From the NCBI RefSeq assembly GCF_000283155.1, contig NW_004454160.1, positions 6,399,928 to 6,463,927 of the forward strand: a DNA stretch of 64,000 nucleotides, read 5' to 3'. Position numbers and translations under genes: made by a program. Below are positions 1-64,000 of the stretch, in pieces. The DNA comes from Ceratotherium simum simum. Lineage: Eukaryota; Chordata; Mammalia; Perissodactyla; Rhinocerotidae. Under the pieces are notes generated by a model. The model saw only the letters and a program-made list of their open reading frames with translations. It did no database searches and was not told the origin of the DNA. Numbering within the stretch: position 1 is the stretch's first letter; each line of letters starts with the position of its first letter.

Positions 1-450
1 GAACTGTGATACAGCTGCAACAAGGCCTCAGTCAATCCCTACTGGGAGTTCTGGAGCTGGGATGACACTTTTGAGTTTTTGTGAACTGGGGTGGGTTGCC
101 TGGGCCTTTGTAAACCTTATCAACCAGTTATTGCATATGGGCTGCTCCTGGTGAGGTGGCATGACATTGGACAAAGTGGTTCTCTTCAGCCGAGGGCAAG
201 TTCCAGAGAGAAACTTAGTTGAGAATTGCCAGCTGTCTACTCTCCCAAGAGCTGGAGTGCTTCAGACCTACAGGGGAGTGATCTGGGCAGCACAGCACAG
301 CATCCACTGCAGTGTGAAATTGGCAATGGGAAAAAGCGTAATAGCAGTAGACATTTTGTGCAGTAAAAACAGCTGAGATCAAATTACCTACATCCTGTAC
401 CTTAAATATATTACAATCCTGCCCAAGAATCTACTGGAGCTCTCTACTGC
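1..450. other. Unassigned intergenic stretch
   Basis: I recognise no gene or named repeat here. A 71-codon open frame at 161-376 has no family resemblance and no splice or promoter context. The wording looks like old LTR or other interspersed sequence, but I cannot name it. Confidence 0.4.
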
Positions 451-885
451 CTCCATGTCAATTCTAAACCCCATTCTCCGGTTTATAAGAGCCACCATAC
501 TCTAGCCTTACCTACCTGTCTAAAACCCTACTTCCCTTGAATTCCTAACTGAGATCTTCAAGTCCAGTCAAGTAAGTGGCCTCATATCTTTATTTCTACC
601 CATGCTTTTCCTCTTCTCTGTCTAAATCCAGCCCATCGCTGCTCTCTTTCTCCATTAAACTTCCATACACATATTATCGTTACTCTCTTTGTTCTCTGAA
701 TTTTTAGTCCACAGGCTATGCCACAAAATTCACCTCTTTTCTGGTGTTTTTTTAGTGTGTGCATGCGTGTGTGTATAAGCTAGGGTTCCCAGTAGAGTGA
801 AAGCTCCTCCGGAGCAGGGGTTGTGCGTTGGATCTTCCCATATCATCTACCACGTTAGTGGGCATATGATAGACATTGAATAGAT
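450..885 (+). mobile_element. L2-like LINE 3' fragment
   Basis: The end of this stretch (about 790-880) reads like the L2 3' terminus: a segment equivalent to 'gtgagctcc...gagcaggg...gtc' followed by a 'catagtaggc...attgaat' type ending. The upstream C/T-rich part is compatible with L2, but the match is weak and the left edge is a guess. Confidence 0.4.
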
Positions 886-887
886 TC

Positions 888-990
888 AGAGATTTAGAGA
901 TAAAAGAGACTTCAGGGACCACTTAGTCCAAGCTAATTTTACAGATGACTTAACAGTGCCTCAGAAAGATTAAGTTGTAATCCTCCTCTG
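888..990 (-). mobile_element. MIR-type SINE fragment
   Basis: The stretch contains the antisense MIR core wording: a 'tttacagatga' motif followed by 'cctcagaaagattaag', which corresponds to the reverse of the MIR 'cttaacctctctg...tcatctgtaaaat' core. It is only about 100 bases and strongly diverged. Confidence 0.4.
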
Positions 991-1259
991 AACTCCTACA
1001 TTACTTTGTTTGTACCTCTTTTATGGTTCTTTTTGCTTTCTTTCTTTCTTTTTTTTTTTTTTTTTTTTTGTTAATTACCTTCCTACCTGTTTTACCGGTC
1101 TTTATCTGTGTTTTTATAGGCTACTTCTCTTCTTCTGCCCATTGCTTACATGCTGGTGTTCCCCAAGGCTCTGTTAGGTCATTTTACCTGAGCCATCCAT
1201 TCCCATAGGCTTCAATTACCAGCAATAAACTGGATGACTCACTAATCTGTATCTTTAGC

Positions 1260-2375
1260 TGTGACTCTACCCAGCAGTCCCTAGACAGTTCCACCTGAAT
1301 GTTCTGCAAGATTCTCATAGTCAACTTGTCCTTGATACCTCCCTAATCCTTTTATCCAACTGGCTACTGAATCCTATTCATTTACTTTGGAAATGTCACA
1401 CTAATCCTGATCTCCTGCACTCACTGCCACTTACCATGAATTCAGGTCCTTCTCATCTCTGAATAATAGGAATAGCCTCTTCTCTGTATTCCTTGTTACC
1501 ATTCTTTTCCTACTATGTTGCCTGCAAAGCTACTACCAAAGTAATCTTCCTCCCAAAATTAACCTAGTAAGTCATTCCTTTCTTTAAAAATCTTCATTGG
1601 CTCTTTGTTACTTATAACTAAAAGCTAAACTTACCATGGCATACGAAGCTTTTCGGAAAGAGGCAGATAGTGAGCTTACTGGTTAATTCAAACTGGCAGG
1701 AGTAGATTTTGATTGTCATTTATAGCTCTGTAACTTCAGGTAAGTTTATTTATTCTTTATGTTTGTTTCCCATGTGAAAAATATGCACCATAATAGTACC
1801 TATCTGATAGGGTTCTTGTAAGGGATATGTGAATTAATACACATAGTGTATGAGTACACAAAGTGCATAAAACAGTGCCTGACACATATTAGTTCTGCTA
1901 TTATTTCTAAATCTAAGACAAGTTATCTTTTAAGTCTCATCCACCAATTCATTATCTGAACCCAGTTCTCAAGCCATAGTGAAATTTTAATATTTCTCCA
2001 AACCCACCGTGACATACCCTTTCAATATTTTGTCCTTTTTCATATACTTTTTCCTCTCCTTAGAATACTTTCCCCACTTTGCTGCTGATGAATTAATGTT
2101 CATCCTTCAAGGAACAGGTAAGGGTTAGAGCCTCCTTGCAGCCTTCCCTGTACCCTTCCTCATGAGGCAGTTACATTCTTCTTTATCTATGTTCTCTAAG
2201 TGGTAGACATACTTTTATGTTATGACACACTGTATTAGAGCTATTTGTTTACTTGTCAGTCCTCCCAGCCAGGATATGAGTTCCTAGAGGCCGTGTCTTA
2301 ATTTTTGTGTCCCTGATGCCTAGTACAGCACCTAATATATATTGGGCATTCAAGAACTGTTCATCAAAATGAAAT
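1260..2375 (+). mobile_element. L2-like LINE with a MIR inserted
   Basis: Two blocks (about 1,260-1,690 and 1,990-2,375) carry L2 3'-region wording. It includes 'aaaatcttcattggctc', 'catccttcaagg', 'cactgtattagagc' and a terminal 'cctagtacagcacctaatatata' element close to the L2 end. The middle is a MIR copy listed separately, so the L2 predates it. There is no coding potential. Confidence 0.6.
1700..1905 (+). mobile_element. MIR SINE
   Basis: The MIR core and tail are readable in order: 'aacttcaggtaag', 'tttcccatgtg', 'ataatagtacctatct', 'agggttcttgtaaggg', 'gtgaattaatacaca' and 'aacagtgcctgacacata'. The copy interrupts the L2 element around it. Confidence 0.7.
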
Positions 2376-2794
2376 ATACATTTTAAAAAGAATTGAATAA
2401 AATTTTAAAACTTTTTGGCTAGGAAGACTAAAATAGATTATAAATATACCAATTTTTCACAAAATCAAGCTGCAATTTCAACACAGCTCCAAACCCAAAT
2501 ATGAATTGGGTTTTGCTTGTTTGCTTATTTGGTTAGAATTTCATGAAATGATTTTATAGTTTATCTAGAAGAATAAATGTTTGAGAAGAGCCAGGTAACA
2601 TCTGACAAAGATAAGTAATAGGTGGCTAGCCATACCAAATAACCAGATAATAAATCCTATTATAAAGCTGTAGTAATTCATACATATTGCACTAGTGCAG
2701 AAATGGACCTAAATCAGATAAAAGGAAAAAATTGAAAGTACAAAAATAGATCTAAATGTACATAAAACTTATTATGTACTAAAACTCTTTTGCA

Positions 2795-2997
2795 GTGGCT
2801 GGCCCAGTGGTTAGTTTTGCCCACTCCGCTTTGGCGGCCTGGGGTTCGCAGGTTCAGATCTCGGGCGCGGACATACACACCACTCGTCAAGCCATGCTGT
2901 GGCAGTGTCCCAGATACAAAATAGAGGAAGATTGGCACAGATGTTAGCTCAGGGCCAATCTTCCTCACCAAAAACCAAGACAAAACAAACAAAAAAA
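2795..2997 (+). mobile_element. ERE SINE, form 1
   Basis: A tRNA-like head (GGCTGGCCCAGTGG) is followed by the CTCGTCAAGCCATGC body and an A-rich tail. The target duplication TCTTTTGCA is exact at 2,786-2,794 and 2,998-3,006, so both ends are certain. Confidence 0.9.
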
Positions 2998-3529
2998 TCT
3001 TTTGCAAATCAGTGAAGAAAGATAGATTACTCAAAAAAAAAATTGATGTTGGGAAAACTATAAGGCCATTCTGAAAAAATATATATATACCTCAATCTTT
3101 TCTTTATTCCTTGTTTAACCATAAGTTCTAGATAAATTAAAAATCATAATGTAAAGAATAAAACCACTAAAAGCACTAGAAGAAAGTATGGGTGAATTAT
3201 TTTAACTTCTTGAAGTGGTGAACGCCTTGTTAAAGGCATATCTAAAAACCCAGGAACCAAAAAGGAAAATACTAATAAATTGAACTACTTAAAAACTTAA
3301 AATGTTACCAACCAAAGTTATACTAATACTAGCTTTTAGACAAATAATTGCTTTTAAAAACATGTATTAGTTTCTTAAATCGTGTAGAAAACAAAAAGGG
3401 GAGTTACAAACCAAAGTAACAATGATACTAGCTTTTATAATGGCCGTGTATTTACTTTTACTGAGAACTTTATTTCTTCATAAGGCTTCAAGTTACTGTC
3501 TACTATCTATTCATTGCAGCCTGCAAGAC

Positions 3530-5230
3530 TCACTCTAGCATTTCTTACAGGGCAGGTCCAGTGATAATAAACTCCCTGAGCTTTTAAAAAATCTGGTAAT
3601 GTTTTAATTTCTCCCTCAATTTTGAAGGACGGTTTTTTCAGATATGGGATTCTTGGTTGACAGTATTTTCCTTTCAGCACTTTGAATATATTGGCCCATT
3701 GCCTCTGGCTTTTAAAATTTCTGATGAAGAATCTGCTAGAAATCTTATTGAAGATATGTTGTATGTGACAAGTCACTTCTTTCTTTCTGCTTTCAACATT
3801 CTTTCTTTGTCTTTGTCTTTTGACAGTTTGATGATAATGTGTCTTGGTATGGGTTTCTTTGGTTTCATTATACTTGGAGTTCATTGAGCTTCCTGGATGT
3901 TTATATTTATGTCTTTCAAAATTTGGGCCATTATTTCTTCAAATAATATCTCTGCCCTCTTTCTCTCTCTTCTCCTTCTGGGATTCCCACAATGCTTCTA
4001 TTGGTCCATTTGATGGTGTCCCACAGGTCCTTTAGCCTCTGTTCAGTTTTCTTCTCTCTTTTCTTTTTCTTTCTGTTCTTCAGACATGATAATTTCCATT
4101 GTTCTATCTTCAGATTCAGTGATTCTTTCCTCTACGTGGTCAAATCTACTTTAGTGAATATTTCATTTCATTTACTATAATTTTGGGCTTCAGAATTTCT
4201 TTTTGGTTTCATTTTATGTTTTCCATCTCTTTATTGATATTTCTATTTTGTTCATACCTTGTTTTCTTCACTTTATCCACATCTTCCTTTACTTCTTTGA
4301 GCATCTATAAGACAATTGTTTTAAAGTCTTTGTCTAGTAAGTCTGCCATCTGGTCTTTCTTGGGGACAGTTTTTGTTAATTTCTTTCTTTTCAGTGGGCC
4401 ATAATTTCTTATTTCTTTATATGCCTTGTGATTTTTTGTTGAAAACTGGACTTTTGAATCTAATAATGTGGTAACTCTAGAAATCAGACTCTCCCCCTTC
4501 CCAGGGTTTACTGGGTTTTTTTGTTTGTTTTTATTTCCACTTTTCTTTTTGATTGTTGTAGACTGTCTCTGTGCTGGGAATAAACCTGAGGTGTAAACTT
4601 AGAGTCTTCTCAAGTCTTTTCTGAGCCTGCACCTTTCCCTAGGCATACATAGTAACTTTATAAACTCCCTCATATATGTGGTTGCTTTGGAATGTCCTAG
4701 TCCTTTAAAAAAGGCTCCCAAAAGGAGAAAAGTAAAAACTAAAAAAAGGCATCAGCCCTTTAAATCCCCTTGAAGTTACTTTAGCAAGAGCTAGAGAGGC
4801 TTGTAATAAAGGGTGGGGGTGGGAGGGTGCAACAACGGCTGCCCACCATGATCTGCACCTCCATGATCAGAAGCAGCAATCATCAGTCGAAACACAGATC
4901 CCCAATATTTAGAGGACAAGGTCCTTATTGCCCACCCTGGCTCCACAAGCTGCATGCAAGCTGCTCCTGGAACACACACACAGCTGCCTACTCTGGGGCT
5001 GGCATGTAGGAAATGGGTAGCTGCTGCCTAGCAAAGAGCTCAAATTGACCAAAATTAACTGCAATTTACTGACCAAACCTTCCCCTGGAAGTTGCAAGCC
5101 TTCCCATAGACTCCAGAATTCCAAAATAGCTACACCAGACAGATTGTGCCAGTACAATTGTTGTTTAGGTGAGGAGACAGATTTCTGGTACTTTGTACTC
5201 CATTATCTTCCCAGAATCCTCCTTCCAATG
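3530..5230 (-). mobile_element. LINE-1 fragment, antisense (ORF1/5' region type)
   Basis: This T-rich stretch reads as antisense L1. It contains phrases equivalent to 'gattcttggttg', 'gatgataatgtgtcttggt', 'ttatttcttcaaat', 'ctccttctgggattccca' and 'cttgtgattttttgttgaaa', and ends near 5,230 in 'ccattatcttcccagaatcc', which resembles the antisense start of an old L1. The several short open frames on both strands here are by-products of this element. The exact L1 subfamily is not assigned. Confidence 0.65.
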
Positions 5231-5239
5231 TATCACTTT

Positions 5240-5900
5240 TTATTCTATCAGATTGGTCAATATAAAAATAATTGATAATACTAAGTGTTGCAGAAGATTT
5301 GGGGGGAAAAGGAACTTTCATAATGTTGAGGGTAAGGTTGGAGCAAAAAGTACTATAAATTGCTACAGCCTTTTTAGAAGAAAATTTGATAATACCTATA
5401 AAAAACATTTTTTAATACATATGCTCTTTGATCCAAGAATGAACTCTACATTTTTATTTGTACAAGGACCCAAAGATATATGTACAATGGTTTTCACAGA
5501 AGTATTGTTTGTAAGAGTGAAAAGCTGTCAATATCCTAAACGTGTGTTAATGGAGAACTGGTTAAATATAGAACATCCATACTATGAAATACTTTACAAT
5601 CATTAAAAAATAATGAACACACAAAATATAGAGTAACTACAATACAGTCCTTGACACTTTTGAAGAATACTGGTCAGTTATTTTATAGGCTGTCCTGCAA
5701 TTGGGACAATCATCCCACAATTATCTGATGTTTTCTCATGATTATGGAGGTTCTGGCTTATTGGGAAGGATACCACAAGATGATGTGCCCTTCTCAGTGC
5801 ATCATATCGGGGGGCAAAACATGATGTCTATATCTTACTGGTGATGTTAACCTTGATCACTTGGTGTCTGCCAGGATTCTCCACTATAAAGTGTTTTATA
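5240..5900 (+). mobile_element. LINE-1 (L1M-type) fragments
   Basis: Positions 5,240-5,630 resemble the end of L1 ORF2 ('ttgatccaagaatg', 'gtattgtttgtaagag', 'ggagaactggttaaata', 'catccatactatgaaa'). Positions 5,640-5,900 carry the L1M-associated wording 'cttgacacttttgaagaat', 'gatgttttctcatgatta' and 'gatgttaaccttgatcac'. Both blocks are degenerate, with no intact frame of L1 length. Confidence 0.6.
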
Positions 5901-7740
5901 AGAGGAGAAAAACCTCTGAGGATGGGCCAAAAATATCTGGGAATTACTTATAAATACATTGGGGAATACCTATATGTAATATGAACATAAAACTGTAAAT
6001 TAAATGTACTGTAATCCATAAATACTGTGGCTTTTATGAGCTGTTTCTTTCAGAACTGAGACAATATTATAAAAATATAGATCTATACAGTTTCAAAGGA
6101 CTGTGATGATTCTTTTATCATAGTGGTAGGTTGTATTTTCTAAATTCTTAAAGAGCCTTTCAAAATTTGGGCTATATAATAATCACATAATAATGAATAA
6201 TTAATATATGTATTAATAATTATTACATAATATTTATCCAAACACTTTTAATAAAGAAATTATATTTCAAAAGAAAGGTCTTTGGGATAAAATATAAGTA
6301 AAGACACAAGTGCCAAAAAAAAGATTTAAGGAAAATTTAGGCAAAACCTCAGACGTGTATTTGGGGGATTTTATCTGATATACTAGGCATCCTGTTGTGT
6401 GTATTCTTCAGTTTTCCTTTGGAAAAAGGTTGAAATTCCTTTTTCTTCTCAGAGAGCTAGTGATCAAATGAGGCTGTCAAGGGGAATCATGTGTATTCAC
6501 ACACTTTGGAGCCAAACCTAGGGCTCCTATATATGTCAAAACTCGTCAAATACTACACATTAGATATGTACATTTATTGCATGTCAATTATACCTCTTTT
6601 TTGTTTTTTTCATGTTGCTACCTAGCAAAGGTATAGAAAAATAGAGTTAACAAGGGCAGGATTATTTTGGATGAATGTGATAATATCTCTTAAAGAAAGG
6701 GCCAGTGTGAAAGTCCATGGCCTCTGTCTTTGTTCTCAGCAAGGCCTTTTTCCAGTCATTTCAGTGGCCGTCGAAAGAACTACTAGAACAGCCATCAGAA
6801 GAACTACTAGAACCAACGATTGGTAAATAAATTCAAGCAAAAAGTAAATTTATCCAAATTTCAAGGAAGAACTATTTGGTGCACCAGGTAGAAAGATAAG
6901 GTCATTTAAAAGGGAAAGAAAATCAAATTGGCATAGACTTCCCAACAGCAAAATTAAATGCCAGAACACAGAAGAGCAATACCTACAACATACTCAAGGA
7001 AAGAAACTGAGACAAAGACTGTTTTTTCATTCAGCCAAACTGTCCTTCACACAAAAAGGTTACAAACAGTTTTAAGCCAGCAAGAATCCAGAGAATGTTG
7101 ATTACATGAACTCTTCTTGAGGAAACTACTAGAGAACTAACTGCAGCCAGCAGAGAGAACATGTGCAAACTTTAGCTAAAGGGCTGACAGTAAGAATCAA
7201 TTCAGACCTAAAACAAATAAACAAACAAAAATAAAGGTAGGGATAAGAAAACTAAAGGTGGGAATGAGAGTGTCAGAAAGTTATGTGCTCCAACAATGTA
7301 GAAAGACTAGAACTGCCATAATATGGGAGAAGGGAGAGAGAATTTGGAAGTAGAATAAGTTTTGAAAGCCTCATCTGTAATAGATCAGAATCAAAGTGTA
7401 TCATTTAAGGGTGACAAATCAAGTAGGAAAAGGATAAGCAGATATAATAGCACAAAGGTAAGCCTGAGTCAGGTAGTGTTACTGATTGAAATTGAATGGA
7501 GGAAGAGAAGGAGGTAAGACAGGAGGAAGAGGATACAAGCTCATGTTGCACACAGCAGGGAAGTAATAAATATTGCTTAACCAAGGAGGGGGGAAGGATA
7601 TTATATAAAACTGTAATTATAAAGATAACCATGAGAAAAGTAAAACAGGGCATTTTAAATAGCAGAACTACAGTAACAATAAAAAAAATATAGAGAAGAC
7701 AAAAAAAGAATTAAACTTCTTATTACTAAATATAACAGAT
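5900..7740. other. Unassigned AT-rich intergenic sequence
   Basis: No gene or confidently named repeat is visible. A short direct repeat of about 22 bases, built on AGAACTACTAGAAC, occurs twice at 6,773-6,815. Positions 6,160-6,260 are very AT-rich. Confidence 0.4.
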
Positions 7741-8960
7741 ATACAGAAAAATACATCAAATATGAATTACAGAATAACCAATCATTATAAAGCACATGCT
7801 CATTAAACACTACTCAAGTCAGGAAATGCAACATTACTAGCATTCCTTCCTGATCATAATCTCTTACCCCACACAGATAACCACTATCCTGACTTTTACA
7901 GTAATTACATGCTTTTAAATATATATAGTTTTACAATCTATGAATATATTCCTATTTTTGCCTGATTTGGGACTTTATATAAATAGAATAATACTATATT
8001 TATTCTTCTGTATCTTACTTTTTTTATTTAAAAATGCATTTCAAGATTCATCCATTATGTTACATGTATCTTTAGTTTGTGCATTTTCTTGGAAGGATAG
8101 TATTCTGTTGTCTGAACGTAACAGTTTACTTACCATGCTTCTGCTGATAGACTTTTGCATTGTATCCAATGGATGTGTTGTGGTAGCTTATTTAGGTTTT
8201 TATTTGCATTTCACTAATTACTGACAATATTAAGCAGTTCTTCATGTTTATTAAATGTCCTCATTTGTGAATTGCCTGTTCAGGGCTTTTTGCCCATTTT
8301 TTCCGGTGGGTTGCCTTTGTTTTCTTACTGATTTTTAAGATATCTTTATATAGTTAGGTTATGAACTCTTTATATGTGTTGTAACTATCTATGTCTTATC
8401 TTTATATTCTTTTTATGGTGTCTCTGGATGAAGAAAAGTTCTTATATTTAATGGAGACCAATTTATTATTATTTTTTCCTTTATAGTTAATGCTTTTTGA
8501 AACTAGATTAAAAAATCTTGGGGCCGGGCCCGTGGTTTAGCGGTTAAGTGCACGCGCTCTGCTACAGGCGGCCCAGGTTTGGATCCTGGGTGCGCACTGA
8601 CGCACCGCTTCTACAGCCATGCTGAGGCCGCGTCCCACATACAGCAACTAGAAGGACGTGCAACTATGACATACAACTATCTACTGGGGCTTTGGGGGAG
8701 AAAAAGGAGGAGGATTGGCAATAGATGGTAGCTCAGAGCCGGTCTTCCTCAGCAAAAAGAGGAGGATTAGCACGGATGTTAGCTCAGGGCTGATCTTCCT
8801 CACAAAAAAAAAAAATCTTTCTCTATCCCAAGTCATGAAGATGTTCTTCTACATTATCTCCTGAAATCTTTATGGTTTTGCCTTTCATGGTAGATCCATA
8901 ACCCTTCTGGAGTTGATTTTTGTGAGACACTTGTTACTTTAAAAGGTGAGAACAAGGATC
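7740..8960 (-). mobile_element. LINE-1 fragment, antisense, split by an ERE
   Basis: The wording is that of the antisense L1M 3' portion: 'agataaccactatcctgac', 'aagattcatccattatgtt', 'atttgcatttcac', 'cccattttttccggtgggt' and 'atcccaagtcatgaagat'. A form 2 ERE splits it at 8,520. Confidence 0.65.
8520..8809 (+). mobile_element. ERE SINE, form 2
   Basis: The full-length copy starts GGGCCGGGCCCGTGG, has the CAGCAACTAGAAGG and ACATACAACTATC core, and ends in an A-run. The target duplication is approximately AAAAAATCTT on both sides. It sits inside the antisense L1. Confidence 0.85.
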
Positions 8961-9708
8961 TGAGCTGAAAACAAGGAAAATTGTTGAAAGTCTATACATA
9001 GAGCAGTTAGACCCATCAGGCTCCTCCACCTGGGTGTAGCCAGGTAACAACCGCTCCAGATAGATGACATGAGAAGGGCTCCAGACTTAGGCACACCAGA
9101 CACACCAGAGGGCAGGGGTTTGCCTTGGGGCTAAAAATGGAGGGAATAAGTGAAAGTTTGGTTCCTTTTCCAACTCTAGCCCCTGAACTCAGACTGCCAG
9201 GCATATGCTCTCTGGGAGATTAGAGAGTTCTTCTGCAAAGAAATTGAATAGCCCCAGAAAAAAGACCTCAAGGTAAAAACATGTGTGGATACTCAATACA
9301 TAGGTCCCCCTGATCACCTTACATTGTAGTCTTCTATGTAACAATTTACTCCAAAATTTAGTAGCTCAAAACAACAAACATTTATTATCTCACGGTTTCC
9401 ATGGGCTTAGCTGGATACCTCTAATTCAAGGTCTCTCATGAGATTGCAAACTGTCAGCCAAGGCTGCAGTCTCATCTGAAAATTTAACTGGGTGAGATTC
9501 ACTTCCAAGCTTATTTGTGTGGTTGTTGATCCCTCACCAAGTGGGCCTCTCCAAAGGGCTGGCTCAGGACATGCCAGCTTTCTTCTCCCTGGGCAAGCAG
9601 TACAAGAGAGAGCACCCAAGATAGAAGCCTCAGCCTATTTATAAACTAATCTCAGAAGTGACATCTCATTACTTCAGTCTAATTTTGTTTGTTAGAAACA
9701 AGTCAGCA

Positions 9709-9923
9709 GGGCCGGCCCGTGGCTGAGCGGTTAAGTGCACGTGCTCCGCTGCTGGCGGCCCGGTTTCGGATCCCGGGCGTGCACCAACGCACCGCTTCTC
9801 TGGCCATGCTGAGGCCGCGTCCCACATACAGCAAGTAGAAGGCTGTGCAACTATGACATACAACTATCTACTGGGCCTTTGGAGGAAATAAATAAATAAA
9901 TTAATTAATTAATTAAAAAAAAA
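9709..9923 (+). mobile_element. ERE SINE, form 2, left copy of a pair
   Basis: It starts GGCCGGCCCGTGG, has the form 2 core, and ends in (AAAT)n/(TTAA)n and an A-run. It is flanked by GAAACAAGTCAGCA at 9,695-9,708 and 9,924-9,937. The right copy of that duplication is also the left flank of the next ERE. Confidence 0.9.
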
Positions 9924-9938
9924 GAAACAAGTCAGCAA

Positions 9939-10177
9939 GGGGCCGGCCCAGTGGCACAAGCGGTTAAGTGTGCGCGCTCCGCTGCGCCGGCCTGGAGTTC
10001 GCCAGTTCGGATCCCGGGCGTGCATTGATGCACCACTTGTCAAGCCATGCTGTGGCGGCGTCCCATATAGTGGAGGAAGATGGGCATGGATGTTAGCCCA
10101 GGGCCAGTCTTCCTCAGCAAAAAGAGGAGGATCGGCAGATGCTAGCTCAGGGCCAGTCTTCAAAAAAAGGAAAGAAA
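9939..10177 (+). mobile_element. ERE SINE, form 1, right copy of a pair
   Basis: It starts GGCCGGCCCAGTGGC with the form 1 core (CTTGTCAAGCCATGCTG) and ends in an A/G-rich tail. It is flanked by GAAACAAGTCAGCA at 9,924-9,937 and 10,178-10,191. The sequence therefore carries three copies of one target site around two SINEs of different form. Confidence 0.9.
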
Positions 10178-10225
10178 GAAACAAGTCAGCAAGTCCAGCC
10201 CATACCCAAGGGGAGAGTGTTACAC

Positions 10226-10850
10226 AAAGGTATTGCAAATTTTGGGAATCCCCAAGACCACCCTCATTTCTGACACCAACTGCAAATTTGGGGGTCCCCA
10301 AGATCCCCCTCAGGTTTGATAATTTCCTGGAAGGACTCACAAAACTCACTGAAAGCTGTTATATTCATAGTTATAGTATATTATAGTGAAAGGATACAGA
10401 TGAAAATCACCCAAGGGAAGAGGCACGTAAGGCAGTGTCCAGGAGAGTTGTCAAGTGCAGGGCATCCAGTCATCTTTTCCAAGTGGAGTTGTGCAGATAG
10501 CGCTTCTCACAGCAATAATGTGTGACAATGCACATGGAGCAATGCCAACCAGGGAAGCTCAACTGAGCCTTGGCATCCAGAATTTTTATTTGGACTCAGT
10601 CATGTAGACATGATGGACTGCCTGCATGGTTGACCTTAGTGTCCAGCCCATCTGGAGGTTTAGCTGATACTGCATGGTCCAAAGCCCCCACCATAAATCA
10701 CATTGTTAGTATAGACTATCTGGCATGGCCCAAGACCCCCACGTAAACAAGACTCTCTTATTAGGCAGAACATTCCAAGAGTTTAGAGATGACCTCGGCA
10801 GCTGAGGACAAAGGTCAGAACTCTGGGAAAAGTTAATCCTTCACTGCACA
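10226..10850. mobile_element. LTR-like repeat inserted in the MLT1 LTR
   Basis: This block interrupts the MLT1 wording. Its left part has an internal near-duplication, 'tgcaaatttt/tgggg...tccccaaga', at about 10,228-10,315. It resembles an ERV LTR with 'gataatttcctggaaggac' wording, but I cannot name the family or fix a target duplication. Confidence 0.35.
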
Positions 10851-10919
10851 GACAGGACTACCAGGAGGTGAGGATCACCTGGAGCCATCTTGGAGCCTGC
10901 CTACCACACCCACCATTTA

Positions 10920-11238
10920 GAAGATTTCCCCACCTGAGTTCCTGATCACTTTCAAAGTGCTTCATTCTTAAATGTGATTGGATCACCACCCATTTAAGGA
11001 AAGCCTCCAAGATAAGAGAGAGGCTAAAACAAACCATGAGGAAAGAAGGAATTTAGAGGAAACTAAGGCAATTCAAGGAATAAAACAAAGCTAAACTAAA
11101 CAACCAACCAACCAACAAAACAAACCCTATATTACCAGAGAGATAAAATATTGCATCCACAAGACAAGAGTAAGATAATGTGGAAAAGATAACAAGAAAG
11201 AGCACTTGGGGGTTAAAACATGATAGTTGAGCTAAAAT
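10920..11238. other. Unassigned intergenic sequence
   Basis: Nothing gene-like is visible. There is a short (CAAC)n-like run at 11,098-11,120. Confidence 0.4.
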
Positions 11239-11260
11239 TTAAAAATATAATAAAATTTTT

Positions 11261-11472
11261 GTGTGTCTGTGAGGAAGATTAGCCCTGAGCTAACATCGGT
11301 TGCCAATCCTCCTCTTTTTGCTGGCCCTGGGCTAACATCCGTGCCCATCTTCCTCTACTTTATATGGGACGCTGCCACAGCGTGGCCCCGTGTGTGCATC
11401 CGGACCCGGGTGAACCCCGGGCCACCAAAGCAGAGCATGTGAACTTAACCGCTACACCATTGGGCCAGCCCC
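11261..11472 (-). mobile_element. ERE SINE, form 1
   Basis: On the minus strand it starts GGGGCTGGCCCAATGG and ends near 11,261. It is bounded by a 21-bp target duplication (11,240-11,260 and 11,473-11,493) that differs at one base. Confidence 0.92.
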
Positions 11473-11680
11473 TAAAAATATCATAAAATTTTTGGAGATT
11501 GGGGAGGGGAAATGTGTGTGTTTTGGTGTGTGTTGAAGGGGGTGGGATGTAAATTAGCTAACTCTTCATCATCCAAAGTTGGTAGTAAATCATGTGTAGA
11601 TTTGGGTTTTGTAGGGCCAGAAACTTACGTGATTTGAAGAGTGCTCTTTAAGAAAAGTAATACAAAAGTGTATGTTTAAT

Positions 11681-11991
11681 GGGGCCGGCCTGGTGGCGCA
11701 AGTGGTTAGGTGCGCGTGCTCTGCTGTGGCGGCCCGGGGTTCACCGGTTCGGATCCCGGGCTGACGCATCGCTTGTTAAGCCATGCTGTGGCAGCGTCCC
11801 ATATAAAGTGGAGGAAGATGGGCACGGATGTTAGCCCAGGGCCAGTCTTCNNNNNNNNNNNNNNNNNNNNNNNNNNNNNNNNNNNNNNNNNNNNNNNNNN
11901 NNNNNNNNNNNNNNNNNNNNNNNNNNNNNNNNNNNNNNNNNNNNNNNNNNGATGTTAGCTCAGGGCTGGTCTTCCTCACACACACACAAAA
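11681..11991 (+). mobile_element. ERE SINE, form 1, containing an assembly gap
   Basis: It starts GGGGCCGGCCTGGTGGC. The form 1 body is readable to 11,850, then unread bases, then the usual 'gatgttagctcagggct' tail. The target duplication (about 16 bp, AAAAGTGTATGTTT core) lies at 11,664-11,679 and 11,992-12,007. Confidence 0.88.
11851..11950. other. Assembly gap (100 N)
   Basis: Exactly 100 undetermined bases lie inside the ERE at 11,681-11,991. The round number suggests a placeholder of unknown true size. A complete ERE would need little or no sequence here. Confidence 0.99.
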
Positions 11992-12009
11992 AAAAGTGTA
12001 TGTTTGAAG

Positions 12010-13350
12010 TTAAGAAGGGGGCCTTGAAAAGGGCCTGTGAAAGTGAGGGACTCTGAAACTTAAGCTTTATTGGCTTCAAAATAAATCTCCCTTTATAGTC
12101 AATGGAAAACATCTAAAATTGGAAAATCGAGAAATAAGAGCTTAAAAGCTTTATTCAGAAATACAAGGTAAGTACCAAAAGAAAAATCTGAAAGAGTTGA
12201 ATGTTAGGGGTTGTGGAAATCGGAGTGGAGTGTGATGGGGCAGAGAATTACTATTTCTTATAATAAACGCTGGATACTATGTGACTTTTTGCCCCATGCA
12301 AGGCCCCTCTCCTGTTTAATTCATTTATTCATTCATTCCCTTTTAACCCCAGACCCAACTTCCCTCCTTTCTTACAGCACCATTCTAGTGTGTTTAATGG
12401 CATCTTTTGACCAATATGGTGAAATAGGCTGGTGGCTCCTCCCCTTGAGATTAACCTTGGAGAAACTATGGGCTTCCGGGAAATAACAAGCAAACCACAA
12501 GAACACTCCGGGCAGATAAAGGATTGTTTGGAACTAGTATGTGTGTGTGTTGGGGGAATTGAGGTGGTGGTAGTGGTGATGGCTGCATCCTGGGACAGAG
12601 AGCATTGTCTTTGCTATGAGAGGGTAACTTGGAGAAGAACAGTTCCCATTCCTCTGGCCCACCCAACGCCTTGGCACTGGGACGACCATTGCCAGCCTTT
12701 ATTGTGGGAATCTCTACTGTCCAGTACCTCTGGTCCAGGGGTGAATTCCTCACAGTACAACCCTTTTGGAGTGAAGAGTTAGGAAAGCAGTGGGGATGGA
12801 CTAGCCATGGATATTACTCCTGCTCTCTTACCTGCAAAGCACCATGGCTGGTGGATGACAATCCAGGGAGTGCGTCCTCCCAAAGTTCTCCCAGAGGTTT
12901 GACAGTGATGTCCAAATGCTGAATTCCTGCTTAGAGCAAGGGGAGGTGGTGTGATTCATTTGTTTTGTAGTGCCCGGGGCTCTCCATCCTAGGACACCTC
13001 CCCTTCTCTCTACTTAAATTTTTCTGCATTGACAAAGACTATGGTCTGGCTTTCCACCCTTTCCCTATAGGCATTGTCAAAAAGAGTAGCCATCACACCC
13101 AGGGAAATATGCACTCATGGGCCAAAATAAAGAGAGTAGAACTAGCTCAAAAGGAAAAAAAGAAGGAGAAGGAACCACATTTATCAGTGGAAATAGAAGG
13201 ATTAAAATAGATGATAAATAATTTAACTAAGTATTTTTAAAAGTGCATCTTTTTATTTGTATTTGTTTTTACAAAATATATACTTCTGTTTTGTATGTGT
13301 TATGTTTAATTTACAAAGATGGAAAAATGATGTTTTGTTATATCTTTCAT
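12010..13350. other. Apparently unique intergenic sequence
   Basis: I recognise no repeat family and no conserved exon. Several overlapping open frames of 90-116 codons at 12,430-12,920 lie on both strands, lack splice context and resemble no protein I know. Confidence 0.4.
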
Positions 13351-13359
13351 TGTTTCTTT

Positions 13360-14410
13360 TTTTATTGTGGTAAAAAACACATAACATAAAATTTACTATC
13401 TTAACCATTTTTAATGTACAATATCATTCTGTTTCTTACTCTTTTTACTTAAAAACATGTTTTTAAGAACCATCCATGTTGCTAGCTATGGATCTAGTCT
13501 GTTGCTAATAACTTCTGCGTGGATCTCCAAGGTGAGCACCCCCTCTCCCAGCCAGGACCACCCAGACAGCCTCCAATTATTCATGATCACAGATAACATC
13601 GCAGTGAATATCCTTGGATATTACCTCGCATAGGCTCATGTGAGAATTTCTTTGAGATATATACCCAGGAAGGAGACTATTGGAGATATATACCCAGGAG
13701 GAAAATTGTTGAATATAGAGGATGGATAACCTTAGTTTGACTAATTTGAGCAAGAGTGCTCTCCAGAAGGGTGCACCAGGCTACACTCCCCACCAACCAT
13801 GCATGAGGGTTCCCATAGACCCACAGACCCACCATCTCCTGGCATTACTTGGCTTCTAAGTTTTTTACAATACAATAACTGTAAAATGGCATATCATTAT
13901 TGTTTCAAATTAAATGTCTCTGATTATCAATGAATCTGAGCATCTCTTCATATGCAGGTTAACTTTTTTGTGTGTGAGGAAGAGTAGCCCTGAGCTAACA
14001 CCTGTGGCCAATCTCTCTCTTTTTTGCTGAGGAAGATTGGCCCTGGGCTAACACCTGTGCCCACCTTCCTCTACTTTATGTGGGATTCCTGCCACAGCAT
14101 GGCTGATGAGGAGTGCATAGGTCCGCCCCCGGGACCCGAACCTGCTATCCCCGGGCTGCCAGAAGCAGAGTACACAACTTAACCACTGAACCACCAGGCC
14201 AGCCCCAAGCATGTTAACTTTTTGAGTTTCATCTTCTCTAAATTATCTTTTCATACCCTTGGCTCATTTTCCTATTGGGGTTGCTGATTTTTTTTCCTGT
14301 TGATTTGCTGGAGTTACTTGAATTCTAAATATTAATTCCTTAAGTTTAGAGATTGCAAATATCTCATTCAGTCATTTGTTAAACTTTGTGGTGGGTTTCT
14401 TTGATCAAAA
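13360..14410 (-). mobile_element. LINE-1 (L1M-type) 3' region, antisense, split by an ERE
   Basis: The block starts with the antisense L1M end wording 'ttattgtggtaaaaaacac' and continues with 'taaaatttactatcttaacc', 'accatccatgttgct', 'tttgagatatatacccagg', 'ctccagaagggtgcaccagg' and 'tgggtttctttgatcaaaaatg'. The segment 'gagatatatacccagga' is duplicated at about 13,653 and 13,684. Confidence 0.65.
13970..14206 (-). mobile_element. ERE SINE, form 1
   Basis: On the minus strand it starts GGGGCTGGCCTGGTGG. The flanks carry GCAGGTTAACTTTTT and GCATGTTAACTTTTT, a 15-bp target duplication with one change. It lies in the antisense L1. Confidence 0.88.
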
Positions 14411-14727
14411 ATGTTTACTTTTTAAAAAAAATCATTTTATTTTGAAATAATTTCAAACTTATAGTGAGGTAGCAAGAATAGTACAAAGAACTTTCATTTT
14501 TCCTGAGCTATTTGAGCACATGTTGTTGACATGATGCCCAACTCTCCTGAATTCTTTGGTGTGTAAATCCTACAAACAAGGTGTTCTTTGATATAACTAC
14601 AATACAATCATCAAAATCTGGAAATTAACACTGATACATTACTACCATGTAAACCTCAGACCCCATTCAAGTTTCACCAATTGTCCTAATGATATACTTT
14701 ATAACAAAATAATCCAATTCAAAATCA
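14411..14727. mobile_element. L1-associated 3' wording
   Basis: Phrases such as 'attttgaaataatttcaaac', 'cacatgttgttgacatgat', 'gaaattaacactgatacatt' and 'tttcaccaattgtcc' belong to an old L1-linked repeat that recurs at 15,620-15,720 and 23,260-23,500. I am not sure of its orientation. Confidence 0.5.
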
Positions 14728-15232
14728 CACATTGCTAATAGAAGGGAACTTCCTCAACCGAATAAAGGATAGTCATAAAAATTTGACAGCTAACATCATA
14801 GTCAGTGGTAAAAGACTGAAAGCTTTTCCCTCTAACATGAGGAACAAGATAAGGATGCCTGTTTTTGTCACTTCTCTTCGATCTTGTACTAGAAGTTCTA
14901 GCCAGATAAATTAGGTAAGAAAAAGAAACAAAGGGCATCCAAATTGAAAAGGAAGAAGTAAAACTATTCCTATTTGCAGATGACATGATCTTATATGTAG
15001 AAAATTCTAAAGTATCCACAAAAAAACTATTAGAACTAATAAGCAAATCCAGTAAAGTTTCAGGATACAAGATCAATACAAAAAATCAGTTTTCTAAATA
15101 CTAGTAATGAACAATACGAAGAAGAAATTAAGAAAACAATTTCATTTATAATAGCAACCAAAAGAATAAAATTCCTAGGAATAAATTTAACCAAGGAAGT
15201 GAAAAGGCTTGTACACTGAAAACTGCAAAACT
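14728..15232 (+). mobile_element. LINE-1 ORF2 reverse transcriptase fragment
   Basis: The plus strand encodes broken pieces of L1 ORF2. Around 14,968-15,075 it reads [14 protein letters not shown] followed by [10 protein letters not shown]. This contains the FADD reverse-transcriptase active-site motif of mammalian L1. Frames are disrupted and both ends of ORF2 are missing, so the fragment is dead. Confidence 0.85.
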
Positions 15233-15840
15233 GCATACATATATAGAAAAAATATATATATACTACGTTTTCTTTATCCATTCATCCATTGATGGACACT
15301 TAGGTGGTTTTTATATCTTGGCTATTGTAAATAATGCTGCAATGAACATGGGGGTGCATGTATGTTTTTGAGTTAGTGTTTTCGTTTTCTTCGGATAAAT
15401 ATTTTATCCCAGAAGTGGAATTGCTGGATCCCATGGTAGTAGGACAAGGTTTTTATTGAAGCCCTAGAATTCTGCATCATATAGCATGAAGGAGATGACA
15501 CATGGGCCTGGAAGACTTTGAATAAAGTCATTCACAAGGATCCATTTTTCTACTTAGACAACAAAAACAACAAAATTTATATGGATCCTGTATAATATTT
15601 ACCCTTTTTCAACTTTTTATTTTTAAAAATTTCAAACCTATAGAAAACTTAAGAGTAGCATAATAAACATTCTTTACCTAGATTCACCAGTTGTTAACAT
15701 TTTGCCACATTTGCCTTTTTTATTTTTAATCTAGTTATTATTTTTTAAATTATTTATTACTTCATTTATTTTTGCTAAACCTTTTGGAAGTAAGTTGCAG
15801 CTATTAGAACACTTTACCCCTAAGTAACTCAGCAGGCTTC
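15233..15840. mobile_element. LINE-1-derived fragments
   Basis: Positions 15,270-15,440 are antisense L1 ('tttatccattcatccattg', 'aataatgctgcaatgaac', 'cagaagtggaattgctgga'). Positions 15,600-15,780 resemble another L1-linked 3' block ('caccagttgttaacatttt'). Confidence 0.55.
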
Positions 15841-15846
15841 TCCTTA

Positions 15847-16096
15847 TTTTTTTTTTTTTTTTTTTTGTGAGGAGATCAGCCCTGTGCTAACATCCGCCAA
15901 TCCTCCTCTTTTTTTGCTGAGGAAGACGGCCCTGGGCTAACATCTGTGCCCATCTTCCTCCACTTTATATGGGACGCCGCCACAGCATGGCTTGCCAAGC
16001 AGTGCGTCGGTGCGCGCCCGGGATCCGAACCAGGGAACCCCGGGCCACCGCAGCGGAGCACACGCACTTAACCGCTTGCGCCACCGAGCCGGCCCC
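15847..16096 (-). mobile_element. ERE SINE, form 1
   Basis: On the minus strand it starts GGGGGCCGGCTCGGTGGC. It has an exact 14-bp target duplication, CAGGCTTCTCCTTA, at 15,833-15,846 and 16,097-16,110. Confidence 0.95.
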
Positions 16097-16109
16097 CAGG
16101 CTTCTCCTT

Positions 16110-16530
16110 AGAATAAGGATATTCTGCTACAACCACGTTGCTTTGATCACATCTAGGAAAATGAACAATAATTAATATCTAATATTTGATTCATATTTAA
16201 AATTTTCCAATTGTCCCCAAAAGGTCTTTTTATAGCTGCTTTGTTTTTCAAGGTTCACAATTCTCACTTAGCGTTGTGTCTCTTTACTCTCTTTTAATTT
16301 TTAGAAGAGTTCTCCTGGCCTTTTAAAAAAGTTTAATTTTACTGTTTGAGGTGTTCAGGGAAATTTTCTTGTAGAACGTTCCACATTCAGGATTTATTTA
16401 ATTGTTTCCTCATTAGTGCAGTAAATGAAATATGTTAGCAAGGATACATGTTGTGTCCTTTTTTGCATAACATCAGAAGGCACATAATGTCAGGTTGTCC
16501 AACTGTTGTGATGCTAAGTGTGATCACTGG
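16110..16530. mobile_element. L1-linked repeat continuation
   Basis: The wording continues the L1-associated block interrupted by the ERE at 15,847 ('aaaattttccaattgtccc', 'cattcaggatttatttaa'). The MST LTR at 16,533 ends it. Confidence 0.45.
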
Positions 16531-16532
16531 TG

Positions 16533-16960
16533 TTATGGATTGAAGGCTGTCCCACCCAAATTCATAAGTTGAAGCCCTAGCCTGCAATGTGATGGTATTT
16601 GGAGATGGGGCCTTTGGGAGGTAATTGGTTTTAGATAAGACCATGAAGGTGGAGCCTTCATTGTGGGATTAGTGCCCTTATAAGAGACACCAGAGAGCTT
16701 CCTTCCTCTCTCTCTTTCTCTTTCTCTCTCTCTGCCATGTGGGGACACAGCAGGAAGGTGGCTGTCTGCAAGCCAGGAAGAGAGCCCTCACCAGGAACCG
16801 AGCCCTCACCAGGAACCGAGCCCTCACCAGGAACCGAATTGGCTGGCACCTTGATCTTGACTTCCCAGCCACCAGAACTATGAAAATAAATTCCTGCTGT
16901 GTAATCCACTCAGTCTATGGTATTTTGTAACAGCAGCCTAAGCAGCCTAATCCAACTTGG
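16533..16960 (+). mobile_element. MST-type MaLR solo LTR
   Basis: It reads TGTTATGGATTGAAGG at the start, then 'aatgtgatggtatttggag', 'gggcctttgggaggtaat', 'ggattagtgcccttataag', 'gccatgtggggacacagcag', 'ccttgatcttgacttcc' and 'gtctatggtattttgta'. This is the order of an MST LTR of the ERVL-MaLR group. It holds a local triplication of an 18-base unit, noted under findings. Confidence 0.85.
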
Positions 16961-18070
16961 TAAATCTGGTGACCAAATCTCTTCACTGAATAGGTATCTC
17001 TCCTTGTAATCATTAAATAATCTGGGGGGGGGGGTGATACTTTGAGACCATGTGAATACCTTCTTCCCCATTAACCTGTCACTCAATGATTTTAGCGTAA
17101 ATTAATGATTCTTGCCTGAGTCAAATTTTACACTGGAGTTGCAAAATGGTGATTTTCCAATTCTATCATTCCTTTTATATGTGTTAGCTGGCATTCTTCA
17201 GTAAGGAAACTAACCCTTTCCCCTTTTCTCTATTCTCTTTAACTCTTTTACTTTTGGTGTCCCGCAAAGAAGACCCTGACACAAGAACCTGGGTGTGGGT
17301 ACTTGATTTAGGAGATGATACCAGAAGAATAGAGGAAGCCAGGAAAAGTGAGACAGGGCAGAGAGAAAAGCCAATAAAGGGTGTATTAAGGCACAGTTCT
17401 GCTGTGGGCAATTGGGGCTCAGTCCTGCTGGGTCCCACTGAGAAATGTGTGGAATGCTTCAGAATTGTCCCACTGATTCCATCACCCATTAGTTAAGGGC
17501 TGCCTCCAGAGATATTAATTACCCCCACCTTCCTAACCCCCTACACTTCCAGATTGCATCCCTCAGCAGCCATGCACTCTAAGTGGTTCCTGAGAAAGAC
17601 CTCAGGCAGAGAAGAGAAACACGGTATTGAGGTGGGAAATCTGTCAGGGTGCTCTGAACTGTCCATAGCTGCAAGAGAATTCAAGTGGGTCAAGGTGATG
17701 TGGAACAGGGCATCAACAGCATCTGCTTCTCCGCTTCTCTCTATCTCATATCACTGTGAACTCATGGAATCGGAAAAAAAAAAAACAAACCCAGGATGTT
17801 ATGATCCTTTACCATCATTATACTCTTTGATGCTCAGATTGTCTCAAATTTGGACAGTGAGAGACCCTTTACATTGGCTCCTTTGTCCTTTTAATATGTT
17901 CCCATAGTCTTTGAACACTTCCTTGCTTTCTGGCACAATCAACAGTGCAGGCTTATCTTGTACTTTCTCTGCCCCAGACCTGGACTCGGCTGTTTCCCTA
18001 AGGAGTCTGGTTCTTTACAGTTGAGAATGATATTTAGAAATGGTTCTGGGTTGTCATTGCTTTTAGGCCT
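16961..18070 (+). mobile_element. L1M-type repeat split by an unassigned insertion
   Basis: The two outer parts (16,990-17,235 and 17,745-18,070) are consecutive pieces of the same L1-associated repeat seen at 27,139-28,275. The phrases are 'atactttgagacc', 'tgattcttgcctgagtca', 'tgttagctggcattcttca', then 'atcattatactctttgatg' and 'ggtatttagaaatgg'-like wording. The middle part (17,250-17,744) is foreign and listed separately. Confidence 0.6.
17250..17744. mobile_element. Unassigned insertion in the L1M-type repeat
   Basis: About 490 bases interrupt otherwise collinear L1M-type sequence. It contains G/A-rich 'agggcagagagaaaagcc' wording and resembles an LTR. I see no convincing TG...CA ends or target duplication, so the class is inferred only from its position. 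Confidence 0.3.
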
Positions 18071-18700
18071 TTTCAGTAGATAAAGCTAGGAAATACACTT
18101 AAAAACAAAACAAAAACCATGAGGTTTCACTGATTGCTCCAATTCAAATCACACATCATAAGGTCTGTCCTCACTTTCTCCCATTCTGTATTTGTATTTT
18201 CCTTCTCCCACAGTGAAAACCCTGGTTCTCAATATCAGTCATTTGCTCTTCTCTATATTACAAACAAAAGAGTTTCAGAGATGCAACACCAATATCACTA
18301 CCAACAACAAATCTTCTAAGTAAAATTTTAAGATTGCATTATAGTTCTTTTTGCCTTCAATTCATGGGTACAGTGCAAAGCCTGTGCTCAAAGTTACTTG
18401 AATTAATTCTTTTTCTCTCTGAAGTTGTGTTATATGATACACAATTAAGTTTGTCTTTCTTTTTATTCAAATTTGAGGTTTGCTTTAAAAAAAAATCACA
18501 CAATGGAGTACTATGTGGCCACAAAAAACAACAAGGAAGATCTCTGTACTGGTGAGGAGTGAAAATGTAAGCTGCAAAATCTTATATATGTAGTATGCTG
18601 CCTTTTGTATAATAAAAAAGGAGAAATATGAATATGTACACATATTTTTTCCAAAAAAACTCCAACACACACAGCAAGTAAAACCAGAAACTAATGAAAA

Positions 18701-18903
18701 TGGCCAGCCCCGGTGGCCTAGTGGTTAAAGTTCAGCACACTCCACTACGGTGGCCCAGGTTTTGTTCCCGGGTGTGGAACCACACCACTCATCTGTCAGT
18801 GGCCATCCTGTGGCAGCAGCTCACATTAAAAAAAAAGAGGAAAATTGGCAACAGATGTTAGCTCAGGGCAAATCTTCATCAGCAAAAAAAAAAGAAAAAG
18901 AAA
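18701..18903 (+). mobile_element. ERE SINE, form 3
   Basis: The copy has a TGGCCAGCCCCGGTGG head and a diverged body with GTCAGTGGCCATCCTGTGGC. It has an exact 15-bp target duplication, AGAAACTAATGAAAA, at 18,686-18,700 and 18,904-18,918. Confidence 0.92.
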
Positions 18904-19154
18904 AGAAACTAATGAAAAAGTTATTAGAGGGATTGGTGAGAATGAGGTTTAGGGGATAAAGATAGGAGCAAAATGTCTCTAAATATACCTTTGCATATCA
19001 TTTTGACTTTTGAACCATGTAAATGATTTACATATTCAAAAAATAAAATTTTGAAGGATGAAAATAGTATTGAATCATATTTATTAACTTAGGAAGATAT
19101 TGATATAAAATGAAAAAGAATACACAGTATGATCTAATTTAAAATATACATAGA

Positions 19155-19402
19155 GGGGCCAGCCCAGCGGTGTAGTGGTTAAGTTGCGTGCTCTGCTTCG
19201 CTGTCCCGGGGTTTGCAGGTTCGGATCCCAGACACGGACCTGCACACTGCTCATTAAGCCATGCTGTGGTGGCATCCCATATACAAAATAGAGGAAGATT
19301 GGCACAGATGTTAGCTCAGGGCTAATCTTCCTCAGCAAAAAGAGGAAGATGGGCAGCAGTTAGCTCAGGGCTGATCTTCCTCACCAAAAAATAAAATACA
19401 AT
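19155..19402 (+). mobile_element. ERE SINE, form 1
   Basis: The copy starts GGGGCCAGCCCAGCGG. The target duplication is AAAATATACATAGA (19,141-19,154) against AAAATACACATAGA (19,403-19,416), with one change. Confidence 0.92.
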
Positions 19403-19604
19403 AAAATACACATAGATATAGAGATATAATTTTTGAAAGGTAAATACCAAAACGGAAGTAGTGGTCATCTCTGGCTGACAGAATCACCTTATTTTAATTT
19501 TTATTCTTTGTATCTTTCTGTATGTAACCAATTTCTATAATTTTCTGTACGTACCCAATTTTCTATAATAAACATATTACATTTATCATCACAATTTTTT
19601 TATG

Positions 19605-20105
19605 ACATCATGGTAGGCAAAATAATGGGCCCCCAAAGATGTCAATAAATGAACTCCTAGAACCTGTGAATATGTTCTATTACGGGGTAATTAAGGTTGC
19701 AAATGGAATTAAAGTTGCTAATCAGCTAATATTAACATAGAGAGATTCTCTTGGCTTATCTGGGTGGGCCCAATGTAATCACAAGAGTGTTTTAAATGTG
19801 GAAGAGGGAGGCAAAATGTCAGAGTCAGAGAGAGACTTGAAAATGCTCTGTTATTGGCTTTGAATATAGAGAAAGGGGCTATGAGCCAAGGAGAACAGGT
19901 GGCACCTAGGAGCTGAAAAAGTCAGGAAATGGATTCTCCCCAGAGCCTCCATGAAGAACACAGCCCTGCTAACACCTTGATTTTAACCAACTGAGACCAT
20001 TTCAGACTTCTGACCTCCAGAACTGTAAAAGAACTCATCTGTGTTGCTGAAGTCACCAAGTTTGTGGTCATTCGTCACAGCAGCAATAGGAAACTGTTAC
20101 AGGCA
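19605..20105 (+). mobile_element. MLT1/MaLR-type solo LTR
   Basis: It reads in the usual order: 'aggcaaaataatgggcccc', 'aacctgtgaatatgtt', 'atctgggtgggcccaatg', 'gggctatgagccaaggag', 'ggattctccccagagcctcc', 'aacaccttgattttaacc', 'gacctccagaactgtaa' and 'cagcaataggaaactgttac'. The name MLT1-type is from memory of consensus wording. Confidence 0.65.
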
Positions 20106-20392
20106 TATACTGAAGGCAATAAATATTTGTATACTGTATTACTTGAGATATAAATCACACAAAGATTTTAGAAGATTTTAAAGAAAAATCAAAAGAGCAA
20201 GAATTTGGGGGTTATTCCTAAGTTATTGAGAAAACTCAGTTATGAAAATATCATACTTCACAAACACTCTAATGAATTAAGTTTCTGCTGAACTCTATTT
20301 TAAGAAAGCAAGTGTAGCAATATTTTAAAAAATCACTTCCTTAATTTTTATTGCATTATGTTTGGATTTTTGAATCCTAGGTTTGTTTGGGG

Positions 20393-20882
20393 TTTTTTTT
20401 CTGAGGAAGATTCTCCTTGAGTTAACATCTGTTTCCATCTTCCTCTTTTTTTTTTTTGAGGAAGATTAGCCCTGAGCTAACATCTTTTGCCAATCCTCCT
20501 CTTTTTTGCTGAGGAAGATTGGCCCTGGGCTAACATCCATGCCCATCTTCCTCTACTTTATATGGGACGCCACCACAGCATGGCTTGATAAGCAGTAAGT
20601 AGGTCTGTGCCTGGGATCTGAACCCATGAACCCCAGGCTGCCAAAGCAGAGCGCCCGAACTTAACCGCTACTCCACTGGGCCAGCCCCTCCCTCTTCCTC
20701 TTTTTGCTTGAGGAAGATTTGCCCTGAGCTAACATCTGTTGCCAATCTTTCTCTATTTTGTATGTTGGCTGCCACCACAGCGTGGCCACTGATGAGTGGT
20801 GTAGGTCTTCACCTGGGAACCAAATCTGGGCTGCTGAGGCAAAGCACTCAAACTTAACCAGTAGGCCACTGGGGCTGGCCCC
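20393..20882 (-). mobile_element. ERE SINE, form 3, carrying a nested ERE
   Basis: The outer copy begins on the minus strand with GGGGCCAGCCCCAGTGG near 20,882. It includes the form 3 body and its tail lies near 20,393. An entire form 1 ERE is inserted at 20,451-20,692. Confidence 0.85.
20451..20692 (-). mobile_element. ERE SINE, form 1, nested in another ERE
   Basis: On the minus strand it starts GGGGCTGGCCCAGTGG. The outer-ERE words TCTTCCTCTTTTT flank it at 20,438-20,450 and 20,693-20,705, which is the target duplication. Confidence 0.87.
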
Positions 20883-20929
20883 TTGATGTTCTTAATTCTC
20901 TATCCTTCTCCATAAAATTTCCTGTGGCA

Positions 20930-21295
20930 AAGACAATTCAATATATTTACTAAACCAGTTCATTTTCCTCCTGAGCACACAGAAAAACTACATTTCCCAG
21001 TTGCTCTTTCAGCTAAGTGGGACCATGTGACTAGTTCTGCCCCATGGAATCCAGATAGAAGTGATATAGGATCCTCTATGCAGAAGCCCACTCATCTGTC
21101 TCTCCCTTCTCAGTGGTCTTAAAAGCCACATGTTGGTGGCTGCAATAGGACATCAGCCTGAATGCAACCCCACCTCCTACCTGTCTGCCCCTGCAGCATA
21201 CTAAGAGAGGAAAGAGGAGAAATACATTTTTATTGAGTTGGGCTACTGAGATTTTGGCGATTGTTTGTTACAACAGTTAGCCTACTCTAATCTAT
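20930..21295 (+). mobile_element. LTR-like repeat (MaLR type)
   Basis: The order 'actacatttcccagttgc', 'gggaccatgtgactagttc', 'agaagtgatatagg', 'ttgagttgggctactgag' and 'ttgtttgttacaacag' is that of a MaLR-class LTR ending. The family is not firmly assigned. Confidence 0.5.
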
Positions 21296-21299
21296 ATTC

Positions 21300-21412
21300 T
21301 AATATTTTGTTAAATTTTAAAAATATACTATATAGATATACATACTACATATATATGTGTGATATATACTATACATATATTACACACACACATATGTATA
21401 TATAACTTTGAA
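21300..21412. repeat. TA/CA dinucleotide microsatellite
   Basis: Imperfect TA-rich sequence with short CA runs ('tatatatgtgtgatatata', 'acacacacacatatgt'). Confidence 0.8.
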
Positions 21413-21489
21413 TCATGGTTTCTATATGAGTAAAACTACATTCAGCTACGAGTTACCAGAAAACTTTCTTAAACAAGAAAGAGGTTTAT

Positions 21490-21779
21490 GGGCTGGCCCT
21501 GTGGCTTAGTGGTTAAGTGTGTGCTCTCCGCTACTGGCGGCCCGGGTTTGGATCCCGGGCATGCACCGAGGCACCACTTCTCTGGCCATGCTGAGGCCGC
21601 GTCCCACATACAGCAACTAGAAGGATGTGCAACATGACATACAACTATCTACTGGGGTTTTGGCGAAAAAAAAGGAGGAGGATTGGCAATAGATGTTAGC
21701 TCAGAGCTGGTCTTCCTCAGAAGAAAGAGGAGGATTAGCATGGATGTTAGCTCAGGGCTGATCTTCCTCACAAAAAAAA
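21490..21779 (+). mobile_element. ERE SINE, form 2
   Basis: The copy starts GGGCTGGCCCTGTGGC and includes the complete form 2 body. The left flank AAGAAAGAGGTTTAT (21,475-21,489) recurs after the A-tail with a small A-rich insertion. Confidence 0.88.
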
Positions 21780-21799
21780 AAGAAAGAGAAAGGTTTATT

Positions 21800-22835
21800 T
21801 GTTTTATATGTCCATGGGTAGGTAGTCCCGGGCTGGTATTGGGAGGTTAAAGATGTCCTCAAAGAACCATATTCCTTCTATCTTCCTGTCCTGCTTTCTT
21901 GCTGATGGATGCTGTGCATCAAATATTTTCTACATTCCAAGCAGGGAGGAGGAAAAGGAAGAAGCAGCAGCAGGCTTCCACTTGCATCTCATTGGTAGAA
22001 TTGAGTCACGCCGTCACACTTAGCAACAAGAGAGTCTGGAAACAAAAGCTTCTGCGTTAGAATGAAGCAAACAAAAAAGGGTTTGCAAAGAAGGCAGAGT
22101 GAGCCAACCTACTGTATCTGCCACTACTTCCCTTTTAGATTTCAGCATATGTAAACGGACAAAAATCTAAGGAGCTAGCAAAAGCATTTTTCAAAGTTGT
22201 TAAAGTAGTTATAATAAAATCAGCTTATTTGTGAAGCAGAAGCCAGGTAAGAAGAAAATTTAGTGGACTACATTATACTATAAAATGGATATCTATTAAA
22301 ATTATTGTGCCATGTGTCCCAAATCTTACACAAATCAATCAATATCTCTCTCTCGAGCTAGAAAGATATCTGATTTGTGCTTCAATTTACATCTACTAAC
22401 ATCTGAAGTCAATTAAACCTGTTTTTCCCCTCAAGCATGGCAAAATCATATGGTATATAAATAGGGTGACTTTATGCCCTGGATTTCCCAGGATACAGCA
22501 AAATTACTAATAGCATCCCCTTTCGTTCTCAAGTATTTTGGTTTAGATAATAGATAATATGGTTTCTCATATCTAAAGAACAAAGGCAAATGAACTGGTC
22601 CGGGTGGAGCCGTTAGTAATGACCTGGAAAGGGTCAGTAAAGAGTCAACTTTCTGGAAATGAGTAAATCACATTTGCATTTCATTTGAAGCCCACTAGGA
22701 TTTCCCTTGTGCTAATACAGCAGAGCAGGAGGCATCCTTCAGTTCAGGCATTCCTCACAGGCATAAAAAAAGTCAAAATTTCTGTAGACTGGGAAATCCC
22801 AATTCCTCCCTTTTCTTTCCTCCTCCTTCTTCTTC
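21800..22835. other. Unassigned intergenic sequence
   Basis: I see no gene and no repeat I can name with confidence. A C/T-rich run at about 22,800-22,836 leads into a truncated ERE. Confidence 0.4.
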
Positions 22836-22838
22836 TTC

Positions 22839-22916
22839 TTTTTTTTTTTTTTTGTGAGGAAGATTGGCCCTGAGCTAACATCTGTTGCCAATCTTCCTCT
22901 TTTTCCTTGAGGAAGA
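22839..22916 (-). mobile_element. Truncated ERE SINE (3' part only)
   Basis: Only the antisense ERE tail is present (T-run, GTGAGGAAGATTGGCCCTG, 'aacatctgttgccaatctt', 'cttgaggaagat'). The body and head are absent. The sequence passes directly into an AT-rich tandem repeat. Confidence 0.8.
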
Positions 22917-23092
22917 TAAATATAATATAAATATATTATATTTATATTTTATATATATAATATATTTTATATATTTTATATTATATATTTATAAATATAT
23001 TTTATATTTATATTTTATATATATTTTATATATATATTTTATATATTTTATATATATAATATATTTTATATATTTTATATTATATATTTATA
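22914..23092. repeat. AT-only minisatellite/microsatellite
   Basis: About 180 bases consist of A and T only, with local palindromes. A segment of nearly 40 bases at about 22,960-23,002 is repeated at about 23,053-23,092, so part of the tract grew by duplication of a long unit. Confidence 0.85.
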
Positions 23093-23229
23093 CCACCAGT
23101 GGAGTGTTTATTTTATTAACATTGCATTGACTATATGGGAAGGCCCTCCAGACTGTAATCCAGGAGAACTGTGTTTAAATCCTGATGCTAAAACTAACCC
23201 AGGATTCATTTTTCTCAACTGTTTAACAG

Positions 23230-24812
23230 ATAACTGCTAATTTCCATTTTTATTTTACCTTTAAAAAATTTTTGGAAACAATCTCAAGCATAATGAAGAG
23301 TTACAAGTTCAGCACAAAAACTTTCTTTTTCCTGGATCATTTGAGAACAAACTGCATATATGATGCCCCATCATTTCTGAACATTTTCATGTATTTCCTA
23401 CAAACAAGGACATTCTCCTACATAGCCACAGCACAACCATCAAAATCAGGAAATTAACATCCGTACATTACTACCACCTCAGACTGTGTTCAAGTTTTAC
23501 AAATTGTTCCAGAAATGTCCTTTGTATCAAAACAAATTTACATTTTAACCATTTTTAAGTGTACAGTTCCGTGGCAGTAAGTACATTTACATTGTTGTGC
23601 AACCATCACCATCATCCATCTCCAGAACTTTTTCATCTTTCCAAAATGAAACTCCATACTCATTAAACAATAACTCCCCATTTTCTCCTTTCCCCAGCCC
23701 CAGGCAACCACCATTCTACTTTCTGCTTCTACTCTAGGTACCTCATGTAAATATAATCATACAATATTTGTCCTTTTGTGTCTGGTTTATTTCACTTAGC
23801 ATAGTGTCTTCCGGGTTCATCCATGTTGTTGCATGTGTCAGGATTTCCTCTCTTCTTAAGGCTGAATAACATTTCATTGTATGTATATGTTACCACCCAA
23901 GGCAGGGTCGTCTGCCCACCACAAGACATGCCAATAGTCAAGAGGCAAGGTGTTAGGAGAGACAGGACTTTTTATTACAGCTTGCTAGCAAGGGGGAAGA
24001 TGACCGACTAATGTCCGAAAGAACCATCTTACAGAACAAAGACTACAGGCCAGTTATATACGGGGCTGGTCTCTGGATGGAGGAAGCAGCTGTTCTGCAG
24101 GTGGGAGCAGACATCTGGTCTTAGTTCCTGATAGTCTTTTGTTTTACTGGATATGCATCAGAGACTGGAGCAACGCCCCATACTCTGATCTTTCAGTTGT
24201 CATTGATGATGGCTATCAGCATAGACTCTCTGCCCAGGGGTTATTACATTCCTAAGGAACTCAAAGGAACAAAGTCATCAACTTCTAGCAGCTGGGAGGG
24301 GCCATAAAATCTACAGAGCATGTCTGGGTTAGTTAATCAGAGGTCATTCAAAGCTACAATAGGGTTTCTTTTCTACAATATGGCTTCCCTTATGTCAACC
24401 TTGTGTTGAGGCGGTATCATATATATCACATTTTGTTTATCCATTCATCCATCTAAGGACACTTGAGTTGCTTCCACCTTTTAGATATTGTGAATAATGC
24501 TGCTACAAACATTTGTGTACAAATATCTGTTCAAGTTCCTACTTTAAATTCTTTTGGGTATATACCCAGAAGTGGTATTGTTGGGTCACATGGTAATTCT
24601 AAGTTTAATTATTTTAGGAACTGCCATACTATTTTCCAGAGTGGCTGCGCCATTTTACATTCTCACCAGCAATGCATAAGTGTTCCAATTTCTCTACATC
24701 ATGGCCAACACTTGTTATTTTCTGCTTTTTTGATAATTGCCATCCTAATAGATGTGAAGTGGTATCTCACTGTGGTTTTGATTTGCATTTTGTCATGTCT
24801 TTTTAATCTTTC
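23230..24812 (-). mobile_element. LINE-1 (L1M-type), antisense, split by a solo LTR
   Basis: This is antisense L1 3' sequence in order: 'acatttttaagtgtacag'-type wording, 'acattgttgtgcaacc', 'ataactccccattttctcc', 'tttatttcacttagcatag', 'aacatttcattgtatgtat', then (after the LTR) 'cattttgtttatccattc', 'gggtatatacccagaagtgg', 'ccattttacattctcacc' and 'gaagtggtatctcactg'. The solo LTR at 23,888-24,419 and the CPN2 retrocopy at its right end both inserted into it. Confidence 0.75.
23888..24419 (-). mobile_element. ERV class I-type solo LTR
   Basis: A 532-base block interrupts the antisense L1. It has terminal dinucleotides TG and CA and a 4-bp target duplication TATA at 23,884-23,887 and 24,420-24,423. 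On the minus strand a TATA box (GTATATAA) lies at about 24,054-24,061 and an AATAAA signal at 23,971-23,976, in the order expected for U3-R-U5. The 4-bp duplication is typical of class I (gamma-like) endogenous retroviruses. No internal viral genes are present, so this is a recombined solo LTR. Confidence 0.8.
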
Positions 24813-25058
24813 TTTTTTGTGTGTGAGGAAGACTGACTCTGAGCTAACATCCATTGCTATTCTTCCTCTTTTTTTGTTGAGGAAGATTAGCCCTGAGCTA
24901 ACGTCTGTGCCCATCTTCCTCTATTTTGTATGTGGGATGCCACCACCGCATGGCTTGACGAGTGGTGTGTATGTCCATGCCCAGGATCTGAACCTGTGAA
25001 CCCCAGGCTGCCGAAGCAGAGAGTGCGAGCTTAACCACTACACCACCAGGCCGGCTCC
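24813..25058 (-). mobile_element. ERE SINE, form 1, at the poly(A) end of the CPN2 retrocopy
   Basis: On the minus strand it starts GGAGCCGGCCTGGTGG and ends in an A-run. It lies between the 12-base A-tail of the retrocopy and the outer target duplication (24,800-24,812), so it probably inserted into that A-tail. Confidence 0.88.
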
Positions 25059-27138
25059 AATTTTTTTTTTTTGAGCGGACTTTTTTAATTCTCCAGACCA
25101 TGATGGAGCTTTAATGGGTGCTTTGCAAAGCTCACGGAAGGCCTTGTCAGGCCTCAGACTCTGAGACAGAGTAATGAAGGAAGAAGGGGAGGAGACTCTG
25201 GGTGATGGAGCTGGCCGCCTCCACCTCCTCCACCTTGGAGATAAAATTAAGTCCCATGCATCTGAAAAACCAAAGCTTCAGCTTCCCCTCTGCCCCTATT
25301 TCTCACCTGCTCAGGCCCGGAGGCCATCTGCCCGGCTCCTGGCTCTGTCTGGCCTGCACCTAGGGCTCCCCTGCTCGAGCCTCAATAGACACAGTGATCC
25401 TCACAGAGCTGCAGCACGACTTGAAGTCCCACTCCTGACTGGCATTGTACATCAGTCCCAGGGAGCCCGAGCCTGCCTACGAGACAGGTGGATGTTCAGC
25501 CAGTGACACTGGCCTCATCACAAGCAAGCACCACAGTGCCCTTGGGGTTGCTGTAGGTGCACCGGTTCCAGGCTGCCCTTTCTTCTGCAGCCAGGTCCCA
25601 GCTGCCCCCTGGCTCCCTGTCTTCCAGCCCCGGGTCCTAGAAGCCCAAGTGGTCCCGGGTGACAGGGCACATCAGCTGCTCCTCCTTCAAGGCAGGCACC
25701 ACTTGGCCCTTCAGGTAGGCAGGGCCCGCACAATAGGTCTGGGTGTTGAAGAGCTGGTCGCAGTATTGGTGCAGCCAGCTGAAGAGGCAGGCCAGGTGGC
25801 AGTCACGCTGCCAGGAGTTACTGTGCAGGGTGAGGTTGAACAGGTTGTAGTTGGTGTTGAAGATGTCCTCCATGAGAGTGGTCAGGGGCTTGCTGGAGAG
25901 ACTGAGCAGCTCAACCTTGGACAGGTTCTGCAAGAGGGCTGGATGCAAAGCTGTCAGGTTGTTGCTGCCCAGGTAGAGCTTGATCAGCTCCTCCAGGTCC
26001 CTGAAGATGCTGGCCAGGAGATGGATGATGGCGTTGGGTGAGACCATAAGGGAACTGAGGCTGGACAGGTTGGCAAAGGCTCCCTCGGTGACAGTCTCCA
26101 GCTAGTTGTGGGACAGGGATAGGCCAACCAGGCCTGGGGTATGGGCAAAGATGTCTGCGGCAGCATCCGCAGTGTATTCCCCTGCAAGTTAGGAAGGTCA
26201 GGTTGCCCAGGGAGGAGAAGACTGAGAGGGGCAGGTGCCCGATGATGTTACACTGCAGCCACAGCTTCTCCAGGCAAAAGAGCTGTGAGAACACTTCTGA
26301 GGGCAGCTCCGAGATGGAGTCGCCATCCAGGAAGAGTTCCTGCAGGCTGCCCAGTTTGCCAAACATACCCTGGGGCAGGCTGGAGAGCGCATGGTTGCTC
26401 AGCCTCAGGGTCTGCAGGCTGCCGAGGGGATTGAACAGCTCCTCAGGCAGCTGGACCAGGAGGTTCTGAGCGAGGTTGAGGGTCTTCAGACATTTCAGAG
26501 GCTGGAAGAGCCTCCCAGGCAGAGTTTCTGGAGCTGGTTGCCCTGCAGCTGGAGGGACTACAGGGCATCCATGTGGTGGAAGAGGTCCTGGGGCAGATCC
26601 TCCAGCATGTTGAAGTTGAGGATGAACTTGCCCAGCAAGGTCAAGTTGGAGAAGATGTTGGTGCTGTGGTTGGAAAAGGCGCTGCCAGTGATCTCCAGGT
26701 CCTTGAGCCTGGGCAGCAGCCAGAAGGCATCTGGCCTGAAGTGGCGGAGTTGGGTGTTGAGGAAGACCACCTTGGTCAGGTTGGAGCTGCTGCTGAAGGC
26801 CATGGCTCCCACTGTGGTGAACGAGATCTCTATGAAGATGATGTCTGTGGCGTGTGGCAGGATGTCCAGCGGGATGGCGGCCAGCTCCTCATGGGAGCAG
26901 CACACCTCCTGGATGAAGCAGTCACACCCCACAGGGCAGGGCTGGGCGAGCCTGGCCACAAGCAGGAGGCAGGCCCAGCATAGCCAGGCTCCAGGCAGCA
27001 TCTCCTAGATCTGAGTGGGAAGAGAAAACAGAAGTGGCGCCTTTCTCAAGGGCAGCGGGCATGGTGACTAGCAGACCAGGTGGAGAGCCAGAAGACAGGG
27101 ATTAGCTCTGTCAGGAGGCCATCAGTTTGCGGCCCCGA
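25059..27138 (-). mobile_element. CPN2 retrocopy insertion unit
   Basis: The unit runs from about 27,138 (5') to a 12-base A-tail at 25,061-25,072 (3'). The poly(A) signal variant ATTAAA lies at 25,084-25,089, 11 bases before the tail. Removing the unit and the adjacent ERE rejoins L1-type wording across the duplication TTTTTAATCTTTC (24,800-24,812) and TTTTTAATTTCTTTC (27,139-27,153). These are the marks of L1-driven retroposition. Confidence 0.85.
25360..27001 (-). pseudogene. CPN2: Carboxypeptidase N subunit 2 pseudogene
   Basis: CPN2 is the leucine-rich-repeat carrier subunit of plasma carboxypeptidase N. The copy begins with an intact ATG at 26,999-27,001, a signal-peptide-like leader, and the LRR N-cap cysteines (QPCPVGCDCF). 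LRR units follow ('NLTKVVFLNTQLRHFRPDAF', 'IFRDLEELIKLYLGSNNL'), then the C-cap (AGPAYLKGQVVPAL). The C-terminal region is readable in pieces to a stop at 25,360-25,362. The length of about 547 codon equivalents matches the usual 545 residues. It is broken by stops at 26,558-26,560 (a likely E to stop), 26,102-26,104 (Q to stop) and 25,637-25,639 (Q to stop), plus several frame changes. No functional protein can be made. There is no intron in the coding part, but the CPN2 coding region is, as I recall, a single exon anyway. Confidence 0.92.
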
Positions 27139-28280
27139 TTTTTAATTTCTTTCAATCTGGAACAGTTAGCTCCTCAGTCTCTCCTTGACATTCATGACCT
27201 TGATACTTTTTTTTGCTCCCCCAAATGAATAGTGGCTCAAGCAGAAGTTTAATTCTCACTCCATAAATTAAAAAAACCAATGTTCCTGATCAGTAGGTGG
27301 CGATTCAAGAGCCCAGGTTTCTTCCATCTCACAGCTTTGCCACCCTCTTACTAGGCTTCCAAATGACCTTGAATCTTTTGAAGATTATAGACGCACTATT
27401 TTGTAGAATATCCCTCAATTTGGATTTGTTTGATGTTTCCTCATGATTAGATGTAGGTTATTCAGTTTTAGCAGGAGTGTAAAAGAAATGATACTGTGTT
27501 CTCACGCCATCCTAGCACAATTTTGATTTGTCTCATGATTGGTGACTTAAATTCAGTTCATTAATTAAGGCAGTGTCTGCCAGGCTTCTCCACTATGAAG
27601 TTACTCCTTTTCGCTTTGCAATTAATAAATATTTTGTAATACCTCACCACTATGTAAATATATAAATTAGATATGAAATTATGCAATTATGTAAACTTTG
27701 AGGCTATGTTAAAATTTCCTCAACAAACCTTCAATTTACTCACTTATTTTCATTAGTTTGGATTCATGATTTCCTATTTTATTCAATGGGTTATAATCTG
27801 TTACTATCATTATTTATTTTGATACTCAAATTGTTCCAAATTAACGTTTCCATCATTCTATGAGAACTTTATTCCAGGCTCATCTTGTATTTTCCCTACC
27901 TTAGCCTTGGAATCTGTCATTTCACTAAGGGACCCTAGTTCTTTTTAAAAGAGAAGGGCAGGGGCCGGCCCCGTGACTTAGCGGTTAAGTGCGCACGCTC
28001 CGCTGCTGGGGGCCCGGGTTTGGATCCCGGGCACACACCGACGCACCGCTTCTCCGGCCATGCTGAGGCTGCGTCCCACATACAGCAACTAGAAGGATGT
28101 GCAACTATGACATACAACTATCTACTGGGGCTTTGGAGGAAAAATAAATAAATTAAAAAATAAAATAAAAAATAAAAGGGCATTTAAAAGCCAAGATCTG
28201 GGTGCTAGGTGTGTTTGTTGCTATTGGGGTAGTGTTGTTCCCAAGTCTCTCAGTGGACAGACCTAAGGAATATGTGTATT
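27139..28280 (+). mobile_element. L1M-type repeat, split by an ERE
   Basis: The wording runs in order: 'aatctggaacagttag', 'cctcagtctctccttgacat', 'tatccctcaatttgg', 'tgtttcctcatgattaga', 'gccaggcttctccactatg', 'aatgggttataatctg', 'ttccaggctcatcttgtat', then after the ERE 'aagccaagatctgggtgcta'. It is the same family as 16,961-18,070. Confidence 0.65.
27961..28174 (+). mobile_element. ERE SINE, form 2
   Basis: The copy starts GGGGCCGGCCCCGTGAC. The form 2 core is complete and is followed by an (AAAT)n-rich tail. The flanks share an AAGGGCA target word (27,954-27,960 and 28,176-28,182). Confidence 0.88.
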
Positions 28281-28312
28281 TACATACACACATACATATA
28301 TGTATACATATA

Positions 28313-28817
28313 TGAAGGGTGGCAGAATATGCTACCCCAAAATATGCCACTTTGGCATAAGGATTATTTTGAGCAAAAGGCACTTAAAAAACAGCAGGTG
28401 CAAAGAAGGGTGCTTTAACTTCCCCTTTTCTCCTTGAAAGCAGGAGATGAAACTCCCAGGTGAAAGATGCCCTCCCTATACCAAGAGAGAAGAACCATTA
28501 TCAGCAGGAATGGGGAGTTGAGGCTGAGGGAGTTCTATAGAAACAGACCTTGTTAAAATAATTCTTACATTCCTTTAGTCTCCCCGTATATTTTAGTTAG
28601 TTTTCCACTATTGCCTTTGTTCAACCTAATATATAAGAACTTAGGTTTTGTCACTTCTCTGGGTCTTCATTTCCTTATGAGGGCTCCTATGTCACGTAAA
28701 CTTATATTAGATAAATCTGTATGCTTTTCTCCTGTTAATGTGTCTTATGTCAATTTAATTCTCAGGCCCAGCCAGAGACCTTAAGAGGGTAGAGGTAAAG
28801 TTTTTGCCTCCCCTACA
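28313..28817 (+). mobile_element. Probable solo LTR
   Basis: A 505-base block starts TGAAGGGTGG and ends CCCCTACA, with TATA at both flanks (28,309-28,312 and 28,818-28,821). A TATA-like AATATATAAG lies near 28,629 and 'cttctctgggtcttcatttc' follows, as in an R/U5 region. The flanks are TA/CA microsatellite, so the 4-bp match could be chance. Confidence 0.55.
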
Positions 28818-29049
28818 TATACACACATATACACATTTATATCTATATATATTTCTATAACTATCTCTATTCATTGACACCCATGAGGACAAATAGATAC
28901 CACAATTCCAACCCAGCACTGCAGAGTTCATTCTAGTTTTCTCTTTCCATATTTGTAACCAAGGAGGGTATTTTGCTTTTAATTGTTTGCTTATTTGCTC
29001 AATCTAGCTGTATATAAACAATCTCTTCCTGCTACTGTCACTTCTTCCC

Positions 29050-29575
29050 CTTTGTGGATGTCCTTCTCACCCCACCTGGGCTCTGATATGTTATGACAGG
29101 TCTCGTTCCTGCACTGATGCCCTCCCTACTCCTCTTGGGCTACCTGGTGCTGGGCTAACGCCTCCCACGCAAGGCTGTTCTACTGTTGGATGTCTTCCTT
29201 CCCCACCTGCTCAGGCTCCAACACCTGTACTAGGCCTTCCTCTTATACAGATGCCTTCCTCATCCATTTTGGGCTCTGATACCCAGGGCCAGGCCATCCC
29301 CCTATACCTGGCCACCCTCCTCCCTCTGTGCTGGCTCTGATGTCCCATGCTGGGTGCCCCACCCCCACCCCATGTGGACACCCTCTTCATCCTGCTCTGG
29401 CTTTGACTGTGCTGGGTGACAACTCCCTGAGTGGACACCTTCTTCACCCTGCTTATTCTCCAAATTCCTTGATGGCCCACCCTCCTATGCAGAAGCCTTT
29501 CTCCTCACCCTGCACAGACTTTGGCACCCCGCATGAGGCTCACCCGTCCCCCACTCCCAACTCCCTTCTTAGTCT
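29050..29575. repeat. Degenerate minisatellite, unit about 58-72 bp
   Basis: About eight diverged tandem units share the order 'tggacaccctcttcaccctg' - 'ctctggctctga' - 'cccatgctggg' - 'ccc'. The clearest units start near 29,258, 29,318, 29,380, 29,437 and 29,494. Open frames on both strands across this stretch come from the repeat. Confidence 0.7.
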
Positions 29576-29579
29576 CTGA

Positions 29580-30240
29580 CTCTCTGCTCTGGACCACAGC
29601 TGCTCTCCATCTCTGATACCGACACTTACATTGTTGATCACACTTAATGGCTTCTAGGCTGAATTGTTGGGGAAGGGAAAAGGAAACGGAAAGAAGAAGA
29701 AGAGCTCAGTGACTACTTTTAGTATTTATCAGTTGTAACAGACAATGTTGATTGCCTTCTCAATAACCATTCCTCCCACATTTTTTGTTACTTGCAGCCA
29801 AAAGAATTCCAGCTGCCCAACTAGCCTTACTGACACCACTTCTCTCAGAATATAGCCTTGCTTCTTTCTCAGAGGCTTTGCAGGCTTTTCTTACTCTCTT
29901 CTTTCCCTATCCCCCAAGCCGCAATATTATTCACATCTTCACAATACTCTATCTCCTTTCCCATAATTTTGGGGCAGTGATATTCTTTCTCCTATCCAAG
30001 GCTAATCTACCTATCTGTGTTCTACATCCTATATTCTCCCAGATTCTTAGGGAGTCTGCTGTGTTCAAAAGTTTCATTTCCTTCCTTTATTTTCACACTC
30101 TGGATTCTTATTAGTCCTTTCCTTTAAGCAAAAACATGGTCGTCTCTCCTTTTTTATAAACAAAATAAATCCTCCTTTGAGCATTTAGATGATGGGTATC
30201 AGAAAACAGTTAATAGGTGCAGATTTTTTTGATCCAATAA
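29580..30240. other. Unassigned intergenic sequence
   Basis: Nothing is recognised apart from a 109-codon open frame (29,785-30,114), which resembles no known protein and looks like L1-type or low-complexity noise. Confidence 0.4.
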
Positions 30241-30489
30241 TTTCACTTCTAAAAACAACTTATTAATTTACCAAATATTTGTGAGCACCTATGTGCCAGG
30301 CACTATGAATAAAATGGTAAACAGAAACAGGTATCATCCCTGCTTTCATGGAGCTTAATGAGAGTGACAAATAACAATCAGATAATCACACTAATGAATG
30401 AATTATTGCAAATTGAGACCTTACTGACAAAAGGAAATATTATGTACTTATATTTGCTAATCCTTATTCCAAACTCTTCCCATGTATTA

Positions 30490-30705
30490 ATCATAAAACA
30501 ACTTATTATATGCACTATAATGTGTATATAGTTTTATTATGCCCACCACTATTATATCCACTTGCAGATAATGAAACTGAAGCAGAGAGAGGTTAAATAA
30601 CTTGTCTGAGGTCACACAGCCAACAAGTGATAGAGCTGGAATTCAAACCCATATAGTCTGGCCCCTGCTCTTAACCATTATACTATACTGCTTCTCCCAA
30701 ATAGC
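30490..30705 (-). mobile_element. MIR SINE
   Basis: The antisense MIR is long and well preserved: 'gataatgaaactgaagcag', 'agaggttaaataacttgtc', 'gaggtcacacagcc', 'gctggaattcaaaccc' and 'ctcttaaccattatactat'. Confidence 0.85.
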
Positions 30706-30825
30706 TATGAAAGAAACAGGAATCTGTGAGAACGTCTAACAGAAAACTGACCTCGATAGGAGCTCTCTGAGGAAGTACTGTTTGAGCTCAGATCAAAGTT
30801 TGAGTAGGCATTAACCCTACAAAGT

Positions 30826-30847
30826 GGGTGGTGGTGGTGGTGGTGGT
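30826..30847. repeat. (GGT)n microsatellite
   Basis: About seven GGT units interrupt the ancient repeat. Confidence 0.9.
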
Positions 30848-31669
30848 AGGGAAAATGATTCTTTCACCTAGAGGACAGAATGTGCAAAGGTCCTGAGGTA
30901 AGAAGCAGCATGGTACAGTGAAGAAACTGAAAGGCCAGTGTAGCTAGAATGTAGAAAGTAAGGGGAAAGTGGGACATTATGTGGCTAGACAGATAGTCCA
31001 GGCCAAATGAAATAGAGTTACAGGTCCTTAAGGCTTTTGTTTTTCATCCTAAGAGCAAAGAAAAGATATGGAGATGAGGGTTGGGGGAGCAGGGATCAGT
31101 TTCCCTTTGAAAAGATTACTCTTCGTGTAGTTTAGACAACGGATTGCAGGAGTGTCACAGTGCATGCAGAGATGAGGGTGGTAAGTTGATTTAGGGTGGT
31201 GACAGTGGAAATGGAGACAAATGGAGAGGTTTGGAGAAATAATTAGGAAGTCAAATTGATAGAACTGGGTAATAGATTGGATATGAGGGGTAAGAAGTTG
31301 TAGCTTTCAAGGATGACCCCCTCCTATATCCAATCTGTCACTAGAATCAGTTAATTTATCTTCTAAATATCTTTCTTTCTAGTGCAAATAAGTGAACAGT
31401 AACACCATTTGTTGAGATAGGGAATATGGGAGAACAGGAAGAGGTTTGGGAGAAGATGATTGAATCTTGGACGTGCTGAGTTTGAGGTGCCTTTGAGACA
31501 TTCACATGGAGATATTAAACAGTCAGTTGGCAAGATGGTTCTGGACTTCAAAAAATAGACCTAGGCTGAAGTTATACACTTGAGAGTTATCATTGTATGG
31601 ATGGCAAATGAAGCTGTGGCATGGATGAGTTTGCCTAGGGAAAGAAAATTCACTGAGAGTCTAGAGTTG

Positions 31670-32545
31670 GTATTTCAGAAAGTTCAACATTGAATAAGTC
31701 TGAGTGCAGTAAAGGGCAAACTTACCCAGTAGGCCTGGATCAAACCTTGCACATTCCAAACAAAGGCCTGTCTTTAGAACTGGCCCTTGACTGACTCCTG
31801 GGAGATAACCTCTGAGCCCTTGGAATATTCTGCTTAATAAGAGTGGTTTGTATGCCTGAGGCCTTGGGTCACACTGTATCACTGTGATCAAATAGTTTAT
31901 GCCAACAATGTGATTTATGATGAACACCTGTTTTAGTATGCCTGGGGCCTTGGACCAGGATATATCAGTTTGACTTCTGTGGGCTAGAGTCTGAGTAGCT
32001 GAGGTCAGTTACGTGTGTGCTCCATGCCTACGGGACAGACCTCCAATAAAAGCCCTGTACACCAAGGCTTGAGTGAACTTCCCTGCTTGACAACACTTCA
32101 TGCATGTTGTCACACATCATTGCCGGGAGAATTAATGCCTGTGCAACTCCGTTGGGAAGGGATACCTGGAACCTTGTGCTTGTTTTCTCCTGAACTTTTC
32201 TCCATGCACCTTTTCCTTTTGCTGATTTTTTTTTTTTTTTTTTTGGTGAGGATGATTAGCTCTGAGCTAACGTCCGTTGCCAGTCTTTCTCTATTTTGTA
32301 GATGGGACACTGCCACAGCATGGCTTGATGAGTGGTGCATAGGTCTGCACCTGGGATCTGAACCTGCCAATTCTGGGCCACCGAAGTGGAGCGTGCGAAC
32401 TTAACCACTACGCCACCGGTCCGGCCCTCCTTTTGCTGATTTTAATCTGTATCATTTCACTGTAATAGACCATAACCAAGCGTATAACGCTTTTCTGAGT
32501 CCTATGAGTTCTTTTAGTCTGGTCTTGGGGACTCCAACAGTCTGT
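31670..32545 (+). mobile_element. ERVL-type LTR, split by an ERE
   Basis: A block with 'gcctgaggccttgg', 'tccaataaaagccctgtac' (AATAAA signal near 32,044), 'catgcatgttgtcacacatc', 'tgctgattttaatctgtat', 'tgagtcctatgagttctt' and 'ggtcttggggactcc' is collinear with a class III-type LTR 3' half. The ERE at 32,231 splits it. The left edge is uncertain and no internal viral genes are seen. Confidence 0.55.
32231..32426 (-). mobile_element. ERE SINE, form 1
   Basis: On the minus strand it starts AGGGCCGGACCGGTGGC. The LTR words CCTTTTGCTGATTTT are duplicated at both flanks, giving a clear target duplication. Confidence 0.92.
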
Positions 32546-32859
32546 AAAAGAGATACAGCAGTTCAAGAAGTAGGAGGAAAACCAGGAGAGTGCGGTGTCC
32601 TGAAAACCAAGGAAGTAAGTGATTCCAGAAAGGGAAGCAGCCGACAGTGTTAAATCCCACCGAAAGGACAAGTAAGCTTAGGGATAAAATATGTCCAGTG
32701 GATTTGAAAACATGGAGGTCATTGATGATTGTAGAAAAGCTGTTTTGGTAGAGTGATGGGAGTGGAAGCCAGGCCAGAGTGGATTGAGGAATGAGCGGGA
32801 TGTGAGGAAATAGAGACCTTTAAAGAAACAAACAGAGATTTAAAAAAAAAAGACTGCAT

Positions 32860-33160
32860 GTTAATTTCACTTTTTATTTATAGTAGCAAAATACATCAAA
32901 CACAATCTGGTTATCCAAAAACTTAATAGGAACCCTTCAAATTTATATCTTAAAAACTTTTACAATGAGTATACTTGTTGAATCAGCAATTCTATTTTTA
33001 GGAATAATCAGAAGAAATAAATATAGACATGCAAAGAGCTATTCATCACAATGTTTGTCAGTATTGTTTATAATAACTAAAAATTGAAAACAACCTTATT
33101 GTGTAACGACAGACAGCCAATACATTACAGTACACTCACATAATGAAATCTATTTATTGT
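32860..33160 (+). mobile_element. LINE-1 ORF2-end fragment
   Basis: Diverged L1 3' wording: 'ttgaatcagcaattctat', 'tttataataactaaaaattg', 'gaaaacaacctta' and 'cacataatgaaatctattta'. No intact frame remains. Confidence 0.55.
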
Positions 33161-33464
33161 CTAAAATGGGATGTAGCTTACCGCTTGCAGGAATTAGAGA
33201 TAATGTCTGTGAAAGCACTTTGTAAATTTTAAACTGCTGTTCAAATGTAGTGTTTATTACTGAAATTACAGTGTGCCCCTGGAAGGCCTTAGAAATATAG
33301 AAAAGCCAAGAGTTAGCAATTAGACTCAGAACTCCGCCATCTGTCCCTCTTTTCTTGGTACTAGTGGTTCTCAAACTTATTCTGACAACACAGCACCTGG
33401 AAGTCAAAGTGCACTTTGCGCAACATCATGAAATGCTGAGAAGTGAACTTTATTTTTTCCATGA

Positions 33465-33766
33465 TTTTTTTTTTTTTTTTTTTGTGAGGAGGCTCAGCCC
33501 TGAGCTAACATCCATGCTAATCCTCCTCTTTTTGCTGAGGAAGACCGGCTCTGAGCTACCATCTATTGCCAATCCTCCTCCTTTTTTTCCCCTAAAGCCC
33601 GAGTAGATAGTTGTATGTCATAGTTGCACATCCTTCTAGTTGCTGTATGTGGGACACAGCCTCAGCATGGCTGGAGAAGCGGTGTGTCGGTGCGCACCTG
33701 GGATCCGAACCCGGGCCGCCAGTAGCGGAGTGCGTGCACTTACCCGCTAAGCCACGGGGCTGGCCC
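33465..33766 (-). mobile_element. ERE SINE, form 2
   Basis: On the minus strand it starts GGGCCAGCCCCGTGGC. The target duplication is TATTTTTTCCATGA against TATTTTTTCTATTA (33,451-33,464 and 33,767-33,780), with two changes. Confidence 0.88.
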
Positions 33767-34099
33767 TATTTTTTCTATTATTTTGTTTTTAATTATCTTA
33801 AGCCTTATGATCACATAATTTACAAATTTGTGCTGATGGTGTATCTTCTCTACTTTAATCTTTCTAATGAGTTGGCAAAAGCACCATTACCAATCACACA
33901 TATATAGGAGTTCTATAGTTTTACGTGTTTCAGAATAGCTGTTTAAAGACAATCCTGAATTGTAACTTAGTCTTATTTAGATAGTAAAGGATTCAAAAAC
34001 AAAGTTTAACTTGCTATTTTATTTTGTCATGCTGACTTTCAAATGCATGTGACCTTATAATGTTCTTTGATATTATACATATACCACACTAAAATGCCT

Positions 34100-34960
34100 T
34101 TCATTAAGTAAAAGGCAACATTTCAGATACAGAGAATTTTAATCGGCATAGTTAAGAACAACAACATTGCTACCTTATCTTCAGCCCTTTAACAGTCTAA
34201 TGAACAGAAGTTGGAACACAGCTGAGTCTTGGTCAGTTCTATGAGACAGTGAAGGGATTTCCTCAGTATTTAAATATATTCATATAACCAGTTATATAAA
34301 TCTAAATATAAAACCAGTCTCCTACAGTTTTGAGATGGCATTCACCATTTTTGTGAAAAGCTGAACTTTATACTAATCAAGAATAATCATATCTTTAGAA
34401 GGGGGAAACAATGATAGCACTTGCTGAACCAGAATTACTATCAAAATTCAAAAAGCTGATTGTATTAATTTAACAAGCCAATCAACTGTCTAACAAAAAT
34501 CTTCTATCAGCCACTCATGATCTGAACTCTGGTGTTCATCTGGTGTATGAGGTCAATTTAAATATGTTACACATAAAAGAAGTCGAGACATTTCTGTTTT
34601 GTAAGCAATAAGGCAGTGGCCAACTATTATTCATTAGCAGCTTTTTTGAGATAAGCTATCAAGTCTGCCCTTTCTGCCTTCTTCTTAATGCCATTTCTGT
34701 TCCAGGGACGTACTTCTTAGGGTTCTCCAAAAACACCTCTCCCCAGCTGATGCCTTTGCTCTTGCTGGAGGCAGTGTAAGAGAATCCAGGGGCCTCACCT
34801 GTCTTTCGCCCAAACAGACCATGGAGTTTTCTTGTGCTTGCCTTCCTTTTCCATGGTGTAGCATTTGGGACAAAAATCTTGCCCTTCTCAGCATCACCTA
34901 TTTTTACTTCGCTCTTTCAACAAGTGAATTGGGAAGGTCCCTGCTCCAAAGATGGATGTC
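34100..34960 (-). mobile_element. CYCS: Cytochrome c retrocopy (UTR and coding remnant)
   Basis: Beside the coding remnant, 34,480-34,626 matches the start of the CYCS 3' UTR on the minus strand ('ggccactgccttat', 'tacaaaacagaaatgtctc', 'cctcatacaccag', 'ttcagatcatga'). Further UTR-like words ('gtctcatagaactgacca', 'actcagctgtg', 'ctgttaaagggctgaag', 'gttgccttttactta') continue to about 34,100. The left end could lie further left, up to 33,780. The right end is not defined. Confidence 0.75.
34627..34901 (-). pseudogene. CYCS: Cytochrome c processed pseudogene
   Basis: Somatic cytochrome c carries electrons in the mitochondrial intermembrane space. Minus-strand pieces read [10 protein letters not shown], then [31 protein letters not shown] and, in another frame, [13 protein letters not shown] before TAA at 34,627-34,629. 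No intron interrupts the coding part, unlike the parental gene. The ATG has become ATA (34,899-34,901). Small deletions remove about 43 bases in total, including the CAQCH haem-attachment motif and surrounding residues. The copy is dead. Confidence 0.93.
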
Positions 34961-35039
34961 CCACTAAGTCCAAAAACACGCTAAGACCAAGGTACATGTG
35001 CCTATGCGCCGAGGTTCAGAGAAGTGAACTTTAAATCAC

Positions 35040-35580
35040 AAAATGTCACCTTTATATCCCCTGGCCTCACCCATTCGTGAGTGCAAGTATAGCACATTAA
35101 CAGAAATGCCCCAGATCTCAACTGCAGCTCAGCATTCTTCTGCTCCTGCTGTTGACCATGGTTGCTCTGTGCAAGAGTTGCAGAACTGGCTTTTGCAAAT
35201 CTTCATGGTACTCTTGGGCTACTGCCTTACTGTTGCCAACCTCCTGTGCCCAGCTGATGAATTATGGTCTCATCATTGCTCTCCTATCTATTCACTCACT
35301 TCCAGTGCCCTTTCTCTTTTCTGGACAACTGGAAAGTTCCTTCCACTTCTAGTTACCAGCAATTTTGGGGGCGGGGGGGGACATTCTCCATAGCAGAGCT
35401 GCTAGGCACCTCTGATAGTTCTCTCCTTTATTTCAGAACTGTGTTTTTCTCATAATACCCAGGCAAGAGAGTCAGAGGTAAAAGGTAGCCTAAGTTAGGG
35501 GGATGCCTGGACACAGCCTCTACTGGTACCCACTGCTCCTTTCAGCCTATAGCATGATTTCTCTTTTTGAGATTTTTCTC
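35040..35580. other. Unassigned intergenic sequence
   Basis: Open frames of 60-116 codons overlap in several frames with no recognisable protein. A G-run at 35,369-35,380 is present. No named repeat is visible. Confidence 0.4.
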
Positions 35581-35596
35581 TGAGATACCTTTGTTT

Positions 35597-35860
35597 TGTT
35601 TTTTGTTTTGTTTTTTTGAGGAAGATTGGCCCTGAGCTAACATCTGTTGCCAATCTTCCTCCTTTTTTCCTCCCCAAAGCCCCAGTAGACAGTTGTTATG
35701 TCATAGTTGTACATCTTTCTAGTTGCTCCATGTGGGATGCCACCTCAGCATGGCTTGATGAGCAGTGCATAGGTCCGCGCCCAGGATCCGAATGGGTGAA
35801 CCCTGACCCGCCAAAGTGGAAAGCGCGAACTTAATCACTGCCTCACTGCACCGGCCCCGT
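35597..35860 (-). mobile_element. ERE SINE, form 4
   Basis: On the minus strand it starts ACGGGGCCGGTGCAGTG. It combines form 2 words (AACTAGAAAGATGTACAAC) with a form 1-like centre (CTCATCAAGCCATGCTG). It has an exact 18-bp target duplication (35,579-35,596 and 35,861-35,878, beginning TCTGAGATACC). Confidence 0.93.
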
Positions 35861-35929
35861 CTGAGATACCTTTGTTTCTCCCTCTGATTCTGTCCCCTTC
35901 AGGGACCTTTGGGTCTACTTTTACAGTCA

Positions 35930-36165
35930 TTTCATGTTTATCATGCGCCAGGCACTGTTAGCACTTTACAAATATTTAATTGTCAAACAACCTTCAGGTA
36001 GGTCCTACTAGTAATAAACACCTTTTTACAAGTGAGGAAACCAAGGCAAGTTAAATGTTACCCCCAATCACACAGCTAGTAGGTGGTGGAACCAGGCTTG
36101 AAACAAGGCATTTTGGCACCAGAGCACAGATTCAATCTCCACACTCTGCAGTTTCTCCATCAGAC
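35930..36165 (-). mobile_element. MIR SINE
   Basis: An antisense MIR with 'gcgccaggcactgttag', 'caagtgaggaaaccaagg', 'cacacagctagtaggtgg' and 'ggaaccaggcttgaaac'. Confidence 0.85.
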
Positions 36166-37290
36166 AGATTTGTGTATTATCATATCTCAGCCTCACTAAT
36201 GATTTCAGTTTCTCCTGCAAGATTTCTGGGCTCCCATTGCAAATCAAGGATGTAGCTGGGTATCAGTTTCAACGTCCCCAAATATTCCATGCCAGTTTAA
36301 TTCCAGGCACTGCCTTCTCACAGCACACAGTAAATTTAATGGGCTGGCAATTTCCTCTCTATAAAATTACAGTTTTCAAAAACAACACTTTTATACTAGA
36401 TTTTAATAAAGGCAAGTGGTAGCAGGCATTAAAAGGTTAAGAAAAATTCAAGGAGGCTAAACTTTTGGTTGAGAAATTCAGCTCATTAACTTATTTTTTT
36501 CGAAGTGAATTTGGAGATGAATCTTTATTTGCTCTTTGTTATATATATACCATATTTTTCACCACCTGCACAGATACCATCTGGTCCAATCAACCATTAT
36601 TCCTTGACTGAAATATTATTGTATTAGCAGGCTATCTGGTCTTCCTTCTTCCACTTTGACCTCCTACAAGTGATTTCTCCAGAAAGTGGCCGCAGTGACT
36701 CTTTTTACGACTTTGAGTCTTGGTTCAAACTCATCTAAGACTTCCCATCTCACTCAGCTCATGTTAAAACTGGGGTATGAGTACTCTTTGGGTACTCCCG
36801 TGGAAAAAATTTTTCCAAGGGTATACAAGGATAGTTTTAAGGGAATTAATCACATATACATAAATTAATTATATATACACGTATATATACATATTTTAAC
36901 TCAGTGCTTACATCTATAAAATGAAAATTGGAATTGATATAGGACCCTATCTGTTCCTAGTAATGTTATATACATCCATATCTACATGAACTAATTGAAA
37001 AAAAAATTACCAGCCATTTCACTAAGACATTCCCAATAACACTTTTTCATGTTTAATATTTAATAAAATACCACCTTTTTTTGATTATGTACTTTTACAA
37101 TGGATGACAGTGTTTGTTAAACCACCTGTTTACTTTTCCATTGGATAGATTTAAAAGAACGTAACAATTAAAAAATGTCAGTATTGCAAAACGTCAGAAA
37201 TTGCACTTTTTGCAACTTCACTCATAACGAAAAATTTGAGTCAACTTACGTTTCAGGGTAGAAAATAGTTTTTCAAAGTTCTTTTCAAGG
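36165..37290. other. Unassigned intergenic sequence
   Basis: No gene, promoter or confidently named repeat is seen. Short AT-rich runs occur at 36,540-36,555 and 36,850-36,900. Confidence 0.4.
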
Positions 37291-37299
37291 GCACAAAAC

Positions 37300-37745
37300 T
37301 TAAAAAAATTGAAGACCATTTCTGTATATGATCTGCCCCCCTTAATACTCATCTCATGTTCTACTACTCTTTCCCTTGTTCCAGCCACTGCAGCCACATT
37401 GACTCCTTGCTGTTCCTCTAACAAACCAAGAATCCCTCTCTGCCTCCGACCCTTTATACTTACTGTTCCTTTCCTGAAACACTATTCTTTCTGCAGGAGA
37501 GCCACAAAGTTTGTTAACCTATCAACAGAGGCCTTCCTCAATCATCTCCAATCTCTTTTACTCTGCTTATTTTTCCTTCATAGCATTTATCACTCCCTGG
37601 CATATATTTATTTGTCAATCTTCCCCCCATTAGATTGTAACTTCCTTGAAGGCAAGGATGTCCTTTGTTCTCTGCTGTAATCCTAGCGTCTCTAAAACGC
37701 TACCTGTTACATAGTAAGAGGTCAGTATTTTTGAACGAGTAAGTG
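37300..37745 (+). mobile_element. L2 LINE 3' end
   Basis: The L2 3' wording is clear: 'tcaacagaggccttcctcaa', 'catagcatttatcactcc', 'ttagattgtaacttccttga', 'ggcaaggatgtcct', 'ctctgctgtaatcctagc' and 'ttacatagtaagaggtcag'. Confidence 0.8.
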
Positions 37746-37989
37746 ACAAACGTTTCGAGGTGGCTTATTGTAAGGACTTATGCCAGCTCAAAGAATAAGT
37801 CTCTTGGGAATACGGAAGAAGAAAGCACTTCATGATCCTAACACTAAAACAGCTGTGCACTACATAAAAATCCCCACAGGACTTGTTTTTCAAATAAAGA
37901 CAATCCTTTCTGAAAGCTTCTATTACCCATATTGTTACGGCATTTATAACCCAACTCATGACAGGATACAAAGTGGCACTCTCAGGACA

Positions 37990-38168
37990 CAATATTGGTT
38001 AGATCCGTGGCTCCCCAAACTGACGCACGTCAGAAACAGCTGAAGCGACTTTTCAACACCCAGCAGCCTCTCCCCCACTTCCCGATACAGGTCTGAGGTG
38101 TGGCCCTGGCACCACTGCTTTGAAAGAGCTCCTCAGTTGAGTGGCTTTCTGATACGCAGCAACGTCTG
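37990..38168. mobile_element. MER5-like hAT-Charlie fragment
   Basis: The block has a 'ccaaactgacgcacgtcag' entry and a 'aacgtctgagaatcaat' exit, resembling the inverted ends of MER5-type non-autonomous hAT elements. It is diverged and CpG-rich. Confidence 0.4.
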
Positions 38169-38759
38169 AGAATCAATCACCTTAAGAAACTAAAAATGGC
38201 TGTTAAAAAGTTTCTTCCTCACCCAGCCTTCTCAGCCTATTTCTAGTACTCTCCCAGCTTAAGGAAAAAACCCGCTTTATTGCTCCCCTTTGGCACAATC
38301 GCCCAAAGGAACGCGGGTCCCAAAGACCCTCCTGGGAGGTCGGCACCTCGGAGCCAGGAGGCTCCGGCGTCCGACCGCGCGGCACGCGAGGTTTCTGCGG
38401 AGACGCGCCCGCCCCTGGGGACGGCGCCGCCCGGGAGACGCTCGCTCGGCAAGAACCGCCCCGGCCTCCTAGCCTTCCACCCTTTCCCGCTCTTCTCCCC
38501 GCACCACCGCTGCCTCCGAGCTCGTAACCACCACGGACCAAAGGCAGCTGAGCGTCAAAGGCCCCTGACTCGAACAGCTCACTGCGCGTAGAGACGCCGT
38601 GGCGCGGACGCAACGCGTCGGCCCCGGCAGTTGGGGGGGGGCGGCGAGGACAGCTCCGCGCCCGCGCCCCGAGTTCCCGCCTCCCTCCAGAGGACGTCCG
38701 TGCGTGCGTGCGAGCGCCGCGCCCGCCCTCCTGCAACCGCGCGACGCGAGGGCGGGGGC

Positions 38760-39113
38760 NNNNNNNNNNNNNNNNNNNNNNNNNNNNNNNNNNNNNNNNN
38801 NNNNNNNNNNNNNNNNNNNNNNNNNNNNNNNNNNNNNNNNNNNNNNNNNNNNNNNNNNNNNNNNNNNNNNNNNNNNNNNNNNNNNNNNNNNNNNNNNNNN
38901 NNNNNNNNNNNNNNNNNNNNNNNNNNNNNNNNNNNNNNNNNNNNNNNNNNNNNNNNNNNNNNNNNNNNNNNNNNNNNNNNNNNNNNNNNNNNNNNNNNNN
39001 NNNNNNNNNNNNNNNNNNNNNNNNNNNNNNNNNNNNNNNNNNNNNNNNNNNNNNNNNNNNNNNNNNNNNNNNNNNNNNNNNNNNNNNNNNNNNNNNNNNN
39101 NNNNNNNNNNNNN
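38760..39113. other. Assembly gap (354 N) at the TRIM33 start codon
   Basis: 354 undetermined bases sit in the most GC-rich part of the island. By comparison with the family, the initiator ATG and the first roughly 57 codons of TRIM33 fall inside it. Long open frames that cross it are artefacts of unread bases. Confidence 0.99.
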
Positions 39114-39470
39114 GCGGCGCGGCCGGGCCTGACGACGGGGGGGTGGCCGCGGCCTCCTCGGGCTCGGCCCCGGCTGCCTCAGCCGCTGCGGCCTCAGTGG
39201 GCCCTGGAGTTGCCGGGGGGGCGGTATCGACGCCGGCCCCAGCTCCAGCCTCGGCTCCCGCCCCAGGTCCTTCGGCGGGGCCGCCTCCTGGACCGCCAGC
39301 CTCTCTCCTGGACACCTGCGCCGTGTGTCAGCAGAGCCTGCAGAGCCGGCGTGAGGCGGAGCCCAAGCTGCTGCCCTGTCTTCACTCTTTCTGCCTGCGC
39401 TGCTTGCCCGAGCCGGAGCGCCAGCTCAGCGTGCCCATCCCGGGGGGCAGCAACGGCGACATCCAGCAAG
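39114..39470 (+). CDS. TRIM33: TRIM33 exon 1, coding part (5' incomplete)
   Basis: TRIM33 (TIF1-gamma, Ectodermin) is a nuclear TRIM-family E3 ubiquitin ligase and chromatin reader. It limits SMAD4-dependent TGF-beta/BMP signalling and acts in haematopoiesis. The 118 complete codons visible here give an Ala/Pro/Gly-rich N-terminal segment (residues 1-66 of the visible part). The first half of the RING finger follows: CAVC (visible residues 68 and 71) and CLHSFCLRC (88, 90, 93, 96). The remaining RING cysteines are in exon 2, outside the window. The exon ends GACATCCAGCAAG with one base of a split codon and a strong GTGAGC donor at 39,471. The first two visible bases belong to a codon broken by the gap. 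The residues match my memory of human TRIM33 except for a few Ala/Ser/Pro changes in the low-complexity linker. The upstream start is not visible. Confidence 0.95.
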
Positions 39471-41079
39471 GTGAGCGGAAGGCCCTGCCCCAGGTCGGGG
39501 TCGAGGAGGATTTGGGGACGGAGGTGCTTGGGCCCGGGGCTGCTCGGACCAGCGCGATCCTCAGGGGTCTAAGAGGTGAAAGATACGGCTCCTGGGACAG
39601 TTTCCAGAGAAGCCGGACCGCCGGAGATATGGGGAGGGTGAAAGGAGGGGTGCCGGCTGCGAGAGACTGGGGGAGGGGACACCGGCTGCAAGGAAGGTTT
39701 GTGATGTGCGGATCCGGACCGAGAAGGCGTGGACTCCGGCCGAGCGCAGGTTCGGCAGCTGGTGGACCCGGACTGTGAGAGAAGAGGGGGTCTGGGAAAT
39801 CGCTTGTGACAAGCGTTTTGGGAGGGAAGGCCCGGAGCCAGGAGAGGTGTTGAGGAGGGAGTAGGTAACGGATGAGGGCTGTGAGATGAATTGTCCTAGA
39901 GGGAGAGGACTTGACCTGTTAAAGGCTAGGGGAAAGAAGAACTAGGAATTAAATAGAGGAGGATAAAGGGCACTGGAGAGTTTGGGGTTAAGAGAAGGCG
40001 TCTGGTAGAAAGTAGTTTTAAGATGACATTGGGAAGGAGGAACTCTGGAAACGAAAATAGCTATGAGGAGCTTGGATGGTTAGGAAAAAATCCTAAGGTT
40101 TAGGGGTGAAGGAGAAATGAACTTTGAAGGGAATTGGGAGTTAGGGAGACCTGGGCGTGAATTTCAGTTAATTGTACATTGACGAGCTCCTAATGTTCCT
40201 GACACTTTGCTAGGATTCAATAAAATACTCAGTGAGGGGCTCATTCACAGTCTAATGTCGGGCAACAAATATATAATGTACAGCATTGGAGGTGGGTACT
40301 TGGTACAATGGTTGTGGCACAGTCACGAGGAGATCAGGGAAACTTCACTGAAGAGGAAACCCTTGGACAGGTTTCTTAACGGATGAGTGGCTCACTGGGT
40401 TGGAGAGTATTCATGGCACAGGACACCTTACACATCCTTGGAGCTAAGGGATGTGTAAGGTGATTGGTGGAAATTAGATTGGCTTGATGGGCTGAATAGG
40501 TAAGGGGTCTGCAGTCTTTTTTCTGAAACCCTTGGGACCAGGTGTATTTTAGACTTCAGAATAGTTTGGAAAAGTTTCTTTTTCCTGGTAAGGTCTCTCT
40601 CATGCTCCAGCGGGATCTGGGTTGACAACTCATTATCAAACACATTAATATTTCTGCAGTGAAACGTACAAACATCACACAAATGGAATGGACAATAAAT
40701 AGCCTTCTTTCAGGGTGGATTTTGTTGCAAACTTATGAAAAATCTTTAAAATTTCAAAACTTTTGAATTTTGGAACTGCAGGTAAGGGATTGTGGACCTG
40801 TACTAAAGAGTTTGGGATTCATCCTGTACAAGAGTGTACCTTGTACAGTGTAGACTAAAGGGAGTCCCTGAAGGACTTTTATATCAAGAGGGTAAAAGGA
40901 TCACGTTTGTGAGCCAGAAAGATTACGTGGGGCACGTTGAAGGGCAAGGGAAGGCAAGGCTGGAGGCAGGACCAGTTAGGAGAATCTTGGCAGTAATTTA
41001 GGTGAGAAATGAGCCCATTTGGAATGAGTAGTAAAGGACTGATATCAGGTATTAAAGAAGGAAGCATTTTGGTATGGGG

Positions 41080-41490
41080 GAAAGCTATGGACTTTGTGAG
41101 ACATGTTTGAGTTTGGATGTCTACTTTGTCGCTTCCTACTTGTGACATAGATTAATTTTTCTTTTTTTTTTTTTAAGATTTTATTTATTTATTTATTTTT
41201 CCCCCAAAGCCCCAGTAGCTAGTTGTATGTCATAGCTGCACATCCTTCTAGTTGCTGTATGTGGGACGCAGCCTCAGCATGGCCGGAGAAGCGGTGCGTG
41301 CCCGGGATCTGAACCCGGCCGTCAGCAGTGGAGCGCACGCGCTTAACTGCTAAGTCATGGGGCCGGCCCAGATTAATTTTTCTTAGCCTCAGTTTTCTCA
41401 TTTGTGAAACAAGGACAAAATTCTCTACCTCACAGTGTTATTGATAGAATGAAGTGTGTAAAGTGACTAATACATGGTAGTTTTTAATGA
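41080..41490 (+). mobile_element. MIR SINE split by an ERE
   Basis: The left part is 'gctatggactttgtgag...gtcgcttcctacttgtgac'. The right part is 'cttagcctcagttttctcat', 'ctacctcacagtgttattg', 'aatgaagtgtgtaaag'. Together they form one MIR once the ERE at 41,164 is removed. Confidence 0.75.
41164..41369 (-). mobile_element. ERE SINE, form 2
   Basis: On the minus strand it starts GGGCCGGCCCCATGAC. It has an exact 15-bp target duplication, AGATTAATTTTTCTT (41,149-41,163 and 41,370-41,384). Confidence 0.94.
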
Positions 41491-42224
41491 AATGGAAGCT
41501 AGTTTATTATTAATAGTAACTAATTGTAAGTAGCCATGGGAATGGAGATGAGGAGTGATTTGAGATTGGTGTGAGGGAAACAAACATGTCTAGGCTGAGT
41601 TCCAGGTTTCTTGTTTGGTGGATGGCAGTGCTATTAATGCAAATAAAAGAATTCAGGCACAGAAGCAGGTGTGTGTGGTGGAGGGAGGATAAAATGATTG
41701 CAGTTTTGGATGTTTTGGGTTTGAAGTACTATTGAGACATGCAGGTAAGAATGTTAAGAATAAGGGTTGATTGATGGAGAAGATACTAAATGATAATGGA
41801 TGTATATAGAGGATGGATGATGGATGTGTAACTACTCATGGCCTCATGAGTATAGTCAGACGTGGGATTCAGTGTTCTTTTGGGAACCTGGATTAGGTGA
41901 GATATTTAGAGGGAACACAAGATGAAAATTGTGTTTGATGTGGCTGAGAGACTTAGGTTATGAAATTGGCTCTGATATTTATGCAGGGGAGAGAATAATA
42001 GTCTGTAAATTCTCTCTTCATTTCTTCATCCTTTGTTTTTGAACTAGGAGAAATAAGTACATGGGACTAAATATTGTCAATCTTAAGATAATGTTGCTTT
42101 CTAACCAGTATCTGAAACAAATTAAGTCTGGAAGCCACCATGTTTTTAGGCAGGGAGTCTAGAAAATAATTTGTTAGTATTAACAACTGTATGTATCCTT
42201 TACTTTGCTCTTTAAAAAAGCAAG

Positions 42225-42450
42225 CATGCTGTTCTGGAAGGAACACTGGATTTGGAGTCAGGGGACATAGTTCTGCCACTTAATTGTTTTCTGGTTCCTT
42301 CAGGTTCATAATGTTTCTGTCCTTCAGTTTCTTTATCTCTAAAATGTAGCTAGTAGTCCTTCACTTTTATCTCATTAAGTCAAATTAAATAATGAATGTG
42401 AAAATGCTTTTATAAACTGTGAAATGCTTTGTAATTGGAAGGTATTATTG
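42225..42450 (+). mobile_element. MIR SINE
   Basis: In order: 'cactggatttggagtcagg', 'ctgccacttaattg', 'gtccttcagtttctttatc', 'taaaatgtagctagtagtcc', 'gaaatgctttgtaattgg'. Confidence 0.75.
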
Positions 42451-42624
42451 AACAAGCTGTGATTCCATATCTGGTCTGGGAGCCACAGCTGGTAATTTAA
42501 TTCACCATCTTAAGTGGTTCTGAAACAATGAGAGGGACATTACCCTCCCTTCTAACTGGCCTTTTTTCTTTTCCTTTAACACACCAAAGTTATTCACACC
42601 TTTTAGCTGTTCCCTCTAGATTGA

Positions 42625-42790
42625 TGGCTCTCCAGGTGTGGTTTCTGGACCAGCAGCATCAGCATCATCTGTGATCTTGTGAGGAATGCAAATTTTTGGG
42701 CCCCACTCCACATCTTCTGACCAGCAAGCTATCTTAACAAGTCCTCCAGGTGATTTTGATGTACACTAAATTTGAGAACCACTGTTGTTG
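42625..42790 (+). mobile_element. MER5-type hAT-Charlie element
   Basis: Left end 'gatggctctccaggtgtgg' and right end 'acactaaatttgagaaccac' are inverted to each other. Between them are 'accagcagcatcagcatc' and 'tgggccccactccac', as in MER5A. Confidence 0.75.
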
Positions 42791-42849
42791 AGTGAAGGGC
42801 TCTTCACTTGAATTGTTATCTCCTCAGAAAAGCCTTCTTTGACTGCTCT

Positions 42850-43091
42850 TTTTCTTTTTTTTTGCTGAGGAAGGTTTGCCCTGAGCTAACATCTGTTGCC
42901 AGTCTTCCTCTTTTTGCTTGAGGAAGATTCACCCTGAGCCAATATCTCTGCCAGTCTTCCTCTATTTTGTAGGTGGGTCGCCACCACAGCATGGCCACTG
43001 ATGAGTAGTATAGGTCCGTGCCCGGGAACTGAACCTGGGCTGCCGAAGCAGAGTGCGCCAAACTTAACCAGTAGGCCACGGGGCTGTCCCC
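42850..43091 (-). mobile_element. ERE SINE, form 3
   Basis: On the minus strand it starts GGGGACAGCCCCGTGGCC. It has the form 3 centre (CTACTCATCAGTGGCCATGC) and an A-tail near 42,850-42,863. The target duplication is not clear. Confidence 0.85.
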
Positions 43092-43094
43092 TTC

Positions 43095-43428
43095 CCCCTT
43101 TTTTTTAAAGGCTGTATTTTTTAGAGCAGTTTTAGGTTTTTAGCAAAATTAAGAGGAAGATATGGAGGTTTTCTATATATTCCCTGCCCCCACACATGCA
43201 TTGCCTCCCCATTTCTTAGTATTCCCTACCAGAGTGGTACATTTGTTATAATTGATGGACCTACGTTGACACATCATAATTACCCAAAGTCCGTAGTTTA
43301 CATTAGAGTTCACTCTTAGTGTTATATATTCTAATGGTTTCGACAAATGTATAATATATATATCCATCATTATAATACCATACAGAGTATTTTCACTGCC
43401 CTAAAAATCCTGTGTCTACTGCTCTTTT
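43095..43428 (-). mobile_element. L1-associated 3' repeat fragment
   Basis: Words such as 'ttttttagagcagttttagg', 'accagagtggtacatttg' and 'attgatggacctacgttg' match an old L1-linked block. The subfamily is not assigned. Confidence 0.5.
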
Positions 43429-43443
43429 TAAAGTAGTCCTCCA

Positions 43444-43660
43444 GGGCTGGCCCTGTGGCTTAGCACTTAAGTGTGCGGGCTCCGCTGCTGGTGGCCCAGG
43501 TTCGGATCCCGGGTGCGCACCAATGCACTGCTTCTCTGGCCGTGCTGAGGCCGCGTCCCACACACAGCAACTAGAAGGATGTGCAACTATGACATACAAC
43601 TATCTACTGGGGCTTTGGGGGAAAAATAAATAAATAAATAAAATTATAAAAAAAAAATAT
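43444..43660 (+). mobile_element. ERE SINE, form 2
   Basis: The copy starts GGGCTGGCCCTGTGGC and ends in (AAAT)n and an A-run. It has an exact 14-bp target duplication, AAAGTAGTCCTCCA (43,430-43,443 and 43,661-43,674). It is one of only two sense-orientation EREs in this intron. Confidence 0.94.
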
Positions 43661-43824
43661 AAAGTAGTCCTCCAGGTCACTCTCTGACATAATATCTTTT
43701 TTTCTTCATAGCACAGCTGAAATCCAAAATGTTTACTTGGTTTTGTTTACTCATTTGTCTCTTGTTTCCCCCTAGAATATTGTAGAGTGAATGTCCAATA
43801 AATAGCTTTTGAATGAATAAGAAT

Positions 43825-43965
43825 CACCTGGAGAGCTTTTTAAGTGGCATTTTAGAAGTTTCAGAGACTGTTTCAGTTGATTTGGGGATGACACTAGGAA
43901 TCTGCGTTTTTAACGAGTATCTCGTGTGATTCTGATTCTGGTACCACACAGAAATATGGATTTAA
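43825..43965 (+). mobile_element. MER5-type hAT-Charlie fragment
   Basis: 'gaatcacctggagagctttt' on the left and 'aatctgcgtttttaacgag' plus 'gtgtgattctgattctgg' on the right match a MER5A core in order. Confidence 0.6.
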
Positions 43966-44254
43966 ATATTTTGAGGAGAAAGGCTGATCTATTTACTGTT
44001 GGAGTATTTGAAAAATCAAAATAGATAAACTAGTTAATATTTGTTGACTATCAATAGTGAGTGTTTTAAAGTGCTTTTGTGATTTTTTTTTTTAAGTTCT
44101 ATTTCAGGTTGAATCAGAATAGTTATCAGTAGTGGGTATGTATAAATCTGTAATGTATCAATAAAAATACAGATTTGTGTTGATGCCTCCGAAGAAACTC
44201 TCAAATGAACTCTCGAAGGAGTTGAGACTTTGTAGTAGGGCATATCTGAGATAG

Positions 44255-44420
44255 CATGGTGATGTAGATGAAGAACTGGATTGGGAGTAACTTGCATTGG
44301 GTTCTGCTATTAATCAGCTGTGTAACCTTGGGCAAGGCACGTAGACAGCCTTTCCAGGTCTGCAGTAGGAAGAGGTTGAGTTCCTAGCCTGTAAAATTCT
44401 GTGATTCTGTTGTCTTTTAT
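44255..44420 (+). mobile_element. MIR SINE fragment
   Basis: 'tagcatggtgatgtagatg', 'gggttctgctattaatcagc', 'tgtgtaaccttgggcaagg' are MIR head and core. Confidence 0.7.
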
Positions 44421-44904
44421 GCTAACTTTTTACGTCTACGTAAGTTTCATATTCTTATGGTTTGTGGGGAATGATGGAAACATGGAAAAATGATTCTGTG
44501 CCTGAATCTTCTACTTACTGTGAAAAGTGTGAGGTGGCAACAGTCATGTGGTAAGTGGGAGGGAATGCCTCTGAGTGCAGCATGAAGAGTACCTCACAGT
44601 GGTTCTGTTTCATCACTGAGCATGGTGAGCCACTCTGGGGAGCTGTCTGTTTGAGCCCTTGGAAGTTCTTGCCCCAGGAGTACATATACTGTATGGCAAT
44701 TTGCTACCTCTGTGTATGGCTTATCTGGGGATTTTTTAGGCCCTGCTTTCTCTAATGCTTTGTTTAACATAAGCTTGAGTTTTTCAGTGATAGTATAGTC
44801 ATCAGCAACCATTTTTGGATGATAATATAGTCATCAGCAACAGTCATTAAAGATGTATCAAAGAAAACAAACACTTTTAACAACTTCCAGCATTATGGTT
44901 GGTT

Positions 44905-45340
44905 AAGTGCCCACAATTCAGGAGTCAGTCTACCTGAATTCCCTTTTTTTTTTTTTTTTTGTGAGGAGATCAGCCCCGTGCTAACATCTGCCAGTCCTCT
45001 TTTTTTGCTTAGGAAGACTGACCCTGGGCTAACATCCATGCCCATCTTTCTCTACTTTATACGGGATGCCGCCACAGCATGGCTTGCCGAGCGGTGCGTC
45101 GGTGCGCGCCTGGGATCCGAACCGGCAAACCCCGGGCCGCCATAGCGGAGCGCGCGCACTTAACCACTTGCACCACTGGGCCGGCCCCCTGAATTCATTT
45201 TTGAGCTCCACCATTTACTACTTGAATGACCATGGATGAATTACTTAAGATCCGTAAATTGAGAGTAATAACTATACCTACTTCATAGTGTTATTGTGAA
45301 TATTAAATGAGTTAATACATTGTAAAGTGCTTCATATGGT
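44905..45340 (+). mobile_element. MIR SINE split by an ERE
   Basis: The left part 'caggagtcagtctacctgaa' and the right part 'gctccaccatttactact', 'gaattacttaagatc', 'tacctacttcatagtgtt' and 'gagttaatacattgtaaag' form one MIR around the ERE at 44,942. Confidence 0.8.
44942..45187 (-). mobile_element. ERE SINE, form 1, inside a MIR
   Basis: On the minus strand it starts GGGCCGGCCCAGTGGTGC. It has a 9-bp target duplication, CCTGAATTC (44,933-44,941 and 45,188-45,196). Confidence 0.92.
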
Positions 45341-45354
45341 AGTATTTATTTACT

Positions 45355-45540
45355 ACAATTTATTGTAGTGCAGGCATCCCTTGGTATCCTCAGGGGATTG
45401 TTTATGAACTGCTGTAGATACCAAAATCCATAGATGCTCAAGTCCCTTAATATAAAATGGCGTAGTACAATGAATATAGTCTCCTCTCTGTATCCCTGTG
45501 TGTTGTATCCACAGATACCAAGGGCTGACTGTACTATTGT
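45355..45540. mobile_element. MER2/Tigger-type mariner-like element
   Basis: It starts 'gcaggcatcccttggtatcc' and ends 'ggataccaagggctgactgta'-like, two inverted ends. The middle reads 'gataccaaaatccatagatg' and 'ctcaagtcccttaatataa'. This is the pattern of a short TcMar-Tigger derivative. Confidence 0.7.
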
Positions 45541-45774
45541 TTCTTTTGTCTTCCGGTTGTTTCCCATTGTCTTTGTGACTGCCTCTATCTCACACTAAGC
45601 AGAAAGAAGAGGCAGGAAGGTAAATTGTTGTAAGAATTTGCAAACTAATGTTCTGAATCTTAAGTCTTGACAGGGTTTAGTATTGTATGTCAAATATTTT
45701 AGTGAGGAGAATCTAATTGCTTTTTATTTCCTCATATATATTCTTAGCAGACCCTAAATAAGAATACCTTAAAG

Positions 45775-47219
45775 TAGTGATTCTCAAAGTTGGTCCATGG
45801 AACATGGAGGGATTGTCCCTGATACCCTTTCAGCTGTTGGCAAAGTTAAAATTGTTTTCATAGTAATACTGATTCATTATTTGCCTATTCACTATTCTGA
45901 CATTTATATTAATGATGCAAAAGCAATGATGGGTAAAACTGCTGGCATCTTAGCAGGAATAGTGCCTTCAAACCATGCTAAAAGTCATTGTATCTTTACT
46001 ACCACACTTAGACTAAAAACAAAAACACCACCAAAAAAAACCTATGCTAGTTTCACTTTGTCGTTGATGAAGCTGTAAAAAATTATATTATTAAATCTTG
46101 ATCTTTAATGTTTTGTGTGATGAAATGAGAAGTGTGCATAAAGTGCTTCTGCTGCAGACTGAAGTACAAGAAGAAACGTACTTGTGCAATTGTTTGAATT
46201 CCAAGCCGAATTAGCTGCATTTTTTCATGGAAAATAATTTTTACTTGAAAGAATGATTAACGAACTATGGTTTTCAAGCATAAGTGTTTGGCAGCCATTT
46301 TCTCAAAAATGGATAAATTGAGTCTGTCACTTCAAGGAAAACAACTGACATATGTTGCCAGTGGTAAAAAATTGAGCTTTTAAAGGAAAATTAGAATTTT
46401 AGAAAATTTGTATCTGCCACCATGAGCTTGACAGCTTCTCAGTATTTAAAGGCTTTTCTCATGAGATTGGTAGTGATATTAACACTTGTTTATGATACTG
46501 TGCAACGAAATGTCAACATTTGGAAGATCTATGTAGTGAACCAATATTTTCCAAATGACCAATGCATGATGTTACAAAATCATTCATAGGAAGAAGATTC
46601 AAAGTCAAAATAGACCAGTAGATTTTAACGTAAAGGAGTAGTAAAAGTTCATCGACATGGTTTGAATTCTACATTACAATTGATGTTTAAAAAATAAATA
46701 CACTTTTTATATTTTTGTATTATATCAAAGAAGAATATCCACACAATTGTCTGAAATGGCTATTAATATACTCTTCCCTTTTCTTAAATACATAGTTTTT
46801 TGAGGCCGGGTTTTCCTCATCTTCTTCGAACACAACAACCTGTCATAATAGATTAAATGCAAAAGCATATATTAAGCCATCTTCTATTAAACTGGACATT
46901 AAAGAGATTTTAAAAATGTAAAAACGGTGTCACTCTTTACTAAAAACTTTTTGTTTTGGAAAATATAGTTATTTCTGATAAAAATGTTATTTAAATATGT
47001 AATGAAATGTAATTATTTTTAAATGAATTAATAAAATATGTAGTTCTAATAAAAATTATTAACAATTATTGTAATATTAATAAAATATTTTGACATTCTC
47101 AGTTCTTATTTCTAATACAGTACATATTGATGGATAAAACGCATCTAAACAAAAGCTCTTTGAGGTTCTCAATAAGAGTATAAGAGGGATACTGAGACCC
47201 AAAAGTTTGAGACCTGCTC
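45775..47219 (+). mobile_element. hAT DNA transposon with decayed transposase
   Basis: A 1,445-base element has imperfect terminal inverted repeats (left TAGTGATTCTCAAAG, right the reverse of GAGCAGGTCTCAAAC) and an exact 8-bp target duplication CCTTAAAG (45,767-45,774 and 47,220-47,227), the hAT hallmark. Near 46,430-46,930 the plus strand retains pieces like the hAT C-terminal region (FSSSSSNTTT, NRLNAKAYIKPS, SIKLDIKEILKNV), with stops and frame changes. It cannot move on its own now. Confidence 0.85.
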
Positions 47220-47294
47220 CCTTAAAGGAACAATAAGAAAATGATAATGTAGTCATTGAGAAGAATGTCAGACCAAGGAATAGTAGAAGGTAGC

Positions 47295-47568
47295 GGGGGC
47301 CAGCCTGGTGGCATAGTGGTTAAGTTCACATGCTCCACTTTGGCGGCCCAGGGTTCCTGGGTTCGGATCCTGGGTGTGGACCTACACACCGCTCGTCAAG
47401 CCATGCTGTGGTGGCATCTCATATACAAAGCAGAGGAAGATTGGCATAGATGTTAGCTCAGGAACCATCTTCCTCAAGCAAAAAGAGGAAGATTGGCAGC
47501 GGATGTCAGCTCAGGGCCTATATTCCTCATCAAAAAAAAAAAAAAAAAGTGCAAAGAAAAGGAAAGTG
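47295..47568 (+). mobile_element. ERE SINE, form 1
   Basis: The copy starts GGGGGCCAGCCTGGTGGC and ends in a long A-run and A/G-rich tail. The flanks share GAAGGTAGC (47,286-47,294 and 47,569-47,577). It is the second sense-orientation ERE in the intron. Confidence 0.9.
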
Positions 47569-47579
47569 GAAGGTAGCCA

Positions 47580-48000
47580 ATTCATACATTTATAGTCCTT
47601 CATTTTGGAGTACCCATCACAGTTCATAAAGAGCTTGCCCCTAATAGAATGTAAAGATGAAAAAAGTACTTAATAACTGAAGTTGACCTTTTGTAAAAAG
47701 CTCACTGTAGGTCTACTGATTTTTTTTTTTTCCTTATTTATGACTGGTTGAGTTCTATCACTTGACTTTCCTGAGGCCAAGTTTGGAGGTTGGGCTCATG
47801 GTGTTAGATATATTAACCTATGTCTCTTTTGTGGCCACAAACTGTACCTCTGTCCCTAGTCAGCTTCTAGAATGGACATTGGTCCCAGGGGGAAGTGGGA
47901 AAAAAACCAAGGATGAATGAACATAAATGCATCATTTTTAGAAAAATATTTAAAGCCTATGCCTCGATGGGTAAATTGCATGAAGGTACTAATGAATGAT
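47580..48000. other. Unassigned intronic sequence
   Basis: No repeat, exon or strong regulatory pattern is recognised. Confidence 0.4.
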
Positions 48001-48007
48001 ACTTTTT

Positions 48008-48302
48008 TTTTTTGTGAGGAAGATCAGCCCTGAGCTAACATCCGTGCTAATCCTCCTCTTTTTGCTGAGGAAGACCAGCTCTGAGCTAACATCTATTGCC
48101 AGTCCTCCTCCTTTTTTTTTTTTGTCCCCAAAGCCCCAGTAGATAGTTGTATGTCATAGTTGCACATCCTTCTAGTTGCTGTATGTGGGATACGGCCTCA
48201 GCATGGCCGGAGAAGCGGTGCGTCAGTGTGCGCCCGGGATCTGAACCCGGGCCGCCAGTAGCGGACCGCACACGCTTAACCGCTAAGCCATGGGGCTGGC
48301 CC
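48008..48302 (-). mobile_element. ERE SINE, form 2
   Basis: On the minus strand it starts GGGCCAGCCCCATGGC. It has an exact 14-bp target duplication, GAATGATACTTTTT (47,994-48,007 and 48,303-48,316). Confidence 0.94.
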
Positions 48303-48499
48303 GAATGATACTTTTTGAATGCTTGTTATATGTGATTTATGTTGCTGCTTCTGTGAATTACTTGTCCATATGTCTTCTGTGTTTCTTTAGCTTGCTGACA
48401 TTTTTTGTTTTGATTCATAAGAATTCTTGATAAGTTCTATATACTGATTCTTTGTTGCTTATGTAAATTGAAGATTTATTCTGAGCCTACTGTGACTTG

Positions 48500-49022
48500 G
48501 TATGGTTGCCAGCCTCCAAGATGGCCCCAGTGTTCCTCTCTCCTGGTTTTCATACCCTTCTGTAGTCTCCACCCACAGTGACTCAGGGCGGGTCTGGGTG
48601 AGCAAGAGAATACGGCAGAATTAACAGTGACTTCTGAGGCTAGGTCATTAAAGGTATATAGCTTTTTCCTTACTGTTTGGATCCCTAGTTCTGGGTGAAA
48701 ACAACTGCCACTCTAGCAGTCCTGTAAAGTCGCCCATGTGGAGAAGAATTGAGGCCTTCTGGCAGCATTCAGCACCAACTTGCCAGCCATGTAAATGAGC
48801 CACTTTGGAGGTGGATTTTCCAGCGTGGTCAGGCTTTCAGAGGACTGAAGTCCTGGCTGACAGCTGACTGCAGTCTCATCAGAGGCACAGAGCCAGAACT
48901 GCTTGCTGGGTTACTCCCAAATTCCTGACTCAAACTGTGAGAGATGATGAATTGTTATTGTTTTAAGCCAGTCAGTTTTGGGGTAATTTGTTACCAAGCA
49001 ATAGATAACTAATACACTTGAC
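48500..49022 (+). mobile_element. MLT1-type MaLR solo LTR
   Basis: 'gccagcctccaagatggccc', 'tctcctggttttcatacc', 'tcagaggactgaagtcctgg', 'cagctgactgcagtctcat', 'ttgttttaagccagtcag' and 'ggtaatttgttaccaagcaa' run in the usual MLT1 order. Confidence 0.75.
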
Positions 49023-49552
49023 TTTTTCTTTTACTCTTTAGAAAGCTATCTTTTGATATATGAGAGGTGTTTTTTTTTTTTAAATCAGTTTTTACCTGGT
49101 TTTATTTAATAAAATAGGACTTTATGCTTATTATAAAGCTATAGTAAACTTTGTTATTAGGGTAATTTCATTCCCCTCCACATATACCTTGTTCATCTTC
49201 AAGATTATCTTGACTTATTTTGAATTTTTGCTCTTACACATTTTAGAATCATCTTGTGAAAGTTCATTTAAAAAACTTGTAAGCATTTCTCTTTGAATTG
49301 CTTTGAATATATGGATTAATTTGGGAGAAAATGCTATCTTTACAATGTGATGTCTGCCTATTCATAAACACTGTATGCCTTTCCATTTGCTTAACTCTTC
49401 TGTTATTGAATATTATATAGTTTTTTTTTTTCTGGAAAGGGCTTGTACATCTTTTATGAGTTATTCCTATATATTTTAGATTTTTGTTTTTACTATAAAT
49501 CATTTCTCTTATGTTTAGCTGTTTGCTTTGTTTTCTTGTTTTTCATTTTACT

Positions 49553-49752
49553 TTTTATTTTTTCCCTCCCCAAAGCCCCAGTGCTTGGATGTATATCCTA
49601 GTTGTAAGTCCTTCTAAGTCTTGTATGTGAGCTTCCGCCACAGCGTGGCAACTGACAGACGGGTGATGTGGTTCTGCGACTGGGTAATGAACCCAGGCAG
49701 CTGAAGTGGTGAGAGCGCTGAACTTTAACCACTAGGCCATCAGGGCTGGCTC
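49553..49752 (-). mobile_element. ERE SINE, diverged form 3/4
   Basis: On the minus strand it starts AGAGCCAGCCCTGATGGCC. The target duplication is TCATTTTACT (49,543-49,552 and 49,753-49,762). The centre reads CAGTTGCCACGCTGTGGCGG. Confidence 0.88.
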
Positions 49753-49767
49753 TCATTTTACTGATTT

Positions 49768-49989
49768 TTGTCCTGAGCTAACATCTGTTGCCATTCTTCC
49801 TCATTTTTCGTTTGAGGAAGATTAGCCCTGAGCTAACATCTGTGCCAGTCTTCCTTTACTTTATATGTGGGTCGCCACCACATTGTGGCTGGCAAGTGGT
49901 GTAGGTCTGCGCCCGGGATCTGAACCCGCGAACCCGGGCCGCCGAAATGGAACATGCTGAACTTAATGACTACGCCACTGGGCAGCCCC
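49768..49989 (-). mobile_element. ERE SINE, form 1, adjacent to another ERE
   Basis: On the minus strand it starts GGGGCTGCCCAGTGGC. Almost no A-tail remains and no clear target duplication is visible. It lies only 15 bases from the preceding ERE. Confidence 0.83.
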
Positions 49990-50137
49990 TCCCCGCTTCC
50001 TTTTTCCTTTTATCTTGATCTCTTTTTGTCTCATAGGCTTCCTAAGCAGTTTCCTTGGTTCTCTTCCTGCTTGAGTGAGGCAATAAAATTCTGATGGGGG
50101 TTCTATCCTTGATAATTGTTGGGCTTCACTTTAGGTC

Positions 50138-50960
50138 AGGGATTGGCAAACTAAGGCCCATAGGATAAATCTAGCCTGCTGCCTGGTTTTATATGACTCG
50201 TGAGCTATGAATGATTTTTACGTTGTTAAATCGTTGAAAAAATCAAAAGAAGAGTATTTTGTGACATGAAAATTAAATAAATTCAGATTTGTGTTCATAA
50301 ATAAAATTTTTGGAACACAGCTATGGCCATTTATTTATGTATTGTCTATGACTGCTTTCATGCTACAGTGGCAAAATGAGTAGTTGTAACAAAGACTGTA
50401 TATGGTACTCATTGCTTTGCACTGCTTTTTGGGTGCACTACAGATTACACTGATGCAGTTATAACTTGATAGGCATATGTATGGCTTTAGCATGACATTT
50501 ACAAAAATATTTTAATTACCAGTGCATACCTGTCATTTCAAACAAGAAAAGGAAAGTGGATTTCAAATATCACACTTTTAAATCACAGTGGAGTGTGAGT
50601 TACTTCATTTTGAATTAGATGGCAATGTGTTTATTGTGCATTTCTAGTATAGTTCTGCTAAAAGAGTACAACACATGTGGACAATACCAGACTAAGCACT
50701 GGTCATGATATTCCCAACTCCCAAGAGCAACGGACAGAGAAATTAGAAAATTTAAAATGGAATATCTTATCTCAGTAGAATTTCTTAAAAATAAAAAAAT
50801 GAAACTAAGGTAAGTTTCTAACTGGTTCATTCATTGGCGAGGCAAGGAAAACCCTTTACTGATGGCAAGTTAGTTAAATACTCCCAGTTAAGCAAAATGT
50901 TATCTCCCCCCAGAAATTCCAAATTCTTATTAGTAGACCTGTATTACAAAAAACTTTACT
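50138..50960 (+). mobile_element. hAT-Charlie element with BED-finger remnant
   Basis: The left end CAGGGATTGGCAAACT is the standard Charlie terminus. Further in (about 50,545-50,700) the plus strand reads KKRKVDFKYHTFKSQW, then CLLC and, after a stop, KEYN...QTKH. This is the N-terminal BED-type zinc-finger region of a Charlie transposase. Later 'GKENPLL'-type words fit the same protein. Stops and frame changes are frequent. The right end is not defined. Confidence 0.7.
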
Positions 50961-50964
50961 AAAT

Positions 50965-51568
50965 TATTATGTTTTGAATTTTGTGAATAAAAATTGTGGA
51001 AATCTGTTTTCTTTTGTTACATAAGTACTTACATAATATTCTTGATGTTGTGTCTTTGCCCGCAAGGCCCAGGATACTTACTATGCCTTCTAATGCCACC
51101 TCCCACGTTTGCATTTGGTGGGAAGTATTATGCATCAGTTATAGTCAGGTTTCAGAGAGTTTGATATGTACAGCCAGACCTGTTGTTCATAATGGATTTG
51201 GAAGAATGAGAATTTCCAGATTTCTTCTTCTAACATCAAAAATGATTGCCAGAATAAGAATTTTGGACCTGTCATCCCATTTGTGGTTTATTAATAGTAT
51301 GCTAATATCCTAATTATACAGCAAATTTCTTTTCCAGTCACTGAAGAATGGCTTAAAACTAATCCTCATGTAATAAATACTTATGCAAAAAACTAATGTT
51401 ACTCGGAAGATCTCTACCAGTTTTTCATTGGGAATAGAGCAGATATGAGGGTAGGGTTTTTAGAATTTTTTTAACTGTATTACTATGTTTATGAGCCTGA
51501 AGAATTGGAAGAATTGAAAGTAATGATTAAGAGAGAACACTGCATTTCAACCGTACTCTTCAGATATG
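50965..51568. other. Apparently unique intronic sequence left of the MULE
   Basis: No named repeat is recognised with confidence. Joined to the sequence right of 54,487, it would form the pre-insertion site of the MULE around a single AAATTCTGC. Confidence 0.4.
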
Positions 51569-51577
51569 AAATTCTGC
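51569..51577. repeat. MULE target-site duplication, left
   Basis: AAATTCTGC, identical to 54,478-54,486. The 9-bp length is what Mutator transposases produce. Confidence 0.85.
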
Positions 51578-51692
51578 CCCTGCAGGACATTTGGTTCTGT
51601 CCAAAATGTCCATGGAAACATTTGGTCCATGCCAAGAGGTCCTTGAAATTTGGTCCCGTCCAAAATGTCCATGGAGACATTTGGTCTATGAT
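51578..51692 (+). repeat. MULE left terminal inverted repeat
   Basis: About 115 bases hold two modules of about 59 bases. Each has an ATTTGGT box, a TGTCCAAAATGTCCATGG box and a second ACATTTGGTC box. The first module aligns without gaps to the outermost module of the right end; I count about 11 differences in 58 positions by eye. Confidence 0.85.
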
Positions 51693-51779
51693 TCGTTAAG
51701 TAATACAAACATATAACTTCGTTCAAATTTTATATATGTTATTTTTATTGTAATTCATGATGAATTTTGGATTTCACAT

Positions 51780-53251
51780 TTATTCTTGTTCTTCCTCATC
51801 ATGAAGTTCAGCAGGGTTACTCTTAAATCCATGAGCAATTGCGCTCAAATATATATCAACATGTTTGTTAGATCTGTTAACAATTTCGGTTATTTGAATT
51901 TGATTTTGTCTGTATTGTTGTGAAGTTGGTGGCCCTATTTGAGTGTGACCACTAAGAACCTGGCTGATAACTTGTTCATTGCTTTGCTGTTTGTCTTTTA
52001 ACACTTCAGTAAATCTCCAAATTAAAGGATGATGCACCGTCATCAGCTTTTGAAATTTGCCATGCCAGCCTTCCACTGTGTTGTTCATCCTGTGATCACC
52101 ATTCAGTACTGATGTATAAACATTCCAAGATTTTGGTGGAAATCTTGGAACTTCTGGTCTTCTACGTCTGTCGTGCCTTCCACAGATGTACACTCTCTCA
52201 ACGTAATTCATGAGATCATCTAAATTTTCTTCTGCATTCTCCAGAAGGCACTCACAAGTTTCATTTACATCTTACAGAAGCACAAATGGAAGTCCAAACA
52301 ATGTGGATGCACAGTTATAGGTGTTACTTTCCATTGTCATATACTTGCATGTTAGATCCAAAGATGTTTTTTGCCACGATGATTGTGAAAGGTGAAACGA
52401 GCATCCTTTTAACTGTGCATTTGGTAGTTGTCGAATCGCATTCATATTTGCAGTCTTGAAATCTGTCATGCACAATGAAGGGTTAATGTCGAGATTTCTT
52501 TCCTGTGCAGATGCAAGTACTTTCTCATAAGTGTCCTCCCACCTTTTATTGTTAGTACATAAAGCAATGGCATAGTATAACCCAATACTACACCGTGTAC
52601 GGTGAATAACCCAGTGAACTGTGTTGGTCCTGTCATGAAGGTGCCATCACTGAATAATGGGATACTGGCAATTAAATATTGAATATTATCATAAGTTGTG
52701 TAAATAAGAATTCTTTCATCATCTTGAGCACTGGAATTGTGCATAAGAAATGGTTATCTGTGTCTGGTCACTTTATACTCCTCTGGAATTTCAGTTCCAT
52801 GTAGTGAAGTTGGGTTTGAGGGTCGATGTCTGTTTTGAATTCTGTTTACTTGCCTCTTCAATGAGTTTCTCTCTGGTAGCTTTAACAGGACCTCTTCATG
52901 AATATCACAGAGAGTTCTTCGAAGTACCTGCGATTGTGTTGCATCTGGTTCTTATTTTGTGTGTCATTTTAACCTATTCAGGGTTTTCCTTTTCCCTTTC
53001 ACAACATCAAAGTTGTGCTGATGTTTTTCTGTCCCATCTTGAATGATAGTAATGTTATCCAAATCCTGACCAGTTGTACATCGGGCATTGCAGAGTCTCC
53101 TCTCTTCACAGTGCTGGTACCTTTTACTCCTATCTCTGTTAAAGGAATGGAAATGGTAACAAAAACCATTATAATGTAGCGTTGACTTTTCTTTTTGTGA
53201 ATATACTATTTTTGCCTTATTTCGCTGAGAATTTTCAAGTGAAGATGCCAT
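51780..53251 (-). pseudogene. MULE transposase with FLYWCH zinc finger, decayed
   Basis: Reading from ATG at 53,249-53,251, residues 1-95 carry a FLYWCH-type zinc finger: a YNGFCYHFH strand, C residues in YQHCEERRLCNARC and a QHN histidine. These bind DNA in related transposases. The MULE catalytic domain follows. Its three acidic residues are readable: D in SDGTF (52,646-52,648), D in MTDFK (52,461-52,463) and E in NNTVEGWH (52,071-52,073). The GCSFHL motif typical of the family lies between the second and third. The protein ends at TAA 51,780-51,782. Lesions: stops at 52,964-52,966, 52,952-52,954, 52,754-52,756 and 52,272-52,274, plus a one-base frame change near 52,540-52,560. About 490 codons in all. 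The stops are compatible with single C-to-T changes. Confidence 0.88.
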
Positions 53252-53274
53252 ACTGCCAAGCGACAGAAGGATTA

Positions 53275-53990
53275 TTTATTTTTTTTGTTTTGTAGCCGTC
53301 TGACCAATGGTCCCTGGTTTCCTGGTAGGGGAAACCTTACTAATGTCTTATGGATTTGACATCTGGTTTGGCTGGGCTGGCCCAGCCAGTGGGTAGGCAC
53401 CAGCCAAAGGCGTGGTGGTCTACACCAATTGACAGGTAAGTGTGGGAGTCACACCCACTAATACTTCTCCAAATAGTGGCAGACATTTCTTATGGTCTAC
53501 TGTGATCATACTTCTATAGGACATTGATGCAAGGTAAACATCTCCCATTAAGTCTGGGCAATGGGATAGTTGTGAGGGGGTTATTGAGATGCCCGCTGTC
53601 ACCCTCATGGTGGCTATTATCCCTGACTGCTGTGTGGTAGGAGAGCCACATCTGGTTTGTGAGCTGCTCTGTAAAGTTTATGTTAACACATTTGCTGCCC
53701 TTTTTACATAGCGGTTCCACTGAGCTCCTCCTTTCAAGCTCCACCCTTATTGAATGAGCCTGCCACGTCAGCCAAATGCCCAGTGACATATTAAGGCACC
53801 ATGTATCGTGAGATACCATCCTCGACGTATCCTTTGTGCATTTCTCTAACTGTAGGACTCTTCCTCGGTATGCATAGTTGATATAAATCCCACTCTTCTG
53901 CAAGATCTGAACCCCGACCTGTCTCCCTAACCCCATGTGCCATTAGTGGCTAGGCTACTGAGGCAAGAAGAGTTATTATTGGCAATACAG
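53275..53990 (-). other. Unexplained segment inside the MULE
   Basis: Between the transposase start and the right inverted repeat lie about 700 bases with no transposase similarity. On the minus strand a 140-codon open frame (53,514-53,936) resembles nothing I know. The left edge is A-rich on the minus strand (AAAACAAAAAAAATAAAT). The right edge has tRNA-like wording: CAGTAGCCTAGCCACTAATGG at one point and GGGGTTCAGATCTTGC about 40 bases on, similar to pol III A and B boxes. It could be the 5' UTR/promoter region, a captured sequence or an old retroposon. Confidence 0.45.
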
Positions 53991-54107
53991 CCACAACACA
54001 ATTATTGGAGAAGTAAAACATCATAGTATTTTTTTATGTATTAATCCTCTAAACCAAAAGTATAAATAAATGTTATGGGCTGTTTGAACCCAGGGATGTT
54101 TTATATG

Positions 54108-54477
54108 CATGGATGTTTTTGACAGGACCAAATATCAAAGACCATTTGGCATGGACTACATATGCTCATGGAGTGTTTTATTTTTTTTGGTGAGGAAGAT
54201 TGACCCTGAACTAACATCTGTGCAAATCTTTCTCTATTGTTTGTATGTGGGATGCTGCCACAGCACAGCTTGACGAGCGGTATGTAGGTCCGCACCCGTG
54301 CCTGGTAGCCAAACCTGCAAACCCTGGGCCGTGGAAACAGAGCCCGTGAACTTAAATCACTATGCCACTGGGCCGGCCCCTCATGGATGCTTTTGATAGG
54401 ACCAAATATCAAGGCGTTTTTGGTGTGGACCAAATGTCTCCATGGACGTTTTGGACAGGAACAAATATCTGCTAATC
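54108..54477 (-). repeat. MULE right terminal inverted repeat, split by an ERE
   Basis: Without the ERE this end is about 170 bases and holds three modules of the 59-base type, one more than the left end. The ERE cuts the second module. The outermost module begins at 54,477 and the innermost ends near 54,108. Confidence 0.82.
54180..54379 (-). mobile_element. ERE SINE, form 1, inside the MULE terminal repeat
   Basis: On the minus strand it starts GGGGCCGGCCCAGTGGC. The target duplication is CTCATGGAGTGTTTT against CTCATGGATGCTTTT (54,165-54,179 and 54,380-54,394). Those words belong to the MULE end, so the ERE came second. Confidence 0.93.
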
Positions 54478-54486
54478 AAATTCTGC
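54478..54486. repeat. MULE target-site duplication, right
   Basis: AAATTCTGC, identical to the left copy. Confidence 0.85.
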
Positions 54487-56035
54487 TTTGTGTTCAACAT
54501 CACCTTCATGTGTTGTGAGGTATATAAGATGGATATGTGAAATGAACCTTAAGCCATTGCATTTTACTGAAGAGATGAGACTCACATTATTAGAGAATAA
54601 GACACTTTATAATTAATAATCAAATGTTCATTGAAATATGGTTCAGAAATAGAGATTAGTCATGACTGAAATTCACTATTTTTGCTCTTGATGTTTGTTT
54701 GGAGGTGATGATCCCTCTTTCTCTTGTTCATATTATGTGATTGATTTTGGCTCTTAGGCTTTTAGCTGTAAATCAGCCTGTTTTAACATTGATACACTTT
54801 TCTCTTTCTCTGTTTTCCATCCCCAGTTTATGTTGTATGGTTTCAAGGTAGGGTATCTGAATTAGTAACGGCAGGAGAGAATTAGATGTGGACAAATTTA
54901 TTTGACTCTGACTAGACTTTATGTTCTTTATCTGTAAAATAACATCAGCTCCAAGTTAAAACTTTTTCATGTTATCTTACCTGCTTAGAAAAATCCTCTC
55001 GGGTAATATTATCCTCAAATTTTTTTTTTAAACAAGCGAGGCCACTAAGCAGAGAGGTAAAATTATACTAAAATGTGACTCTCTCATATGGAAATAATAG
55101 CACAGCCTCAGATAGATGCCTTCAGGGGCTAGACAGGTGACTAGTATAAGACATATGGAGTATCAAAGCTTGCCCGGCCTAAAATCAGTAACAGCTGAAT
55201 TTAAAAAATACTCTTTCCTGGTCAAATAATGCTAGATAGGCTGCCAGTTTTCTACCCTTGTCCTAACTCAGAATCCGATTAGTTACTTTTGAGTTGGTGA
55301 TAATTAATTTATAATTAGTTTGACTGATTTCATAATTTTAAAAGCTTAAGTGCATTTAAAAACTTAGGTAAACTTTCCCCTTTAGAGTGTTTCAGGAAGC
55401 TATATTGTAATGTTTTAATGAAGCGTCATTAGAATGATCAGCATTGTTTTTACTATCTAGTTAGACAAGAAACAAATGCAAGAGAATTTTCTGATTACAA
55501 ACTGTGTAGTCAAATTTGGTAAATAGATTGAAATACTTGAATAAATGGTGGTTAGCAAGTTCACAATAGACTATTTAACCTATGACATGGGTGCTTTCAG
55601 AATTTTACTAGTTCTGTTCCAAACCAGGTTATAATATGCTTCTGGAATTTACCTACCTGTTCTTCCCACCTCTAAAAAGTCAAGTTTTTACATGTTGAAA
55701 ATGGAGTTAGATGAGTGGTTCTCAATTGATGTGTCACAGTAGCATGCCACACTTGAGCTCTTCACAGATCTACTGCCAAATTTTGAACAATGTGTGAAAT
55801 TTATTTTTGTTACAATTGCATGTTTGTTGCCTGTGAGATCCACTGTTGAGTCCACTGGGTCGTTTAATGTGGCATAAAACATAATGCAACTTGATTAGGT
55901 TGCTTATCCTTGCACAAGCTGGGGATAAAGTCAGTCTGATGCCCAGGAAAGTTGTATGAAGACTTTGCCTTTTCAGTAGAGAGCGCGGTCAAGGTAGTAA
56001 ACAGATTTACTCATACACAGTAGTTTTGTGATGGG
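54487..56035. other. Mostly unassigned intronic sequence
   Basis: No exon is visible. A MIR-like trace ('ttctttatctgtaaaata') occurs near 54,923. A hAT-like 'gagtggttctcaattg' end begins near 55,711, but no matching right end was found. Confidence 0.4.
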
Positions 56036-56039
56036 AGAC

Positions 56040-57030
56040 TAACATATAGGTATATTTTTAATGATATGTGTAATTTTTAAAGTAAATGTTCTATTGAAAT
56101 ACACATAAACAAAAGTGTAAAAATCTATATAGTTCAGTGAATATGCATATGAATATAGTTCAGTAAACACACTTGTAAATCCAGATTCTGGAGAAATCTC
56201 ATTCTCCAGGATGAGAAACACTACATTACTAGCACCCTATAAGCTGTCTTTGTGTCCCCTTCCAGTCACTACCTATGATCCTGACTTCTACCATAGGTTA
56301 ATTTTGCCTGTTTTTAAACTTTATTTAAATGGAACTAAACAGTTATGTACTAGTTTGTGAGTGAATGCTTTTGCTCGACATGGTGAAATTATTTGTGTTG
56401 CTTATGATTGTAGTTTGTTCATTGTCTTCACAGCATTCATTGTATGAATATACTAAAATTTGTTTATCCATTCAAATGTTGATGAACATTTGGGTTTTTA
56501 ATACTTTTTTACTATTATGAATGTGTTCATGGAAGCTCTGCTTTAATATGTCTCCTGGTGAACATATGCCCACACTTCTGTTGGTTATGTATACTAGTGT
56601 AGGCTTGCTGAGTCATAGGTTGCATGTAAGGTCAGGTTTACTAGATATTGCCCAACAGCTTTCTGAAGTGGTTTTATCAATTTATGCTTCTCCTAGTAGT
56701 GTTTGAGATTTTTAATTGCTTCATATTCTCACTAATACTTGATATTATCTTTGACATTTTAGCCATGCTGATGGGTGTCTAGTAGTATAGCATTGTAGTT
56801 TAATTTGCATTTCCCTGATAACCTGTAAAATTGAGCGTCTTTTTGTATGTTTATTGGCCTTTGGATATCTTTTATTGTGATGTGCCTGTTCAAGTTTTGC
56901 CCATATTTTTTTCCTGTAGGTTGTCTGCCCTTTCCCCAGTGCTTTTATAGAATTCTTTGTATATTCCAAGCATGAGTCCTTTGTCAGATATACATCCTGT
57001 TTTGTGGTTTGCCTAGTATTGTATTTTTAA
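56040..57030 (-). mobile_element. LINE-1 (L1M-type) 3' region, antisense
   Basis: 'caccctataagctgtcttt', 'gtttgttcattgtcttcac', 'tgaacatttgggtttttaa', 'agtcataggttgcatgtaag', 'tatttgcatttccctgat'-type wording and 'gagtcctttgtcagatat' follow the antisense L1 order. Confidence 0.65.
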
Positions 57031-57204
57031 AACTTGAATTTATTTTAGCTTTTGAATAAGTAGTACTTTTACATGACTCAAAAAAGTATGCAAATCCAAA
57101 TAGTGAAAAGCCTCCCTCCCACTCCTTGTCCTCATCCAGTTCCTATCTCCCCCAACATATGACATGTATTAACAGTATATTTGTCCTTCCAGTACCTCCA
57201 AATG

Positions 57205-58030
57205 ATTTTTGACAAGGGTACCACATCCATTCTGTGGGGGAAGGAATAGTTTCTTCAACAAATCATGTTGGGACAACTGGATTTCCATGTGCAAAAGAAT
57301 GAAGTTGGACCACCATATAAAAAAATTAACTCAAAATGGATCAACAATCTAAATATAAAAGCTAAACCCATAAAACTCTTAAAAGAAAACGTAGGGGTAA
57401 ATTTTCATGACTTGGGATTTGACAGTGGATCCTTAGATATGACACCAAAAGCACGAGCAAGAAAAGAAAAAATTGATAAACTGGACTTCATCAAAATTAA
57501 AATTTTTATAATCAAAGAACATTATCAAGAAGGTGAAAAACAACCTACAGAATGGGAGAAAATACTTGTTTAATCATATGTCAGGTAAGAGTGTAGTACC
57601 TAGAATATATAAAGAACGCTTACAACCTAATCATAAAGACAAAGAATCCAATAAAATAATGAGAAAAAGATCTAAATAGACAGTTCTCCAAAGAAGATAT
57701 ACATGTGGCCAATAAGCACATGAAAAGGTGCTCAAGATCATTAGTCAGTAGAGATTTAAATCAAAACCATAAGATACCACTTCACATCTCCTAGAATGGC
57801 TCTAATAAATCAAGAAGTATTGGCAAGGGTGTGGAGAAATTAGAGCCCTTGTACATTGCTGGTGGGAATGTAAAATGGAGCTGTCATTATGGAAAACAGT
57901 TTGGTGGTGATGGTTGGGTGGTTGCACAACATTGTGAATGTAATTAATGCTACAGAATTGGATACGTGAAAATGGTTAAAATGGCAAATTTTATGTTTAT
58001 TTTGCCACAGTAAAAAAAAACTTAAAAAAA
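57205..58030 (+). mobile_element. LINE-1 3' end, sense
   Basis: A 102-codon open frame (57,265-57,573) reads like the C-terminal part of L1 ORF2 (MLGQLDFHVQKNE, KLDFIKIKIFII). Further ORF2-end words follow ('ccaataagcacatgaaaagg', 'ggcaagggtgtggagaaat', 'gctggtgggaatgtaaaatg'), then an L1M 3' UTR ('tgcacaacattgtgaatg', 'tggttaaaatggcaaatttt') and an A-run at about 58,011-58,028. Broken and 5'-truncated. Confidence 0.82.
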
Positions 58031-58064
58031 GTTTGTTTTTCATTCCAGAGATTTAAAAACTATA

Positions 58065-58715
58065 TAGAATCAATTCTCGTTTGTCGATTCTGTGTTTTAG
58101 AATTCACCTACTCACTAAAATTGAGTTGTAACCCCAAAATCAGTAATTGTGGCACTTTCTCATTTGTGGACGTGCACAAAGTGGCAAAAAATTTGAGTCA
58201 CCCAATGTATGTGTTCCTAGCTGAGGTAGAACAGGGAGATGCTCTGCCTTCTTTCAGCTCTCATATTGAGACTAGTATCCTTCTTGTGGTCAATTTTGTG
58301 CCATGTTTTTCTAATTTTTGTGCTAGTGTTTTGTGTGTTGGTGATTTTACTGTTTAAAATGGCCCCCAGGCGTAGAGCTAAAGTTTCTCTAGTGTTCTAA
58401 GTGTTAGAAGGCTGTGTGTGCTTTGTGCAGAAAATACATGTTAGATAAGTCTTATACAGGCATTTATAGTGTTGTTGGAGTTATAATGCTGTTGGCTTGA
58501 ATTCACAGTTAATGAACCAAGAATATGTATTAAATAAAGTGTGTTTGAACAGAAATACATGTTAAACAAGGTTATGTATTGATTGGTTGATGAAAATGTC
58601 ATGACCAGAGGCTCAAAGGAAGCTAACCCTGTATTTCCCTTAGTGTATCCACTAATTCATTTTTGGTAGCAACTTTATAGAACATAACTACTGTGAAGAA
58701 TGAGACCTGACTCTA
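58065..58715 (+). mobile_element. Tigger-type mariner-like element
   Basis: The order 'aatcagtaattgtggcac', 'gttgttggagttataatg', 'atgaaccaagaatatgta', 'gattggttgatgaaaatgtc', 'ctaaccctgtatttccc' and 'catttttggtagcaactt' matches a Tigger 3' part. Only short open frames remain. Confidence 0.65.
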
Positions 58716-58859
58716 TGTAAATGCAAATAAACATAATTTTTATCTTTTATGTAAATAGCGACATTTAATTTTTTCATTTAAAAATGTATCTTGGAGATAC
58801 TATTTTGTTTTTGTTCTGAAACCTATTTTATCTGATAATAATATAGCCACTCTTTAAAC

Positions 58860-61310
58860 AGTATGTAAGAACGTAATTGAGATATAATTCACAAACTATA
58901 TAATTAACACATTTGAAGTGTATAGTTCAATGGTTTTTAGTATATTCACAGAGTTGTGCAACCAGTCACCACAGTCAATTTTAGAACATTTTCATCCCTC
59001 TGTGACGAAATTCTGTACCCATTAGTGGTCACTCCCGTTTATCCCCAGTACCTTTTGCCAGACCTAGAACAACTACTGATCTACTTTCTGTCTCTATAGA
59101 TTTGCCTATTCTGGACATTTCATATAAATGAGATTGTAAACTATGTGGTCTTTTTGTGACTGGCTTCTTTGATTTAGCACAAAGTGTTCAAAGTTCATAC
59201 ATGCTGTAGCATGCATCAGTACATTGTTTTTTAGGCTTGAATAATATTCCATTTTATGGCTATACCACATTTTGTTTATTCATCAGTTGATGAACATTTG
59301 AGTTGTTTCCCCTTTTTTTGACTATTATAAATAATGCTATGAACATTTTTGGACAGTTTTTGCATGAACATATGTTTTCATTTTTCTTGTATACATATTT
59401 AAGAGTGGAATTTTTGGGTTGTCTAGTAACTCTATATTTAATCTTTTGAGGAACTGCCCAACTATCTTCCGAAATGGCTATACCGTTTTACATTCCCGTC
59501 AGCAGTTTGTATGAGGGTTCCAGTTTTTCCATAATCGTGCTAACAGTTGTTATTGTGTCTTTTTTATTAGAACCACCCTAGTGTGTGTGAAGTAGTATCT
59601 CATTCTGGTTTTAATTTACATTTTCCTGATGGATAGTGATGTTGAGCATCTTCTCATGTGCTTATTGTATTTATATATCTTTGAAGAAGTATCTGTTCAT
59701 ACGTTTGCCCATTGTTTAATTGGATTATTTGACACTATTAAGTTGTCAGAGTTCTTGTGTGTTCTGATAGTAGATTCTTATATCTGATTTGCATGTATCT
59801 TCTATTTGTGGGTTGTCTTTCACTTTTTTGATGGTGTCATTTGCTGCATAAAAGTTTTTTTTTTTTTAAACCTTGCCATTTTTTTTGAACTTTTTTTATT
59901 GTGGAAAAAAATATAACAAAATTTGCTATTTTATCCATTATTATGTGTACAACTCATTGGCATTAATTACATTCATAGTGTTGGCAGCACAAAAGTTTTT
60001 GTGCTGAAGTCCAATTTCCATGAAGTTCAATTTATTTTTCCTTTTGTGTTCTTATGTTTGATACCATTATCTGAAAAACCATTGCCTAATCCAAGGTCGT
60101 GAAGATGTGCTCTTATGTTTTCTTCTAAGAGCTTTACAGTTTTAGCTCTTACATTTGGATCCATGATGCAGTTGAGTTAATTTTTGTGTGTAAAATTTGT
60201 GTGTGAGGTGAGGATCCAGTTTTATTTTTTTGCATGGGAATATTGTTGTCCCAGCACCATTTATTGAAAAGACTATTCTGTCCCAATTAAATAAAATCAG
60301 TTGACCATAAAAGTGGGTTTTTATTTCTGGATTCTCAATTCCATTCCGTTGATCTATCTATATATATATCTTTCTGCTTGTAGCAAATTGTCCTGCTTAT
60401 TGTAGCTTTGTAGTAAGTTTTGACATTGGTAGTAAGTCCCCCACCTTTTTTCTTTTTCAAGATTGTTTTAGCTATTCTAGGTCCCTTGACTTTCCATATA
60501 AATTTTAGCATCGACTTGTCAATTTCTACAGAAAAGCCAGCCAGGATTTTGATAGTGACTGTGTTGAACTTGTCGGTCAGTTTTGAGTAGAACTGCCATC
60601 TTAACAATGTTAAGTCTTCTGATCCGTGAACATAGGATGTCTTTACATTTATTTAGGTCTTCTCTAATTTCGTTCAACAGTTTTATAGTTTTCAGAATAT
60701 AGGTTTTGCACTAAAATTATTTCTAAGTATTCTTTCTGATGCTATTGTAAATGAAATTGTTTTCTTAATTTTATTTATTTGGATTATTCATTATTCATTC
60801 AATGCATGAAAATACAATTGAGTTTTGTACATTGATCTTTCATTCTTCAACAGATTCTGGGGATTATGTGGTAGGCCCCCCTTTGGAGGGCCATTATTCT
60901 GCCTATTGTAATTAGTAAAGCCACTACAGCTTTGTTATGGTTGCTGTTTGATTGATATATCTTTTCCCACCCTTCTACTTTGAACCTATTTGTATGTTTG
61001 GGTCTAAATTGTGTCTTTTGTAGACAGTGTATAGCTGGGTCTTTTTTTTTTTTTTCCAATCCAGCCTGCTAGTCTCTGTCTTTTGGTTGGATTGTTTAAT
61101 CCATTCGCATTTGATATTACTGTTAATACAGTTGGATTTATGCCTGCCATTTTGCTTTTCTTTTTCTATATGTCTCATATTTTTTGTTCTTCCATTTTTT
61201 CATTTCTGCCTTCTTTTGTGATACTGATCTTCTCTACTCCCAGGGCTGCCAGTTGTTGTTTGATTGTTTATTTGTTTAGTGACTTGAGTGGATCATTTTA
61301 GTGAAGCCAA
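58860..61310 (-). mobile_element. LINE-1, long antisense fragment (3' UTR into ORF2)
   Basis: About 2.4 kb reads continuously as antisense L1, from the L1M 3' part ('gtgcaaccagtcaccacag', 'ctggacatttcatataaatg', 'ggaactgcccaactatctt') into ORF2 antisense. Minus-strand residues at 60,335-60,607 (MLRWQFYSKLTDKFNTVTIKI... with IWKVKGPRIAKTILKKK) fit the ORF2 C-terminal half. Multiple lesions. Confidence 0.8.
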
Positions 61311-61795
61311 GTTTATTTTCCACTGCAGTGTGAAACCTTTGATGTCTCTTGTCAGAGGCCATAACCTTGGGCATTTGCTGTTACCCTGGGGTATTAGGAG
61401 GGCTCCTTTTGACTATTTCCTTAATCTCTGTTAAGCTCTCTGCCTCTGTTGGTATCACACTGAGCTGTTAGGTTCCACTAACTACTCTATTGTTTTGACA
61501 GTGCCCTGGGACATAACTTTTTCCACAGTCTGTTGTAATTAAATTCAGACCCCTTTCCCAGGTAGTTTTTGAGGTCTTTGAGGTTTTTTATGACCCCAGG
61601 ACGGCTCCTTTTTAGGTTCCTTGAGTCTCTCATAAAACTAGCTGGACTGTGGTTTAGCTTATGTTCTTATGGAGCTACTAGATTCCTCTTAATTGTTTGT
61701 CACCAAAATTTCCTCTGTTTATTTAAGAGTGCCGTTAGGTTTGATCTTTTGCATACTCTATTCCAAATAAAGTCAGTTCTCTTGGGAAGAGCTTC
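61311..61795. other. L1-flanking intronic sequence, unassigned
   Basis: The wording may continue the antisense L1 5' part but I cannot place it. No exon is recognised. Confidence 0.35.
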
Positions 61796-61809
61796 AGAAC
61801 TCTGTTCTT

Positions 61810-62079
61810 TTTTTGGTTTTTTGAGGAAAATTGGCCCTGAGCTAACATCTGTTGCCAATCTTGCTCTTTTTTTTTTTTTTTTTCTTTTTTCTACCCAAAG
61901 CCCCAGTAGATAGTTGTATGTCATGGTTGTACATCCTTGTAGTTGCTCTGTGTGGGATGCCACCTCAGCATGGCTTGGTGAGCAGTGCATAGGTCTGCGC
62001 CCAGGATCTGAACTGGTGAACCCTGGGCCTCCAAAGCGGAGCCTGTGAACCTAACCACTATGCTGTCAGGCCGGCCCCT
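61810..62079 (-). mobile_element. ERE SINE, form 4
   Basis: On the minus strand it starts AGGGGCCGGCCTGACAGC. The target duplication is AGAACTCTGTTCTT against AGAACTCTTTGTTCTT (61,796-61,809 and 62,080-62,095). Confidence 0.92.
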
Positions 62080-62095
62080 AGAACTCTTTGTTCTT

Positions 62096-62618
62096 AATAG
62101 CCTAACTCTCCCCCTGGGCAAATTCTCTGAGCCACTGCTCTGGAGCTGTAGGTGGGGTCAGTGGCTCACTTCTTGGGGTGACATCCTTGCTGTATGAGCA
62201 GGGTGCTGGGTGGGCTGCAGTAGCCTCTAGTCTTATTGGCTTGTCTCTCCTTAGGCATGGAAACTCTGCCCTATGAGCGAGTCAGCCAGTTGCCCCAGTA
62301 TTTTTGTTGTGCTGTACCTGGGACAGAGCTGTGCTCAATGAGTTGGGGCTGCGTGGAGGCAAGGGAGCTCTTGACCTCTTGGTCACACTACCTTGAATTT
62401 AGCATTTTCAGTCCAGAGCTGTGTGGGATGAGAAATGCTGATGGTCTGTCCCTCTTGGGGAAGGTATTACAGCCTTTGACTTGGAGCTTGTGGGAGAGGT
62501 CTTTCTGGCTATACCTGTTTAGAGTGTTGCTTTCATCGTGATGAGCTGGTGGGGTAAGAAGGGGAGTGGGTTGTGGCTTAAGTGCCACAGACTTGATTGT
62601 TTTTTTTTTACCAAGATG
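62096..62618. other. Unassigned intronic sequence
   Basis: The stretch is G/C-richer than its surroundings. Open frames of about 100 codons on the plus strand resemble no known protein. Confidence 0.4.
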
Positions 62619-62632
62619 TAGCATATTTTCTT

Positions 62633-62857
62633 TTTCTTTTTTTTTTTTTTTAAAGATTTTATTTATTTATTTTCTTTCCCCCCAAAGCCCCAGTAGATAG
62701 TTGTATGTCATAGCTGCACATCCCTCCAGTTGCTGCATGTGGGACGCGGCCTCAGCAAGGCCGGAGAATCGGTGCGTCGGTGCGCGCCCGGGATCCGATC
62801 CTGGGCAGCCAGCAGCGGAGCGCGCACACTCAACCGCTAAGCCACGGGGCCGGCCCC
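62633..62857 (-). mobile_element. ERE SINE, form 2
   Basis: On the minus strand it starts GGGGCCGGCCCCGTGGC, close to consensus. It has an exact 14-bp target duplication, TAGCATATTTTCTT (62,619-62,632 and 62,858-62,871). High similarity to the form 2 ideal suggests a young copy. Confidence 0.95.
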
Positions 62858-62874
62858 TAGCATATTTTCTTGAA

Positions 62875-63265
62875 TAAATTTTCTTTTTTTATTGTATGCC
62901 CTTAGGACAGTTTCTAGAGACTTTAAATCGTTGTTTTTTAAAGAATAATTTTCACCGGTTATAGTCGTTTTCTTGTGGAGGGACCTGTAGAGCTCCTCTC
63001 ACTACCTTTTCAAAAGTTGGTTCTGTCCTGCTTTTTTAATTCATGGCCTATCTTTTTTCATCCTTTTGCTTTCAATGTATTTATGTTTGTGTTTGAAGTG
63101 AGCCTCTCTTAGACACTATATTATTGGATCATGTTTTTATTTTATCCATTCTGCCAGTGTTTGTTTTTTAATTTGTGTCTTTAGGCTGTTTACATTTAAG
63201 GTAATATTTGATACGTTAGGGCTTAAATCTGCTCATATTTTTTTTGTTTGATTCCTCTGTTGTTT
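62875..63265 (-). mobile_element. LINE-1 ORF2 fragment, antisense
   Basis: 'ttgctttcaatgtatttatg', 'cttttttcatccttttgct', 'ttctgccagtgtttg' and 'tttacatttaaggtaatatt' are antisense ORF2 words. They parallel part of 60,850-61,150. Confidence 0.6.
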
Positions 63266-63270
63266 TCTTC

Positions 63271-63457
63271 TTTTTTTTTTTTTTGGTAAGGAAGATTAGC
63301 CCTAAGCTAACATCTGTTGCCAATCCTCCTCTTTTTGCTGAGGAAGATTGGCCCTGGGCTAACGTCTATGCCCATCTTCCTCCCTTTATATGGGATGCCG
63401 CCACAGCATGGCTTGACAAGCGGTGTGTTGGTGCACACCTGGGATCCGAACCCCGGA
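63271..63457 (-). mobile_element. ERE SINE, form 1, 5' truncated
   Basis: The antisense tail and body are present (GGTAAGGAAGATTAGCCC to CCTGGGATCCGAACCCC). The tRNA-like head is cut at about 63,457, where unrelated sequence starts. Confidence 0.88.
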
Positions 63458-63930
63458 TCCAGGGAAGGAGGAAGCATAGGGCTGACTCACGCCACTTTTT
63501 AGCTGCAGGGTAGGGGTGGAATCTCAGCTTCCTCCTGGGAATTTAGCATACAAGAGAAGGGGACGGGAAGTGGAGTGTTGACTTGCTCCGCAGCTTACCA
63601 CCTTATTCCTCTTTGTTATTGCCAAATGGGGTAGAAGTTCAGCTCCCTCTTAACTACCCACTGACGTGGAGGGGTAGGAATGTTTTTAGTGGTTTAGGTA
63701 AGAAATAATGTCAGCCTCAGTTAAAGTCTCTTTTATTTAAGTCACAGTGGTGAAGATGTTGAGGGTTTTTTTTTCTTTTCTTTGAACTTTATTGAGGGAT
63801 AATTGACAAAATTGTAAGATATTTAAAGTGTACATCATGATGATTTGATATACGTATACATTGTGGAAAGATTACTCCCATCTATTCAATTGATACATCC
63901 ATCACATAATTTTATTTTATTTATTTATTT
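63458..63930 (-). mobile_element. L1-associated sequence, antisense
   Basis: 63,770-63,905 reads as an antisense L1M end ('tttattgagggataattgac', 'aagtgtacatcatgatgatt', 'aagattactcccatctatt'). The part before that is less certain. Confidence 0.5.
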
Positions 63931-64000
63931 ATTTTTTTTTTTAAAGATTTTATTTATTTATTTTTTTCCCCCCAAAGCCCCAGTAGATAGTTGTATGTCA
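63931..64000 (-). mobile_element. ERE SINE, form 2, cut by the window edge
   Basis: The antisense tail 'taaagattttatttattta' is followed by CCCCAAAGCCCCAGTAGATAG, as in the copy at 62,633. The rest lies beyond 64,000. Confidence 0.9.

Follow-up and report, generated by a model that had tools for sequence, protein, structure and literature searches.

A Mutator-like element (MULE) with a FLYWCH alignment was reported earlier from the horse (Marquez and Pritham 2010), as cited in PMC6446971. PMC6446971, from 2019, doubts the horse element because no transposase was found for it, calls for vertebrate MULE entries to be re-evaluated, and asks whether MULEs are truly absent from vertebrate genomes. 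In the insects, Muta1 of Aedes aegypti is an active, DDE-dependent MULE with 8- or 9-bp duplications (PMC5225508). Mobile DNA common to mammals and their parasites is also on record, and PMC6542046 describes RTE1_Sar, an element shared by the shrew and parasitic nematodes, and mentions a DNA transposon, bandit, that may be a similar case between hookworm and human.

The locus described here lies in a 64-kb stretch of the rhinoceros genome (Ceratotherium simum simum), hereafter the window. We conclude with considerable confidence that it is a dead MULE copy of 2.9 kb whose closest named relatives among those found are in whipworms. The element likely entered the ancestry of the rhinoceros by horizontal transfer, likely multiplied in a single burst some tens of millions of years back, and has been decaying ever since. 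An earlier note on this DNA had placed a Mutator-like transposon with inverted ends and an exact 9-bp duplication at 51569-54486; the coordinates proved exact, and the element and both of its end features were confirmed. The duplicated sequence, AAATTCTGC, has just two occurrences in the window, one at 51569-51577 and the other at 54478-54486 (both plus strand), each abutting an end of the element. With a chance expectation of 1.18 in 64 kb and two or more occurrences in 37 of 100 shuffles, two chance occurrences would not stand out and the count alone is unremarkable. The weight therefore rests on the exact abutment of both copies to the family ends, which were fixed from other copies (5' CCTTGCAGG..., 3' ...CTAATC).

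The inverted arms are 88 nt long and 80% complementary, and the outermost 7-8 bases of the two ends mirror each other only partially. Both arms are built of units of about 59 bp (end and unit letters CCTTGCAGGACATTTGGTCC...), counted by eye as about 1.8 in the left terminal inverted repeat (51578-51690, plus strand) and about 2.6 in the right, and the period of 59 is also seen in the family majority sequence. The right arm is split into an inner part (54108-54172, no strand assigned) and an outer part (54380-54477, plus strand) by a minus-strand SINE at 54173-54379, younger than the element, with its own 8-bp duplication, CTCATGGA, whose left copy occupies 54165-54172. This SINE, which we take to be of the equine ERE or perissodactyl type, has SINE-only matches of 80-83% in at least 13 places elsewhere in the genome (query 2601-2826). 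The 5' region of about 0.8 kb (53280-54100, no strand assigned) has no frame longer than 78 codons in the family majority, and belongs to the element since it is common to the long copies, whose matches extend to 54172. The host gene is TRIM33, as had been claimed. RING letters identify exon 1 on the plus strand around 39200-39500, and the transposase is on the minus strand, so the element occupies intron 1 in antisense orientation. Inside the CpG-rich stretch of exon 1, positions 38760-39113 consist of 354 N, which may be a gap or a withheld stretch. Beside TRIM33, at 25640-27004 on the minus strand, are pieces of a leucine-rich-repeat protein in broken frames, perhaps a relic or duplicate gene and presumably resembling carboxypeptidase N subunit 2. 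The beta-globin genes of this genome point to a perissodactyl outside Equus: exon 2 of two of them is nearest to PDB chains 1g0b, 1s0h, 2dhb and 6r2o (horse and donkey haemoglobin) at 157 bits, with the next chain at 142.6, and departs from them at 5 of 75 and 6 of 76 residues. With the alpha-globin exon, human-type tandem-alpha chains and two single chains rank higher (3fh9 142.1 bits, 4yu3 138.3) than those of horse and donkey (137.8 and 137.7), an order compatible with a perissodactyl as well as with other hosts.

The transposase frame runs on the minus strand from 53251 to 51780 and is broken by four stop codons and one frame shift near 52580. Each motif that had been read from the letters is present on that strand. 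The FLYWCH zinc finger region (52964-53251; PF04500, E 6.9e-6, above the cut-off) stands at the amino end, a feature of the Phantom clade. The catalytic domain (52272-52651) carries SDGTF (52651-52637), with the first D, in the upstream frame, with MTDFK (52469) and GCSFHL (52406) in the downstream frame, and the C-terminal part (51780-52271) holds the third acidic residue in NNTVEGWH (52085-52062). PF10551 matches this broken copy at 52272-52646 with E 2.5e-5 and 25.1 bits, just below the cut-off of 27.6, which is exceeded by eight other family copies; the Trichuris suis relative scores 50.6 bits. These two profile matches, the D/D/GCxFH/E blocks and the duplications uphold the assignment to the FLYWCH-MULE class, and the best full-length protein match is a T. 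suis FLYWCH-MULE protein, not a transposase of another kind. The DDE motif letters are present both in the window copy and in the family majority. The fold was predicted for the whipworm relative; the prediction is an RNase H fold that matches ISCth4, Hermes and integrases. We infer that the family encoded a D-D-E nuclease of this predicted fold, with putative catalysis.

The element is one of many. A search of the 2.45-Gb genome (339 contigs), in which 40 of 6807 candidates were scored so that all counts are lower bounds, revealed at least 26 long copies (L002-L027) in the window's own genome, and the matches longer than 1 kb have 78-82% identity among those listed. Both ends (CCTTGCAGG...CTAATC, at most 8 mismatches in 25) are present in 25 of the 26, with spans of 1.5-3.3 kb; L023, without a right end, was left out of the copy counts. 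Target duplications of 8 or 9 bp (8 of 9 or 7 of 8 bases matching), within the 8-11 bp that characterise MULEs, flank 17 of the 25 copies, three of them with nine exact bases, and eight copies have none by this rule. As a control, left flanks paired with the right flanks of other copies yielded 1 duplication in 600. The host contigs range from 1.9 to 78 megabases, and some copies lie inside host repeats, with L017, L025 and L026 having repeats on both flanks. When the flanks of L025 are joined with one duplication, they are matched straight through by repeats in L031 (83% over 214 bp), in L017 and at 57434-57661 of the window; because these uninterrupted repeats span the joined flanks, they are paralogous empty sites. 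L026 and L017 are likewise spanned, though both lack a duplication under this rule.

The 25 copies bear out the proposal of a coding MULE family. Their majority has a frame of 452 codons from the first ATG with a single stop and with all catalytic blocks in order, and in 23 of the 25 individual copies the match to the whipworm protein continues past residue 490; the early end at codon 452 is put down to an alignment artefact. From the majority frame and the matches beyond residue 490, it is likely that a coding element drove the amplification. All 25 mammal copies examined are now broken, with 2 to 11 stops each. Their K2P distances to the majority are 0.09-0.17 at all sites, mostly 0.10-0.13 (about 11%), and average 0.082 (about 8%) with CpG left out. 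Copy-to-copy divergence, at 0.159, is twice the distance to the majority, which indicates one star-like burst. Within the reading frame the N/S ratio is 1.10, with altering and silent sites changed alike, so that, among the 25 copies, neither this ratio nor the stop counts point to a domesticated gene or to any selection acting after insertion. At an assumed rate of 1-2 x 10^-9 substitutions per site per year, the burst would be about 40-80 million years old.

Short relatives accompany the long copies. A search with the left arm gave 325 first-look candidates, of which 40 were scored, and 17 of the 20 places fetched (L038-L057) have a pair of ends within 520 bp; three do not. Nine of the 20 places have a duplication, by a lenient, uncontrolled count in which the best pair of ends was chosen, and spans are 238-414 bp. 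These elements of about 240-410 bp consist of the two inverted ends only, and their overlapping matches show a varying number of units, suggestive of slippage or of unequal exchange in these ends. They look like end-only derivatives mobilised in trans.

The nearest relatives of the transposase are found in a parasite of mammals. A protein search with the read-through of the window copy had T. suis P0008 as its top match, at 55% identity across 98% of the query (E 3.6e-172), followed by T. suis P0009 and P0010. A profile search gathered 31 proteins, including more from T. suis and others from Trichuris trichiura, the thrips Frankliniella fusca, the whitefly Bemisia tabaci, a rotifer and a ctenophore. 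Identity to the family majority is 70% for P0008 and 69% for P0010, and at most 48% for non-Trichuris rows (fragments P0001-P0007 aside), making Trichuris proteins the closest named relatives among the proteins found when, as the note had advised, non-mammal sequences were compared. Maximum likelihood, applied to 27 rows, groups the mammal family with five Trichuris rows in an exclusive clade with support of 99/100. The same clade has 100/100 in a tree of 24 rows, built with the raw window copy instead of the majority. The named organisms in the trees are T. suis, T. trichiura, thrips, whitefly, rotifer and ctenophore only; P0009, P0030, P0031, P0033, P0034, P0038, P0039 and the fragments P0001-P0007 are excluded, and the second tree built omits P0036 and P0037 as long branches. 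Forcing the named ecdysozoans together without the mammal family costs 51 log units (p-AU 6.8e-5), or 49 (p-AU 3.1e-4) in the tree with the raw window copy, and is rejected in both. The suggestion of acquisition by horizontal transfer is thus well supported by the Trichuris-only clade and the rejection of the tree expected under vertical descent. Positions of the mammal family inside Trichuris and sister to it are both compatible with the data (p-AU 0.378 and 0.307), so the direction is a matter of inference; transfer was probably from a nematode, or a worm-like donor, to a mammal, and an unsampled donor is possible.

Several proteins in this set deserve comment in their own right. The founder letters of P0001-P0007 equal the family majority at 79 of 80 positions (judged where at least four of the seven overlap and at least 60% agree). 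P0001 was rejected as a copy in the rhinoceros genome, where no place exceeds 71-72% over most of its length, and P0002-P0007, compared with the fetched family loci only, reach 61-77% at best. Their letters make it likely that all seven descend from this founder but reside in another genome, which the founder would also have reached or in which it would have been inherited. T. suis P0014 and T. trichiura P0021 represent a FLYWCH-MULE protein common to two whipworms with altered catalytic blocks (CDSML/CDGMS), the last glutamate of P0021 being replaced by lysine; the pair may possibly be a domesticated transposase gene. The gene model of P0009 has an unrelated gag-like stretch before the MULE transposase, either a fusion or a mis-joined model. 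The F. fusca protein P0023, which is FLYWCH-MULE-like, carries the public name 'Alanine--tRNA ligase', apparently in error. Viral contigs scanned with the C-terminal piece and bacterial genome contigs scanned with the fragment alignment contained no relative. One viral contig (L001) has an exact 18-mer of the inverted repeat, which we attribute to chance, as the element matches only 19 bases in the 14 kb of it that were compared; the whipworm protein has no match there at E <0.3.

How, then, did the family arrive? We give an even chance to a bold reading in which an ancestral odd-toed ungulate received a Mutator transposon directly from a nematode of the gut resembling a whipworm, and a single burst followed around the split of the modern perissodactyl families. 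Under this reading, the family would be the first coding MULE family in a mammal for which a catalytic domain and insertion marks are shown and a burst is dated, and MULEs would not be excluded from vertebrates. A variant that also involves horizontal transfer, and that we consider possible although doubtful, is that mammal and whipworms each received the transposon from a third, unsampled source, be it a virus, an arthropod or some other parasite of the gut. The thrips and whitefly relatives lend it some substance, as does the fit of both the nested and the sister position. It is countered by the gap in identity to the majority between T. suis (70%) and the non-Trichuris proteins (at most 48%, P0001-P0007 aside), and by the presence of a more distant clade member in both T. 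suis (P0014) and T. trichiura (P0021), an indication of long residence in whipworms.

Three further accounts are judged improbable. Copies only about 11% from their majority at all sites are young for a eutherian-wide family by the usual yardstick, and, judged by age and not by sequence, it is very unlikely that the element is a copy or the coding parent of the ancient family Ricksha, even if Ricksha supplies the sole MuDR-type entries in the human list of PMC5753468. Vertical descent from the ancestor of the bilaterians, followed by loss from almost every other vertebrate lineage, would agree with the wide occurrence of MULEs in eukaryotes noted in PMC6446971, but it is extremely unlikely given the rejected ecdysozoan grouping (p-AU 6.8e-5), the star-like burst from a single founder and the absence of a second MULE lineage among the genome matches listed. 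Contamination, whether worm DNA in the mammal assembly or the reverse, merits next to no credence. There is precedent in a shrew assembly with reads consistent with Trichuris/Trichinella contamination (PMC6542046), but the mammal copies are broken, carry target duplications and sit on host contigs that are 1.9 to 78 megabases long, some within host repeats, and the worm proteins P0008, P0009, P0010 and P0015 are open frames on contigs of 112 to 407 kb.

For the element itself, we propose a model where the FLYWCH finger would bind the repeated units of about 59 bp in the ends, the RNase-H-fold D-D-E nuclease would excise the element, and insertion into staggered target cuts would leave the 8- or 9-bp duplication. 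The same transposase would move the short two-end elements in trans. This mechanism draws on the motifs, on the fold predicted for the whipworm protein and on an insect MULE that has been tested. The transposase was probably active in the past.

The claim that the family was possibly undescribed stands in part: a horse FLYWCH MULE was reported in 2010, although PMC6446971 could not find its transposase; a transposase is presented here for the rhinoceros family. By supplying a transposase, duplications and a set of copies, the family answers the doubt raised there over the horse report. In the literature consulted, mostly papers outside subscription, we found neither a mammalian MULE transposase beyond the account in PMC6446971 nor a MULE common to whipworms and mammals. 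This is a newly documented MULE family of an already reported kind, and the kinship with whipworms is the surprising part. It ties a mammalian MULE to a parasite of mammals and offers a likely case of a DNA transposon moving between parasite and host that can be dated and checked. Its insertions could be markers in perissodactyl phylogeny.

Among known systems, the T. suis proteins P0008, P0010 and P0015 are nearest, sharing the D, D, GCxFH and E blocks and, in P0008, the FLYWCH finger, with identities of 53-55% to the window copy and 66-70% to the family majority; they are open frames in a nematode, unlike the broken mammal copies, and this kinship is seen at the level of proteins. Transfer between nematodes and vertebrates has reportedly also occurred with AviRTE. 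Ricksha, described in the note as ancient and non-autonomous, differs in this from the coding rhinoceros family. It resembles that family, by description only, as a member of the MuDR class in a mammal (PMC5753468). Muta1 is likewise similar by description, not sequence, in duplication size and DDE residues (PMC5225508). RTE1_Sar offers a parallel in being shared by a mammal and parasitic nematodes, although it is a retrotransposon and involves other worms and another mammal (PMC6542046). The horse element of the Phantom report is also a perissodactyl MULE with a FLYWCH finger and possibly the same as the rhinoceros family; compared by description only, the rhinoceros family differs in having its catalytic blocks, copies and duplications on display.
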